This document shows positions 1-64,000 of a stretch of DNA of 64,000 nt, in pieces. The position numbers were made by a program, and so were the translations under genes. Origin of the DNA: Rhizoclosmatium globosum (Eukaryota > Chytridiomycota > Chytridiomycetes > Chytridiales > Chytriomycetaceae); NCBI GenBank assembly GCA_002104985.1, contig MCGO01000069.1, forward strand, positions 1-64,000, written 5' to 3'. A model generated the notes under the pieces. That model worked only from the letters and a program-made list of their open reading frames with translations, did no database searches and was not told the origin of the DNA. How positions within the stretch are numbered: position 1 is the first letter of the stretch; each line of letters opens with the position of its first letter.

Positions 1-77
1 GGCCGACCAAATCCAAGGTTCTCATCGCACAACCTCATCTCACTCGATGTATCCAACTAACCTCTGGCTGCAACACA

Positions 78-905
78 GTGTACCTCGTCAAATTCGACAA
101 GCAGCTGTCCAAGTACCCACTCGCAGTTGAGCTTGAGAAGGTAACCCACCTCACCCACCTACTTGAAACACTCTTCTCACCCGAATCCACATACCAGAAA
201 ACCAACATTCCAAAGACGCATTTGGTCGGAGGAATCCTGTCCATGTTGTCCGTCTTTCTTCTCTTCAACATCTTTGGTGATTTGATTGCAACTTGCACGG
301 TGTTGTTTGGTTAGTGTTGTTCTGTTTCGAATCAATCTTCTCTTTCGGCGGAGCTGGATTGGTGGATCTCTGCATGGATCTTTAAGAATGGATGTGAAAT
401 GCGAACTTGGAGACTTGACAGTTGCTAAATTGGTTTCCCACTCCAAAAATCAAAAACAAATCAGGCCGCATACCAATCCTTCAAAGCAATCGAGAAGCAC
501 GATAAGGAGGAAAACACAAAATGGTTGACATATTGGTGCGTCTTTGGATTCATGGTGAGTTTCCCTCTTTGAATTCTATGTGTTCTATTCCCCGCTCACA
601 CAACTCATCTGTACCGTCACCCAAAGACTCTCATTGAAGTATTCTCGGATCCATTGTTTACTGGGTTCCATACTACTACGCTCTCAAGGCCGTTTTTGTC
701 GTTTACCTTACAGAGTTTGACCGGCGCGAACTTGATTTACCCACAAGATTCTCGAGCCTTTCTTGTTGGCTGAAGAATCGCTTGTTGATCCACTATTGGG
801 AAGGTGCGATTTTACTCATTGAATCAATGGCTTGGTTGAACTAACAGACATTGATAGATCAAGACAAAGGCTTCCCAGGCTGCCTCTGAATTCAAGCAGG
901 ATTAA
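78..905 (+). pseudogene. REEP/Yop1-like (TB2/DP1/HVA22) membrane-shaping protein, broken copy
   Basis: Exon-like pieces match the REEP/Yop1 family, which curves tubular endoplasmic reticulum with hairpin membrane segments. Seen in order: an FDKQLSKYPLA segment (78-140), an intron 141-197, IPKTHLVGG plus a hydrophobic stretch (198-309), AYQSFKAIE with TKWLTYWCVFGF (465-554), TLIE, VYWVPYYYALKAVF, TGANLIY, HKILEPFLLAEE, and a Lys/Gln-rich tail ending in a stop at 905. The reading frame changes without an intron near 646-650, 711-716 and 741, and the junction after 309 is out of phase. The family assignment is fairly sure. Whether this is a true pseudogene or an assembly with indels cannot be told here. 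The 5' end is not resolved; no ATG fits the first piece. Confidence 0.6.
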
Positions 906-1438
906 GTTCATGGATACATAGCTTGTTTGCCAGAGATTCAGAAAACAGTTTTAACAGAGACCTCATAAAGAATAAAAATAGTTACACTCATCCACTCTTA
1001 TTTAATATTCTGAAGCTTCATTGTCATTTTAAACATGATTTTTTGAAGGCCAAAAGATACTTTATTGCATTTTTTATACCAATCCACAGTTGATAGTCTA
1101 CAGACTCCTACACCAAGATTATAACAAGTGCCCAGATTATTTTTGAGCCGCTGCATCTCCAAGATCTTTCCTGTACCAAAACACTGCTTTTCCATAATCA
1201 CAATTGATATCCTCGCCATGTTCATAACACCAGCCCAGCCCATTTTGAGCCGCAGCGTGCCCTTGAATCGCAGCTTATGGTACCAAAAAAGGTGCATGAA
1301 AAAGACGCCTCTTTGCTTCAACGACTGCCACTTTGATGGTTCGTGTAATGTTAATGTGCAGAATGTGTTCCAAAAAGAAGGAACAGTCTGCGTTTTCTCT
1401 TCAAAACCAGATTAGCACAAACGCAATTAAACTGTATA
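906..1438. other. Intergenic stretch with a degenerate piece of the REXO-like gene
   Basis: No intact gene is visible. Positions about 1303-1385 resemble 5645-5730, part of the N-terminal exon of the REXO-like gene (same minus-strand orientation). The shared core on the plus strand reads CCTCTTTGCTTCAACGAC. It is therefore probably a broken duplicate of that exon. Two short stretches here (about 1141-1200 and 1225-1275) both start with TTTTGAGCCGC and also resemble each other weakly. Confidence 0.4.
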
Positions 1439-2330
1439 TTGACCGCCAAAACCATCCTGGGCCAAGGCGCTTACGGAGAGGTATATTCTGGAACATACGA
1501 TGGCGTACAAGTTGCTATCAAGACGTTCAAGATGAAAGGAGGCAAGGGCACTGAAAAACTACTCATCGAAATCAAGAAAGAGGCAGCTATTGCAAAAAGG
1601 CTCCAGCACGAAAACATTGTCAAACTCTTGGCTGCTGAACAAGATCCACTTAATGATCAACCGATCCTCATCTTCGAGCGCCTTGGACCAAGTATTTATG
1701 ATGCTTTGGACCGGGAAATGGCGCCACCCTCAGTGCGTTACGTATGCAATGGCTGATTGGCATAGCAGCAGCTTTGAAATTTCTACATGAGCAGGACCCT
1801 CCGATTGTTCATCGCGATCTCAAGCCAGATAATGTTTGATTCGTATGGTTTGTTTGATCTTTAGACACCCCTCTAATTTCAATATTGTACGATAGACTAC
1901 AGTGATCAAAGAGCTGTTCTCGCTGACTTTGGCCGAAGTACGACCTTGTCAATGCGTAGTTACACACAGCGGGATGTACCAAAACATGGGCATGTTTTAT
2001 ATGCACCACCAGAATCTTTTCCCCGAGGATACAAGCCGTCGACCTCATATGATGTCTATAGCTTTGGAATGACCATGTACTGTATTCTGACTCGACACTG
2101 GCCTTTTGAAGGGGAAGCTATGCTTGATATGGATATAATGGTCAAACAATGGATTGCAAGTGGTGACCGACCTTACAGGAATGGAACCATTGGTTTTAAG
2201 CCAGAGGCGGATCCTATATCAGACGCTTCGTGGACACTAATTCAGCGTTGTTGGAGCCAAACCATTGAAGAACGTCCGAATTTTTGTTGAAATTCATGCG
2301 AACATACTTCGACAAAGAATTTTCGAGTTT
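1439..2330 (+). pseudogene. TKL-type protein kinase domain, frameshifted
   Basis: A protein kinase domain of the tyrosine-kinase-like group is readable almost end to end. It has the glycine loop GQGAYGEVYSG, VAIK lysine, HENIVKLL, the catalytic loop VHRDLKPDN near 1806-1834, ADFG near 1920, the PPESF and DVYSFGM motifs, and the C-lobe RCWSQ...ERPNF. All catalytic residues are present, but the frame breaks near 1710-1720, the join between the catalytic loop and ADFG has no in-phase intron that I can find, and a run of five T near 2281 shifts the frame again before the last helix. First-exon start is unclear: position 1439 is TTG, not ATG. A decayed gene is most likely; homopolymer sequencing errors are the alternative. 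Confidence 0.6.
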
Positions 2331-2353
2331 CCATACAATCATTTATTGAAAAA

Positions 2354-3255
2354 GTGGACATCTTAAGTGCTCAAATCTCTGTAGAAATTGACCGTAATCA
2401 GCTAATTGCCTATGGTAGTTTAAGCACTTTCTATGTTGGGACTTTCCAAGATGAGCAAGTGGCTGTCAAGATATTTGAAAAATTCAGAGGAAGAGCCGGC
2501 AAAATACAATTGAACAAGATGCTGCATGACATTGCCATAGGCAAGAGTCTAAGCCATCAAAATATTGTCAAATATTGGGAATTGTAATGGATCCGTTGAC
2601 AGGAGATCCAGCGCTTGTGACTGAACGTCTGGGAGAATCGCTATATGAAGTCATTCCTCCTAATGCCCATCATTAAAATCGCGGACAAATTGGTTGCTTG
2701 ATATAGCAGAGGCGTTTGTGTATTTACATTCTCAAAACCCACCAGTAATTCATCGTAACTTAACGCCAAGCAAAGTTTGTCTTCGTAGGTGGCATTCCGA
2801 CTGGCAACTTTCTTTCTCTAACTATTTGCAGACCCACATGATAAGCGAGCTATGCTCACAAGCTTTGGAATTTCATACTCGCTTGCAGTCGTGGGCTCCG
2901 ACACTAAGGACCAAAGACAGATCGGGAGTATTCTTTTTGCGCCTCCAGAAGCCTATGAACGAGGATATAGTGCCACCACGAAGTACGACGTCTTTAGTTT
3001 GGAATGACCATGTACTTTATTCTGACACGGCACATGCCTTTTGAGAGGGAAGAATGTTTTAACCAGCCAATGATTACAAGCTGTTGGATTTATTCAGGAC
3101 ACCGTCCGTCTAGAATGGGAACTCCCGGCTATAGCAAGGCGGCTGATTCAATGTCAAATGAAGCTTGGAATTTGATTCAACGCTGTTGGAATCAGAATGA
3201 ATCAGAACGCCCTTCGTTCGCTGAAATTTATGAAGAAATTGTCAGTTGGGATTAA
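2354..3255 (+). pseudogene. Second kinase domain, catalytically dead and frameshifted
   Basis: A second kinase domain follows about 60 bp after the first and is clearly its paralogue (shared SFGMTMY.ILTRH.PFE, LIQRCW.Q...ERP). The reading starts with ISVEIDRNQLIAYGS, keeps the VAVK lysine, then breaks near 2575 (stop) and again between 2640 and 2690. The catalytic loop reads VIHRNLTPSK, so the catalytic Asp is Asn, and DFG has become SFG. The C-lobe is intact to the stop at 3255. This may once have been the second half of a tandem kinase-pseudokinase protein together with the preceding domain, or a separate gene. It is now broken in at least two places. Confidence 0.55.
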
Positions 3256-3402
3256 CATATTGTTGATAATGTTTGATAATGTATCCAATACTTCCTCGGG
3301 ACAATGTTAACAGACTAGAACCAGAAAAACCTCTGCTTCCGAAACAATACTCTAAGTTATTCACTCGAACTCATTAAAATTAGCTTCTTATTATCATAGC
3401 AC

Positions 3403-5794
3403 TCAATACGAGATAACACCCCCCTTTTGCTGCACCTTCAAATACTCCAACACAAGCTCCACAGCCCCTCTCGCATCTTCAGCACTATCATGTCCCAGAG
3501 TCTCACCACCCAAAGCCTGAATCCTCCGTCCAAGAACCTTTTCCACCAACATCTTGAGCGAATGTTTCCAAATAGTTCCTTGCGGGTTACTCGCAGCAGG
3601 AGGTTGTGCACGCGGAAAGAGAACACACGTGTCAATAACGCGATCATGGATCAATCGAAGCGCAATCAAGTCGTTCTCAAGTCCATGTCCAATCAAAATC
3701 GTAGCCCGCGACAGTATAGTTCCAAGATGCATATGAAGTTGAGGAAGCGTGAATTTCGCCGACGAGAGTGACGTGATTCCCGAAACTATTTTTTTTACGT
3801 TTAACCCAAACCGTGATCAACTACTGAACCCACTCACATTCTGTATTCAGATCCAACACAGGAAATCGCGGCTTGACAAGCTCATCCAAAACAACTCGTC
3901 CACCATCCAAAACATCCACAATCGTAACTCGCGTGACCTCCATTCCACCAGTGGTATAACTCATTTCACAATCCACACCAACAATCTTCTTCCGCCCCTC
4001 CGACTCTTCAGGTAACATAATGAACGGAATTCGAGCATTCAAGTCCTTCCACGCAGTCTCCTTGAACACATGTGGACCGACTCGGCACCCAGGAGACGTC
4101 ATGTCTTGTTGACAACATGGATAGAATTTCGCTTTTGAAGTAGATCCGGATATTGCTGCGTTCGTTGGTTGCAGGGAAGGACGCGATGTGTGAAACGTGC
4201 ATGCAGTCCAGTCTTGTGGAACGAGATCGTGTGTTGGAAGGTAATCTTGTCGACAACGATTGCACTGCACTAAATCGAATGTTAATGTTTTGTAATGATA
4301 ATACCCTGTATGTGGTATTGATTCGTTCCCACAACGGCGACTCCGTCATATTACTCGTCGTCTTTCGTCTTACTTTCATCTTTCAATCTTCGACAATCTC
4401 ATATCTGAATCATGGCTAATCAGACCCACCTGCAATCCCTCCATCGCATCCAGCATCGTATCCATTTTTTTCTCCCGTTTCACCATCTCCCCCTTCAAAA
4501 CCTCCAACAACAACATGACCAACATTAATACACATCAAATGTCCTAAAGATCTCCTTAATTGAATGCCTCGAAAGTAATACGCGTAATGCTCGCTCCTCT
4601 CACACTCCAACCTCTCCTCTCATTATGTTAAATCTGACTCCATCGTCACTCTTCCTCCCCATTCCACCCCCTCCCCATTTTTTCACGCCCATTCTCAATA
4701 TCACTGTCACTCGCAATCTAACACCATCTCACCTTTCTGCTGCACAACCTCCGACAGAGTAGGATCCATCACCAAAGACTGTGCACCGCCACCAAATATG
4801 GATTGTAAGGTAGGATACTGATGCCTCTCAAAATCATCAGATTTCATCAAAAGAGCCTCAAACTTTTCGACAGCAGGAACATGTTCATAGAGCGAACCAG
4901 CAACCACCAAAGAAGCAGAAGAAGAAGGTACAGGAGCAACATAGACCCCATCAATCCCAACATCATCGACTGATTTCGCAGGAGATCTCTTTTTCAGGCG
5001 ATTGAGGATGGGCACAGCCATAGTAGAATAAGTTGAAGGATTATTGCATTTGGAAAGAAGAGCCGATTCTTGATCGAACGCGTGTTTGTGAGCGAGAGAA
5101 GGAGATTGAGGAAGGATTGGAGCGTAGATGCGCGAGAACTAATGGGATATTCATACACTGAGTGAGTAGATTCCCATCAATAAACAAAGTGAAACGTACT
5201 TCGGCATAAAAAAGATCCAGAATCTTTTGCCGTTTTGCACGATCGACTTTTGAGTGAAATGAAGCTTGGATGATTGGACGGGAGGATGGATTGAATGTCT
5301 GGTTTGTTGTTGTTGTTTGAGTACGAACTTGGAGAGAGAAGAGGAGAAACCTGGTGAGGAGGGACTGGATTGGGTCTCTTTGGAAGTGGTTGAGAAGGTC
5401 GTTGTTGGTTGGACGATAAAGTAGCACTGGTACTCGTACTCGTACTAGTACTAGTACTGGTAGTAGGTGGGTACGAATGTGTCCTACTGATGGCAGCAGT
5501 ACTCGTAGTAGTAGCACTAGCAGTACTAGCAGTAGTAGCACTAGTAGCACTCAGACCAGCACTAGGAACACTCGAAGAACCAGCAAAAGAAGGTCCCAAT
5601 CGCTGCTTCTTTTGAGCTTGTTGAATCACAGGTTGTGTCTGAGTCGAAAGCGGCCTCTTTGCTTCAACGACCGCCACTTTGACTGGTTCGTGCAATGGGA
5701 ACACGCAAAATGTGCCCTGGAAAGAACACTCGATTCCACTGGGACAAACGGATTTGGATACGAGACTTGTCAATGAAGGAGAAATGCTGAACAT
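3403..5794 (-). CDS. REXO1/Rex1-type DEDDh 3'-5' RNA exonuclease
   Basis: The C-terminal part is a DEDDh exonuclease of the RNA exonuclease 1 family, which trims 3' ends of structured RNAs in the nucleus. Visible motifs: VGVDCEM (Asp/Glu), HGLENDL (Asp), and HDSAEDA (His/Asp). A Cys-rich CNRC...C...C segment precedes it, and near the N-terminus is a C-x6-C-x6-C-x5-H zinc-finger-like motif followed by a long Ser/Thr/Ala-rich linker. Introns supported by phase and signals: 5139-5199 and 3786-3837 (which restores DLNTEFSGIT). A RQKILDLFYAE-to-FSRIYAP segment and YSTMAVPILNRLKKR fit the family's conserved middle region. Two parts are unresolved: a frame change between the linker and RQKILDLF (about 5280-5400), and the exons between 4707 and 4275. 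The final exon ends at 3403. Confidence 0.75.
5415..5570. repeat. Triplet-like microsatellite in the REXO linker
   Basis: Imperfect repeats of GTACTC/GTACTA and AGTAGCACT, visible on both strands as CTAGTACTAGTACT. On the coding (minus) strand they encode Ser/Thr/Ala runs in the disordered linker of the REXO-like protein. A similar TAG/TAC-rich stretch lies in the intron at 15,760-15,895. Confidence 0.7.
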
Positions 5795-5835
5795 TTGAAT
5801 CAGATTTATTTATTGTTTAATGCATCAGAGAACAA

Positions 5836-6786
5836 TTATAACATATTATCATCAGATTCTTCGCCTTTTGTTTCATCTAACTCTACAACTGTCTCGTTTT
5901 CTCTCAGCCTCTTTGCACGTCCACGAATAACTAAAAGCTCACACCCCAACACTCGCTGCAGCTTACTTTCAGCTTCCTTCTTCTTTCGTGCACGCTCCCG
6001 TCGTAATATTACCTTCATCCGCAAAAGTACTCCAAACTTTAAATTCATCACAACCACACTTATGAACTCCAAACGCTCACATTTCATAATAACAGACCCA
6101 AACTGTATGCAGACGTTTACAAAAAATAATATTGAAGTAAGGACTCCGTACTGTGCGATTATCAAAAACTCAGAATCAATCAACTCGCTGTTCACTTTTG
6201 TCTTGTGCAGAAACAGAATGTACGAGACCATAAAAATTGTGTCCAGAATAAAAGCCACGACAAGAAACAAAAGAGTGAAATACATCAAGATTTCTTCCAC
6301 GATAATCGAATTTTGGGTGCCATTGTCTACTGTCAATCCAGTACTGACAACTACAGGCGCGTACGCCAACAGAGGCGCAACCCTGATGGCTCCTTTAACA
6401 ACCGCGGATATTCTCGAGTCAATAAGTCCAATACTCCGATCCCTTCCTCGCAACAGAAATCCAAACATCAGCGATTGCTTGAAAAACGTCACTATTGGGA
6501 GCACCACGTTTGTACCATGCTCATAAAGACTTGTTTCAAGAGACGATTGATAATGGATCCACGCTTTCGTTATCCACATTCCAAGAAACGCGACTCCAAT
6601 CATCAACATGATGACGTGACCTCTATGTCCTAAACTTCGTCTCCCATAAACAATACAACTCTGTTTTACATCTGTTGGAAGAGCTACGACTACGACAAAG
6701 AAGCCAAGTTGGAATATGGATATCCCCGCCATTCCCGCACACATGTATGTAATTTGCTTATGGGTGTCAGCCGGTGAGGTATCCAT
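5836..6786 (-). CDS. Seven-helix membrane protein, array member 1 (most diverged)
   Basis: Single-exon gene of 316 aa, fifth in transcription order of a same-strand tandem array of paralogues (5.8-11.1 kb). Hydrophobic segments are spaced as in a seven-helix protein, followed by a basic C-terminal tail containing ESKLQRVLGCEL. It shares with its neighbours ITKAWIHY after helix 2, FLLRGRDRS before helix 4, and FLIIAQYGVL in helix 6. I chose the Met at 6786 because it aligns with the other array members (MDTSPADTH versus MN.(E/D)(A/T)PDAH); the open frame extends upstream to 6927 without homology. No characterised family is recognised. A receptor-like role is only a guess from topology. It is the most diverged member, lacking the RIRP loop seen in the others. 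Confidence 0.8.
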   Translation of the reverse strand: MDTSPADTHKQITYMCAGMAGISIFQLGFFVVVVALPTDVKQSCIVYGRRSLGHRGHVIMLMIGVAFLGMWITKAWIHYQSSLETSLYEHGTNVVLPIVTFFKQSLMFGFLLRGRDRSIGLIDSRISAVVKGAIRVAPLLAYAPVVVSTGLTVDNGTQNSIIVEEILMYFTLLFLVVAFILDTIFMVSYILFLHKTKVNSELIDSEFLIIAQYGVLTSILFFVNVCIQFGSVIMKCERLEFISVVVMNLKFGVLLRMKVILRRERARKKKEAESKLQRVLGCELLVIRGRAKRLRENETVVELDETKGEESDDNML

Positions 6787-6935
6787 TCCTACTGTCTCTT
6801 TTTCTCTGGAAATCTCGATGGGAAATCTCTTGTTTGGATTTATCCCGAAAAATTGCAGGTAAAATTGAGATGGGATATGATGACTCATCCTTAGAAATAA
6901 CCATTCTATTCGATAAAACGCTTTCAACGCAAAAT

Positions 6936-7889
6936 TTACTTCTCAGGGATGCTAACGACAGTCTCATTCAAATCTTGCTTTGATGGCCGAATCTTCTGCC
7001 CACGTTCTCGTATAGCTGCAAGCTCGCACCCCAAAACACGCTCCAATTTACTTTCCCCTTCCTTCAATTTCCGAATCCGCTCCCAATACAACAAAACTCT
7101 CAACCCAATTGCAGCCCCAAACACCAAATTCGCACAAACGGTGGCGACCAAATCCCACAACTCGTTATTCGTCGCAAAGAACATGAACTGAAACCACATA
7201 CTCACGAAAAACAGCGCAGTTGTAAGCACGCCATACCTCGCCACAATCAAAAAAGCAGTGTCAACAGTCTCAACTGAATTCTCTGTCCTCTTTGTCTTCT
7301 CCAAAAACAGAATATAACACGTAAGGAACGTAACATCCAATCCAATGGCCCCAACAATCGACACAATTGTAACACCCCGCACAACAAGCCGAATCTTTAT
7401 ATCCGCATCCAGAGAAAAGTTGCACGCTACGAATAAACTAAGAAGAACGGGAACGTACGTAAGGATCGCCACGATTTTCATTGCGACTTGGACACCCTTG
7501 AACAGCGGTGGTGACAACGAGTCGATAATTTCAACACTTCGATCTCGACTTCTCAGAAGAAACCCATACTGAATCGTTTGTAAAGACGCTTTGATCAGTG
7601 GAAGTGTCGAGAAAGTAAAATACGTGTATGACCCCACATCCTTTGCAGCTTCGAATTGTATCCACGCTTTCGTAGCCCAATACACAAGAAACGATATCCC
7701 AATACTAAGCACAATAAAGTTGACGCGACTGCATATGGGGCGTATACGGATATTTGAACCTGTTCGCGTTTCCTTGTTCCAAAAGACAATTATGATGACA
7801 AAGCAGCTTAGTTGGAGTACTGAAACGACAATCATTGCGATTGAAAAGTATGCGAAAGGAAGATGTGAATCAGGAGCGTCGGAGTTCAT
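6936..7889 (-). CDS. Seven-helix membrane protein, array member 2
   Basis: Single-exon gene, 317 aa, 150 bp from the next array gene on its 3' side. N-terminus DAPDSHLPFAYFS leads into hydrophobic segment 1. A basic loop RTGSNIRIRPICSRVN precedes segment 2 (ends WATKAWIQFE). FLLRSRDRSVEIIDSL lies between segments 3 and 4, FLIVARYGVL starts segment 6, and LYWERIRKLKEGESKLERV forms the start of the cytoplasmic-looking tail, ending in NETVVSIPEK. Start at 7889 was chosen by alignment with paralogues; an in-frame ATG/alternative codon upstream (to 7925) is not conserved. No signal peptide separate from segment 1 is seen. Function unknown. Confidence 0.82.
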   Translation of the reverse strand: MNSDAPDSHLPFAYFSIAMIVVSVLQLSCFVIIIVFWNKETRTGSNIRIRPICSRVNFIVLSIGISFLVYWATKAWIQFEAAKDVGSYTYFTFSTLPLIKASLQTIQYGFLLRSRDRSVEIIDSLSPPLFKGVQVAMKIVAILTYVPVLLSLFVACNFSLDADIKIRLVVRGVTIVSIVGAIGLDVTFLTCYILFLEKTKRTENSVETVDTAFLIVARYGVLTTALFFVSMWFQFMFFATNNELWDLVATVCANLVFGAAIGLRVLLYWERIRKLKEGESKLERVLGCELAAIRERGQKIRPSKQDLNETVVSIPEK

Positions 7890-7935
7890 AGAGTTGGAAA
7901 AAAATGCTGGCAATCTTATATACACTTGGCACTAT

Positions 7936-8889
7936 TTATTTATCGGATATGCTCACCACAGTTTCATTCTGATCAATACTAGATAACGCCTTCCTGTTAT
8001 GCCGATTACGTATTTTCGTAAGCTCACATCCCAACACACGTTCAAGTTTACTTTCAGCCTCCTTCGATTTCCGAACACGCTCCCAATACAACGCAACTTT
8101 TGTAGTCAACGTCGTGGCAAAGACCAAATTCATCAAGAACCCATTCACAATTTCCCATCGTTCATAGTTTATGACAAAAAATGCAAATTGGCAGCAAGCA
8201 CTGATAAAGAAAATACTTGTTGCTACGACTCCATATTTTGCGACTATCAAGAACACAGGATCAATCATTTCCTTCGAGCTTTGAACTAGCGTTGTTCGCT
8301 CCAGAAAGACTATATAAGACCCCAGGAAAATAATGTCCAACACTAAGGCCCCAACAAGCGAGGCAATAATAAACCCACGAACAACAGTACGTATGGACAA
8401 TTCGGCGTCCAGGGAAAAATTGCACGCCACAAAGATGCTTAATGCCACCGGCAAGTACGTAAGGATTACCACGATTTTCAAGGAAATTTGAACAGTCTTC
8501 ATCAAGTCAGGGCATAACGAGTCTATAATTTCAACGCTTCGGTCTCGACTTCGAATAAGGAACCCATATTGAATAGTTTGGGTGGATAACCTGATAAGTG
8601 GCAATGTGGAATAAGTCCAGTTCATGTACAGACTCAGATCTTTAGCAGTTTCAAAGTGGATCCAAGCTTTCGTCGCCCAATATCCTATAAACGAGATTCC
8701 AATTGAAAATACAATCAAGTTGACGCGACTGTATATCGGACGTATTCGGATATTAGTTCCAGTCCTCTTCTCGTTGTTCCAGCGCAACACAAACACGACA
8801 AAGAACCCGAGCTGGAAGACTGATATCACCATCATAGCGACTGAAAAGTACGCGATGGGTAAATGGGCGTCAGGGGCTTCTAGGTTCAT
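7936..8889 (-). CDS. Seven-helix membrane protein, array member 3
   Basis: Single-exon gene, 317 aa, closest to members 2 and 4. Conserved landmarks: EAPDAHLPIAYFS at the N-terminus, RTGTNIRIRPIYSRVN, GYWATKAWIHFE, FLIRSRDRSVEIIDSL, VACNFSLDAE after segment 4, FLIVAKYGV, and ESKLERVLGCEL in the tail, with the C-terminus NETVVSISDK nearly the same as member 2. The Met at 8889 is conserved in the family; the frame stays open to 9051 but that extension overlaps the 3' end of the next gene and is not shared. Short intergenic spacers (47 bp to the member 2 upstream limit and about 140 bp to member 4) suggest very compact, separately transcribed genes. Confidence 0.82.
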   Translation of the reverse strand: MNLEAPDAHLPIAYFSVAMMVISVFQLGFFVVFVLRWNNEKRTGTNIRIRPIYSRVNLIVFSIGISFIGYWATKAWIHFETAKDLSLYMNWTYSTLPLIRLSTQTIQYGFLIRSRDRSVEIIDSLCPDLMKTVQISLKIVVILTYLPVALSIFVACNFSLDAELSIRTVVRGFIIASLVGALVLDIIFLGSYIVFLERTTLVQSSKEMIDPVFLIVAKYGVVATSIFFISACCQFAFFVINYERWEIVNGFLMNLVFATTLTTKVALYWERVRKSKEAESKLERVLGCELTKIRNRHNRKALSSIDQNETVVSISDK

Positions 8890-9028
8890 TTCCAAGAGCA
8901 CTTTTCTTTGATGACTGATGAAAATCTTTGTGAAATACTTTTTGGAAAAGATGATTTTGAAGTCTGGAGACAATAGAATTATGCCCAAATGTGGTGGCAA
9001 ATAATGCGGCTCTCGCGGAAACCAGTTT

Positions 9029-9985
9029 TTATTTACGGGTGCCCAACTCAACCACTGTGCGATTCATATCTTCCCTGGATTTAAATTTTTCTGTACGTTC
9101 CCGTATTATAGCAAGCTCACACCCTAAAACCCGCTCAAGCTTACACTCTGTCTCTTTCAACTTCCGAACACGTTCCCAATACAACGAAAGTTTTGTCGCC
9201 AACGAAATCAGGAACACAATATTCATTCCCGAGGCCCCAATTATGACCCATCTCTCATAATTTGTCGCGAAAAACACTAGCTGGAAAGAGATACTGATGA
9301 AATGGATGGTAGTTGACCACACACCAAACCGCGCGACGATCAAAAAAGCTGGATCAATTTGAACTTCAGTTAAGCTCTCGTCGTGTCTCGTTTTCTTCAG
9401 GAACGTGATAAAAGAGCCGAGAAAGATGATATCGAGCGCAAGTACTCCAACGAATGACGCGATAGTAAAACCACGAACAACCATCTTTACGGTGACATTA
9501 AATCTGGGAGAAACGTTACAGGCGGTCAAAATGCTTATTCCGACGGGAAGATATACTAAGATCGCGACTGATTTCATCGCGATTTGAACAGCCCGAAAGA
9601 GAGGCGGAGAAAGCGAATCCAAAATCTCCACACTTCGATCGCGGCTGCGCAGAAGGAAGCCATACTGGATGGTTTGCATAAAAAGTTTGATGACAGGGGA
9701 GGTTGAAAATGACCAGTAAGAATATGACGTAATATCGGATGCCGCTTTGAAGTGGATCACAGCCTTTGTGGCCCAGTATCCAATCAACGAGATTCCAATA
9801 CAAAAAACGATGAAGTTGACACGACTATAAATGGGTCGTATCCGAATATTAGTTCCTGTCCTTGTTTCTTTGTTCCAATGGATACCATAGACGACAAAGA
9901 ACCCAAGTTGAGAGGCGGACACAATAGTCATAGCGGCTGAAAAGTAAGCGATGGGTAAGTGAGCCTCTGGCGTTTCAATGTTCAT
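9029..9985 (-). CDS. Seven-helix membrane protein, array member 4
   Basis: Single-exon gene of 318 aa. It has the family N-terminus ETPEAHLPIAYFS, the RTGTNIRIRPIYSRVN loop, GYWATKAVIHFK, FLLRSRDRSVEILDSLSPP, FLIVARFGVW and a Lys/Glu-rich tail ESKLERV-like (ECKLERVLGCEL). Seven hydrophobic segments are evident. The chosen Met at 9985 matches the paralogues. The coding end (9029) is 139 bp beyond the start of member 3. Like its neighbours it lacks any motif I know from class A or fungal pheromone receptors, so it is left as an unrecognised seven-helix family. Confidence 0.82.
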   Translation of the reverse strand: MNIETPEAHLPIAYFSAAMTIVSASQLGFFVVYGIHWNKETRTGTNIRIRPIYSRVNFIVFCIGISLIGYWATKAVIHFKAASDITSYSYWSFSTSPVIKLFMQTIQYGFLLRSRDRSVEILDSLSPPLFRAVQIAMKSVAILVYLPVGISILTACNVSPRFNVTVKMVVRGFTIASFVGVLALDIIFLGSFITFLKKTRHDESLTEVQIDPAFLIVARFGVWSTTIHFISISFQLVFFATNYERWVIIGASGMNIVFLISLATKLSLYWERVRKLKETECKLERVLGCELAIIRERTEKFKSREDMNRTVVELGTRK

Positions 9986-10128
9986 CCCGCGTGTTTGTTG
10001 AAATCCCTTCGAGATTAGTTCCATTTGGGAAAAAACCATCACGTCCCCATCACTCAGCCAGATTTATTACATACTGCTACATACCCGCAAAACATGGGAA
10101 GCCGGTGAAACTTATTTATGAACAGAAT

Positions 10129-11085
10129 TTATTTGAAAGAAACATCAACAACCGTTTGATTTGGATCATCCTGACAACGTAATTTTGAAAATCGTCCACG
10201 AATAGCTGCCAACTCACATCCCAAAACTCTTTCAAGCTTACTTTCCATCTCCTTCTTCTTAATCATTCGTTCGTAATGCAGCACAAATTTCGTTGCAAGG
10301 AGCACAGTGAATACCACATTCAACAAAGCGGCGTTTATAATAGCCCACCTTTCGTAATTCGTCGCAAAGAACACAAACTGGAAGCAAACACTAATAAAGA
10401 ATAAACTTGTCCCAAGTACACCATGTTTCGCGACAACAAGAAATGTATGGTCGATAGCTTCCTCTTGACTATCATTACGCTTCGTTTTTTCCAAGAAAAG
10501 AATGTATGAGACCAAAAAGACTACATCTAATGCTACAGCGCCAACGATCGACGCAATTGTGAGGCCGCGAACAACAAGCCGAATCACTATCAAGACATCT
10601 AGTGAAAAATCAAAAGTGACTAGAATAGCAAGAGCAACTGGAGCATAAGTGATAACCGCGACGATTGTCATAGAGATTTGTACAACTTTAAACAAGTCTG
10701 GAGATAAGGAATCTATGATCTCAACACTTCTATCGTGACTACGGAGCAGGAATCCATATTGTATAGTTTGCATAAATATTTTCAACAAGGGCAACGTTGA
10801 GAAAGTCCAGTGAGTGTATAAAGAATCATCTTCCGAGTCTCCAATTTCAAAGTGGATCCAAGCCTTTGTAGCCCAGAACCCAATGAAAGAAAATCCCGTG
10901 AAGAACATCGTAATATTAGGCCTGGAAAATATCGGGTGAATCCGATTTCTTGTTCCCGTCCTTGTTTCCGTATCAAATCGGAAGATAAACAAAAGGAAAG
11001 CACCAAGTTGACAGCTCGACACCAACATCATCCCAACAGAAAAATACGCCATTGGGATATGCGCGTCTGGCGTTTCAACATTCAT
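10129..11085 (-). CDS. Seven-helix membrane protein, array member 5 (first in transcription order)
   Basis: Single-exon gene of 318 aa, first of the array on the minus strand. Landmarks: ETPDAHIPMAYFS, RTGTRNRIHPIFSRPN (slightly different loop), GFWATKAWIHFE, FLLRSHDRSVEIIDSL, FLVVAKHGVL, and KKKEMESKLERVLGCEL in the tail. The C-terminus ends in NQTVVDVSFK, echoing the NETVV.. ending of the other members. The Met at 11085 was chosen by alignment; the open frame reaches 11142. The extra acidic insert EDDS after helix 2 is unique to this copy. Function unknown. Confidence 0.82.
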   Translation of the reverse strand: MNVETPDAHIPMAYFSVGMMLVSSCQLGAFLLFIFRFDTETRTGTRNRIHPIFSRPNITMFFTGFSFIGFWATKAWIHFEIGDSEDDSLYTHWTFSTLPLLKIFMQTIQYGFLLRSHDRSVEIIDSLSPDLFKVVQISMTIVAVITYAPVALAILVTFDFSLDVLIVIRLVVRGLTIASIVGAVALDVVFLVSYILFLEKTKRNDSQEEAIDHTFLVVAKHGVLGTSLFFISVCFQFVFFATNYERWAIINAALLNVVFTVLLATKFVLHYERMIKKKEMESKLERVLGCELAAIRGRFSKLRCQDDPNQTVVDVSFK

Positions 11086-11213
11086 GATCGGAAGTTCGTA
11101 AGTCCGGCGTGTTGAGTTGAAAATCTTTTGTTCCAGCACCAAACAACCGCCAAGTAATCATTATCCAAACGATTTATTCTGCAGCTAGATACAAAAGCTA
11201 TATGCTCTTTCAT

Positions 11214-14200
11214 TTAATACATAACCTCCTGTCTGCAAGCTTCGCTCAAACTCTCCAGCAGTAGAATCCTAGAAACTTCCAAGCACTTTATCTCGTCATT
11301 CAGACGCGTCATTTCAGCCATATCGTGCTGCCAATACTCTCCTGAATGTCCTTCCTCAATGCGCTGCGAAAGTTGCATACGAGACATGGAATGACGATCC
11401 AACATAGAGTTGAGGGTTGCAAGAGACTTTGACAACATCGCACTTCGACTTTGTTGTTGTTGTTGCTGTTGATATGCGTCTCCAAGGAAACTCGCGCTAG
11501 GTTGCTTTGTGAGGCCGGGAGGAAGTCTAGAGCTCAGGGGAGGCTGGCTTCCAAAGACTCCCATTCCTCGAGCCATCCCACCAGTGAAATCGAAAGCAGT
11601 GGAAGAAGAGTTCCCAGACCCATTACCATTTGCAAAGAACGACGAAGAAGACGCTGGAACATACCCCACACCATTCCCAACGACTGATGATGGCGGCGAG
11701 AATCCGGGATGACTTCCTTCAATCGAGCTCGAATCAAACATTTGGTTTGATGCGTTAGCACTGGATGGAGGAAGAAGCGTCTGGGTGAACAAGGAAGCAA
11801 TTGGATCAGGGGCAGCGGACCCAAATGTATATACTGGCACAGGTGATAAGACTGACGGAAAAACTTCGTCTGAACTTTGGTATTGCTGGCCTGGATATTG
11901 ATGGTTTGGATATTGCTGTTGATTTTCGTCCTGTTGATAATCCTCATTCTCAAAGTATTGGCTGTCGGAGCTTGAGGACCCACTCATATAATGATCCTCT
12001 GAGATATTTGATGCGGTGGGAACAAATTCCTTTGCCAAAGGTTTCATCTGGGTTGAATCCTTAGAAACCTTTGTGACTCGTGGTTCAGCAGCAGCGGTAA
12101 TGGGGGATATCATTTCTTCATTCGAAGCACGTTGCTTTTCTGCACGCTCTACATGAAGCGACTTGCATTTGTCACCATTTCGACAACCTCGCTTTGAATT
12201 GAAGAATCGACAAAAGTTTTGAGCTTCTGGATCTTCGACCTTCTTTTCAGCTTCCGCCTTAATTCGTTCATGTAGATGTTTGCATTTATCGCCGTTTCGG
12301 CAACCACGCTTCGAGTTGAAGAATGAGCATACTTGCGGCACTACTTCCGGAGCTGGAACTCCGATTGCTTGCTGGATTTCAGTAAAATCAAAGACTCGCT
12401 CGCTGTCTTCGTCGTAACGAGCAGCGTCTTGTGCCTTTGGAGCTGGGGATGACTTCTTGCCTACTTTTAAAGTTAATAAAACGTAATAAACGTATGTCCT
12501 ACATCACCTTTTGCTTTGGTATCTTGATTAAGGACTGGAACAGTGTTAATTGGCGAGGCTGCTTGAGCTTCCGATGGTGAAGATGCGTTTACGGTGGACG
12601 AACCAACAGATGGCATCTCAACAACCTCAGGAATATGTTTATCGGGGTCTCCACCTAACCGAACGATAGTCTCCCTCTTGACTTGCTGAACTTCTTCCAG
12701 AATCTCACTAATAGCCTCCACAGTAGCTTCGACACCGAGCAGAGGGTGCGTCCCGCTGATTTCAAAGAGCGATTCCATCATACTGCCCATCTTAGTTTCA
12801 AAGTCGAGGATAGCTGAATTTGCAAGGATAATCGAAGGAAGGCACGTTTTATGCTCATCAAGTTGACAAGACTTGCACAGGTTCTGGAACGTCTTCAGCC
12901 GAGTTTCACGCGTATTACCGTACCAAGAAAGCTCCCGCTTGATCTCTTTGAAGATAGTCGCAGGATCTTTCTGACGAACTGACGTGGATGAGCTGACGGC
13001 AACACCAACTTTCCTCGCATTAATAGGCTGCTGTTGCTGCATAGGAGGTGATTGAACGTGTGAATCCATCCGTTTGCGCTCGAGTTCTTCGGCACGTCGT
13101 TCAGCTTCTTTGGCTTTCTCCTCCTGCTCCATCTTTGTTTTCAACGCCAATCTTTCAGCCTCAGCCTTTTTGGCGGCTTCTGTAGCTTTAAAGCGTTCTT
13201 CTTCTTGTTGTCGCTTTCGCTGTTCCGCCAACTCTTTCGCATGCGCCTTTTTCTTTGCCGCTTCCTCCTCCGTCTTTCTCTTCAATGCTTCTGCTTCAGC
13301 AGCCTTTTTAGCAGCTATTTGCGCTGCAACTTTAGCTTTTTCTTCATCAGCCTGCCGTTTAACTTCAGCTTCACGCATCCTCTTCAATCTCTCTTCCTCA
13401 GCTTTCCGCTGCAAAGCTTCACCAGCAGCAATCCTCTGCGCTTCAGCTTCAGCAGCCTCAGCAGCTTTCCTAGCTTCAGCAGCCGCCATTTTTTCCTGCT
13501 CCTTTCTCCTTCGATCCTCATCAACAACCTTCCCCCGTTCACTCTTCTCCGAATCCCGAACCTCAACTTCAACCCGCCCAAGAATCTCAGCACGAAGCCC
13601 AGAAACAGCGATTCCACATGTATCTTTCCAAAATTCAACAACACCATCCCATTCCCCTTCCCACTCGCACCCACGTTTTCCAATAACCCCAACAAGCGCA
13701 TACACAGCCAAGAACGCGTTCCATCCAACAACCGCAACATTCCCTCGATACTCAACCCCACCTCCATCCACTCTAAAAGCAAGTTTCCGATCCACATTAA
13801 ACGGACCAACCCTCATCTCCAAACAAGCACGATCCACCATCCCCCGCACAACCCGCTTCAGAACCTCCCCAGTTCGCTTCTCCAAACTCCCTTCACTCCC
13901 CCCTAAATGCCCCAAAAACGAATGAAACTTGGTCAACCCAACTTCACACTCTTTCCACTTCCTCCCCATGATCCACACACAGGGAACAGCCTCGACACCG
14001 CCGCCCGTCTTGAAGAGCAGTGACGACAGGTGTTGGAGCTTGGTCTCCCATTTCTCGAGCGTGTGTTTGACTTCTTCGTCGAGGAGTTTTGTGAGGAGTT
14101 TTTTACCGGATTGTTCCGAGTCAGTGAATGTGACGACTGTAGAGAGTTTCGCGGCTTGGGATTGGAGGGTTCGTAAGTGAGTTGGAAGAGGGGTTGTGGT

Positions 14201-14290
14201 ATCTTTTTTGAGGGTTTGGTAGGTTGTGAGGAAGGGACGGAGGAGGGGACAGTAGATGTGATGAGGTGTTGCAGTTGATGTTTGAGACAT
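11214..14290 (-). CDS. CCCH zinc-finger protein with long charged helix (two exons)
   Basis: Two exons (14290-12508 and 12460-11214) joined by a 47-bp GT-AG intron give 1009 aa in frame. Residues 1 to about 230 form an unrecognised folded N-terminal region. About 240-400 is an Ala/Glu/Lys/Arg-rich stretch expected to be a long single helix or coiled coil. Then comes a second helical region. Exon 2 encodes two zinc fingers of the C-x8-C-x5-C-x3-H type, both starting with FFNSKRGCRNGDKC, a Gln/Ser/Asn-rich disordered part and a short C-terminal coil. CCCH fingers of this spacing usually bind RNA. The intron join is supported by phase (AKAAAG type codon restored as Gly) and by the absence of a start codon for exon 2. 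A partner or pathway cannot be named. Confidence 0.75.
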
Positions 14291-14332
14291 GACTTTTGTA
14301 TCAGATTCGCACTGTTGGTGTCCGTGTTAATA

Positions 14333-16083
14333 TTACATCCAAGGATTGAGTGACGATCTCACCTTGATTGTGAACTCATAATCCCCCCAAACATCCTCCA
14401 ACACGACCACAGCCTTCCCATTCGCTCCCAACACAGTGCAGCACGTCTCCCACGTTTCTCCTTTTACAGATTTTCGCATTTGGATATAGTATTTGTTGAT
14501 TTTGACGTTAGTCTTGGGCATTTCCCAAGTAAACGTGAGTTCAGTGTGGTATTTTGGTTTGATGGAATTAGATTGTTCATCGAGGACAACGGAGTGTATT
14601 TTGAAAGCTTTCGGCGCAGGTGGTGCGGGTGGGGGTTTCGGTTGAGGCGGGGTAGGTTGGGCTTTTGGGCGTTCATTTTGGCTTGAACCAGAAGTTCCAG
14701 CACTGTTGTAGTTTCCTTTAGTTCTCAGATCGGCAAAGATGGTCGCCAATATCACAAGTAACCCTTTGCCACCATGATGAAAGAAGTAGACTGATATCTC
14801 CCCGTTGCTTTGCTCTTCTTCGCTCTAATCTCTGCTCACTCTATACAAACAAAAAAAACAACTCACGTAGAATGCGTCTGCTCCCCAATCAACCGCTGAA
14901 ACGTAACATACGACGAGAATCCAGCAACACTGACAGTACGAACACGAAAATCGACGGAAGCATGGAACGGCAACCCAATAGAATAAAATGGATCCGTGCC
15001 ACTCCATAGTTTCGTCCAAGATCCGCCATTCTGTTTGACTTCAAGACGATAAGCGATAGGAAATTCAGAACGAGGATCGTCGACAGCATGATACCAATCA
15101 AGACACCATTTTCCTTCATGGTGACGGTGAATAGAAAGATTTCGCGGAGCCCCGGCTATGATAAGAATGAGTCATCGAGTCTTTAATACTGCTGTTTGTG
15201 CAAAGCACGGCATAAATTACTCACGAAGCTTGAACGTTTTCGCCATTCTCGCATCCACGCCCACGTTATCTCTAAATTCCTCGAGAAAATCTTTATCTGA
15301 GCAATGCTCTCCAATATCACTGAGAACCTCATTCAGATCAAAATCTGTGCGTGATTAAATATCAATAAAATTCACAAAACATCGACAATACCTTCATCTT
15401 CCTCCTCCTCCTCGTCATATAAATCGTCATCATAATCATCCTCGTCCTCATCAAACTCATCCTCATCATCCCCCTCATCGTAATACCCGCCATCATCATC
15501 TTCCCCTTCATCATACCGATACCCCGAATGCGCACGAAAGCTTTCGGGGCCGAAACCATTTGCGCGAAAGAAGAAGTCATTGAACATGTGGGCAAACAAG
15601 TCGTTTTCGTCCATTTCAAAGTGAGAGCGAGATGAATTTGAAGATGATTTTGAGAGATCGTATTTGCGGCGGCGTTCTGGATCGGAGAGAATGTCGTTGG
15701 CCTGGTTTGCGAGGGCCATTTTGGAAGTGTCGCCGCCCTTTTCGGTTTTGGGTGGGTGTTAGTATTTAGTACGTTGGTGGTATTGGGTCCTAAGTAGGTG
15801 GTAGTAGCTAGTAGTATGTGGTGTTAACTAGTACTAGTTAGGTGGGAGTACTAGGTAAGGTACTACTAGTAGGTGGTAAGGAGTCTGCTTAGGGCATAGA
15901 GTAGTATCCTTGCAGGTTTCCAGGTATCTTCCTTGCATCCAACTAGAACCAAGCACACACCTTATCCGGGTGAAGTTCTCTGCTCAATCGATGGTACGCC
16001 CGCTTAATCTCCGCCTGCGATGCATCCTTCGACACGCCAAGCACTTGGTACGCATCAATTTGGACATCGCTGCGTGAAGACAT
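14333..16083 (-). CDS. J-domain (DnaJ/HSP40) protein with fibronectin type III domains
   Basis: Six exons (16083-15961, 15737-15392, 15344-15225, 15155-14867, 14824-14763, 14715-14333) give a continuous 440-aa frame. Exons 1-2 encode a J domain: [12 protein letters not shown], the HPD motif that stimulates Hsp70 ATPase, and [17 protein letters not shown] very acidic Asp/Glu/Tyr stretch follows (about residues 110-155). Exon 4 encodes a fibronectin III-like sandwich (APRNLSIH...LDWYHAV...[13 protein letters not shown]...FRVRTVS). The last exon has a Pro-rich linker and a second one (LTFTWEMPK...KYYIQMRKS...YEFTIKVRS). No signal peptide, so probably cytosolic. The gene ends 43 bp before the start of the CCCH gene, on the same strand. 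The combination J domain plus FN3 is unusual. Confidence 0.8.
15760..15895. repeat. TAG/GTA-rich simple repeat within intron 1 of the J-domain gene
   Basis: The 223-bp first intron (15738-15960) is four to five times longer than the other introns because it contains a low-complexity run of AGTAGGTGG, TAGTAG and CTAGTACTAG words. It contains several short palindromes (ACTAGTACTAGT). Confidence 0.65.
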
Positions 16084-16166
16084 TTGGGTTGGTTTTGGTG
16101 GAACTCTAAAAACAAATAAAACTATTTCTCCTTCATCAAAAGTACTTTCTTTATTTTATCATTTCT

Positions 16167-17920
16167 CTAATATTGCATTCCCATTTTGAACTTGGATCTA
16201 AGCGGTCCAGGTAAGGAGCCAGACAGGAAGTTCTGATCAAGCCTCCTATTCATCCATCCTCGTATTAAAGCAAGAAAAAGGTTTATATCATGAAAACTCA
16301 CAATTTATAGAGTGTCGAAATACCTCCCAATTCGGAGGGAACAGAGCCCGTCAATCGGTTTGAATGCAACAACCTTGGAACCAGTTATATTACAAGGGCA
16401 AACAAGATCAAGACTCACAATGATACCAATCGACTACAATTTCCAAGAGAACCGGGGATTTGTCCTTCCAATTTGTTCTTTGACAGATTCCTTATTGCAA
16501 TAAGATTAGAATACTCAATATTGATATCAATGGCACCTCACAGAATAACCAACTTTCTCAAGTTCCCAAACTCGGCCGGAATCGACCCAGTGAGTCCATT
16601 CTCGCTCAAATCCCTGAGAAACGTAAGTGAAGCTCATTATAAAAGAACACTCACAGCTCCTCCAACTCAGTCAACGCAACAAACTCCACAGGAATCTTTC
16701 CCGAAATCCCCTCTGTCTTCAATCGAATCGCAACCAACCGATTGGCTCCATTCCATTCAAACATGACCCGATCCCCAAGCCACCCTCCGCCCGCTTTCAA
16801 GTTCCGAAGCTGTGCATGGTCCTTGATCCCGTTCCGGCTTTTGAATTCTGTTGGCAAGAAATCCCACAAAATATCAACATCTTCGCGGAGTGCTTCTCCG
16901 TATGTCGGTGGAAGGATTGTCGGCGTAGAAACAAGGAACTGTTGCTGCTGCGAGGACATGCCACTGCTACCACCACCCCGATGCTCTTCAATTGATGCAT
17001 TCAAAGCATATTCCAAATCAGACACATTGAGCTGCTCATACGTCGGCGGCTCGACCACCCGAGCAGATTCCACTGCTTCCCCTCCAATTCCTCCCCTCCC
17101 AATCAACACCTCCACCTCCTCCATATCCGGTCTCCCACCCAGATCCTGCCTCCAACAACGCTCAATAATCTCCCAAACCCAGTCAGGAACGTCATTCCCC
17201 GCATCCGGTCGCTCTGGCCTCTTTCCCGCCATGACCAAAAAGGGAATAGCTCCAGCCGGCGTTCCATCAAACGGAACATGTCCAGTAACCGTCTCATACA
17301 CAATCATTCCGAATGAATACACGTCATGCGCTTTTGTAGGTCCATTGCCTACTTCAGAATAGCTTTCAGGAGGAAGGAACGCCAAGTGACAGTCAGGTGT
17401 GCGGTAAGATCTTGACGCTTTCTTGAGTTTGTACAGTCCAATGTTATTGAGTTTTGCATTTCCGTCCGCGTCTTAGTTGATAGGATAAATTGGGTGGGTT
17501 GATTGCTTTCAGCCACTCACCAATCAAAACAGATGACGTCTTCAGGTCCCCATGGACAACTGGATTTGGCAGCTGATGCAAGTAGGAAAGAGCAGTAGCA
17601 ATCTGTTTCAGCCAGAGAATGCGGCTTGAGAGAGAAGTTGAAGGAGCCGATGGAAGCTGTTCTTGAAGGGTAGATGCCATTCTCTCCATAATAACAACTG
17701 CCTTTCCTCCTTCAATCAAGTATCCCTTCATTTCAACAATGTGAGGATGCTCAAACGAGGAAAGGATTGATGCATCACAGCCAGGTGGAAGTCCCTTCAC
17801 TGCCACAGAAGTGACATCGAGTTCTCCTGCACAAACAGTGGCAAGACTACCACTTCCAAGAACTTGATCTCGCTGGATGTGAATGGTTTGTGGCGAAAGG
17901 TCAACGAGGAGCAATGTCAT
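16167..17920 (-). CDS. Kinase-like/LRR protein 1 (predicted pseudokinase)
   Basis: Exon 1 (17920-17521) encodes the N-lobe: GSGSLATVCAG, VAVKGLPPG, EHPHIVEMKG, and the catalytic loop VVHGDLKTSS. A 49-bp intron leads to exon 2 (from 17471): NNIGLYKLKK where DFG should be, then YSFGMIVYETVTGHVPF and the C-lobe RCWRQ...RPDME. A Pro-rich linker and a conserved DILWDFLP segment follow, then LRRs of the L..N.L.G.IP type, one LRR per small exon, ending SKFKMGMQY at the stop (16167). The catalytic Asp is present (HGD) but the metal-binding DFG Asp is Asn-Ile-Gly, so activity is doubtful. No signal peptide or membrane segment: an intracellular kinase-first, LRR-last layout. Exon 1 is almost the same as that of the gene at 50,332-52,166. 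Confidence 0.75.
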
Positions 17921-18007
17921 TTGATTGATTGATTTGTTGGTTCAATTTCTTACTTCTCAATTCGACGCATTTATTGAAAGTTTATTCTAAGGAAAGTGAA
18001 GTTTGGT

Positions 18008-20048
18008 TTATGAAAACTGGGGATACTGAAATCCCATATAAAACTTGCTTTTCAAAAGCGGGGGCATGGTACCCGTCAACCAGTTTTCTGAAACGCTCCT
18101 GCAGATTTGTTATTCGAATGTCCAATGAAGATGGCGAGCGCAGAACTTACATTGTGCGCAATCTCGATAATTGTCCGAATTCATCTGGAACAGGGCCTTT
18201 CAATCGATTCGTGTTTAACTGTCTGTTTCAATATAAGCCTTATGACATCGCTTAAATGAAGAGCTCACAAGTTCACTAAACGTGTGCAGTATGCAAGCGA
18301 AGGAGGAATACGCCCCTCCAACTTGTTCTTTGACAGATCCCTACCCAGGATAAATTAATAAAACAAGTTATAGAAACAAAGTGACAAACTTACAATGACA
18401 CAAGCTTTGACAAATTCCCAAGCTCAGGTGGGATTGTTCCCACCAATCGATTCGTGTTTAACTGTCTGTTTCAATATCAGCCTTATGCCATCGCTTAAAT
18501 TAAGAACTCACAAGTTCACTAAACGTGTGCAGTATGCAAGCGAAGGAGGAATACGCCCCTCCAACTTGTTCTTTGACAGATCCCTACCCAGGAGAAATTA
18601 ATAAAACAAGTTATAGAAACAAAGTGACAAACTTACAATGACACAAGCTTTGACAAATTCCCAAGCTCGGGTGGGATTGTTCCCACCAATCGATTCTCGC
18701 TCAAATCCCTGTTTGCAGATGTCAACAGATCAATCAAAAATCATACACTATCAATACTCACAACTCTTCCAACTCCGTCAACTCCCCAAACTCAGGCGGA
18801 ATCACTACAATAATACCCTCCCCCTTCAAATTCAATCCAATCAACCGATCGTCATCCGTTTTCCACGTGAACATCAAATTGCTACCTATATGCCCACTTC
18901 CAAATCGTAAACTCTGGAGCTGTAAATTCCGCAGTTGCTGTTTACTGTGAATTTTTCTTCGCCTCTTCAATTCTTCAGGTAAGAAATCCCACAAGATATC
19001 CACATCGGTTCGCGATATTTCTTGATAAGTGGGAGGAATGGGGATAGGTGGTGGCACAATAAATTCGGATAATGGGCGGGAAGACGATTGAGCTTCCATA
19101 AACGAAGTGTTCAATGCAAACTCCAAATCGTTTACATTGACTTGCTCATACGTGGGTGGCTGTTGTTGAACAGGTCTTGCTGTTGCTGCCAGTGAAGGTA
19201 CGCCACCACCTTCACTCGCCAGTAACAGCTCCACTTCTCCCATTGAGGGTCTTTCAATAGAATTCTGGCTCCAACAACGATTAATAATGAACCATAGCCA
19301 GAGGGGAATAACATCAGCCGTAGGTTGTTGAGGGCGTTGCCCATTTTCCACCAAAGAAGAAATAGCGACAGAGCGAGTGTTTGAGAAGGGAGGATGTCCA
19401 CAAAGAGTCTCGTACATGATCATTCCAAATGCAAAGACATCTTGCGCTGGTGTTTGTCCACAGTCAACTTCAGCGTATACTTCAGGCGCAATAAAAGGAA
19501 GGTGACAGTCTGGAGTGCGGTAGGATCTCGATTCCTTCTTAAGCTGATACAATCCAATATTGTTGATCTTAGCATTTCCATCATTATCTGTGTTGAGAGT
19601 GCAAAATTTGATGAATGAATGCTTTCCTCGCACTGCCAAGACTCAATTGTCACTCACCAATCAAAATGGAAGACATCCTCAAGTCACCATGAACAACTGG
19701 ATTTGGCAGCTGATGCAGGTAAGCCAATGCATGAGCGACTTGCTTCAGCCAGAGAGTGCGACTGGAAAGCGTCCCTTGTGATGCAAATTTAAGCTGATCT
19801 TGAAGAGTGGAAGCCATTCTTTCCATCAGAATCAGTGGATTCTTCAGCACAGCAAATCCCTTAATTGAAACAATGTTTGGATGTTGGAATTGAGACAAGA
19901 CTGATGCATCAGACCCAGGCGGAAGCTCCTTCACTGCAACTGGTTCACCATCAAGGGTCCCAGCATAAACTTTAGAGAAACTACCCTGGCCAAGCACTTG
20001 GCTGCTTGGCGTTTGGATTGCGTGCGATGAGAGGTCAATAAGGGGCAT
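18008..20048 (-). CDS. Kinase-like/LRR protein 2 (predicted pseudokinase), duplication copy A
   Basis: Exon 1 (20048-19658): GQGSFSKVYAG, VAVKELPPG, QHPNIVSIKG, VVHGDLRMSS. Exon 2 (19587-18762): INNIGLYQLKK instead of DFG, YRTPDCHLPFIAPE, FAFGMIMYETLCGHPPF, INRCWSQ...ERPSM, then Pro-rich linker and DILWDFLPEEL, and the first LRR. The LRR part follows as small exons: DLSENRL.G-type, NRLVGTIPPELGNLSKL and NKLEGRIPPSLAYCTRL units, then NRLKGPVPDEFGQLSRL and a last LRR ending in SKFYMGFQYPQFS (stop 18008). As in the neighbour, the HGD Asp is kept and the DFG Asp lost. Start at 20048 is shared with copy B. It is divergent from the FSIP1-like gene with 161 bp between start codons. Confidence 0.78.
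18210..18695. repeat. Two tandem 243-bp units encoding LRR exon pairs
   Basis: The unit starting CGTGTTTAACTGTCTG at 18210 recurs at 18453. Each unit holds two LRR exons and two introns of the kinase-LRR gene (minus strand). The second unit has a few substitutions (for example AAATTAAGAACTC versus AAATGAAGAGCTC). The equivalent locus in copy B has three units. Confidence 0.85.
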
Positions 20049-20209
20049 TTGACGGATCTTTTTCACTTTCCCTTCGCACTTCAAAGCACATGTTTTCAAA
20101 GAAGTCCTCAAACAAATATTATTAATAAATAATCCTTCTTTGCCTGGTTGAATTTCATTTAAATTGTATATATACATACCTGACAATTCTAGTTTTAGCA
20201 CTCTCCCAA
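20049..20209. promoter_or_regulatory. Shared divergent promoter region
   Basis: Only 161 bp separate the start codon of the minus-strand kinase-LRR gene from the ATG of the plus-strand FSIP1-like gene. The spacer is AT-rich and contains TATATATACATA at about 20,166-20,177. The same arrangement is kept in copy B (54,537-54,714). The regulatory role is inferred from the head-to-head layout only. Confidence 0.4.
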
Positions 20210-21973
20210 ATGCAGCCAAAGAGAGTAGTGCGATCCAACCTATCCAGCGCCGGCTCATCAAACGGAGATTCGAATAAAGTACCAACGCGTGGCTTAGTTC
20301 AAATCGCTCCTGAATTAGGTATACTGTAAACCTTTCGATTTCAATTTATCTAACTGAAGTCGACTGCAGACAAGCCGATGGTTCCAACCACTCCGTATCT
20401 GATATCTTCAGTATCAGAACCACAGACTCTATGTGGAACTCCGGCGGGAAAGGAGACCGCAGACGAGTCTGTCGTCTTCGATATTCTGAAGCGACAAGAA
20501 AACTGGGAGGCCGAGCGAGTAAGCATGACATCTTCTTAGGCATATTATATAATAAGTTAAATTAAAAATATAGGCTGAACTCGATGTCTATTTGCAACAA
20601 GTAAAAGATATGGTGTCAACAGGAAATTCAACTCTCATTTCCAACCAACTCGATATTTTGGATCACCATGAACAGATTTTAATGGAAAGAAACAAGGTAT
20701 TTCCGTCTATCATCGCATTTCTACACAGCGAGTAACCCAACGACATACCCTCAGAACGAAACAGCGGAAACACGCGCAAAGCTTCTCGACGGATTCAGGA
20801 AGATCAAACTCCTCGATTCAATCCTCCAAGAAAAGACTCTCCTCGCAGACTCCATGTCCTCGAAACCATCCACAACCTCAAACATGACCCTCACAAACAC
20901 TTCAAAGCCTCAAACAGCATTCGAAAACACCATCGATGACGATAACGCATCAATCTCAGGCGCCAGCTCTGTCAACGACTTTGAACTTAAATCCGTGCAC
21001 TCTCTCGACACACGAACATTCTTGACCGAACCAAAATTACAACGAAAACTGGGTGGTACACGTCGATCAGCGGGAACAAACCGATCTTCTCAGCACCAAA
21101 GTTCTCTTCCATCGTCCCAACAACAACAACCGCAAGAACTTGGTCCCGATGGCCAACCCATTCCTGAAAAGAAGGGGTACAAACTGGGAGACTTTATTCA
21201 GCGAAACATCGTTCTGGGTCCGCAAGCGCGTTATTACCATGCCATGACTGAAGTTGAGCAAGATCGAGTCGAGAAGCTTTTGATGGAATCAGACGAGTTT
21301 GGGGATGATGTGGAGGGCGAAGAGGACGGTACTGATGGATTTGAAAGTATTCAAGGAAGTTCGGAGAGACGGGAAGGGCCTGACGAAATGTCCTCAACTG
21401 TGCGTGAGCTATATTTTATCACTTTGTTGAGCTTAAATTTTCTATTCGATAGGCTTCAAGAAGGACGTGCCTAAGTTCTGCAAAGTCGGTGAAGAACACT
21501 TGGCTAGAACCTACAGAGTTGGATCGACTCGCGAAGATTGACAAGTAAGTGTGCAACGAATAAAAAAAGACTGACACCAAAATAGGGAGCTAATGGCGAT
21601 GCATGGAAATGATATCGAAATTGCCTCTCTTGTATGGACACCTTCCGTATGGACACCTACCGCTTCCGGAATCTCTACGCCAATGTATCCACCATCTAGC
21701 GCGAGAGGTATGTCATTGACTAACTCTAATGTTACTCTTCGCTCAACATTTCCAAAAGACGTCAAGTCAGTCATGGACCTACACGACCTCCATGAACAAG
21801 ACTCTCATCTAAGCTTCGATTCATCAGCATCGCGTATCGAAAAGATTGACGAACAGCTTCGTAAATTTCATGAACGCAGAATCCAGAATGACGATGAGTT
21901 AGAGAGTCAAGAACGGATTGAGGAGTTGTTGGAACAGATACGAGCGTCTCATGGACTGGTTGAAGTGTTATAA
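20210..21973 (+). CDS. FSIP1-like (fibrous sheath-interacting protein 1 family) protein, copy A
   Basis: Six exons (20210-20318, 20370-20518, 20574-20696, 20755-21399, 21453-21544, 21586-21973) give an uninterrupted 501-aa protein. The central segment GDFIQRNIVLG...VEQDRVEKLLMESDE matches the FSIP1 pattern DFI.RNI.L...E..R...LL...DE, and the C-terminal IEKIDEQLRKFHER resembles the REIDEKL motif of that family. Helical charged segments AELDVYLQQVKDM and KLLDGFRKIKLLD fit the N-terminal part. FSIP1 relatives are associated with sperm flagella and cilia, so a role in the zoospore flagellum is a reasonable inference. Similarity is short and from memory, hence moderate confidence for the family name; the gene structure itself is solid. 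Confidence 0.65.
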
Positions 21974-22077
21974 TGGTCGAATAAATGGATAATTGTTTTC
22001 GGCTAATTTGCTTGATCCAATCATATTCTAGAAGAAGAAGCAACGAACTGAAAGTTCCACACCAACAACAATTTAAA

Positions 22078-25000
22078 ATGAGCAGCTTAATTGTACCTAC
22101 ATTCGGAAAGAAGAAGACAGGTTCTTTCTATGTCACAGATATTCTCTATCGCGGTATTAAAACATTTACAGTTGCCAAACCGCCTCCGCCACCCGTAGAA
22201 ACCCTAAAAGCCCTCATTTCCTCAAGCAACAAATCCCAAGATCACTCTCGAACACCGTCACAAAACTCAATCACGTCTATTGCATCCCTACCTCCATCAC
22301 CCTTCTTCTCCCCAACAGACACCATCGCAACCTTATCACTCGCAAAACTGAAATCACCCACATTCCTAAACTCCAAAAAACTGAATTCCCTGCAATCCGC
22401 CGTCCACACATCCAACGTAACAAAGATAAAATCCTTACTTGCGGACCAATCTCGTGATGTGAATAAGCTTGATACGTATCATGGATTTACGGCGCTCCAT
22501 TTAGCAGTTGATGAGAACAAACTGGATATAGCCGTGCTCTTGTTGGTTCATAACGCGAAAATCGACGTCTTGAATCGAGAGGGTCGTACACCGTTGATGT
22601 TGGCGGTGATGCGAGGTTGGACTGACATAGTCCAGGTATTGTTGCAGAAAGGTGCATATGTAAATGCACAAGACCTGCTGGGGGCGACAGCTTTGCATTA
22701 TGCAATTTATTTGGATTGTAATGAAAGCTTCAGACTTTTGACTGGATACGATGTGAACTTAACTTTGCTTGACAAGGTTTGTGAGTAGCAGCATTAAGTG
22801 AGTAACTAATGCATTCGTCAAGTCTGGTCTTCCGTTGTTTTATCATGCGATACAGTGTAAACGAAAAGAGATGGCGGACTTTTTAGTCAAACGAGCATCG
22901 ACTGACGAGCTGAACAAAACATATGGATCTGATTCAAGGTAATAAATTGATTAAAAGCTCCTGAATAGCTTTAACAGTTTGAATTTAGCTCTGTACTTGA
23001 TTTCGCCCTTAGAAATGGAATGAGCAGCTCTATTCAAACTCTCATCGACCACGGAGCCAGCTCAAACAATTTGAATTATTATGAAGGAAAGGAGTCATTT
23101 ATCTCTTGTGGAAGTCTGTCAAGTAAAAACGACCAAGAATCCAAGACTACAGAACCACAATCACAAAAATCGCAAAGAGATCCTCCGCATATACAAGTTG
23201 AAAAGCTACAAGCTGAAATATTAACCTATATTTCTGAACTTCAAGATTTAAAGGCACAAACTCAAGAATCAATCACCACACTTGCCAATGCAAACCATTC
23301 ACTGCATGCACAGCTTACAGATGTATCTAACCTCTACCTCCAAGAAAAAGATGAGAACTCCAAACTTCGCGACCAAATTTCTGCGATGGCCTCTCAAATA
23401 GAAAAGTTTGAGTTTGAATTCATGGTCCGAGGAGGTGTCCTCAAAGCACTTGGCAACCAGCACGACGAGGATAAAGCTTCTCTTCATAAGCAAATTTATA
23501 AGCTGAATAAGAAGCTTGAAGGAGCTCAAATACGCATTGCTCAAGCTGCAGCACAATCCGAGAGGAATTCTGAGACCGTAATCAAAGAGTCTGATTTCCT
23601 TCAACAATCACAAGAGATTCTTTTGAAAGAGAATGAAATTTCAAATTTGGAGACTCGAAACAAGGAATTGAGTTTGGAAATACAGAAGTTAGTGCTGCAA
23701 TTGGAACAATCGCAAGCTGAAAACGAGCGTCTGTCTTCCCAAATCGAAATGATGGGAAACCAGGCACAGTCGTTTGTAACTCGAGCTTCTGTCTTAGAAC
23801 GACAGCTTACCATCACGGAAAAGCGTGACCTCGAAACTCAAGATGAAAGTAAACAAACCATCCATCTTCTTAGAGCTGAAGTAGAACGACAGCAACAAGA
23901 ACTGGGAGAAACTTGGTCAAGGCTTGCAGAATCGAAACGAGGTATTTAAGACGCATCCAAGCGAATCCCACTAACTTGAAATTAGAACAATCAGAACTGA
24001 GCAACGAATATCAAACGCTCATAACAAAATGTTTTGCTACAGAGTCAGCGCTCCAGGATTCTACGGCTCAAAATGCCAAACTCTTGGAGACCCTCAATAA
24101 CTCGCCTGAGCACTCGACCAATTATAGTGATCTCGCTGTGCAATTGTATCACGCCATAAATAGATATACTACAGCTGAAAACCAGCTGACAGAATTCATC
24201 AACCATAACGAACAACTAAAAAACATCAAAGATCAAAATGAAATAACCATCAAAACATTGCTCTCAGACATTGCAGAATTGGAAGCCGGAAACAAAAAAG
24301 CTCAAAAACGAATTTTTGAGCTGGGCCTTTTGTTTGACATTGAAAAATCAGCTTCAGAAAACAACTCAAAACGGTTGTCCAATCTTGAAACCGAATACTC
24401 TCTGTCACTATCGAAACTGCAAAACGAGTTAAGAATCTCTCTCGACACTATCTTGAATCTCGAAAATCAACTCAACCTTCAAAATTATACATCCAAAACT
24501 CTACGAATGCGACTTGAAGATACAAACGAAACCCTTGCAAACGAAATTACACATAACTCGATGATTTACAATGAAAAAGAAGAAGCTGAGCGATCTGAAC
24601 TTAGAAAACAGCTCAAGTCGGCCGTAAGCGAAGTCGATCGTTTGGCAGATAGCCTTTATTACCACGAAACCCATCACTCCGAAGCACTCGAAAAAATCAA
24701 AGTTCTCCAAGACAAACTTATCGAATATGAGAAAATAATTATACAGAAGGATGTTGATGCTCGTGGCTTGAAACGGGAAGTAGCTTCGCTTGAAGGACGC
24801 CTTGCATTCTCTGAAATGAAAGCCACTCGCCTACTTAGCGGAATACTTTCGAGTAAAGCCACATCAGTTACTCCTCTATTATCGAACACGATCACGACAG
24901 AAACTCACAATTTAAGAGCGCAACTGACAACAGAAACCCTCACAAACGCTGCACTCCAGAAACTGCTGAAAGATTCTCAAGTCAAAAGGTTGTCTTTGAC

Positions 25001-25559
25001 TTCAGAATTGATTGCACTTGAACGAAACTGTGAAGCAACCAGAAGGACGGTGGATACACTCGAAATAACTATCCAAGAAGAGCAGGAGATTAAAATCCAG
25101 CTCATTAAAAAGATATCAAGTCTCAAGTGCTTGATGAAAGAAAACGAAGCAGTTAATTCCAAGCAAGCGGCTACGATTCGCAAACTTGAATCGAGTCTTA
25201 CTCAATGTAATGCAAATTTACATCATCTCAAGGAAGAGCTTTTCCAATCAAGAGAAACGATTCAAAGTCTCGAAGTGAAAATCTATGAGCTCGAATCGAC
25301 TCTACGTGAAAAAGACGAAAAGAACACACAACTCAAGGAATGCTGGTTTCAGGATCAAAAAACCATTCACCAAATGAAAAAAGACATTCAATCTTTTCAC
25401 GAACAATATTTGTCTCTATCCGATAGTTTCGTTGCCTTACAGAATCAGTTGGATGAAGAGGAAGATGTCAGTGATGGAGCTCGTCGTCAAAACGTAATTG
25501 AAGGATTTCAAGTGAACGAAAAACTTGAAGAATTGAATCGATTATTTTCATCTATTTAA
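22078..25559 (+). CDS. Ankyrin-repeat plus long coiled-coil protein (Ank1), copy A
   Basis: Four exons (22078-22776, 22823-22938, 22989-23941, 23986-25559) give 1113 aa. After a Ser/Pro-rich N-terminal region, residues about 100-270 are ankyrin repeats (GFTALHLAVDENKLDIAVLLL, GRTPLMLAVMRGWTDIVQVLL, GATALHYAIYLD). A short final repeat (VLDFALRNGMSSSIQTLIDHG) ends the block, and the rest to residue 1113 is almost entirely heptad-rich coiled coil (many Glu/Lys/Leu/Gln, no Pro stretches). This layout suggests a scaffold or cytoskeletal linker, possibly of basal body or flagellum, given its FSIP1-like neighbour. That role is inference. The 3' exon starts with an in-phase join (KR-EQSELSNEY). Confidence 0.8.
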
Positions 25560-25626
25560 GATGATAATAAATCAAAGAACCAATCTTAAATTTGATGTAA
25601 CTCACAAACAATAGTTTTGATAAAAT

Positions 25627-27327
25627 ATGACAGGATCGCCAAACTTCTCGTCCTTCCTACGAAGAAAGAGTTCCTTCTTTCGCACAGTTCCTCAAGGTAT
25701 TTTATTGTCATATTGCGCTGGTACAAACACGTTCTTTGAACCACTTCTAGAGCCATGCCCACCAGTTACACTTCCGGTGATCACCAAACTCACACCAGAA
25801 GAAATCAAAACACCAGTTCTCTACGATATTCGAAAACTCTCTGGGATTCATGGACATATTGCAAACAATGACCTTAGGAAAGTCAAGCAAGCTTTATCAG
25901 ACATCAACTGTGACATCAATAAACCTGATGCAATCTTTAACTTGACTCCTTTGCATATTGCTGTTGATTCTGGAATATACGATGCAGTTGCACTGATTTT
26001 AAATACTCTGGAATCTGTTCAGAAACACAATCTTGACATCAGTGATACTTTCGGGAGAACTCCACTGATGATTGTAAGAAACTGAGAGTTATCATAAAGA
26101 TAGTGGAATAATCAAAGTACAGGCAGTAATTAAAGGACATGCGGATATCGCCCATCTGTTGTTAAAGTCCCATGCCTCTCCTAATGCACAAGACTTGATT
26201 GGTTGTACCGCATGTCATTACGCAATCTATTTGGGCGATATAAGCTGTTTCCGGCTCTTAATGGATTCTGGAGCATCCACAGCTATAATTGATAAGGTAA
26301 GAGACGGAATCAAGCGTCTACTGAGTATACAGCTTTAAAAAACTGCAAACAGACTGGCCTGACTTTTCTCCATCATGCCGTCCATAAGTCACGGTCAGAA
26401 ATGTCTTTACAACTCCTTCAAACGTTTCCTCCAGCTTGGGTCAACAGCCAATATACCGGAGCTGATGGAAATCAAACTACACTCTTACATGCAGCAGCGA
26501 CAAAGTCACTCAATAAAGTCGTGAAAGCTCTCATTGAACTTGGAGCGGACCTCGATGCAAAGGACATTCGAAACAGAACTCCTCTAGAATGTATCGATTA
26601 TGAAAATTACGGACCTGAAATCGTTGAATTACTCACAAGCAACAAATTAACAGTGAACAGAAGCGCTGAGGGCTTTGTTTTGAACAAGATGGAAGCTCGA
26701 ACTGATAATATTGTTGACACAAGCGTCACAACTCTCGTTCTGGAGACCACAGCGTCTAAATCTCTTGGTGAACTAAATGTACCCGCAAATTCAGCAGAGA
26801 CTCAATCAAGTGTGGAAGAATTAAAGCTAAAGGCCTTGAGAGATGAAGTTGAGCAGCTGCAAGGTCAATTGATCATTGCTATAACTGCACGCGCAGAAGC
26901 CGATATCCGCACTTCAAATGCGTTAGAGCAGCTAGATTCTTTAAGACGAGAATATGCAGTCTCAAATCGAAAATGTGCTGCTGATGTTCCCATTCAAACC
27001 GTAGTTAAGCCAGTGTCGGATCTGCAAAACGATTCATCCAGTCAAATAGTTAACCTTGAAACCTCTGTTCGTGAGAAATTGGATGAAATCAAACAATTAA
27101 GACCATCACTTACCAATGAACGCACTTCAAACGAAAAGCTTAAAGAAGAAGTTGAAAGGCTAGGAAAGGAATTGTCTTTTGTAAAGGGAACAAACTCTTC
27201 CTTGGAGATATTGCTTGCAAATGAACGAGATATGACGCGACAATTAAAGGCCACTGTGAGCAGCACTGAATTCGAATGGAAAGATATAAACAAAAAGCTG
27301 GATCGTTTATATTCAGTTCTCATGTAA
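25627..27327 (+). CDS. Ankyrin-repeat protein with C-terminal coiled coil (Ank2), copy A
   Basis: Four exons (25627-25696, 25751-26073, 26123-26296, 26353-27327) give 513 aa. The short exon 1 encodes a basic N-terminus (FLRRKSSFFR). Exons 2-4 carry ankyrin repeats: NLTPLHIAVDSGIYDAVALIL, GRTPLMIAVIKGHADIAHLLL, GCTACHYAIYLGDISCFRLL, LTFLHHAVHKS, TTLLHAAATKSLNKVVKALI and the end motif NRTPLECIDYENYGPEIVELL. The C-terminal 200 residues are Glu/Lys/Leu-rich coiled coil. The 54-bp first intron is preferred over reading through because copy B has in-frame stops in the matching stretch while the splice sites are kept. It starts 67 bp after the Ank1 stop. Confidence 0.78.
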
Positions 27328-27393
27328 TCATAATAGACCTAAATATAGAAAAACACAAGAACTTTGATTCTTTTCAATCTTGACTGAACGAGC

Positions 27394-29028
27394 ATGAGTA
27401 GTCGAGGATTTCCTTTCATTCGCAGACGTAGTTCCTTCTTGAATGGTAAGGGCTTTCTGAGATCCTCTCTCCACTTTTTTGACAGCTTTCATTCCAAAGA
27501 GGAAACAACTGGCCACACATTCGGCCCCAACGACACCATTGATTCAATCAGTCCCGATATTCTCAAACTATCTCTTTCCTCGCGCCCCAACATTGACAGT
27601 ATCCATGCACTGGCAGCTGCAAAGGACTACGACGGAATCTTGGCCTTTCTCCAAAACCACCCAAACGCAATCGATGCAATTGACCAAAATGGAAGAACTG
27701 CACTTTGTATTTCTGTCTTTGTTGGCGCAGCAGACGTTGTTCATTTGTTGTTGAAGTGTGATGCAAACCCAGACATTGTTGACTGTTTAGGCTGTGCCCC
27801 GATTCATTATGCTGTCTGGAGGGGAGATATTAGTTGCTTCCGTCTGTTGGTGGACAAGGAGGCGGATGTGGGGATAATCGATAAAGTAAGCCCTTGAGTT
27901 CGCGCATTCTTGTTTTAAATGACAAATACCAGTCAGGTCTTCCGCTTTTCTACCACGCAATCAAACTCAATCGACCTGTCATGGCTCAATACTTGATTCC
28001 ATCGGCATCAAAAGAGCTTCTGAACAAACACTACGGCGAATCAAAGAGGTAATTATTTGACAACATAACTCCAAGAAATTAACGTTTTCTGCAACAGCAC
28101 CGCTCTTCACTTGGCCGTCGCAAACTCCATGACATCTATAATCCACCTCTTGATATCAAAAGGTGCAGACCCAACTCCCCTTGACGCTGACAGCCGAAAA
28201 CCAATCGAATGCATCGACTACGACAACTATGGCCCAGAAATCGAAACTATCGTCGAATACCTTGCATCGCTTGAACTTGCGAAATCCGGAAGCATAATTT
28301 CATTCGCGGATTCCAATTCGACATGCAACGCAAAAGTATCCAAGAGCGTCTTGGATTTGATTTCGAAAAGCGCGGCTAGTTTAGTCGCAAAGAGCTTAGC
28401 CAGCGTGGCTGCATCTGAGAATGCATCGACCAGAGGTCTTGTGGATATCGATGAGAAGAGGATTGACGAACTGAGTTTGACAGAGGAAAAGCATCGACCA
28501 CTTTCGGAGAGGAGGGGTGCAGTCTCATTGAACGGATCCTTGCTCTTCCTGGACACTTCGCATACAGGACCGTCATCCGCGAATCCAATTCAACCTGTCG
28601 AAGATTCCAGTGACCGGAAAACTGTCTCCCTCAACGCGTCCTTGCTATTATTAACTCCAAGCCCCGCTCAACCCACCCACCCGGAATCCTCCACTCAGTC
28701 CACTCAGTTAACCGACTCAGCCACGTCATTCCAAGGCTCTTCCTGCACATCCTTCACATTCGATTCAAAGTCCATCCACGATTCCCTTGCCCCAAGCCAG
28801 ACCTCTTTGACACTCGACACAACCTCTTCCACATCGCTCGTTTCCCCAGACACAGCAAACCCATTCTCCCTCAAAGACTTCATTGCCCTTCGAAGACAAG
28901 TCCAATCCCTGACATCACAACTGGACGCCGCTAAAATGATCCAGAAGGATTTGGAGTTTACGATCGAGCAACACGCGTTTTATCGTGCGAACTGCAATCT
29001 GAATGTGAGGCGAAGGATGTGTTATTGA
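27394..29028 (+). CDS. Ankyrin-repeat protein (Ank3), copy A, C-terminus frameshifted
   Basis: Three exons (27394-27885, 27933-28048, 28098-29028) give 512 aa. The basic N-terminus RRRSSFLN echoes Ank2. Ankyrin repeats: IHALAAAKDYDGILAFLQ, GRTALCISVFVGAADVVHLLL, GCAPIHYAVWRGDISCFRLLV, LPLFYHAIKLN, TALHLAVANSMTSIIHLLI, ending with RKPIECIDYDNYGPEI. A Ser/Thr-rich low-complexity region follows, then a short coiled coil. Compared with copy B, one base is missing near 28,987-28,992 (CGTGCGAACTGC versus CGTGCCAAGCTGC), so the last about 35 residues of the coiled coil are replaced by an out-of-frame tail ending at 29028. The homologous stop would be at 29095. Confidence 0.75.
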
Positions 29029-29313
29029 AGAAGGCGAAACAGGAGATTGAGGTGTTGAAAGAGTTTCGGAAGCTGAGGGGAGAAGAGGTGCTATAGTCGT
29101 TGATAATTTGAACCGAAACAAATAAAAGAAAGGGACCTAAATTTATTCGTGCATTCAATAACAGGATTTCAAGGTTTCAAAAAACGATGAGACAAGCAAA
29201 ATAGGAAGAGCTCCTTTTAAAACAGCTGAGGTCATTCAGCGGCTAAAAAGGAAAATAAAAAAAGAATAGGATTGTTTCAGAAGTAGGCAAACAAAGCCAG
29301 CAAAAAGTGAGAA

Positions 29314-31655
29314 TCAGAAAAGTACAAGACAGAGCCCAGCTGCAAAGAAGGAAACAATAATTGCCTTGGCGTCGCTCATGAGAACATTAATCTGTACGGT
29401 TTTGGAGGAAGTGGTGGTTTGGACGGCAACAGGAATCATCGACTCTGGCAAGATTGTAGTCTTGGAAGTGCTTGAAGTTATAGTGGAGGTAGTAGTCAAG
29501 GAAGCAGAAGAAGCTAACATAGCAGGACTGGTGGTCAACAAAACAGTGTTTTGGGCGTTAGCCGTAGTTGTGATCTTGGTAGTGGGAGAAGTGAATACAC
29601 CCAAAGAAGCTGAAGAACTAGACAAAACCGATACATCCAGGCTCGTGGATGGTGCAATCGTTGTTTTGATGGAAGACGAAGAAATCGTTGTAGCAGCGAC
29701 AGTTGAGGCAGTTAAAATAGTTGAAGCAGTTGATGCAGTTGAAGAACCAATACTTGAAATAATAGCTGAGGTAGGAGCCACTGTCGAGCCAACAACGTTC
29801 AACATCACGAATCCATAATTAATAGAGTCTCGAGCCTTGTTTGCAGCCACACCAAAGGAAACTGAGGCGAGAATAGTATTTTCAGTATATACCGCAACAA
29901 TCAACTGCTTTCCGTCTTCAGAAAGCTGAATAGCAAACCACTCGCTCTTGATCTTGGACGAGTCAATCATATAATAAAACGAGATTCCGTTGTCAATCGC
30001 AGACGCATTCACAACGAACGTGCACGAAACGTCGCCATACGTCTGAATGTCCCAGTCACCCAAGAACTAACATTCCAAAGCTATTAAGTACTCAACACAG
30101 ATTAAACACCAATCTCTCACCTTGTACTGAACAGACGAAACCAAAACCGCCACACCATCGATACCTCCATCAAAAGAAGCTCCAACCATACTAACACTTG
30201 CACCAAAACCAAGAGGACCAGAAAGTAAGAATCTTGAACTAATCTCAAAAGTCCCGGTTTTTGCAAGAATTGCTGGAGCTTGCTTGATCAATGCGGCGAG
30301 AACGTCTGTCGCGTCTGAAGAGTAGTTCTGAGAGGATGAAGCGGGAATAGGGCCGTTGGCAATATTCATGAGGGCTTCAGATGGAGTGTTTGTTTTGCAG
30401 GCAGTGTTTGCAGAAACCGTGGCTGTAGAAGAGATGGGGATACTGGAAGATGCGGTTGCGGTTTGAGAAGCTGACAATGAGACAGTGGCCGTAGATAGAG
30501 TGGAGATGAAAGAGGCTGTTTGGGTTTGAGAAACTGGCAACGAAACAGTGGCAGTGGACGAGACTTGCGTCGCCTCGGCTTTAAGAAAATTAGTGGAAAA
30601 TTCGTGAATGCATGGTTGGTTACACATACCAGAAGAACTGTACCGCTCAACAAAGATGGGAGATCAGTGGCAGAAACAGTCGTTGATGGAATATCAGTAG
30701 TTAAAGTAGAGCCCAAAACGGTTGAAGACAACATGACACTTGATGACTCAGACGTTGGGAGAATTGTGCTCAAAGACGAAACTGCAACAGTGGACGACGC
30801 AAAAGTGCTGGACAAAACAGTAGAAGGCACAATAGTTGACGTCGCACTTGCACTTGCCACTACTGTTGGTGCGATTTCTCGTTTGTAAACCAACATCCAA
30901 TCAGGTGCTCCCAGTGGATTGCCATCTCGACGACGTTCTCCAACACTCTGAGCTCCAACGTTGCTGGTGACAATATTAACGCCTGAGATCACCACAATAA
31001 TAGTGTTCAAATCAATATAGTTTGCAGCTGCTGGAAACCCTGCGAAAAGGAACGTGAAGCGATCGTTGAAGGAGTTTCCACCACACGAAGCAACATCACC
31101 ACCAGGGAAGGAAAAATTTCCACTTGTTGAATCATCCGTCATGATGGAGATACAGGAGTTGCTGAGAGATAAAACTGACAGATATGTCACATCACCCCAG
31201 ATGGTATCCTTGTCAGAAAGAACAAACGAGCCTTGTGTCTCACCAAGTTTGATGGAGTGATACTCCAACGTGCACAGGGTCTCTGGATCAGAAGAGGATG
31301 ACCAATCATTCGCAAATTGGATTACAAGCTTGTCAGTACCCAACGAATACAAGGCCATGGTGTCTGTGGTTGCGCCGTAACGTTGTGCCAGATTTGACTC
31401 TGAGTAGGAACCCATACTGTCACACCATGGAAAACTCGCGGTTCCTGTTTTACCGTCAAACTGGAGAGCTCCAAAGCAGGAAGCCTCGGGGTTGATTGCA
31501 GATGAGGGAGTTTTGGTAAACTGTGAACCACACTTTGGAGGAGCCGAGAGAATGTACTTTGGGTCCTGAGTGGCAGCATTGTAGTAGAAGAAGCTGCATG
31601 GATATGAGCTGAACTGGTAGGAGAGAGTGAATTGAGAAACAGAGGTTCCAGACAT
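29314..31655 (-). CDS. Ser/Thr-rich mucin-like surface or wall protein
   Basis: Three exons (31655-30626, 30578-30121, 30066-29314) give a 746-aa frame. The first about 250 residues form a Cys-containing domain of unknown family (paired Cys in YPCSFFYY, PPKCGSQF, ASCFGAL, FPWCDSM). Next come Ser/Thr/Val/Ala-rich stretches expected to be heavily O-glycosylated, a second small domain (ALIKQAPAILAKTGTFEISS to SSVQYKFLGDWDIQ), another Ser/Thr run, and a hydrophobic C-terminal end (IIVSFFAAGLCLVLF) as in GPI-anchored or tail-anchored proteins. No signal peptide follows the chosen ATG (31655), so a 5' exon may be missing. The donor of intron 1 (GTGTAA) is weak. It converges on the Ank3 gene. Confidence 0.65.
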
Positions 31656-31689
31656 GGTCACGTCATATGAAAACGAGGAGACAGAGCCG

Positions 31690-32204
31690 AATTCCTTTTT
31701 AGCTTGCTAAAAGCTAGAGGTGGTTTTTCTCCGTCCGGCCGTGTAGGCACCCGCTTCAAACCCCGCCAAGGTCACTTTGCAAAGTCACGTGATGACTCAT
31801 TTCCAATAACACATTCCTATTGGAATCATCATTGACGAACAAAAAACATAACATATGTCATAAAAAACAAAATAGCAGCCAAATACAGAGAAACTTTACA
31901 AGTACAGTGCAACAATTTCTTCCATATCCAAAGTGTGCCAGATTGCTGGAGAAATGTATGAATACAGGTAGGGAGATTTTTCTGATGAGATGAACTTTAG
32001 CTTACACAAACTGTCAAACTACAAACATTTGTTCTTGGCGGGATGTGTTGCCCACGCCTCCAGCACCTGTTTGGAGTTTAGGCCATTTTGTTGGACAAAG
32101 ATTTTGGACCATGTGTTGACGTTGTTGCCTTCTAGGTAAAGCAGGAAATTGATATTGTTTCCAATAAAGTTTTGACTGAAGATGATCAGAATTGCTCTAA
32201 TGGA
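31690..32204. other. Intergenic, no gene seen
   Basis: AT-rich sequence upstream of the mucin-like gene. The first about 100 bp probably contain its promoter. No open frame with recognisable homology on either strand. Confidence 0.5.
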
Positions 32205-32640
32205 TAATAGGGATGGTCAAAGTAAGGGATTTTGGACAAGATTGAAATGCACGAAAAGCAAACCTCTCCCTCGCTTTTCGATTCCACGATTTGGCGTCAC
32301 TTTTCAGTTTCGCGATTCGATTTCCCAATTCACCACCAAAACCGCTAAGAAGCAGAACACTAAGAAGGAGCGATTTGAAACCTCAACTCTGACCCTCCTT
32401 GTCAACAGGTTTCGAACCGCTTTTCAAAATGATGAAACTGCGCTTTTCAAACGCCCCAATGTTTGTGTGTTTTGGACAATTTTCAAAAGTGTGAAAAGCG
32501 AAGTTTTGAAATAGCCAAAATCCCTTTCGAACACTCAAAAGCGGCTCCCAAAAGCAAAATTGAAAAGCGAGGGAGAGGTTCTCTTTTGGCTTTGAAAGGG
32601 ATTTTGGCCATTTCAACACCCAACTTTGACTACCCCTAAT
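32205..32640. mobile_element. Foldback/TIR non-autonomous element, copy 1
   Basis: Begins TAATAGGGATGGTCAAAG and ends CTTTGACTACCCCTAAT, an imperfect terminal inverted repeat. The inversion continues inward: CTCTCCCTCGCTTTTC near 32,265 is mirrored by GAAAAGCGAGGGAGAG near 32,560, and GGGATTTTGG by CCAAAATCCC. No transposase is encoded. About 436 bp. A second copy lies at 34,433-34,935. Likely a MITE-like or foldback element; no clear target duplication, although AATGG occurs just outside or at both ends. Confidence 0.65.
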
Positions 32641-34432
32641 GGCTGTTGCAGAATACTCCATCGAACAACTAACCAATCAAGTAATTCAGGAGCCTCTTCT
32701 CATTTGGCAGAATCTCAATGGACTGTCCACTCTTTTTTGCATTAGAAGCAAGCTCTTTCAAGCCAAGTGGCATGAGAATGTCTATCAAAGGTGGTGACAG
32801 AATACGACAAGAGATACCTGAAGGAGAAGTACTGTCAATTAAAACTTAAAGAAAACATAAGCCTACAAACAATGCAAGAATGCTAATGATCAGCTCTTGC
32901 ATCCAGCTGCGTCTGTCTCAGGTTTTGAGGTTGGTGCAACAACAGGCTCAAACTCTAGAACAAATTTCGCTGAGACGAGGAGCTTTGATTTTTGACGTGG
33001 TTATTTCAAGTTTATATTGTGGATGTTGGTTTTGGTGATCCATCTTGATGTGGAGGGGTAGCATCAGCAATAGAAGCACTACATCCGGGATTGGGTCATC
33101 TGAAGCTTGAGTAATTTTAGTGTCTGATTCTGCTGGTGATTTTGTTTCCTCTGCGTCAAAGGAACTAATGTTGTCCTTATAGCTGGTGCCATATCTTCCA
33201 AGAGCTATTGTGCGTTTTGTCCAAAATTGGAGTTTCAAACTCTTACAGTTGTTTCATTCTTTTCTTTGGCCTTCCTGCAAAACCTTCTCCCTCGTCCAAT
33301 ATGGACCTGTACCACATCATTCAGCCAGCATTGTGGTAGCAAAATGTAGAGCTATCTATTGGTATAGCGCATGGCTGCTAGCAGGTGCAGATCTGGTTTT
33401 GGCAGAGCAACACAGTAGTGAATCAATCCTCCAAAGAACTCTAAACTTGCAGCTTCCCAGCTGTACAGGCCAGTGCTGGAATGTGTTAACATTGCCAAAG
33501 GGCAGGAGACCACATGGTCCAAGTGCTTGGTGTTTAATATCAACACAAATGTTGAACCATCAGCTTATCTCCGTACCTATTTCCAATATATGTCAATTAT
33601 TGGATTTCACAGATTTACAAACCTTTCCATTTTTCCTTTAAGGGGAGGACTTCTCAGTCTCTTCTGGGCAAAGGAAATTGTTTTCAAACACATTCAACTC
33701 CTTATAGCCTTCACTTTCAATTCAGAAACTTTCAATAGATATAACTATCTTATTGCAAAAGTGTAAGTATGGTTTGCATTAATATTGAATTCTACCTGAT
33801 CAGTTATGTTCACATTGTCAATGACTAGTAAAAGCCATCTGGACTGAGAAGCAATCTATTAATCTAGTCTCCTATTGCAACATAGCTTGAGAAGTTTTTA
33901 TGCTTGCTGGAGGCATTAGAAGATGAAGAGAATCTGCAGAGAAGGAGAAGACTCCACCATACCTGCTAAACTTCTCTGTGGCAACTGAGAAATATGACCA
34001 CAGCATCTAAGTGCAGTATCCAATACGTCATTCAAAGAAGAATCAACAGTGCTACAACCTCACCCAGAGGCAGTTGTGGACCTGAAAATCCCAATTATTA
34101 AAATCAACAGCATGAAAGTAGAGCCAGGAGAGTTGTAATTGCTTAGGCAGTTGTAACACTGACTGGCGGCTGAATAGACACAAGAGGCTGACTTGAGTGG
34201 ACATACGTTTTTGAAGCTTGAACTGTCAGAACTTGATGGACAGGTTCAACAGGAATGGTGCAGTTATCATGATCTTTGCTGTCAAAAGACTATTTTGAAA
34301 GATTGGGCTGAGCGATGGCATCAATGTGGAAAGGGTCCATAGAATGCGACATGAATCCTTTGGATGCATCAGAAATAGGTCCAGCATTTGTTTTTGATTC
34401 CTTTGAAGTGGAGGCTAAATGATCCGCGGCTA
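32641..34432. other. Gene-poor AT-rich stretch, possibly decayed transposon sequence
   Basis: No intact gene. On the minus strand at about 33,352-33,546 a short frame reads SLEFFGGLIHYCVALPKPDL, which faintly resembles the connection region following reverse transcriptase in some retroelements. Stops interrupt all frames around it. I do not call a gene here. Confidence 0.3.
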
Positions 34433-34935
34433 TTAGGGGTGGTCAAAGTTGGGTATTTTGGACTATTTTCAAAAGTGCGAAAAGCAAAGTTTTGAAATGG
34501 CCAAAATCCCCTTTTTGAATCCAAAAGAGTACCTCTCCCTCGCTTTTCAATTCCGCTTTTGGGAGCCACTTAGAGTTTTGCGATTCGATTTCGCTTTTCA
34601 CCACCCAATCCGCTATGACAAAACACCTCAAGAGGCAATGGTTCGAAACCGCATCTCTGACCTTCCCCATCTACGGGTTTCAAACCACCGCTTTTCAAGA
34701 TGATGAAACTTTGCTTTTCAGGGTGAAATGGAGATGGTAAGGGACCTGCTTGGATCCACAGCCACAATGCAAGCACAGTGATTGTGGATGCGAGAAGTAC
34801 GAGAGCTTGTGTTGCTCGTCCATGGGTGACAATGTATTCATCCCATAGGAGGCACAGCTTTTGGGCCAGTGTGAGTCTGTTGAAGAAAACGTCGATGTAT
34901 TCCTCGTCTGTCCTATTCCACTTTGACCACCCCTA
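34433..34935. mobile_element. Foldback/TIR non-autonomous element, copy 2
   Basis: Begins TTAGGGGTGGTCAAAGTTGG and ends CACTTTGACCACCCCTAT, nearly perfect inverted ends, and shares the inner words CCTCTCCCTCGCTTTTCAAT and GCTTTTGGGAGCC with copy 1. About 503 bp, no coding capacity. The right half (about 34,735-34,915) is unrelated to copy 1, so the copies differ by an internal replacement. Confidence 0.65.
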
Positions 34936-35876
34936 TTTTTGACACAGCTATATGAAAGTTGCCCTTTCCTTCACAACCAATACTAAACACCTCAACAAGT
35001 ACAATAAAATCTCCTGAAAGACACATTAATTAAAGTAATCCTTAATACTACCACTCACATTACACACTCCTCCATAAAAAGCTAATCTAAGACTTGTTTT
35101 GTCATGAATTTAAGCTTCTCAGTAATTGTGTCAATGTGGTTAATTGTGTTTTTAACACTTTTGGAGGCAGTGTCAAGTTTTGCACAAGTAGGAGCATTAC
35201 GACAATTCTTCAGATTGGAACCTCTTTTTGGAGGATAGGTACATTTAGTCTCCACATTTATCCCATACCATTTCTGGTATAAAGCCCGTTTTAAGAATTT
35301 AGGAAGTCCAATAATTTAAAGGTATTGGATTTCACAAAGCTAATACATACCATATGTTCAAGAATACTTTCTGTGAATTTTTTAGCCACCTCCGAATGTC
35401 CACAACTGCCAATTTGACAGCCAATTCTGCCTCCATATCCATCATACTAACAAGCATTTTGTTTTCAGCCAATTCAGTTACTTTCTCTAACACTTTGATA
35501 CACTAGCAAGAGTGATTGGTCAACAACTCTGTTGTTTAACCATCAGTTAATTGATTGAAAGATCGAAATACTCACCACTCTTGGAGTCTCCTCATCTTCT
35601 CTCTTCTATTCTTCTGCTTCCTTGTCTGCTGCCTGGTCATTGATGTTTCTGTATGAAGGAACCCCATCACCCTCCCTTGACACACTGCTGCTTGTTTGAT
35701 TAGTGTTGTTGTTCATTGCACTAGAGGTATTGTACGTCATTGACACTTGCAGGGACTTTGATGTGCTGTTCACTGTGGATGATGTGCCTGGTGTCTGTGC
35801 TTACCAATAAAACAATTCTCTTATTTCATACACAAAAAAGCAAGCTAAAAAGGTCCTAGCGGCGGCACGACGCACC
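34936..35876. other. Intergenic, no gene seen
   Basis: AT-rich, stop-rich in all frames. No repeat family, RNA gene or conserved frame recognised. Confidence 0.45.
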
Positions 35877-36224
35877 TCAGTCAGAATACTCTTCATTTAA
35901 CACGGTGTTGAGTCTATCGTCCACTGCCGTATTCGAACCACAAACACTCGATGATCCTTTGAACGTAATCAAGTTTGCACTTTTGTAAGCATCAGAAAGC
36001 TCCTTGGCTGAAAGGGTCATATGAGAACCGCTGGTGGGCCGGGACAAACGCAAGTGCGCAAGAGTTGGCACGAAGATAGGTCCAAGGCAAGAGAGGTCAT
36101 TCTTGAAGCTCTGAAGAAATGGGGATCCTGTGACGACATAAGACATTTTTGGGACAAAGTTTTGCTGATGTATCGGCGAGAAGGCTCGGCATCTAACCTG
36201 TTTACTAATCATTAGTGAGCACAC
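35877..36224 (-). CDS. Small open frame, hypothetical
   Basis: An uninterrupted 115-codon frame that is somewhat less AT-rich than its surroundings. No domain is recognised. The C-terminal half (KELSDAYKSANLITFKG and an acidic end) looks more protein-like than the first part. It could be the last exon of a larger gene whose upstream exons I cannot find, or a chance frame. Confidence 0.25.
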   Translation of the reverse strand: MCSLMISKQVRCRAFSPIHQQNFVPKMSYVVTGSPFLQSFKNDLSCLGPIFVPTLAHLRLSRPTSGSHMTLSAKELSDAYKSANLITFKGSSSVCGSNTAVDDRLNTVLNEEYSD

Positions 36225-36674
36225 ATATCACTTTTGACTACTCCTCTGAAAATCAATGAAACAAAAGGTGATGACAAAATAAACAACGGGAATCAAAAGG
36301 AGGCCACCGAAAAGTAAGAAACTGTTGTGGCATCAACACTAGCATCAAAAACCAATAGATCAGAATACTCTTTTAAGTCTAAGAAGCAGCTGTTTTTGTC
36401 GGTGTAATCACGAATAAAGCGCTGGTGGGGCGGTGTAATGCAAAACCGATGTATATACTGATTGGCTTGCTTGAATCAAAGACATGAAATGCATACCAGC
36501 GTTTTGGACTCGTGAGCTTTAAATATCAAGCACGTCAGTCGTATCTGTCGAACAACCGTTCCAAATAAATGAGCCCTTGATTTTTTGCAGAAAGTTAATA
36601 AAGGAAGGGAATATTGTCGATTGACCACTAACCGCCTTTATTGGCAGTAAAATGAATTGACACAGTATAGACCA
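36225..36674. other. Intergenic, 3' flank of the SNIP1-like gene
   Basis: AT-rich sequence with no gene seen on either strand; probably contains the 3' untranslated region of the SNIP1/Pml1 gene at its right end. Confidence 0.4.
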
Positions 36675-37491
36675 TCAATCTTCATCAGCATCCTCAGCCA
36701 TCAACACATGATCCCTAGACGAAAACCCAAACTTGATGACATCCTGATTCTTCAATTCGTAATACCGAGATCCATCAATCTTCTGGCCATTGAGGAAAGT
36801 TCCATTCGCAGAATCCAAGTCAATAATATATGGTTTCACAGCTCGCCCGCCTTGATCTGATGAAGAAACGAAACGGTACTGAAGCACGGCGTGTTGTTTG
36901 CTGATTGAAGGATGATCCACAGGAATATCTGAATCGACAATAATTACTTTCCAGTCAAAGAACGTCGAACAAGTCACGTACCAGCAACAATCCGATCTCG
37001 TCCAAATAAATAAGCTGACTGTCTCGAAACAGGAATCATATCAACCTGTTCCTTTCCCTTGAACGAATACAGTCGATACTTTGTAACGGGTTTCCTCGCC
37101 TCCTGCGGCTCAGCATACTAAATACAGGATACAGTGACAGTGGATAGATAGAGTGACAAGGTTAGGACTAGTTGTAACGAGCGCAGTTGGATCCACGCAC
37201 CTTGAGCACCACGCCCTTGAACGTGTTTGCCTCGGCCGTCAATGCACCAGAAACACCAAAGTTTGGAGCCTCTTTTGGCTTTGGAGCGTCTTTTGTTTGT
37301 TGTTGTTGTTGGTTGTTATTGTTGTTTGAAGGTGGTTCTCCTTCATCGGCGTCCCTCCTTTGAACCCTGTCTCTTGAACGACCTCCTTCTCTTTCCCTAT
37401 CATTATTGCTATGCCTGTCATTGGGTCTTTCATAGGGCTTTCGGTCGTGGTTGCTGTGGTGGTCCCGTCGGCGTTCCATTTTGTTGTTCAT
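36675..37491 (-). CDS. PML1: SNIP1/Pml1 FHA-domain splicing factor
   Basis: Three exons (37491-37201, 37117-36982, 36928-36675) give 226 aa. A basic Arg/Asp/His-rich N-terminus (ERRRDHHSNHDRKP) precedes the family signature GVVLKYAEPQEARKP, then an FHA domain: AYLFGRDRIVADIPVDHPS, SKQHAVLQYR, YIIDLDSANGTFLNGQKI, RYYELKNQDVIKFGFSSRD. This is characteristic of SNIP1 and yeast Pml1, a subunit of the RES complex that promotes pre-mRNA splicing and nuclear retention of unspliced RNA; FHA domains bind phosphothreonine peptides. A second in-frame Met lies at 37479. Length is close to yeast Pml1 and shorter than animal SNIP1. Confidence 0.92.
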
Positions 37492-37529
37492 TTGTGGTAG
37501 TGAAATAGACAAAAAACAAAGGAAAGGAA

Positions 37530-37910
37530 AGGAACGAGTAAGGCGTGTCTTCTTCAATAACGAAATAACGAAGATACGGCCAGAAAAATAACACCGCTGG
37601 CGAGGCTTTGAGACAGAGCGATTAATTCTGCTCTCCGTGGGAAAAGTTCTTCTGTTATTCATCGTTTATTCATTCATTCACATAACGGATGATTAAACTG
37701 AAAAAAAGGAACAAAACTGAATAGAACAGATACTTCTGTGACTTCGAGTAAGTCGTGTCTTCTTAAATAACCGAAATGACGACGATACGGCAAAAAACCC
37801 GTTGGCACAAATTGGTAAGGCTTTGTTATGGGGTCATGACGAGAGAGATGTACATGGACGAGAAGTGAAGATGCGACTTGCGATTGTTGGGAAGAAGTTG
37901 TGATCATTTG
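37530..37910. repeat. Imperfect direct repeat upstream of the SNIP1-like gene
   Basis: GAGTAAGGCGTGTCTTCTTC with following AATAACGAAATAACGAAGAT (about 37,535-37,640) recurs as GAGTAAGTCGTGTCTTCTTA with AATAACCGAAATGACGACGA (about 37,745-37,830), both followed by ATACGGC and further on by GGCTTTG. The spacing is about 210 bp. It looks like an old tandem duplication of the promoter or 5' leader. Confidence 0.6.
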
Positions 37911-38817
37911 AGCTTGAACAAGAATAAAGTAAGATAGAGAAGCAGAGCTTTAACAGCTCGCACATACAGGTATTCCAACCGTTGGTTCGAATAGTTTCTC
38001 AGAGAAAAGAAATAAACATTTCATCTTTAATTTCATTCTTCTTGATGTCTTGGACTGTTCCCGCTGTCCAACGCCATGTTTGAAGTGACACGCTAGAGCA
38101 GATGAAAGATTTGATTGGAGTAGTGCGATTGAAGGTTTGAGCAAAGTGATCTGGACCTGGTTTGCTCAGTCTGGCTCCTGCAAATTAAAACGTTTTATTA
38201 CTGTTATTTGAGTCTGTTTTAGCTGGACTGGCTGTGATCTACAAAGTGTTTCATCATTTGCAAAAGACATACTCACCGACATCTTTGTTTGAAGAGCTCC
38301 TTAAACGCGCATTGCGGGATCTAAAGTCTTACCTTGTCTTTCTTGCCAAGGTGAGGTGTTGGAGTTAATGTTTTCTCTGCATTACAGAATTTTGTTGGAT
38401 AATTGAGTTGGAAACGCTTATAACTTTTGACCTATGGGTCACAGAAGGAAAATTATTACGTCTATATCATTTAAATATACGTTGCTTGAATGTAATAGAG
38501 CGTTTTTTTGCATTTTTACTTTTGTTTAAAGAGCTGGAAAATGCTTTGGCTCATATCATTGAATCAATCAAATGAACTCTTTTATTATCTGACTAATACC
38601 AATTTCGCGCTCATTCTCTTTCCAAAAAGTCATTACATGTGGTTCTAGTGCGTTGGGGGAGAAGGTGCCGTCAGTTCAAACTTTCAATTGATGACAGAGA
38701 AAAAATTTGAGTTTTGCCCACTACAGCCACCACTGACTCAACACACTCACCCAAAATCACTAAAAGCTCGCGCCAGCGGGCTCCAACTCGTACCTCGTCG
38801 AAGCCCACTTCTGCTCG
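37911..38817. other. Intergenic, no gene seen
   Basis: No supported gene. Sequence becomes GC-richer from about 38,760 towards the telomere-like repeat. Confidence 0.4.
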
Positions 38818-38836
38818 CTAAACCCTAACCCTAAAA
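38818..38836. repeat. Short telomere-like repeat (TTAGGG type)
   Basis: CTAAACCCTAACCCTAAAA corresponds to about two and a half TTAGGG units on the minus strand, the usual fungal telomere motif. It sits directly next to the last 18 bp of the truncated kinase-like gene (38,839-38,856), 20 bp left of the retrotransposon. Only two full units, so chance cannot be excluded. Confidence 0.5.
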
Positions 38837-38838
38837 GC

Positions 38839-38856
38839 CTCCTTCCAAAACAGTAG
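38839..38856 (-). pseudogene. Left stub of the kinase-like pseudogene split by the retrotransposon
   Basis: Read across the insertion with one target-site copy removed, the minus-strand frame runs from KGFAT on the right flank (49,991 onwards) into VLEGG here, comparable to KGYLIEGG in the kinase-LRR paralogue at 17,7xx. The homology stops at the telomere-like repeat, where the frame ends at a stop. So the gene was already truncated before the element inserted. Confidence 0.6.
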
Positions 38857-39338
38857 TGTGGGCGAGCGCCTTTTGCTCTCGCCTATCCCTTTCTTCTTGT
38901 TTTACTGTCGGAGTTGTTTCTTTCTTTTGTTTTATCTCCAGTTCCATTTCAGTCTTATACGTGGTCTTTCCCTTTTCATTTTGTTGGACCGAGTTTTCTT
39001 GGTGTGTTGTTGGAAATTGGTGGTGCGAGGTTCAGCAGGTTCAAGTGGGATTCAAGACCACTCTATCTCCCCACTTTATTCTAAATTACCCAATCTAAAT
39101 AAATGGGAGAAGTTACCCAAAAACAGAGCAAGTGGTGTGGTCAAGTCGACCGAACCAACCTACCACCCGCAAGACCTTCGAGTCTCAACGAGGTCACCCG
39201 CACCCTCGGGTCGCTCAGCTCGACCGCAGCCCGTGTTCTCGATCACTGTGCACCGCCATGGGGAAGGGGTACGAGTTACGAAGGCACTATCGAGTGCTCC
39301 CCTCATGGTGGTGGATCGAGTTTCCCTACTGGCCCACA
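38857..39338 (+). repeat. 5' long terminal repeat
   Basis: 482 bp, begins TGTGGGCGAGCGCC and ends CTACTGGCCCACA, with a 7-bp inverted end TGTGGGC/GCCCACA. Matches 49,509-49,990 base for base as far as I could compare. Contains TTTATTCTAAATTACCC and AATAAATGG around 39,075-39,105, a possible polyadenylation signal. Confidence 0.95.
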
Positions 39339-40493
39339 GACGCTGCCTTCTACCAGACTACTTGATCTGTTGTGGATCATCTACTAGCGATTTCGCGCGT
39401 TTCTCAAGGGTTTACACGCCGTTTTGGTCAAGTTGGAGAGGGTATCCACTTGGTATCCACTCCCGATCAAAGGCAATCGACGATCAAGCACTTGCTTCGA
39501 TTCCTACCCACGCCTACGACCCTTCTTCTGGAAGTCCGAATCCCAGATATGCTGTTTTGGTTGATTTGGCATTGGGTTGGGTATCTACGGATTTTCCCCT
39601 TGGTCTACAAGTGTTGCAGAGTCTCTTCGGACTCATATCGTCAACCTACAAACTCAGAATTTACGAGTACATTCCACGCGTTGTATTGTAGTTTCAGAAC
39701 GTGGTGTTACAGCGATGCGTCAGCCACACAAGCCTTGAGTTCCTTGATCGAGACGCTCCTCAAACTTGGACTTCTGACTTTGGCTATGGCATTGCTACGG
39801 AATTAACCACGTCAATGATTCTTATTCTTGTTGGTCGCACGCTATCCAGTTCATTTCGCAAGTTGGTCACAAGCCTGGTGATGGAAGCCTCCGGATTCAT
39901 TCCTGCCTCTGATACGGGAGAGTTGTACGTCTAATGTGCACATTACTAACTGCTTTTATTTCTGGATTCCGTCTGGTGTTGTGTTCTTGGTTGGACTAGA
40001 TATCTACTTCCTTCTTTCCCGTTGATTCAATTCTGATGGATGTGCAGGAAGTTACAGACGCATCTAGCATTACCAGACCACTACCACCGTTATGTTGTTG
40101 GATCTACCTTGGAGTTGTACCTACATTCAAGCCCGCTGTTTGAAAGAGTACAAGCCCATCAAGGCAATCCAGTGACAACTCTTGCTTTTGCGCTTCTTCC
40201 CTCATTGGAATCGGCTGGTTCTTTTGTTGTACGGGTTCTGTGATGGTTGTATGGTTTTGAGGGTTGTAATTAGGACCCTTTCCCCATTTTATTTTTGCTT
40301 TTGCTTGCTTAAGTTCTATACTTTTGCTTTCTGCCTTTAGCTTTGGTTGTTTTGTTTTGTGGTACGGGATTGAGTGCTAGTGGCGTGTGGATTGGATTGC
40401 GTGGTGAGCGGGATACTGAGGAGATGGAAAATTTGTTGTCTCTTGGCGGGTCCCCCCGTTAAAAGGCAGCAAGTTTTCCAGATATTCCTTGCC
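39339..40493 (+). other. Retrotransposon leader between 5' LTR and gag
   Basis: About 1.15 kb. Several open frames of 60-145 codons occur, one running out of the LTR to 39,691, but none shows a recognisable domain and they overlap in different frames. The sequence directly after the LTR is GACGCTGCCTTCTACCAG, not an obvious tRNA 3'-end complement. Long leaders of this type may carry packaging signals; nothing specific is visible. Two C/T-rich and G-rich runs (TCCCCCCGTT near 40,450) precede gag. Confidence 0.5.
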
Positions 40494-40633
40494 TTTCCCA
40501 CTCTTGCCGCGCAACTACCAGTTTTACGCGTCGCTAATGCTTAATCCAGGTACAAACCTCTTTTATCACAATACATTTCCCACTCTTGCCGCGCAACTAC
40601 CAGTTTTACGCGTCGCTAATGCTTAATCCAGGT
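40494..40633 (+). repeat. 58-bp direct repeat at the gag start, with a possible 82-bp intron
   Basis: 40,494-40,551 and 40,576-40,633 are identical, 82 bp apart, each containing the start ATGCTTAATCCAGGT. The first copy continues CAGGTACAAAC and the second ends TTAATCCAGGTG, so removal of 40,551-40,632 (GT...AG) would splice the first ATG onto the same Gag sequence. Without splicing, the first ATG opens a 29-codon frame that ends at 40,626, overlapping the gag ATG (40,619) by 8 bases. Confidence 0.75.
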
Positions 40634-43600
40634 GCTCTCGTCGCTAACGCTCTCAAGATCGAACAGTTCCATGGCTTCGACGTCGACAAGTGGTCTGACT
40701 GGTTCAGACTCTACGTTACATACGCTAAAGCCATGGGTGGCTCCAATCAGGATCGCGAATGGGTTCTCCTCGCGATCCAGGGCGCTACCATTCAGGACTC
40801 CGCGATCAGAGCTGATGCTACTGCGTGGGTTGCTACTCAAGACGCTGCTGGTATCCCGGTTTCCTTGGAGGACTTCCTCCAACACATGCGTCTCCAGTAT
40901 GCGAGTGGTAACAAGAAGGTCACATCCTCCGACGTACTCTCTACTATCAAGAACTACGGTGTCTTCCCTCCCGAAAGTCCTCATTGGGGTAACGTTGTCG
41001 CTGCTGGAATTGCCAAACGGTCCAAGATGTCCAATCCTGGCCAGTTCCCTGACAACGAGCTTGTCAAGGCAGTGTTGGGTGAGATGCGATTCGATATGAA
41101 CCAAGCGGTGCTTGCCACAATGGATGCTCAACGTAACCAAGTGGATCTTGCACGTGCCTCCCAAGGTGAACAGCCACTGGATCCTGATCGTGAATACACG
41201 CTTGACGAGCTCCAGTCTGCCTTGGTTCGCTTTGTTAATCGTGCTGCCAATCTCCCTTTCCGCCAAGGCGCCGCTGAAACCCCTGTTACTCCTCCCGTTC
41301 CTGTACCTCCAGTTGCTACTGGATCTGCTCCTCCAGTCTTCCCTTCTTCAAATCTTCGTGTTCCTTCAAGCCAGTCACGTGCTGCCACACCTGCATCTAC
41401 AATCCAGCCAAATATCAATGAGCTTTCGGATTTGATGAGTAAATTGAGCATCTTGCTTCAGATGCCAACTTCTGAGGTGATCAACGGACTTGCCAATGTT
41501 GGGATTCTCGAAGCTGACGTTGATGTTGATGCGTTTGATCTCAAGAACATTATCTGTTGGTATTGTCACGAGCCTAACCATCGCCCCGGCACTTGCCCTC
41601 ACCTTGATTCGGACATTAGAGGTGGGGCACCAGTCGCCATTGACGCCACTAAGAAACTCCGCTGGAAGATCATGAGTCTTTCCGGTACAGGTGCTTTTGA
41701 GTGGGGTGAGTACGTTAAGGGTAGTAAGATGGGAGCCCGTGCTAACGTGATAAAAGAGAATCAAGATCCTGACTGGTTTTCCAAAGCCAGAGCCAAGGCG
41801 CTTGCATCCAATACTGTCGGAGTCAACTACGGAAATGTTGAAGTCAGTATGCTATCATCTGTCTTTGACGAGAAGTTCCATTCTCCCCCAACCGAAGAGT
41901 CTACTTCCAAGTTCCATTCTCCAGTTCCACTGGCGCCTCTTGTAGCTGCGAAATCTTCTGTGAATTTCGCTCCAATTATAAGATCAACTGTTGCTTCAGG
42001 TTCTACTAAGTCCGCTGTGCTACGTCCTAAATTGGACATCTCCCGCGTTACACCCAAACAAGTTGATTGCGCTCTTGTTGCCATGGGTGTCACACAAGCG
42101 GGGGAAATGGTTCGCGTTAGTGATGTTCTTGACACTGTGATTGACTTGTTCTATACTGGCGAAGCTCAAGTTGCTCCAGCTATTCGCACTCGAGGAAACG
42201 TCACTATTCCTTGGCCTCCAGCGCCTGGGCAGGAAACCCTTCCAGTGAGGGAATCTCCACGTGACAAAGCTGCGCCTTATGCTGTTCCATTCCGTGAAGG
42301 TCCAAGACGATCAACTGAGTTGTCCGATTCTGATGAGGAAATGGACAACGCCCAACCAACAAATGCCGCACCCACTCCAAAAGTAGTTCCACCAACAACC
42401 GCTGTTTTGCCTGCCACTGCTCCTTCTGCCTCAACAAAGAAGCCTAAGAAGGAGCGGAAGAAGGCCACTGCTGCTCCCGCTCCCACTTCTACCAAAGAAG
42501 AGCCCGAGCCAGTCGCACTCAGCCAAGAGCAATTAAATGCTCTTGTTACGGAGCTGTTGGAGGCGCAATGGGGTTTGGGCATTTCACTTCGTTCTTTATT
42601 GGGTTCATCTGCTGAATTGCGAAAAGCTTTTGTAGAACGTCTACGCTCCCGTCGCACTTCCCCTGCCGCAAATGCTGATATTATCAAGGGTCTTAGCCTT
42701 ACTCTTGATTCCTGGGGTTTTGAAGTCGCTGATGCTGAACTTGGTACGATTGAGTCTTGCGTATTGGAAGAATTTGGTCCTTTCTGCGAAGACGGTACAC
42801 CTGACGAACGTCCTGGTGAAACTACTGCTGATTACTTGGAACGTTTTAAACGCTACTATGAAGTTCTTGAAGCTGCCAAGAAAGCATGTGGTTCTGGTTC
42901 TGGTTTGAATTCAGAACCAGAAGCTATGAAAGACGACCTTCCCGATTCTGCTAAAGACATCATGGCAGATTTTTCCGATTCTTTGTCTGCAGTCCTTGAT
43001 GCTATGAACCACTATTATGATGTTGGTGATTTGTCTGCGTCAGAGTTTTCAAGAAACCTTTTGCAAAAGTTCCAGTCTGCCTCGTCCAAAGTTATGGACA
43101 AATTTGCACCGCATACTTCTCGCTATGCTACGGTTCCCTCAGAAACGCCTCACCTTATGCCGGATCTTAATAACGCATACATTGAGTTGAGAGATTCAAG
43201 GCATCCGGCCCCCCGTGCTGGCAAGGTTATTGGCCCTAGTGTTGTTATTCAAGGTGGCATGCTTTCGGCGGATGACGTTAAGGATGTCATTGAAGCATTG
43301 CATTCTGAGTCGCGTCATTGGGATGCAAATTCCATTCCTTCATGCCTGAAACTCCCAGGTGCCGCGAGATTATCGAAGGACCTTCATTCTGCCGCGTCAT
43401 TGTCATCCAGTTCTACAAGAACTTTGCCAATTGAAACACCAGCTTCGGCTTCCAGTTCTGGTCCATCCACCGGTCCTTTCCCTCAATCTACCAATGCGAA
43501 AGGAAAGCAACGTGCTGTTCCCTTGGATGAACCCATTCGCGTTCCTGGAAGCAAAGGTTCCCCCGGTTTTGTTGCCCCTCGTAAGGTAGATGATTGCGGA

Positions 43601-44698
43601 AACGGCTACTACGACTTGACAGATGTTCTTATGGAGGATCCAACTCCAGAAACGGATTCTGACGTCGAAATTATTGCCGAGCCTCCCACTTACGTTGAAA
43701 CCATTCGTTCTACTGCAAATCCTACGGGTTATGGGACTGGTTTGTCAACCAAACCTTGCTTCTACTGTAAAAAGGGACATCCACTGTCGTCATGCTTCTT
43801 GTTAGCAAAACATAAGTCTATGGGGCTTGCGGTGGGTATTGACGATAAAGGAAAGCTTCGTTGGCAATTGACTAAAGTTGATGGTGGTTGGGATTTTGGT
43901 CCTCTTGTTGAAGGTCATTCTAATGGAGCGGTGGAGGTGACGTTTTCTGGATCTCGTAATGCTGCGCCAAGGTCCTCAGAAGCTGCTACCAGTTCTGGCT
44001 CTTCTGGCAGTCCTGTGACTTCTCGTGGAATTGCAAGCCGACTTGGTAACGGGCCTGTGAGTAATGCACCTACTCGCCCTTCAATCTCGTCGCGTCTTGG
44101 TGCTCGCGCGCGCCGTGGAACTTCCTCCTATTTTGTGGAAATTGAAGTCCTTGCTAACGAGTTGGACGAGGGTGACACTGATGATGACGATGGAGTTTCT
44201 AAGGATAATCGTGTGCGATGTCTTGTAATTGCAACATCCCCACGTTGCATTGTACTTCTTGGTGGTCGTATTCTTGTTTCGGCTGTTCTTGATACTGGAT
44301 CTCAAATTTGTACAATTGCGAGATCAATCCTGGACAAGATTGCAGATCTTTGCGGCGTTCATGACGCGTCTACAGTCAATATGCGTTCTGCACATGGAGA
44401 TGTGCGTCAACTTGCTGGTCTCGCAGTGATTCCAGTCCATCTTCACGGATTCGTCTATCACGTTCAGTGTTGGATTGTTGATGACACTGCCAAAGGAGTA
44501 AAGTGTCCTTACCAGATGCTTCTTGGACAACCGTTCATCCAGCTTGCTAGAATGCACATGTGGTGCGAGGAAAGCGGTGATATGTGGGCAAAAGTCTTCT
44601 GTCCTACTACTGATGCCGTCTTGCGTTTCAAGATTGCAGACCGTCTCCACCCAGACAATCAGTACAGCTTGCAAGGATTCCGTCTCTCTCGTGGTTAA
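40619..44698 (+). CDS. gag-pr: Retrotransposon Gag-protease polyprotein with two zinc-knuckle modules
   Basis: 1359 aa from the ATG at 40,619. N-terminal part (KIEQFHGFDVDKWSDWFRLY...) resembles retrotransposon capsid regions. A CCHC knuckle C-x2-C-x4-H-x4-C lies near residue 313 (CWYCHEPNHRPGTC) followed by KLRW; a second, slightly shorter knuckle C-x2-C-x3-H-x4-C lies near residue 1047 (CFYCKKGHPLSSC), also followed about 33 residues on by KLRW and a Trp-containing segment. Between them are Pro/Ala/Lys-rich linkers and helical parts. The C-terminus is an aspartic protease with the catalytic VLDTGSQ (Asp near residue 1225) and the MLLGQPF motif. Gag packs the RNA; the protease processes the polyprotein. 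It is about three times the usual Gag length. Confidence 0.9.
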   Translation: MLNPGALVANALKIEQFHGFDVDKWSDWFRLYVTYAKAMGGSNQDREWVLLAIQGATIQDSAIRADATAWVATQDAAGIPVSLEDFLQHMRLQYASGNKKVTSSDVLSTIKNYGVFPPESPHWGNVVAAGIAKRSKMSNPGQFPDNELVKAVLGEMRFDMNQAVLATMDAQRNQVDLARASQGEQPLDPDREYTLDELQSALVRFVNRAANLPFRQGAAETPVTPPVPVPPVATGSAPPVFPSSNLRVPSSQSRAATPASTIQPNINELSDLMSKLSILLQMPTSEVINGLANVGILEADVDVDAFDLKNIICWYCHEPNHRPGTCPHLDSDIRGGAPVAIDATKKLRWKIMSLSGTGAFEWGEYVKGSKMGARANVIKENQDPDWFSKARAKALASNTVGVNYGNVEVSMLSSVFDEKFHSPPTEESTSKFHSPVPLAPLVAAKSSVNFAPIIRSTVASGSTKSAVLRPKLDISRVTPKQVDCALVAMGVTQAGEMVRVSDVLDTVIDLFYTGEAQVAPAIRTRGNVTIPWPPAPGQETLPVRESPRDKAAPYAVPFREGPRRSTELSDSDEEMDNAQPTNAAPTPKVVPPTTAVLPATAPSASTKKPKKERKKATAAPAPTSTKEEPEPVALSQEQLNALVTELLEAQWGLGISLRSLLGSSAELRKAFVERLRSRRTSPAANADIIKGLSLTLDSWGFEVADAELGTIESCVLEEFGPFCEDGTPDERPGETTADYLERFKRYYEVLEAAKKACGSGSGLNSEPEAMKDDLPDSAKDIMADFSDSLSAVLDAMNHYYDVGDLSASEFSRNLLQKFQSASSKVMDKFAPHTSRYATVPSETPHLMPDLNNAYIELRDSRHPAPRAGKVIGPSVVIQGGMLSADDVKDVIEALHSESRHWDANSIPSCLKLPGAARLSKDLHSAASLSSSSTRTLPIETPASASSSGPSTGPFPQSTNAKGKQRAVPLDEPIRVPGSKGSPGFVAPRKVDDCGNGYYDLTDVLMEDPTPETDSDVEIIAEPPTYVETIRSTANPTGYGTGLSTKPCFYCKKGHPLSSCFLLAKHKSMGLAVGIDDKGKLRWQLTKVDGGWDFGPLVEGHSNGAVEVTFSGSRNAAPRSSEAATSSGSSGSPVTSRGIASRLGNGPVSNAPTRPSISSRLGARARRGTSSYFVEIEVLANELDEGDTDDDDGVSKDNRVRCLVIATSPRCIVLLGGRILVSAVLDTGSQICTIARSILDKIADLCGVHDASTVNMRSAHGDVRQLAGLAVIPVHLHGFVYHVQCWIVDDTAKGVKCPYQMLLGQPFIQLARMHMWCEESGDMWAKVFCPTTDAVLRFKIADRLHPDNQYSLQGFRLSRG

Positions 44699-45042
44699 GT
44701 TGCGTTTTTGGACATTCTAGCTTTTCATTTCCTTCTGTAGTTGTGTTCTCTTGCCATTTCTTACCTTCATTTTCTATCTCTGGTTTTTATCGCATGGGCG
44801 GTTTCTCCATTTCTTTTTTTTGGTCATTAGCTTGTTGCTGTTTTGGTGGAAATTTTGCAGGTTCTTCAAACCTGATCGGAAGTTGATCAAAAACACAAAA
44901 AGTAAAAGACTTGTACCCTACACCCTCTCCACCTGGACTGACTCTCTTGAGTACTACTTGTGCTACATTCATTGCGGCAAGTCCCTGTCCTCACTACTGG
45001 TTTCAATTGTCTCCCTGGTATTAGCTTGTATTGGTGCGCTCG
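44699..45042 (+). other. Gap between gag-pr and pol
   Basis: 344 bp with stops in the frames of both flanking ORFs. A GT-AG pair could be drawn (AG at 44,859-44,860 in TTTTGCAG and at 45,023-45,024 in GTATTAG), so pol may be expressed by splicing; reinitiation is the alternative. An overlapping frame 44,751-45,098 encodes hydrophobic runs but no known domain. Confidence 0.4.
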
Positions 45043-48000
45043 ATGGTATCCAGCAAGCAAAGTGGATACCCTCTACAGGTTTGCAGCTCCAGTTCTGATG
45101 GTGCTACTGGCTGGCAAACAGAGTCGTGGGACTCATACTACCATTCTGTGGACGCGGCCAATGCTGCTGCCTCCAACTCTGTCACTTCTGGCTCTGGTTG
45201 GGTATCCAACGTGTCTGATATTTGTTATCCAAGAGCTACCACGCGTCATCTTCGAAGATTGGATGCAATCGCACAAGATGAGTCTGTCTCCCAAGTAGTA
45301 ACCTTCACGCACGACGCTTCCGCCTACTCTGTGCTGCAGATTGCGGATACCCTCTCACGTGACGGCTATGTTGATTCTTGGTTGGATTTTGAAGTGTTGC
45401 AGCATTGTATCTCGCGGTTGGATGCTACGTATCAATGGAATGCCGGAATCGCTATTGACGTTCATACTATGTACAAACCTGTCTCGCGTAAGGTACGCCC
45501 AGCTACGGAGATGCTTCCTGACGGGGCTGCTCCACTTGGTTGGGATGCTCCTGACCGGCAAGTTGATCCTATTGGTCTTTCTGACGAGCGTATGGACACA
45601 CTCTGCTCCGATGCCGACTGGCTTTCCCCAACAGAACTGGTGCTATTGAAATCTATGCTTCGAGAAGAAGCTGCTGCGTTTTCATTCACTATTGGTAGCC
45701 GTGGTCGCGTCAAGCCAGAGTTCTGCGAGCCTGTCAAGATTCATACTGTGGAACACAAGTGTTGGAAGTTCAAGCCACGTAAGATTCCATACCAACAAAT
45801 GGAAGCTTTAATCAAGCTGCTACGCGAGAAGCTTGATGCCAACATTATGGAGCCTTGTTTTGGACCATATGCTGCCAGTTTCTTCCTTGTTCCTAAAAAG
45901 GACGGCTCACTTCGTTTCATCCAGGATTTACAACCGTTGAATCGAGTCACTATTCGCGATGCTGGTATTCCACCGGCAGCGGAGGAAGTCATTAATGAAT
46001 ATACAGGTCTGGCCATTTACTCTCCACTTGATTGCCACTCTTGGTATGACCAGTTCACCTTGGATCCATCTAGTCGTGACCTAACTGCTATTGCGACTCC
46101 TCTTGGTTTGATGCGGATGGTAACACTTCCGCAAGGGTGGACTAATTCGGTTGCCATTGCTCAACGTGCTTCGGTCAAGATTCTCCAGCCGTTTGTTCCG
46201 CATCTGGTCAGACCCTTTGTGGACGACTATGTTGTGAAAGGCCCTAAGACTCATGAAGCTGATTCTACTCTTGTGATGCCAGGAGTTCGCAAGTTTGTTG
46301 CCGATCATATTGGTAACCTGCGTTCCATCCTTCAACGTGTTCAAGAGTCTGGAGCTACGCTATCAGGACTGAAGTCTCGTTTTTGTAGTCGCAGCTGTGA
46401 AGTTTTGGGTCACCTTTGTGCTTCTGATGGTCGCCGACCTGGTTCCAAGGTCAAGAGACTCACTAATTGGGGTCCACTGCAAACAGTTACAGATATTCGG
46501 TCGTTCCTTGGTCTTGCCAACGTTTTCCGCAAGTATATTCCTCGGTTTGCACTTCGGGCACATACGCTCTTTTCCATGCTTCGGAAGGGCGCGGATCTTG
46601 AAGCGAATAGCGAAGCCATTGAATCCGAGAAGCAGGATTTGTGTGCCGCGCTGACAGCTTATCCAGTCCTTCGCGCTATTCGATATGATGTGGGAGCAGG
46701 TAACAGGTTTGTCACTGTTGACAGCTCTCCAATTGGATGGGGAGCATGGCTTGGTCAAGAGGAAGACGGTGATCGCCATGCGGTCATATTTGTTTCTGGA
46801 CGATTTAGTGATGTTGAGGCGCGTATGCCGCAACACAAACGGGAGATCCTTGGATGTTTGAATGCGCTGAAGGCGCTCCACATTTACATTTGGGGATCGG
46901 AGTTTGTTTTGGAAACGGATGCTAAAGCTGTGGTGGGGTCAATTGATAAGGTTGCAACACTCGACGAGACTTGCAAGCGGTGGCTTCTGGGAATTCGATC
47001 CTACCATCCAGTCGCAATCCTCCATGTTCATGGAAAAGACAACAAGGTTTCTGACGCTCTTAGTCGCGCTCCAGACTTCTGGAACGACTCGGATGAAGAA
47101 TCAGATTTGGAGTCACATGTGGACAATGTTCTTGGTCTTGTGGTTGAGGTGGACGTCACAACTCTATCTGTTATCAGTTGGAATGTCAATTCTATCCGAA
47201 GTGCTGCCAAGAAGATGGGCGAGTTGTTTGGGCTGTTTCTTCTGAAACATGACATCATCTTTTTGCAGGAAACACGCATGGGTCGAGCAAGTTTCGACAA
47301 GTTGCAGGGACTGGATTACAAGGCAACACACTTTGCCTATTATTCTGACTATCCTGTGGAGTGTGATGACAATGGGGTCCCACTGAAAGGCGCATATGGT
47401 TCTGGTATGAACGGTGTTGCTATTCTTGTTCGCAAGGGGTTGTTTGCTTCGGACTATGCGGACGAAGCACACAATTGCTTTTCTGGTTGGTCTGTTACGC
47501 TGATGGAAGGTCGGTTTATCGCAATCAAGTTTGGCGCAATAATTCTTACGTCCATCTACTTCCCTGCGGCAATTGCTGGAAGAGAGTTCCGTGTTCCCTA
47601 CAAGCTTCGATTCATGGAAGCGGCTCTACAGGAGCTCAAGTCTTACAGGGATCGTGGATTAAAAGTGATTGCTGGATGTGATTGGAATGTGTCGCGTCTG
47701 GATATTGACATTCATCCCGCGCTGATTCGTCTTATTGGATCAGGATTCTCTCCTGTTGAGAGAAATCTACTTGGCCAGTTGTGCTTCGAGTTTCAAGATT
47801 CTTTCCGCGTTTGTCACCAAAATGTTGTTTCATATACAACCTGGTGGCATCCAGACAGACGTCAGAATCAAGGTTTCCGCTTTGATGGCATTCTTGTTGA
47901 CCTGTCTTTGCTTGTTTTGGACGCATCCCATGTACACGAAGTTCGAGGCTCAGATCATTGCCCTGTCTTTGCAAGAATTCAGCTTCCTTTCCCATCTGTT

Positions 48001-49458
48001 GAGGTTTTGAAGTGGTCCTGGGACGACTGTGAAAAGTGGTGGGACTCAGAACTTTATGATGAAGATGTGGTGGACGTGAAAAATACTATCAAGAAGCTTG
48101 GATTGTCTGGTCGTCTCGCGGCCGTCTACTGGTTTTTGGTTCTTGGCAAACTCCCTCCTGGAATGGATGCTGAATCTGTGGAAGCCATCTTACGTCAAAG
48201 CTCTCTTTACCTTGTTCAAGACGATCTTCTCTTCCGAAAGCCTCCAGACAACCAGAATAGTCCCCCGCGACGTGTTGTTTGTCATCGAGACGAAAAAGAC
48301 TTTATTATCAAGCAATCCCATGAAGGTTTTGGTGGAGGACATCGGAGTGTGCATGGAACTGTTGCCAAGATTTCTGCACGATACTGGTGGCAAGGCATCT
48401 GGGAGGAAGCTGCTGCTCACATCAAGTTTTGTGACCCGTGTCAGCGTCATAATCCCATCCGCTACTATGAACCGCTTGAAGTGCAAAAGGATTCACTTTT
48501 CCATGGTTTGTTCCGCCGTTGGTATGTTGACCTTGTCGCAATTGAAGGAACATACCTTGCACTCTACAGCGAAGAAATTTCTGGCTGGCTCGAAGCAGGC
48601 TACTTCAAGGGAAAGTCTGCTGCGCCCATTGTCCGCGACTTTGAACGCCAAGTTATTTCCCGATATGGAGTACCGGTTGAGGTTGTTATTGATGGAGGGG
48701 AACTGAGTGGGAGCGCATTGGCTGATAAGGCCAAAGAGCTCCTGTTCAACTGTCGCATCGTTATGGCCTATGGACAACAAGCAAATGGCAAAGTTGAACG
48801 CGCAAACGTCCCCATTGTCAGTGCCCTAGCCAAGGTTTGTGGTAGCAAACCTCGCAGGTGGGTCAAACACATTTGGGCTGCACTTTGGGCTTCTCGTATC
48901 ACTGTGAGCCGAACCACTGGAATGAGTCCCTATGAGCTCCTATTTGGTCAAGAGCCAGTTCTGCCAATGGAGTTTGTAATTGAGTCTTACGCAGTGATCC
49001 ATTGGGAATCTGTTACTTCGACCGAAGATTTGATTGCAGCTCGAATTCGAATTCTTGAACGACGTTCTGCTGACATTGAACTTGCTCGTGAACGGATTAT
49101 TGTTGCTCGAGAGCAACGCGCCAAGCAGTTTAATCGCAACCACCGTCTACGTCCTGAGTCGGAACTCATTGCTGAAGGCGACCTGGTTATTGTGCGTGAT
49201 TCTAAGTTGGATAATATGTTAGGAGCCAAAATGCGTTGGAGATATTGTGGGCCATACTGGGTGGTCCGCATTGGGCACAATGCTTACTTCTTGTCTGAAA
49301 TGGATGGTACACACTTGAAGAAGGCGGTTCACGGTTCTCGTGTTAAGCTTTACCACAAGAAAGGAGCCACTGAAGACTTCCCAACCTCTCTTTTGCAGGA
49401 AGAAGAGGAACTATTGGGTGTTGAAGTTGGGTTGTTTGAGTACGAGCGTTTGTACTAA
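45043..49458 (+). CDS. pol: Retrotransposon Pol: RT, RNase H, EEP endonuclease domain, integrase
   Basis: 1471 aa from the ATG at 45,043 in one uninterrupted frame. Reverse transcriptase: PCFGPYAASFFLVPKKDGS, then catalytic FVDD (Asp near 394). RNase H: VDSSPIGWGAW (Asp 560), HKREI, LETDAKAV, SDALSRAP. Residues about 707-983 form an EEP domain with every family motif: SWNVNSIR (Asn 714), FLQET (Glu 743), YGSGMNGVAIL, CDWN (Asp 880/Asn 882), RFDGILVD, GSDHCPV (Asp 971/His 972). Integrase: zinc finger H...H...C-x2-C (about 1092-1135), core YVDLV, VIDGG (Asp 1217), KVERA (Glu 1252, 34 residues between), and a GPY-like CGPYWVVRI near 1402. The EEP insert has no place in the usual Ty3/gypsy Pol. 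Confidence 0.93.
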   Translation: MVSSKQSGYPLQVCSSSSDGATGWQTESWDSYYHSVDAANAAASNSVTSGSGWVSNVSDICYPRATTRHLRRLDAIAQDESVSQVVTFTHDASAYSVLQIADTLSRDGYVDSWLDFEVLQHCISRLDATYQWNAGIAIDVHTMYKPVSRKVRPATEMLPDGAAPLGWDAPDRQVDPIGLSDERMDTLCSDADWLSPTELVLLKSMLREEAAAFSFTIGSRGRVKPEFCEPVKIHTVEHKCWKFKPRKIPYQQMEALIKLLREKLDANIMEPCFGPYAASFFLVPKKDGSLRFIQDLQPLNRVTIRDAGIPPAAEEVINEYTGLAIYSPLDCHSWYDQFTLDPSSRDLTAIATPLGLMRMVTLPQGWTNSVAIAQRASVKILQPFVPHLVRPFVDDYVVKGPKTHEADSTLVMPGVRKFVADHIGNLRSILQRVQESGATLSGLKSRFCSRSCEVLGHLCASDGRRPGSKVKRLTNWGPLQTVTDIRSFLGLANVFRKYIPRFALRAHTLFSMLRKGADLEANSEAIESEKQDLCAALTAYPVLRAIRYDVGAGNRFVTVDSSPIGWGAWLGQEEDGDRHAVIFVSGRFSDVEARMPQHKREILGCLNALKALHIYIWGSEFVLETDAKAVVGSIDKVATLDETCKRWLLGIRSYHPVAILHVHGKDNKVSDALSRAPDFWNDSDEESDLESHVDNVLGLVVEVDVTTLSVISWNVNSIRSAAKKMGELFGLFLLKHDIIFLQETRMGRASFDKLQGLDYKATHFAYYSDYPVECDDNGVPLKGAYGSGMNGVAILVRKGLFASDYADEAHNCFSGWSVTLMEGRFIAIKFGAIILTSIYFPAAIAGREFRVPYKLRFMEAALQELKSYRDRGLKVIAGCDWNVSRLDIDIHPALIRLIGSGFSPVERNLLGQLCFEFQDSFRVCHQNVVSYTTWWHPDRRQNQGFRFDGILVDLSLLVLDASHVHEVRGSDHCPVFARIQLPFPSVEVLKWSWDDCEKWWDSELYDEDVVDVKNTIKKLGLSGRLAAVYWFLVLGKLPPGMDAESVEAILRQSSLYLVQDDLLFRKPPDNQNSPPRRVVCHRDEKDFIIKQSHEGFGGGHRSVHGTVAKISARYWWQGIWEEAAAHIKFCDPCQRHNPIRYYEPLEVQKDSLFHGLFRRWYVDLVAIEGTYLALYSEEISGWLEAGYFKGKSAAPIVRDFERQVISRYGVPVEVVIDGGELSGSALADKAKELLFNCRIVMAYGQQANGKVERANVPIVSALAKVCGSKPRRWVKHIWAALWASRITVSRTTGMSPYELLFGQEPVLPMEFVIESYAVIHWESVTSTEDLIAARIRILERRSADIELARERIIVAREQRAKQFNRNHRLRPESELIAEGDLVIVRDSKLDNMLGAKMRWRYCGPYWVVRIGHNAYFLSEMDGTHLKKAVHGSRVKLYHKKGATEDFPTSLLQEEEELLGVEVGLFEYERLY

Positions 49459-49508
49459 TCCACCCGCAGTCCTCGTCGGGGTTACCATTTTCTTTTGGTT
49501 TGTCAGCC

Positions 49509-49990
49509 TGTGGGCGAGCGCCTTTTGCTCTCGCCTATCCCTTTCTTCTTGTTTTACTGTCGGAGTTGTTTCTTTCTTTTGTTTTATCTCCAGTTCCATT
49601 TCAGTCTTATACGTGGTCTTTCCCTTTTCATTTTGTTGGACCGAGTTTTCTTGGTGTGTTGTTGGAAATTGGTGGTGCGAGGTTCAGCAGGTTCAAGTGG
49701 GATTCAAGACCACTCTATCTCCCCACTTTATTCTAAATTACCCAATCTAAATAAATGGGAGAAGTTACCCAAAAACAGAGCAAGTGGTGTGGTCAAGTCG
49801 ACCGAACCAACCTACCACCCGCAAGACCTTCGAGTCTCAACGAGGTCACCCGCACCCTCGGGTCGCTCAGCTCGACCGCAGCCCGTGTTCTCGATCACTG
49901 TGCACCGCCATGGGGAAGGGGTACGAGTTACGAAGGCACTATCGAGTGCTCCCCTCATGGTGGTGGATCGAGTTTCCCTACTGGCCCACA
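49509..49990 (+). repeat. 3' long terminal repeat
   Basis: 482 bp, the same sequence as the 5' LTR as far as read, ending GGCCCACA immediately before the target-site copy GTAG. The 50 bp upstream of it (49,459-49,508) contain no purine run typical of a polypurine tract; the nearest purine-rich stretch is GCAGGAAGAAGAGGAAC near 49,396-49,411 inside pol. Confidence 0.95.
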
Positions 49991-50196
49991 GTAGCAAATC
50001 CCTTAGTTTCAACAATGTTTGGATGTTGGAATGGAGACAAGACTGATGCATCAGACCCAGGCGGAAGCTCCTTCACTGCAACTGGTTCACCATCAAGGGT
50101 CCCAGCATAGACAGTAGCAAGACTACCAATCCCGAAAATTTGATTGAATTCAATCTGAAGCATCTGTGATAAGAGGTCGGCCAGTGGTGGCGGCAT
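49991..50196 (-). pseudogene. Truncated kinase-like gene carrying the retrotransposon
   Basis: Starts at 50196 with a kinase N-lobe: IFGIGSLATVYAG, VAVKELPPGSDAS, FQHPNIVETKGFAT. It is closest to exon 1 of the kinase-LRR gene at 18,008-20,048 (the same TLDGEPVAVKELPPGSDAS). The LTR interrupts it after the GFAT codons and the remainder on the other side is only the VLEGG stub at 38,839-38,856. The catalytic loop, C-lobe and LRRs are absent, so it is a fragment, not a gene that the insertion alone destroyed. Confidence 0.8.
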
Positions 50197-50331
50197 TTGG
50201 AGTTAGATTTGAAGCTTCAACTTCACTCAAGTTAACCAACCCAAGTCACAGACAAACGAAGATGAGAAAATACAATTTATGGATTTACGTATGAAGCAAT
50301 ACTGTATCATACTATTCAAACTATTCAAACA

Positions 50332-52166
50332 CTACAGCTTGTTAAACAACGGCCCGTTTTGCCGTCCAGTCTTAAATCTTCCACGAATAGACACTGGCAA
50401 TGTTCCCTGAAGAAAGTTTTGGTCCAAGTTCCTGAAGTCACGTTTAGAATCACTATGTGAATACGATTCTCTCTTTACAATACGCCTAATCTCGTAAGCT
50501 CCCCTAATTCATTTGGAACCGTACCCGTCAATCCATTGGAATTCAACAACCTAAGAGAATTGAGGTTAACAAAAAACCTTAACTGTACAAGTAAACATAC
50601 AATTTCTCAAGTGCCTGCAGGTTATACACGTTCGCAGATAAAGGACCCGTCAAAGAGTTTTTGGAAAGATTCCTGGTTCAGTTAGTCTCGATTTCTTCTC
50701 TCAAACCGTCATCAAAGATACTCACAATGAAGTCAACCGATACAACGTCCAAACTTCCTCAGGAATCGATCCACTAAACTTGTTATCGCTCAAATCCCTA
50801 TTTGAAGCCCCAATTATCAATGTCCTCACCTCATGACAATAAAGAAAACCACTCAACAACTCGCGCAACTCAGTCAACATCCCAATTTCAGCCGGAATAG
50901 TCCCCGAAAGCTTCTCCCCCGACAATATCAGTGAAACCAACCGATCTTCACGGTTCCACTGAAACATATACCTCGTTTCCGTAGATGGAAACGGAGCCTG
51001 CGCTCTTAAAACGGCTCTTCGAAGTCCAGGCTTGTCATTGATTTTCTTTTTATGTTTCCATTCAACCGGCAGAAAGTCCCAAAGAATGTCAAGATCTGTG
51101 CGGACTTGTCCGTATGAGGGAGGTAGAGTGGTTGGAGGTGGAACAACAAAGGATGATGCAGACGCTGACGAGGAATTTGGGTGATAGGCAGACGACGAGG
51201 ATTGCTGGGATTCAACGTGTGTCAAGTTCAACAAGTGCTCCAAATCGTTGGTGTTGACTTGCTCATAGCTTGGAGGCTCAGGGGCAGGAGATTGTTCCAT
51301 AGCGCCTGAATTGGCTGGAATGGGTTGATTTTCAAGAGCTTGAGCTTCCAACGCAGCCAGGACATCAGCCATTGAAGGCCTCGCCAGAGAATCTTGATCC
51401 CAACAACGTTGAATCAAGTTCCATATCCAATCAGGAACACTCGAATCTTCAGGTCGCGCAGGACGCTTACCAGCAACAACCAACAGTGGAATTACAGACG
51501 GCCGAGCTTTGTGGAATGGAACACACCGAAACACCGTCTCATACATAACCATTCCAAATGAGTACACATCTTGTGCAGTCGTGTAATCAGCTTCAGGATC
51601 AGAACAACATTCCGGAGGAATAAATGCCAAGTGGCTGTCTGGCGTTCGATAAGATCGATACATTCGTTTGAGTTTATAGAACTCAATGTTACTCAATTTG
51701 GCATTTCCATCGAAATCTAAATGGTGGATGTATTAAGTAGGCTTATCATCTTTAAACAGACCAAACCAATCAAAACACATGACGTCTTCAGGTCCCCATG
51801 GACAACTGGATTTGGCAGTTGGTGCAAGTAGGAAAGAGCAGTAGCAATCTGTTTCAGCCAGAGAATGCGACTTGAGAGAGAAGTTGAAGGAGCCGAAGGA
51901 AGCTGTTCTTGAAGGGTAGATGCCATTCTCTCCATGATAACAACTGCCTTTCCTCCTTCAATCAAGAATCCCTTCACATCAACAATGTGAGGATGCTCAA
52001 ACGAGGAAAGGATTGATGCATCACAGCCAGGTGGAAGTTCCTTCACTGCCACAGAAGCGACATCGAGTTCTCCTGCACAAACAGTGGCAAGACTACCACT
52101 TCCAAGAACTTGATCTCGCTGGATGTGAATGGTTTGCGGCGAAAGGTCAACGAGGAGCAATGTCAT
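50332..52166 (-). CDS. Kinase-like/LRR protein 3 (predicted pseudokinase)
   Basis: Exon 1 begins at 52166 and is almost identical to exon 1 of the gene at 16,167-17,920 (GSGSLATVCAG, VAVKELPPG, VVHGDLKTSC). After an intron with an unusual donor (GTTTGG), exon 2 diverges strongly: LSNIEFYKLKRMYRSYRTPDSHLAFIPPE, YSFGMVMYETVFRCVPF, QRCWDQ...ARPSM, Ser-rich linker, DILWDFLPVEW, then L..N.L.G.IP LRRs in small exons ending in GRFKTGRQNGPLFNKL (stop 50332). DFG is replaced by NIE and HGD is kept, so a pseudokinase like its paralogues. The identity of exon 1 with a different exon 2 points to a recombination joint at exon 1/intron 1. Confidence 0.7.
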
Positions 52167-52252
52167 TTGATTGATTGATTTGTTGGTTCAATTTCTTCTC
52201 TCAATTTGATGCATTCATTGTTAAGTTTATTCTAAGCAAAGGGAAGTTTGGT

Positions 52253-54536
52253 TTATGAAAACTGAGGATACTGAAATCCCATATAAAACTTGCTTTTCAA
52301 AAGCGGGGGCATGGTACCTGTCAACCAGTTTTCCGAAACGCTCCTGCAGATTTGTTATTCGAATGTCCAATGAAGATGGCGAGCGCAGAACTTACATTGT
52401 GCGCAATCTCGATAATTGTCCGAATTCATCTGGAACAGGGCCTTTCAATCGATTCGTGTTTAACTGTCTGTTTCAATATAAGCCTTATGACATCGCTTAA
52501 ATGAAGAGCTCACAAGTTCACTAAACGTGTGCAGTATGCAAGCGAAGGAGGAATACGCCCCTCCAACTTGTTCTTTGACAGATCCCTACCCAGGATAAAT
52601 TAATAAAACAAGTTATAGAAACAAAGTGACAAACTTACAATGACACAAGCTTTGACAAATTCCCAAGCTCAGGTGGGATTGTTCCCACCAATCGATTCGT
52701 GTTTAACTGTCTGTTTCAATATAAGCCTTATGACATCGCTTAAATGAAGAGCTCACAAGTTCACTAAACGTGTGCAGTATGCAAGCGAAGGAGGAATACG
52801 CCCCTCCAACTTGTTCTTTGACAGATCCCTACCCAGGATAAATTAATAAAACAAGTTATAGAAACAAAGTGACAAACTTACAATGACACAAGCTTCGACA
52901 AATTCCCAAGCTCAGGTGGGATTGTTCCCACCAATCGATTCGTGTTTAACTGTCTGTTTCAATATAAGCCTTATGACATCGCTTAAATGAAGAGCTCACA
53001 AGTTCACTAAACGTGTGCAGTATGCAAGCGAAGGAGGAATACGCCCCTCCAACTTGTTCTTTGACAGATCCCTACCCAGGATAAATTAATAAAACAAGTT
53101 ATAGAAACAAAGTGACAAACTTACAATGACACAAGCTTTGACAAATTCCCAAGCTCCGGTGGGATTGTTCCCACCAATCGATTCTCGCTCAAATCCCTGT
53201 TTGCAGATGTCAACAGATCAATCAAAAATCCTACACCATCAATACTCACAACTCCTCCAACTCCGTCAACTCCCCAAACTCAGGTGGAATCACTCCAATA
53301 ATACCCTCCCCCTTCAAATTCAATCCAATCAACCGATCGTCGTCCGTTTTCCACGTGAACATCAAATTGCTACCTATATGCCCACTTCCAAATCGTAAAC
53401 TCTGGAGCTGTAAATTCCGCAGTTGCTGTTTACTGTGAATTTTTCTTCGCCTCTTCAATTCTTCAGGTAAGAAATCCCACAATATATCCACATCGGTTCG
53501 CGATATTTCTTGATAAGTGGGAGGAATGGGGATAGGTGGTGGCACAATAAATTCGGATAATGGGCGGGAAGACGATTGAGCATCCATAAACGAAGTGTTC
53601 AGTGCAAACTCCAAATCGTTTACATTGACTTGCTCATACGTGGGTGGCTGTTGTTGAACAGGTCTTGCTGTTGCTGCCAGTGAAGGTACGCCACCACCTT
53701 CACTCGCCAGTAACAGCTCCACTTCTCCCATTGAGGGTCTTTCAATAGAATTCTGGCTCCAACAACGATTAATAATGAACCATAGCCAGAGGGGAATAAC
53801 ATCAACCGTAGGTTGTTGAGGGCGTTGCCCATTTTCCACCAAAGAAGAAATAGCGACAGAGCGAGTGTTTGAGAAGGGAGGATGTCCACAAAGAGTCTCG
53901 TACATGATCATTCCAATTGCAAAGACATCTTGCGCCGGTGTTTGTCCACAGTCAACTTCAGAGTATACTTCAGGCGCAATAAAAGGAAGGTGACAGTCTG
54001 GAGTGCGGTAGAATCTTGATTCCTTTTTCAACTGATACAATCCAATATTGCTGATCTTAGCATTTCCATCATTATCTGTGTTGAGAGTGCAAAATTTGAT
54101 AAGTGGATGCTTTCCTCGCACTGCCAAGACTCAATTGTCACTCACCAATCAAAATGGAAGACGTCCTCAAGTCACCATGAACAACTGGATTTGGCAGTTG
54201 ATGCAAGTAAGCCAATGCATGAGCGACTTGCTTCAGCCAGAGAATGCGACTGGAAAGTGTCCTTTCCGATGCAAATTTAAGCTGATCTTGAAGAGTGGAG
54301 GCCATTCTTTCCATCAGAATCAGTGGATTCTTCAGCACAGCAAATCCCTTAATTTCAACAATGTTTGGATGTTGGAATTGAGACAAGACTGATGCATCAC
54401 AGCCAAGTGGCAGCTCCTTCACTGCAACTGGCTCACCATCAAGGGTCCCTGCATAAACTTTAGAGAAACTACCCTGGCCAAGCACTTGGCTGCTTGGCGT
54501 TTGGATTGCGTGCGATGAGAGGTCAATAAGGGGCAT
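52253..54536 (-). CDS. Kinase-like/LRR protein 2, duplication copy B (longer LRR part)
   Basis: Same layout as the gene at 18,008-20,048: start 54536, N-lobe GQGSFSKVYAG and VAVKELPLG, VVHGDLRTSS, intron, ISNIGLYQLKKE in place of DFG, FAIGMIMYETLCGHPPF, RCWSQ...ERPSM, DILWDFLPEEL, then LRRs. The C-terminal end SKFYMGFQYPQFS at 52253 is shared. It has three rather than two 243-bp LRR units, so it should be two LRRs (about 48 residues) longer. The frame is intact across all exons compared. As before, a predicted pseudokinase because of NIG for DFG. Confidence 0.78.
52455..53183. repeat. Three tandem 243-bp units encoding LRR exon pairs
   Basis: Unit starts CGTGTTTAACTGTCTG at 52,455, 52,698 and 52,941; the units are nearly identical to each other (one TTTGAC/TTCGAC and one CTCAGG/CTCCGG difference noted). 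Each contains NRLVGTIPPELGNLSKLVSL and NKLEGRIPPSLAYCTRLVNL as separate exons on the minus strand. Confidence 0.88.
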
Positions 54537-54714
54537 TTGACGGAATCTTTTTCACTTTCCCTTCGCACTTCAAAGCACATGTTTTCAAAGAAGTCCTCAA
54601 ACAAATATTAAATAAACGACTGTAACAATGAAATACATCCTTCTTTGCCTGGTTGAATTTCAGTTAAATTGTATATATATATACCTGACAATTCTAGTTT
54701 TAGCACTCTCCCAA

Positions 54715-56409
54715 ATGCAGCCAAAGAGAGTAGTGCGATCCAACCTATCCAGCGCCGGCTCATCAAACGGAGACTCGAATAAAGTACCGACGCGTGGCTT
54801 AGTTCAAATCGCTCCTGAATTAGGTATACTGTAAACGTTTCGATTTCAATCTTCCTGACTGAAGTCGACTGCAGACAAGCCGATGGTTCCAACCACTCCA
54901 TATCTGATATCTTCAGTATCAGAACCACAGACTCTGTGCGGAACTCCGGCAGGAAAGGAAACCACAGATGAGTCTGTTGTATTCGATATTCTGAAGCGAC
55001 AAGAAAACTGGGAGGCCGAGCGAGTAAGCATTAAATTTCTCAGGTATATTATGTACTAAGTTAAGTGTTAAATATAGGCTGAACTCGATGTCTATTTGCA
55101 ACAAGTCAAAGATATGGTGTCAACAGGAAACTCAACTCTCATTTCCAACCAACTCGATATTTTGGATCACCATGAACAGATTTTAATGGAAAGAAACAAG
55201 GTATCTATTTCTGTCTATCATCGCATTTCTACACAGCGAGTAACCCAACGACATACCCTCAGAACGAAACAGCGGAAACACGCGCAAAGCTTCTCGACGG
55301 ATTCAGAAAGATCAAACTTCTCGATTCAATCCTCCAAGAAAAGACTCTTCTCGCAGACTCCATGTCCTCGAAACCATCCACAACCTCAAACATGACCCTC
55401 ACAAACACTTCAAAGCCTCAAACAGCATTCGAAAACACCATCGATGACGATAACGCATCAATCTCAGGCGCCAGTTCCGTCAACGACTTTGAACTTAAAT
55501 CCGTGCACTCTCTCGACACACGAACATTCTTGACTGAACCAAAATTACAACGAAAACTGGGTGGGACACGTCGATCAGCGGGAACAAACCGATCTTCTCA
55601 GCACCATGGTTCTCTCCCATCGTCCCAACAACAACAACCGCAAGAACTTGATCCCGATGGCCAACCTATTCCTGAAAAGAAAGGGTACAAACTGGGAGAC
55701 TTTATTCAGCGAAACATCGTTCTGGGTCCGCAAGCGCGTTATTATCATGCCATGACTGAAGTTGAGCAAGATCGAGTCGAGAAGCTTTTGATGGAATCGG
55801 ACGAGTTTGGAGAGGATGTTGAGGGCGAAGAGGACGGTACTGATGGGTTTGAAAGTATTCAAGGAAGTTCGGAGAGACGGGAAGGGCCCGACGAAATGTC
55901 CTCTACTGTGTGTGAACTACATTTTATCACTTTTTTGAGCTTAAATTCTCTGTTCGATAGGCTTCAAGAAGGACGTACCTAAGTTCTGCAAAGTCGGTGA
56001 AGAACACTTGGCTAGAACCCACAGAGTTGGATCGACTCGCGAAGATTGACAAGTAGGTGTACAAAGAGTAAAGAAATACTGATGACAAAATAGGGAGCTT
56101 ATGGCAATGCATGGAAATGATGTCGAAATCGCCTCTCTTGTATGGACACCTTCCGTATGGACACCGACTGCTTCCGGAATCTCTACGCCAATGTATCAAC
56201 CATCTAGCGCGAGAGGTATGTCATTGACTAACTCTAATATTACTCTTCGCTCAACATTCCAAAAGACGTCAAGTCAGTCATGGACCTACACGACCTCCAT
56301 GAACAAGACTCACACCTCAGCTTCGATTCCTCTGCATCGCGTATCGAAAAGATTGACGAACAGCTTCGTAAATTTCATGAACGCAGAATCCAGAATGACG
56401 ATGAGTTAG
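54715..56409 (+). pseudogene. FSIP1-like gene, copy B, frameshifted near the 3' end
   Basis: Same exon structure as 20,210-21,973 (exon 1 54,715-54,823 and so on), with the central GDFIQRNIVLG...DRVEKLLMESDE preserved. A single T is missing at about 56,256-56,258 (AACATTCC versus AACATTTCC in copy A), so the last exon shifts frame and stops at 56,409, losing the IEKIDEQLRKFHER region that copy A encodes. The original frame remains open on the other side (to 56,480). Could still make a truncated protein; called broken because the conserved C-terminal motif is lost. Confidence 0.65.
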
Positions 56410-56584
56410 AGAGTCAAGAACGGATTGAGGAGTTGTTGGAACAGATACGAGCGTCTCATGGACTGGTTGAAGTGTTATAATGGTCGAATAAATGGATAAT
56501 TGTTTTCGGCTAATTTGCTTGATCCAATCATATTCTAGAAGAAGAAGCAACGAACTGAAAGTTCCACACCAACAACAATTTAAA

Positions 56585-59500
56585 ATGAGCAGCTTAATTG
56601 TACCTACATTCGGAAAGAAGAAGACAGGTTCTTTCTATGTCACAGATATTCTCTATCGCGGTATTAAAACATTTACAGTTGCCAAACCGCCTCCGCCACC
56701 CGTAGAAACCCTAAAAGCCCTCATTTCCTCAAGCAACAAATCCCAAGATCACTCTCGAACACCGTCACAAAACTCAATCACGTCTATTGCATCCCTACCT
56801 CCATCACCATTCTTCTCCCCAACAGACACCATCGCAACTTTATCACTCGCAAAACTGAAATCACCCACATTCCTTAACTCCAAAAAACTGAATTCCCTGC
56901 AATCCGCCGTCCACACATCCAACGTAACAAAGATAAAATCCTTACTTGCGGACCAATCTCGTGATGTGAATAAGCTTGATACATATCATGGATTCACGGC
57001 GCTCCATTTAGCAGTTGATGAGAACAAACTGGATATAGCCGTGCTCTTGTTAGATCATAACGCAAAAATCGACGTCTTGAATCGAGAGGGTCGTACACCG
57101 TTGATGTTGGCGGTGATGCGAGGTTGGACTGATATAGTCCAGCTATTGTTGCAAAGAGGTGCATATGTAAATTCACAAGACCTACTGGGGGCGACAGCTT
57201 TGCATTATGCAATTTATTTGGATTGTAAAGAAAGCTTCAGACTTTTGACTGGATACGATGTGAACTTAACTTTGCTTGACAAGGTTTGTGTGTAGCAGCA
57301 TTAAGTGTGTAACTAATGCATTCGTCAAGTCTGGTCTTCCGTTGTTTTATCATGCGATACAGTGTAAACGAAAAGAGATGGCGGACTTTTTAGTCAAACG
57401 TGCATCGAGTGACGAGCTGAACAAAACATATGGATCTGATTCAAGGTAATGAATTGATTAAAAGCTCCTGAATAGCTTTAACAGTTTGAATTTAGCTCTG
57501 TACTTGATTTCGCCCTCAGAAATGGAATGAGCAGCTCTATTCAAACTCTCATTGACCACGGAGCCAGCTCAAACAATTTGAATTATTATGAAGGAAAGGA
57601 GTCATTTATCTCTTGTGGAAGTCTGTCAATTAAAAACGACCAAGAATCCAAGACTACAGAACCACAATCACATAAATCGCAAAGAGATCCTCCGCATATA
57701 CAAGTTGAAAAGCTACAAGCTGAAATATTAACCTATATTTCTGAACTTCAAGATTTAAAGGCAAAAACTCAAGAATCAATCACCACACTTGCCAATGCAA
57801 ACCATTCACTGCATGCACAGCTGACAGATGTATCTAACCTCTACCTCCAAGAAAAAGATGAGAACGCCAAACTTCGCGACCAAATGTCTGCGATGGCCTC
57901 TCAAATAGAAAAGTTTGAGTTTGAATTCATGGTCCGTGGAGGTGTCCTCAAAGCACTTGGCAACCAGCACGACGAGGATAAAGCTTCTCTTAATAAGCAA
58001 ATTTATAAGCTGAATAAGAAGCTTGAAGGAGCTCAAACACACATTGCTCAAGCTGCGGCACAATCCGAGGGGAATTCTGAGAGCGCAATCAAAGAGTCTG
58101 ATTTCCTTCAACAATCACAAGAGATTCTTTTGAAAGAGAATGAAATTTCAAATTTGGAGACTCGAAACAAGGAATTGAGTTTGGAAATACAGAAGTTAGT
58201 GCTGCAATTGGAACAATCGCAAGCTGAAAACGAGCGTCTGTCTTCTCAAATCGAAATGATGGGAAACCAGGCACAGTCGTTTGTAACTCGAGCTTCTGTC
58301 TTAGAACGACAGCTTACCATCACGGAAAAGCGTGACCTCGAAACTCAAGATGAAAGCAAACAAACCATTCAGTTTCTTAGATCTGAAGTAGAACGACAGC
58401 AACAGGAACTGGGAGAAACTTGGTCAAGGCTTGCAGAATCGAAACGAGGTATTTTAGACGCATCCAAGCGAATCCCACTAACATGGCTTTAGAACAATCA
58501 GAACTGAGCAGCGAATACCAAACGCTCTTAACAAGATGTTTTGCTACGGAGTCAGCGCTCCAGGAGTCTACGGCTCAAAATGCCAAACTCTTGGAGACTC
58601 TCAATAACTCCTCTGAGCACTCGACCAAATATAGTGATCTCGCTGTGCAATTGTATCACGCCATAAATAGATACAATACAGCTGAAAACCAGCTGACAGA
58701 AATCATCAACCAGAACGAACAACTAAAAAACATCAAAGATCAAAATGAAATAACCATCAAAACATTGCTCTCAGACATTGCAGAATTGGAAGCCGCAAAC
58801 AAAAAAGCTCAGAAACGAATTTTTGAGCTGGGCCTTTTGTTTGACATTGAAAAATCAGCTTCAGAAAACAACTCCAAACGGCTGTCCAATCTTGAAACCG
58901 AATACTCTCTGTCACTATCGAAACTGCATAACGAGTTAAGAATCTCTCTCGACACTATCTTCAATCTCGAAAATCAACTCAATCTCCAAAATTACACATC
59001 CACAACTTTACGAATGCGACTTGAAGATACAAACGAAACCCTTGCAAACGAAATTACAAACGGCTCGATATTTCGAAATGAAAAAGAAGAAGCCGAGCGA
59101 TCTGAACTGAGAAAACAGCTCAAGTCAGCTATAAGCGAAGTCGATCGTTTGGCAGATAACCTTTATTACCACGAAACCCATCACTCCGAAGCACTCGAAA
59201 AAATCAAAGTTCTCCACGACAAACTTATCGAATATGAGAAAATGCTTATACAGAAGGATGTTGATTCTCGTGGCTTGAAACGAGAAGTAGCTTCGCTTGA
59301 AGGACGCCTTGCATTCTCTGAAATGAAAGCCATTCGCCTACTAAGCGGAATACTTTCGACAAAAACCGTATCAATTACTCCTCTACTGTCGAACACGATC
59401 ACGACAGAAAGTAATTCTTTGAAAGCTCGACTGACAACGGAAACCCTCACGAACGCTGCACTCCAGAAACTGCTGAAAGATTCTCAAGTCAAAAGGTTGT

Positions 59501-60066
59501 CTTTGACTTCAGCATTGATTGCACTTGAACGAAACTGTGAAGCAACCAGAAGCACAGTGGATACACTCGAAATAACTATCCAAGAAGAGCAGGAGATTAA
59601 AATCCAGCTCATTAAAAAGATATCAAGTCTCAAGTGCTTGATGAAAGAAAACGAAGCAGTTAATTCCAAGCAAGCGGCTACGATTCGCAAACTTGAATCG
59701 AGTCTTACTCAATGTAATGCAAATTTACATCATCTCAAAGAAGAGCTTTCCCAATCAAGAGAAACGATTCAAAGTCTCGAAGTGAAAATCTATGAGCTCG
59801 AATCGACTCTACGTGAAAAGGACGAAAAGAACACACAACTCAAGGAATGCTGGTTTCAGGATCAAAAAACCATTCACCAAATGAAACAAGACATTCAATC
59901 TTTTCACGAACAATATTTGTCTCTATCCGATAGTTTCGTTGCCTTACAGAATCAGTTGGATGAAGAGGAAGATGTCAGTGATGGAGCTCGTCGACAAAAC
60001 GTAATTGAAGGATTTCAAGTGAACGAAAAACTTGAAGAATTGAATCGATTATTTGCATCTATTTAA
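56585..60066 (+). CDS. Ankyrin-repeat plus long coiled-coil protein (Ank1), copy B
   Basis: Same four-exon structure as copy A (22,078-25,559), intact to the stop at 60,066. Differences from copy A are scattered amino-acid changes, for instance LLLDHNAKID for LLLVHNAKID in the ankyrin block and several in the coiled coil; the exon 3/4 intron keeps its donor GTATTT and acceptor (GGCTTTAG) although its sequence differs. Conservation of the frame over 1.1 kb of coiled coil indicates that the copy is under constraint or young. Confidence 0.78.
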
Positions 60067-60133
60067 GATGATAATAAATCAAAGAACTAATCTTAAATTT
60101 GATGTAACTCACAAACAATAGTCTTGGTAAAAT

Positions 60134-61835
60134 ATGACAGGATCGCCAAACTTCTCCTTCTTCCTACGAAGAAAGAGTTCCTTCTTCCGCACAGTTCCTC
60201 AAGGTATTTTATTGTCACGTTGCGCAGGTGCAAACACGTTGCTTTAACCTCTAACCAGAGCCAAGCCCACCAGTTGCACTCTCGGTGATCACCAAACTCA
60301 CACCAGAAGAACTTAAAACACCACTTCTCTACGATATTCGAAAACTCTCTGGGATTCATGGACACATTGCAAACAATGACTTGAGAAAGGTCAAGCAAGC
60401 TTTATCAGACATCAACTGTGACATCAATAAACCTGATGCGATCTTTAACTTGACTCCTTTGCATATTGCTGTTGATTCTGGAATATACGACGCAGTTGTA
60501 CTGATTTTAAATTCTGTGGACTCTGTTCAGAAACCCAACCTTGACATCAGTGATACTCTCGGAAGAACTCCACTGATGATTGTAAGAAACTGAGCGTCAT
60601 CATAAGATTTGTGGAATAATCAAAGTACAGGCAGTATTAAAAGGACATGCGGATATCGTCCATCTGCTATTAAAGTCACATGCTTCTCCTAATGCACAAG
60701 ACTTGATTGGTTGTACCGCATGTCATTATGCGATCTATTTGGGCGATATAAGCTGTTTCCGGCTCTTAATGGATTCTGGAGCATCCACAGCTATAATTGA
60801 TAAGGTAAGAGACGGAACCAAGCGTCTACTCATTCTATAGTTTTAAATAACTGTAAACAGACGGGCCTGACTCTCCTCCATCATGCCGTCCACATGTCAC
60901 GGCCAGAAATGTCTTTACAACTCCTTCAAACATTTCCTCCAGCCTGGGTCAACAGCCAATATACCTCAGCTGATGGAAATCAAACTACACTCTTACATGC
61001 AGCAGCTACAAAGTCACTCAATAAAGTCGTGAAAGCTCTCATCGAACTTGGGGCGGACCTCGATGCAAAGGACATTCGAAACAGAACTCCTCTAGAATGT
61101 ATCGATTATGAAAATTACGAGCCTGAAATCGTTGAATTACTCACAAGCGACAAATTAGAAGTGAAGAGAAGCGCTGAGGGCTTTGTATTGAACAAGATGG
61201 AGGCTCGAACTGATAATATTGTTGACACAAGTGTCACAACTCTCGTTCTGGAGACCGCAGCTTCTAAATCTCTTGGCGAAATTGATGTACCTGCAAAGTT
61301 ATCAGAGACTCAATCAAGTGTGGACGAATTAAATCTAAAGGCCTTGAGAGATGAAGTTGAGCGGCTGCAAAGTCAATTGATCATTGCTGTAACTGCACGC
61401 GCAGAAGCCGATATCCGTACTTCAAATGCGTTAGATCAGCTAGAATCTTTAAGACGAGAATATGCAATCTCAAATCGAAAACGTGCTGCGGATGTTCCCA
61501 TTCAAACAGCAGTCAAGCCAGTGTCGGGGCCGCAAAACGATTCTTCCAGTCAAATAGTTAACCTTGAAACCTCAGTTTGTAAGAAATCGGATGAAATCAA
61601 ACAATTAAGATCATCACTTACCAATGAACGCACTTTAAATGAAAAGCTCAAAGAAGAAGTTGAAAGGCTAGGAAAGGAATTGTCTTTTGTGAAGGGAACA
61701 AACTCTTCCTTGGAGATATTGCTTGCAAATGAACGAGATATGACGCGACAATTAAAGGCCACTACGAGCTGCACTGAATTTGAATGGAAAGACATAAACA
61801 AAAAGCTGGATCGTTTATATTCAGTTCTCATGTAA
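60134..61835 (+). CDS. Ankyrin-repeat protein with C-terminal coiled coil (Ank2), copy B
   Basis: Corresponds to 25,627-27,327. Exon 1 begins MTGSPNFSFFLRRKSSF. The stretch matching intron 1 contains stops in the reading frame here, while its GTATTTTATT donor and CCAG acceptor remain and the join restores PQEPSPP; this is why I model the intron in both copies. Ankyrin repeats and the NRTPLECIDYENYEPEIVELL end motif are intact. Ends at 61,835. Confidence 0.75.
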
Positions 61836-61901
61836 TCATAGTAGACCTAAATATAGAAAAAAATAAGAACTTTGATTCTTTTCAATCTTGACTGAACGAG
61901 C

Positions 61902-63606
61902 ATGAGTAGTCGAGGATTTCCTTTCATTCGCAGACGTAGTTCCTTCTTGAATGGTAAGGGCGTTGTGAGATCCTCTCTCCACTTTTTTGACAGCTTTCAA
62001 ACCAAAGAGGAAACAACTGGCCACACATTCGGCCCCAACGACACCATTGATTCCATCAGTCCCGATATTCTCAAACTATCTCTTTCCTCGCGCCCCAACA
62101 TTGACAGTATCCATGCACTGGCAGCTGCAAAGGACTACGACGGAATCTTGGCCTTTCTCCAAAACCACCCAAACGCAATCGATGCAATTGACCAAAATGG
62201 AAGAACAGCACTTTGTATTTCTGTATTTGTTGGCGCAGCAGACGTTGTTCATTTGTTGCTGAAGTGTGATGCAAACCCAGACATTGTCGACTGTTTAGGC
62301 TGTGCCCCAATTCATTATGCTGTCTGGAGGGGCGACATAAGTTGCTTCCGTCTGTTGGTGGACAAGGAGGCTGATGTGGGAATAATCGACAAAGTAAGCT
62401 CTTTTGAGTTTGCGTAATCTTGGCTAAATGACGAATACCAGTCAGGATTTCCGCTTTTCTACCACGCAATCAAACTCAATCGACCTGTCATGGCTCAATA
62501 CTTGATCCCATCAGCATCGAAAGAACTTCTGAACAAACACTACGGCGAATCAAAGAGGTAATTATTTGACAACATAACTCCAAGTTATTTACGTTCTCTG
62601 CAACAGCACCGCTCTTCACTTGGCCGTCGCAAACTCCATGACATCCATAATCCACCTCTTGATATCAAAAGGTGCAGACCCAACTCCCCTTGACGCTGAC
62701 AGCCGAAAACCAATCGAATGCATCGACTACGACAACTATGGCCCAGAAATCGAAGCTATCGTCGAATACCTTGCATCTCTTGAACTTGCGAAATCCGGAA
62801 GCATAATTTCATTCGCGGATTCCAATTCGACATGCAACGCAAAAGTATCCAAGAGCGTCTTGGATTTGATTTCGAAAAGCGCGGCTAGTTTAGTCGCAAA
62901 GAGCTTAGCCAGCGTGGCTGCATCTGAGAATGCATCGACGAGAGGTCTTGTGGATATCGATGAGAAGAGGATTGACGAACTGAGTTTGACGGAGGAAAAG
63001 CATCGACCACTTTCGGAAAGGAGGGGTGCAGTCTCATTGAACGGATCCTTACTCTTCCTGGACACTTCGCACACGGGACCGTCGTCTGCGAATCCAATTC
63101 AACCTGTCGAAGATTCCAGTGACCGGAAAACTGTCTCCCTCAACGCGTCCTTGCTATTATTAACTCCAAGCCCCGCTCAACCCACCCACCCGGAATCCTC
63201 CACTCAGTCCACTCAGTTAACCGACTCAGCCACATCATTCCAAGGCTCTTCCTGCACATCCTTCACATTCGATTCAAAGTCCATCCACGATTCCCTTGCC
63301 CCAAGCCAGACCTCTTTGACACTCGACACAACCTCTTCCACATCACTCGTTTCCCCAGAAACAGCAAACCCATTCTCCCTCAAAGACTTCATCGCGCTTC
63401 GAAGACAAGTCCAATCCCTTACATCCCAACTGGACGCTGCTAAAATGATCCAGAAGGATTTGGAGTTTACGATCGAGCAACACGCGTTTTACCGTGCCAA
63501 GCTGCAATCTGAATGTGAGGCGAAGGATGTGTTGTTGAAGAAGGCGAAACAGGAGATTGAGGTGTTGAAAGAGTTTCGGAAACAGAGGGGAGAAGAGGTG
63601 CTTTAG
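61902..63606 (+). CDS. Ankyrin-repeat protein (Ank3), copy B, full length
   Basis: Corresponds to 27,394-29,028 but keeps the frame at the C-terminus: FYRAKLQSECEAKDVLLKKA continues as a short coiled coil to the stop at 63,606. It therefore represents the intact form; copy A has lost one base in this stretch. Three exons, with introns starting GTAAGCTC and GTAATTATT at the same places as copy A. Ankyrin and Ser/Thr-rich parts nearly the same as copy A. Confidence 0.78.
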
Positions 63607-63824
63607 TCTTTGCTGAATTTGAAAGGAAGGGAAATAAACCTTTCAAAGTTAATTCGTGTATTCAATAACAGGATTTCAAAGTTTCAAGAACAGATGAGAC
63701 AAGCAAAAAAGGAAGAGCTCATTTAAAACAGCTGAAGTCATTCAGCGGCGAGAAAGGAAGATAAAGAAGAAAGGGATTGTCTCAGAAACAGGCGAACAAA
63801 GCCAGCAAAAAAAGAAGGTGAGAT

Positions 63825-64000
63825 TCAGATAAGTGCAAGACAGAGTCCAGCACAAAGGAAGGAAACAATGATTACCTTGGCCTCGCTCACAAGAACATTA
63901 ATCTGTGCGGGTTTAGAGGTAGTGGTGCTTTGGACGGCAACAGGAATCATCGACACTGGCGAGGTTGTAGTCTTGGAAGTTGTTAGGACACAATTTTCGG
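63825..64000 (-). pseudogene. Mucin-like protein, duplicated 3' end (cut by the window)
   Basis: The last about 50 codons of a gene matching 29,314-29,480 (SMIPVAVQ..., INVLVSEAK, then a hydrophobic end IIVSFLCAGLCLAL). Similarity to copy A stops at about 63,984 (GTCTTGGAAGT common to both, then unrelated sequence), so either the copy is truncated there or has diverged. The window ends 16 bp later; its status cannot be decided. Confidence 0.5.

Follow-up and report, generated by a model that had tools for sequence, protein, structure and literature searches.

A predicted ExoIII/APE1-type nuclease domain in the Pol polyprotein of Gypsy-like LTR retrotransposons of Rhizoclosmatium globosum

The window analyzed here, that is, the whole 64,000-nucleotide stretch of contig MCGO01000069.1 of the chytrid Rhizoclosmatium globosum, contains a forward-strand LTR retrotransposon. 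Its two LTRs (38857..39338 and 49509..49990, 482 bp each, TG...CA ends) are identical at 482/482 positions, as had been read from the sequence alone, and the unstranded 4-bp TSD GTAG flanks each outer end (38853..38856 and 49991..49994). ORF1 (40586..44698, +) encodes a Gag-like region, two CCHC-like zinc knuckles that were read by eye, and, near its end, an aspartic protease (about 44261-44536, +) whose match (E 5.5e-5) is marginally below the Pfam cut-off (24.2 vs 24.3 bits). Roughly 326 bases (44699-45024) separate ORF1 from ORF2, which encodes Pol in a different frame (45031..49458, +) and might be expressed through splicing or re-initiation; the open frame comprises 1477 codons from 45025, has its first ATG at 45043 and contains no internal stop. 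Pol carries, all on the plus strand, an RT domain (45889..46413; PF00078, RVT_1, residues 287-461) with the FVDD box at residue 396, an RNase H domain (46630..47004; PF17917 and PF17919, residues 534-658), an EEP nuclease domain (47167..47979), the H2C2 zinc-binding domain of the integrase (48292..48456; PF17921, residues 1090-1142) and the integrase catalytic core (48529..48798). The core was placed by alignment with families A2, A3, A4 and B1 (see below), all of which share its DD34E triad (D1167, D1221 and E1256), while PF00665 gave no match reaching E 0.1 in this copy. Paired LTRs, their terminal dinucleotides, a short TSD and the order protease, RT, RNase H and integrase are Ty3/Gypsy-type features, to which the EEP domain before the integrase is added. 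We read the element as a Gypsy-like LTR retrotransposon that is intact and whose insertion was recent. Elsewhere in the window, a region of repeated minus-strand ORFs (50722-54127), which by eye resemble kinase and leucine-rich-repeat fragments, contains a repeat (52409-53194) present in three copies with 243-bp spacing.

The sequence-only reading had proposed that the Pol of this element includes a catalytically complete EEP nuclease, in frame and without stops, that follows RNase H and precedes the zinc finger of the integrase; the Pfam order, the open ORF and the predicted catalytic residues bear this out. PF03372 (Exo_endo_phos) matches 47173-47958 (residues 715-976) with E 3.1e-14 in the whole ORF and 6.3e-16 with the domain alone, and NCBIfam TIGR00633 (xth) matches 47167-47979 with 131.5 bits (E 3.8e-38; cut-off 99.05). 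The span first given, 47160-47995, located the domain correctly but had limits that are out of frame; the in-frame domain is 47161-47994. All EEP motifs quoted in that reading occur in the translation, with positions assigned to five of them, and the predicted catalytic residues are N9, E38, Y134, D175, N177, D243, D266 and H267 (numbered from 47158). E747 and D975, numbered in Pol from 45031, correspond to Glu743 and Asp971 in the numbering from the ATG at 45043, which runs 4 lower.

The predicted structure of the domain resembles ExoIII/APE1 structures among the matches listed. LINE-borne EEP domains of the same genome score 41.5 and 69.2 bits against xth and a further one has no match, and the EEP-RT loci of the genome stay below 86 bits. 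Because the window domain passes the xth cut-off and its model resembles ExoIII/APE1, we assign it, on profile and predicted structure, to the ExoIII/APE1 repair nucleases and not to the LINE endonucleases. The link to LINE endonucleases drawn earlier is thus contradicted by the xth score and the model. A LINE domain lying within an LTR element was rejected as a candidate, since the window domain is xth-like and the LINE-borne domains of the genome score lower; nor does the element itself belong to the non-LTR elements, having LTRs and an integrase.

A profile search of the genome (56.9 Mb, 420 contigs) returned 83 PF03372, 60 Integrase_H2C2 and 132 RVT_1 matches, counts that are lower bounds and include near-identical copies and perhaps haplotype duplicates. 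A same-strand PF03372 match lies within 4.5 kb of 46 of the 60 Integrase_H2C2 loci, and once xth matches are added 48 of the 60 have an upstream EEP. RT, EEP and zinc finger share one stop-free frame in 17 of 26 EEP-bearing loci examined, with L018 as an eighteenth such frame whose RT is weak (RVT_1 E 0.004). That most of the related loci carry an EEP suggests that such elements come with a repair enzyme of their own for use in copying or insertion. Three copies of the window's family, each at a site of its own and with its own TSD (GTAG, TTAC and CTAC), all carry the EEP and have identical LTR pairs (482/482, 411/411 of the part compared, and 482/482); the Pol of the other two differs from the window's at 4 and 3 residues. 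The domain is therefore present in the sister copies; its absence from all of them, with direct repeats flanking it in this one copy, is what the sequence-only reading had named as fatal to its proposal. A decayed nested insertion, which that reading had denied, was likewise rejected, as the frame has no stops and the sister copies share the EEP. Beyond this family, a clade-B copy on C416 has identical LTRs of 1037 bp and a CGCT duplication, and in the A4 copy on C146 the LTRs agree at 99.7% over 1436 aligned bases, with no clear TSD at the two ends, so that 4-bp TSDs are present in four of the five copies whose two ends were compared. The LTR ends of A2 and A3 were not found within the pieces examined.

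These copies bear directly on the idea that the domain entered a single copy by chance fusion or as a nested insertion, or is an assembly artefact, for which we found no support and to which we assign a negligible probability. The three sister copies with their different TSDs all have the EEP, as do 12 families and four public proteins, and the EEP-less, B4-like locus L055 has a single deletion of ~1.17 kb that begins just inside the EEP and leaves its first codons. L055 was also considered as an ancestral EEP-less state and rejected, the retained codons marking the deletion as secondary.

The sequence-only reading had treated a single element and called for a search for others with the same domain order. 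By EEP sequence the loci split into at least 12 families, A1-A6 and B1-B6 (families and ARRANGEMENTS), some B pairs being close to one another (B1-B2, B3-B4), and the EEPs of the 11 other families share 26-54% identity with that of the window. The RT tree places A1-A6 in one clade and B1-B6 in another, which also takes in the EEP-less L055; the remaining EEP-less Gypsy-like elements fall outside both in the best tree, and one EEP-less element, L032, joins a protein of Rhizoctonia solani (97/93), in line with a fungal host. A topology test does not reject a single clade of all EEP elements (p-AU 0.255), in an RT tree that omits A4, which is placed in the other RT tree, and P0121, which has no RT. 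The RT of clade A lies on a long branch away from other Gypsy-like rows, in a tree built without a reference set of named clades. The domain is found between RNase H and integrase in A1-A3 and before RT in A4-A6, and the RT tree separates these two groups (100/99 and 98/96); therefore, the EEP moved within Pol or was regained. Several members of the A4 and A6 families have peculiarities of their own. L018 (A4) has a highly divergent RT whose YxDD box is LQDD, and, with L062 (A4 family, C146), LTRs of ~1.4 kb and many internal repeats of 50-200 bp. In L036 and C383:78644 (A6 family), the EEP match starts at profile position 31-35 or later, and the first EEP strand is absent from it.

Four public Pol proteins (P0121, P0122, P0123 and P0128) also carry an EEP. 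P0121-P0123 have the order RNase H, EEP, integrase, P0121 starting at RNase H, whereas P0128 (2469 aa) is a Gypsy-like Pol with the order EEP, RT, RNase H, SET, integrase. Three arrangements are thus seen, RT-RH-EEP-IN, EEP-RT-RH-IN and, in this one public protein, EEP-RT-RH-SET-IN; the EEP adjoins the integrase in 9 of the 12 families and 3 of the 4 public proteins, and precedes RT in the other three families and P0128. P0122 and P0123 group with clade B in the RT tree (100/100), as do P0121-P0123 in the EEP tree (100/100), and therefore the B domain was inherited together with its Pol and its fusion predates the B families of this genome. The proteins came from a clade-B search in which 20 of 5226 public candidates matched, four of them with PF03372; the window EEP searched in long public proteins gave 0 of 2071 candidates at E 1e-3 as relatives of clade A. 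Viral contigs gave one locus, which when read by eye looks like a common ExoIII gene of bacterial type, and 31 plasmid records matched the EEP search, the best 5 of these 31 being about 30% identical (four bear the annotation exodeoxyribonuclease III, and the fifth has no annotated feature). As for the nuclease itself, one EEP tree joins the LTR-borne rows in a single group with uncertain support (76/98), a tree with long LINE rows does not make them one group, and a third, unresolved tree has A, and B with three public proteins, as two starred groups. One candidate host AP endonuclease with introns, on C113, is known from its frames and stands outside the trees.

All 16 retroelement rows (12 families and 4 public proteins) have the catalytic E, Y, D, N, D, D and H, and all 15 rows that extend to the first catalytic N have it too. 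Across the 12 families, 7/7 catalytic columns are invariant as compared with 22 of 214 fully filled columns (P 4.6e-8, the families not being fully independent). A chance match is ruled out by the E-values and, in addition, by this invariance. The EEP is under purifying selection, with pN/pS of 0.13-0.47 in all seven family pairs computed; pN and pS are quoted because synonymous sites are saturated. The RT, at 0.02-0.30 in the family pairs computed, is more constrained, and pN is higher in the EEP than in the RT in 7/7 pairs. This relaxation is what one might expect if the EEP were kept for DNA binding or for Pol folding and not for catalysis, but we regard such a role as very unlikely, given that the catalytic columns are invariant beyond the general conservation of the domain. 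One position of the active site does vary. The pocket tryptophan, which we take to be W280 of APE1 and to mark specificity for AP sites rather than the fold, is W in 16/16 ExoIII rows, in 6/6 clade-B families and in three of the four public proteins; it is F in A1-A3, including the window, A in A4, and M in A5-A6 and P0128. Because the tryptophan is replaced there, abasic-site specificity may have been lost or changed in clade A, the window's clade. The window EEP, as predicted, thus shares with ExoIII/APE1 the fold, the catalytic residues and a score above the TIGR00633 cut-off, but differs from them in being fused into a retroelement polyprotein and, throughout clade A, in this pocket.

Which step would such a nuclease serve? 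An integrase-independent route, as floated in the sequence-only reading, found no support. Because the DDE triad is intact, the EEP likely supplements the integrase, and, given the triad and the 4-bp TSDs of most copies compared, the integrase probably remains the joining enzyme. A nuclease could still act on the target: the EEP might nick host DNA or open chromatin at the insertion site, guiding the integrase or allowing LINE-like target-primed synthesis, and would here substitute for the chromodomain, the usual targeting module. The distribution of the two domains has some appeal for this idea, as the 60 zinc-finger loci comprise 48 with EEP only, 6 with chromodomain only, 6 with neither and none with both, and the EEP of A4-A6 precedes RT, as in LINEs. 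Yet this exclusion follows clade lines, and the association is weak because copies within clades are not independent; moreover, P0122 has both domains, and P0121 has an EEP together with a chromodomain match barely below the cut-off. The integrase-typical TSDs and LTR termini, and a domain that scores as xth where LINE domains of the same genome stay below the cut-off, also speak against target nicking, which we judge unlikely. With LINE endonucleases the window domain shares the superfamily and the role of retroelement nuclease, but it is of another subfamily, and its element has LTRs, integrase and a 4-bp TSD. With chromoviruses the element shares the Gypsy-type Pol order plus an extra domain; in contrast to them, no chromodomain was found in the window Pol (Pfam, E 0.1) or among the 48 EEP loci counted, and none of the 30 chromodomain matches of the genome lies behind an EEP-bearing zinc-finger locus.

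The priming signals of the window element may be atypical. Upstream of the 3' LTR (49309-49508), the last 60 bases hold no purine-rich tract directly next to it, and the bases after the 5' LTR (39339-39378) lack the initial TGG of the usual tRNA primer site, from which we suggest that priming of this element may be unusual. ExoIII has RNase H and 3' end-cleaning side activities, and the EEP could in principle make or remove plus-strand primers with them, replacing the polypurine tract. The window element, with its missing tract, is compatible with this, but in a comparison of a few element ends an A-rich purine tract lies four bases upstream of the 3' LTR in the clade-B copy on C416, which bears an EEP, and Pol already possesses an RNase H domain; we consider it distinctly unlikely that the EEP serves to prime the plus strand or to remove RNA.

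We favor instead, at a probability of roughly 0.45, a role ahead of integration, in which the EEP would process abasic sites and the 3' ends of the cDNA, as drawn from its family, its place in Pol and its conservation. Released inside the particle and joined to RT/RNase H or to integrase, the EEP would have the cDNA of its own element as substrate, serving as a 3' phosphodiesterase or 3'-5' exonuclease and as an abasic-site nickase; blocked, abasic or untemplated 3' ends would be cleaned and thereby made fit for extension by RT and for joining by integrase. It would then be an element-carried repair enzyme, in purpose like the dUTPase of other fungal LTR elements. The nearest families are the DNA-repair enzymes ExoIII and APE1, the catalytic residues are conserved and the EEP mostly sits beside the integrase, all of which are consistent with cDNA processing. 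Four points stand against it. First, the pocket tryptophan is changed in clade A, although such a pocket would suit 3' processing more than it would specificity for abasic sites. Second, in A4-A6 and P0128 the domain is away from the integrase, before RT. Third, repair enzymes of the host could perform this task. At last, one B4-like copy, L055, lost the EEP. No dUTPase accompanies the EEP elements in the genome, where four dUTPase matches fall at two gene-like places, C124 and C125; these are perhaps haplotype duplicates.

The nearest precedents that we found for the capture of such an accessory domain are a dUTPase and a DEDDy exonuclease. Fungal Gypsy elements (PosPlaTy3, Tmt1) carry a dUTPase in Pol at varying places, for which separate acquisitions have been proposed (PMC2864245); as here, a DNA-hygiene enzyme would have been captured into Pol at a variable place, but the dUTPase keeps uracil out of DNA whereas the window element has a DNA nuclease. 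Bdelloid LTR elements encode a DEDDy 3'-5' exonuclease in ORF3 (PMC5408684), likewise a captured nuclease of a 3'-end-processing family, but of an unrelated fold and in a separate ORF after pol, in contrast to the EEP fold inside Pol here. Complex transposons with many additional domains have been ascribed to multiple insertions (PMC3248453). Among the literature matches listed, a search scope that leaves aside Repbase and most subscription papers, we found no account of an LTR Pol that contains an EEP of ExoIII/APE1 type, nor of these elements as an established family, in agreement with the earlier reading. PF03372 has been taken as a LINE domain in annotation (PMC10799480). Elements with an EEP in an LTR Pol may be misfiled wherever this domain counts as a LINE domain.

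The best explanation of the window locus is that its Pol has gained a nuclease, predicted to be of ExoIII/APE1 type, as a regular subunit. More broadly, and with a confidence that falls a little short of even, we propose an old, widespread Gypsy-like class whose Pol includes an ExoIII/APE1 nuclease as a fixed component, arranged in at least three ways and possibly through repeated gains, and in which the window's lineage would have shifted from abasic recognition to an element-specific DNA-processing step needed for reverse transcription or integration. LTR elements use integrase, and LINEs use an EEP endonuclease; against this textbook split, 48 of the 60 Gypsy-type loci found carry a repair-type EEP along with an integrase. 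Should the nuclease be required, LTR retrotransposition would be limited by cDNA ends that are damaged or blocked, and these elements would offer a natural fusion with which to test it.
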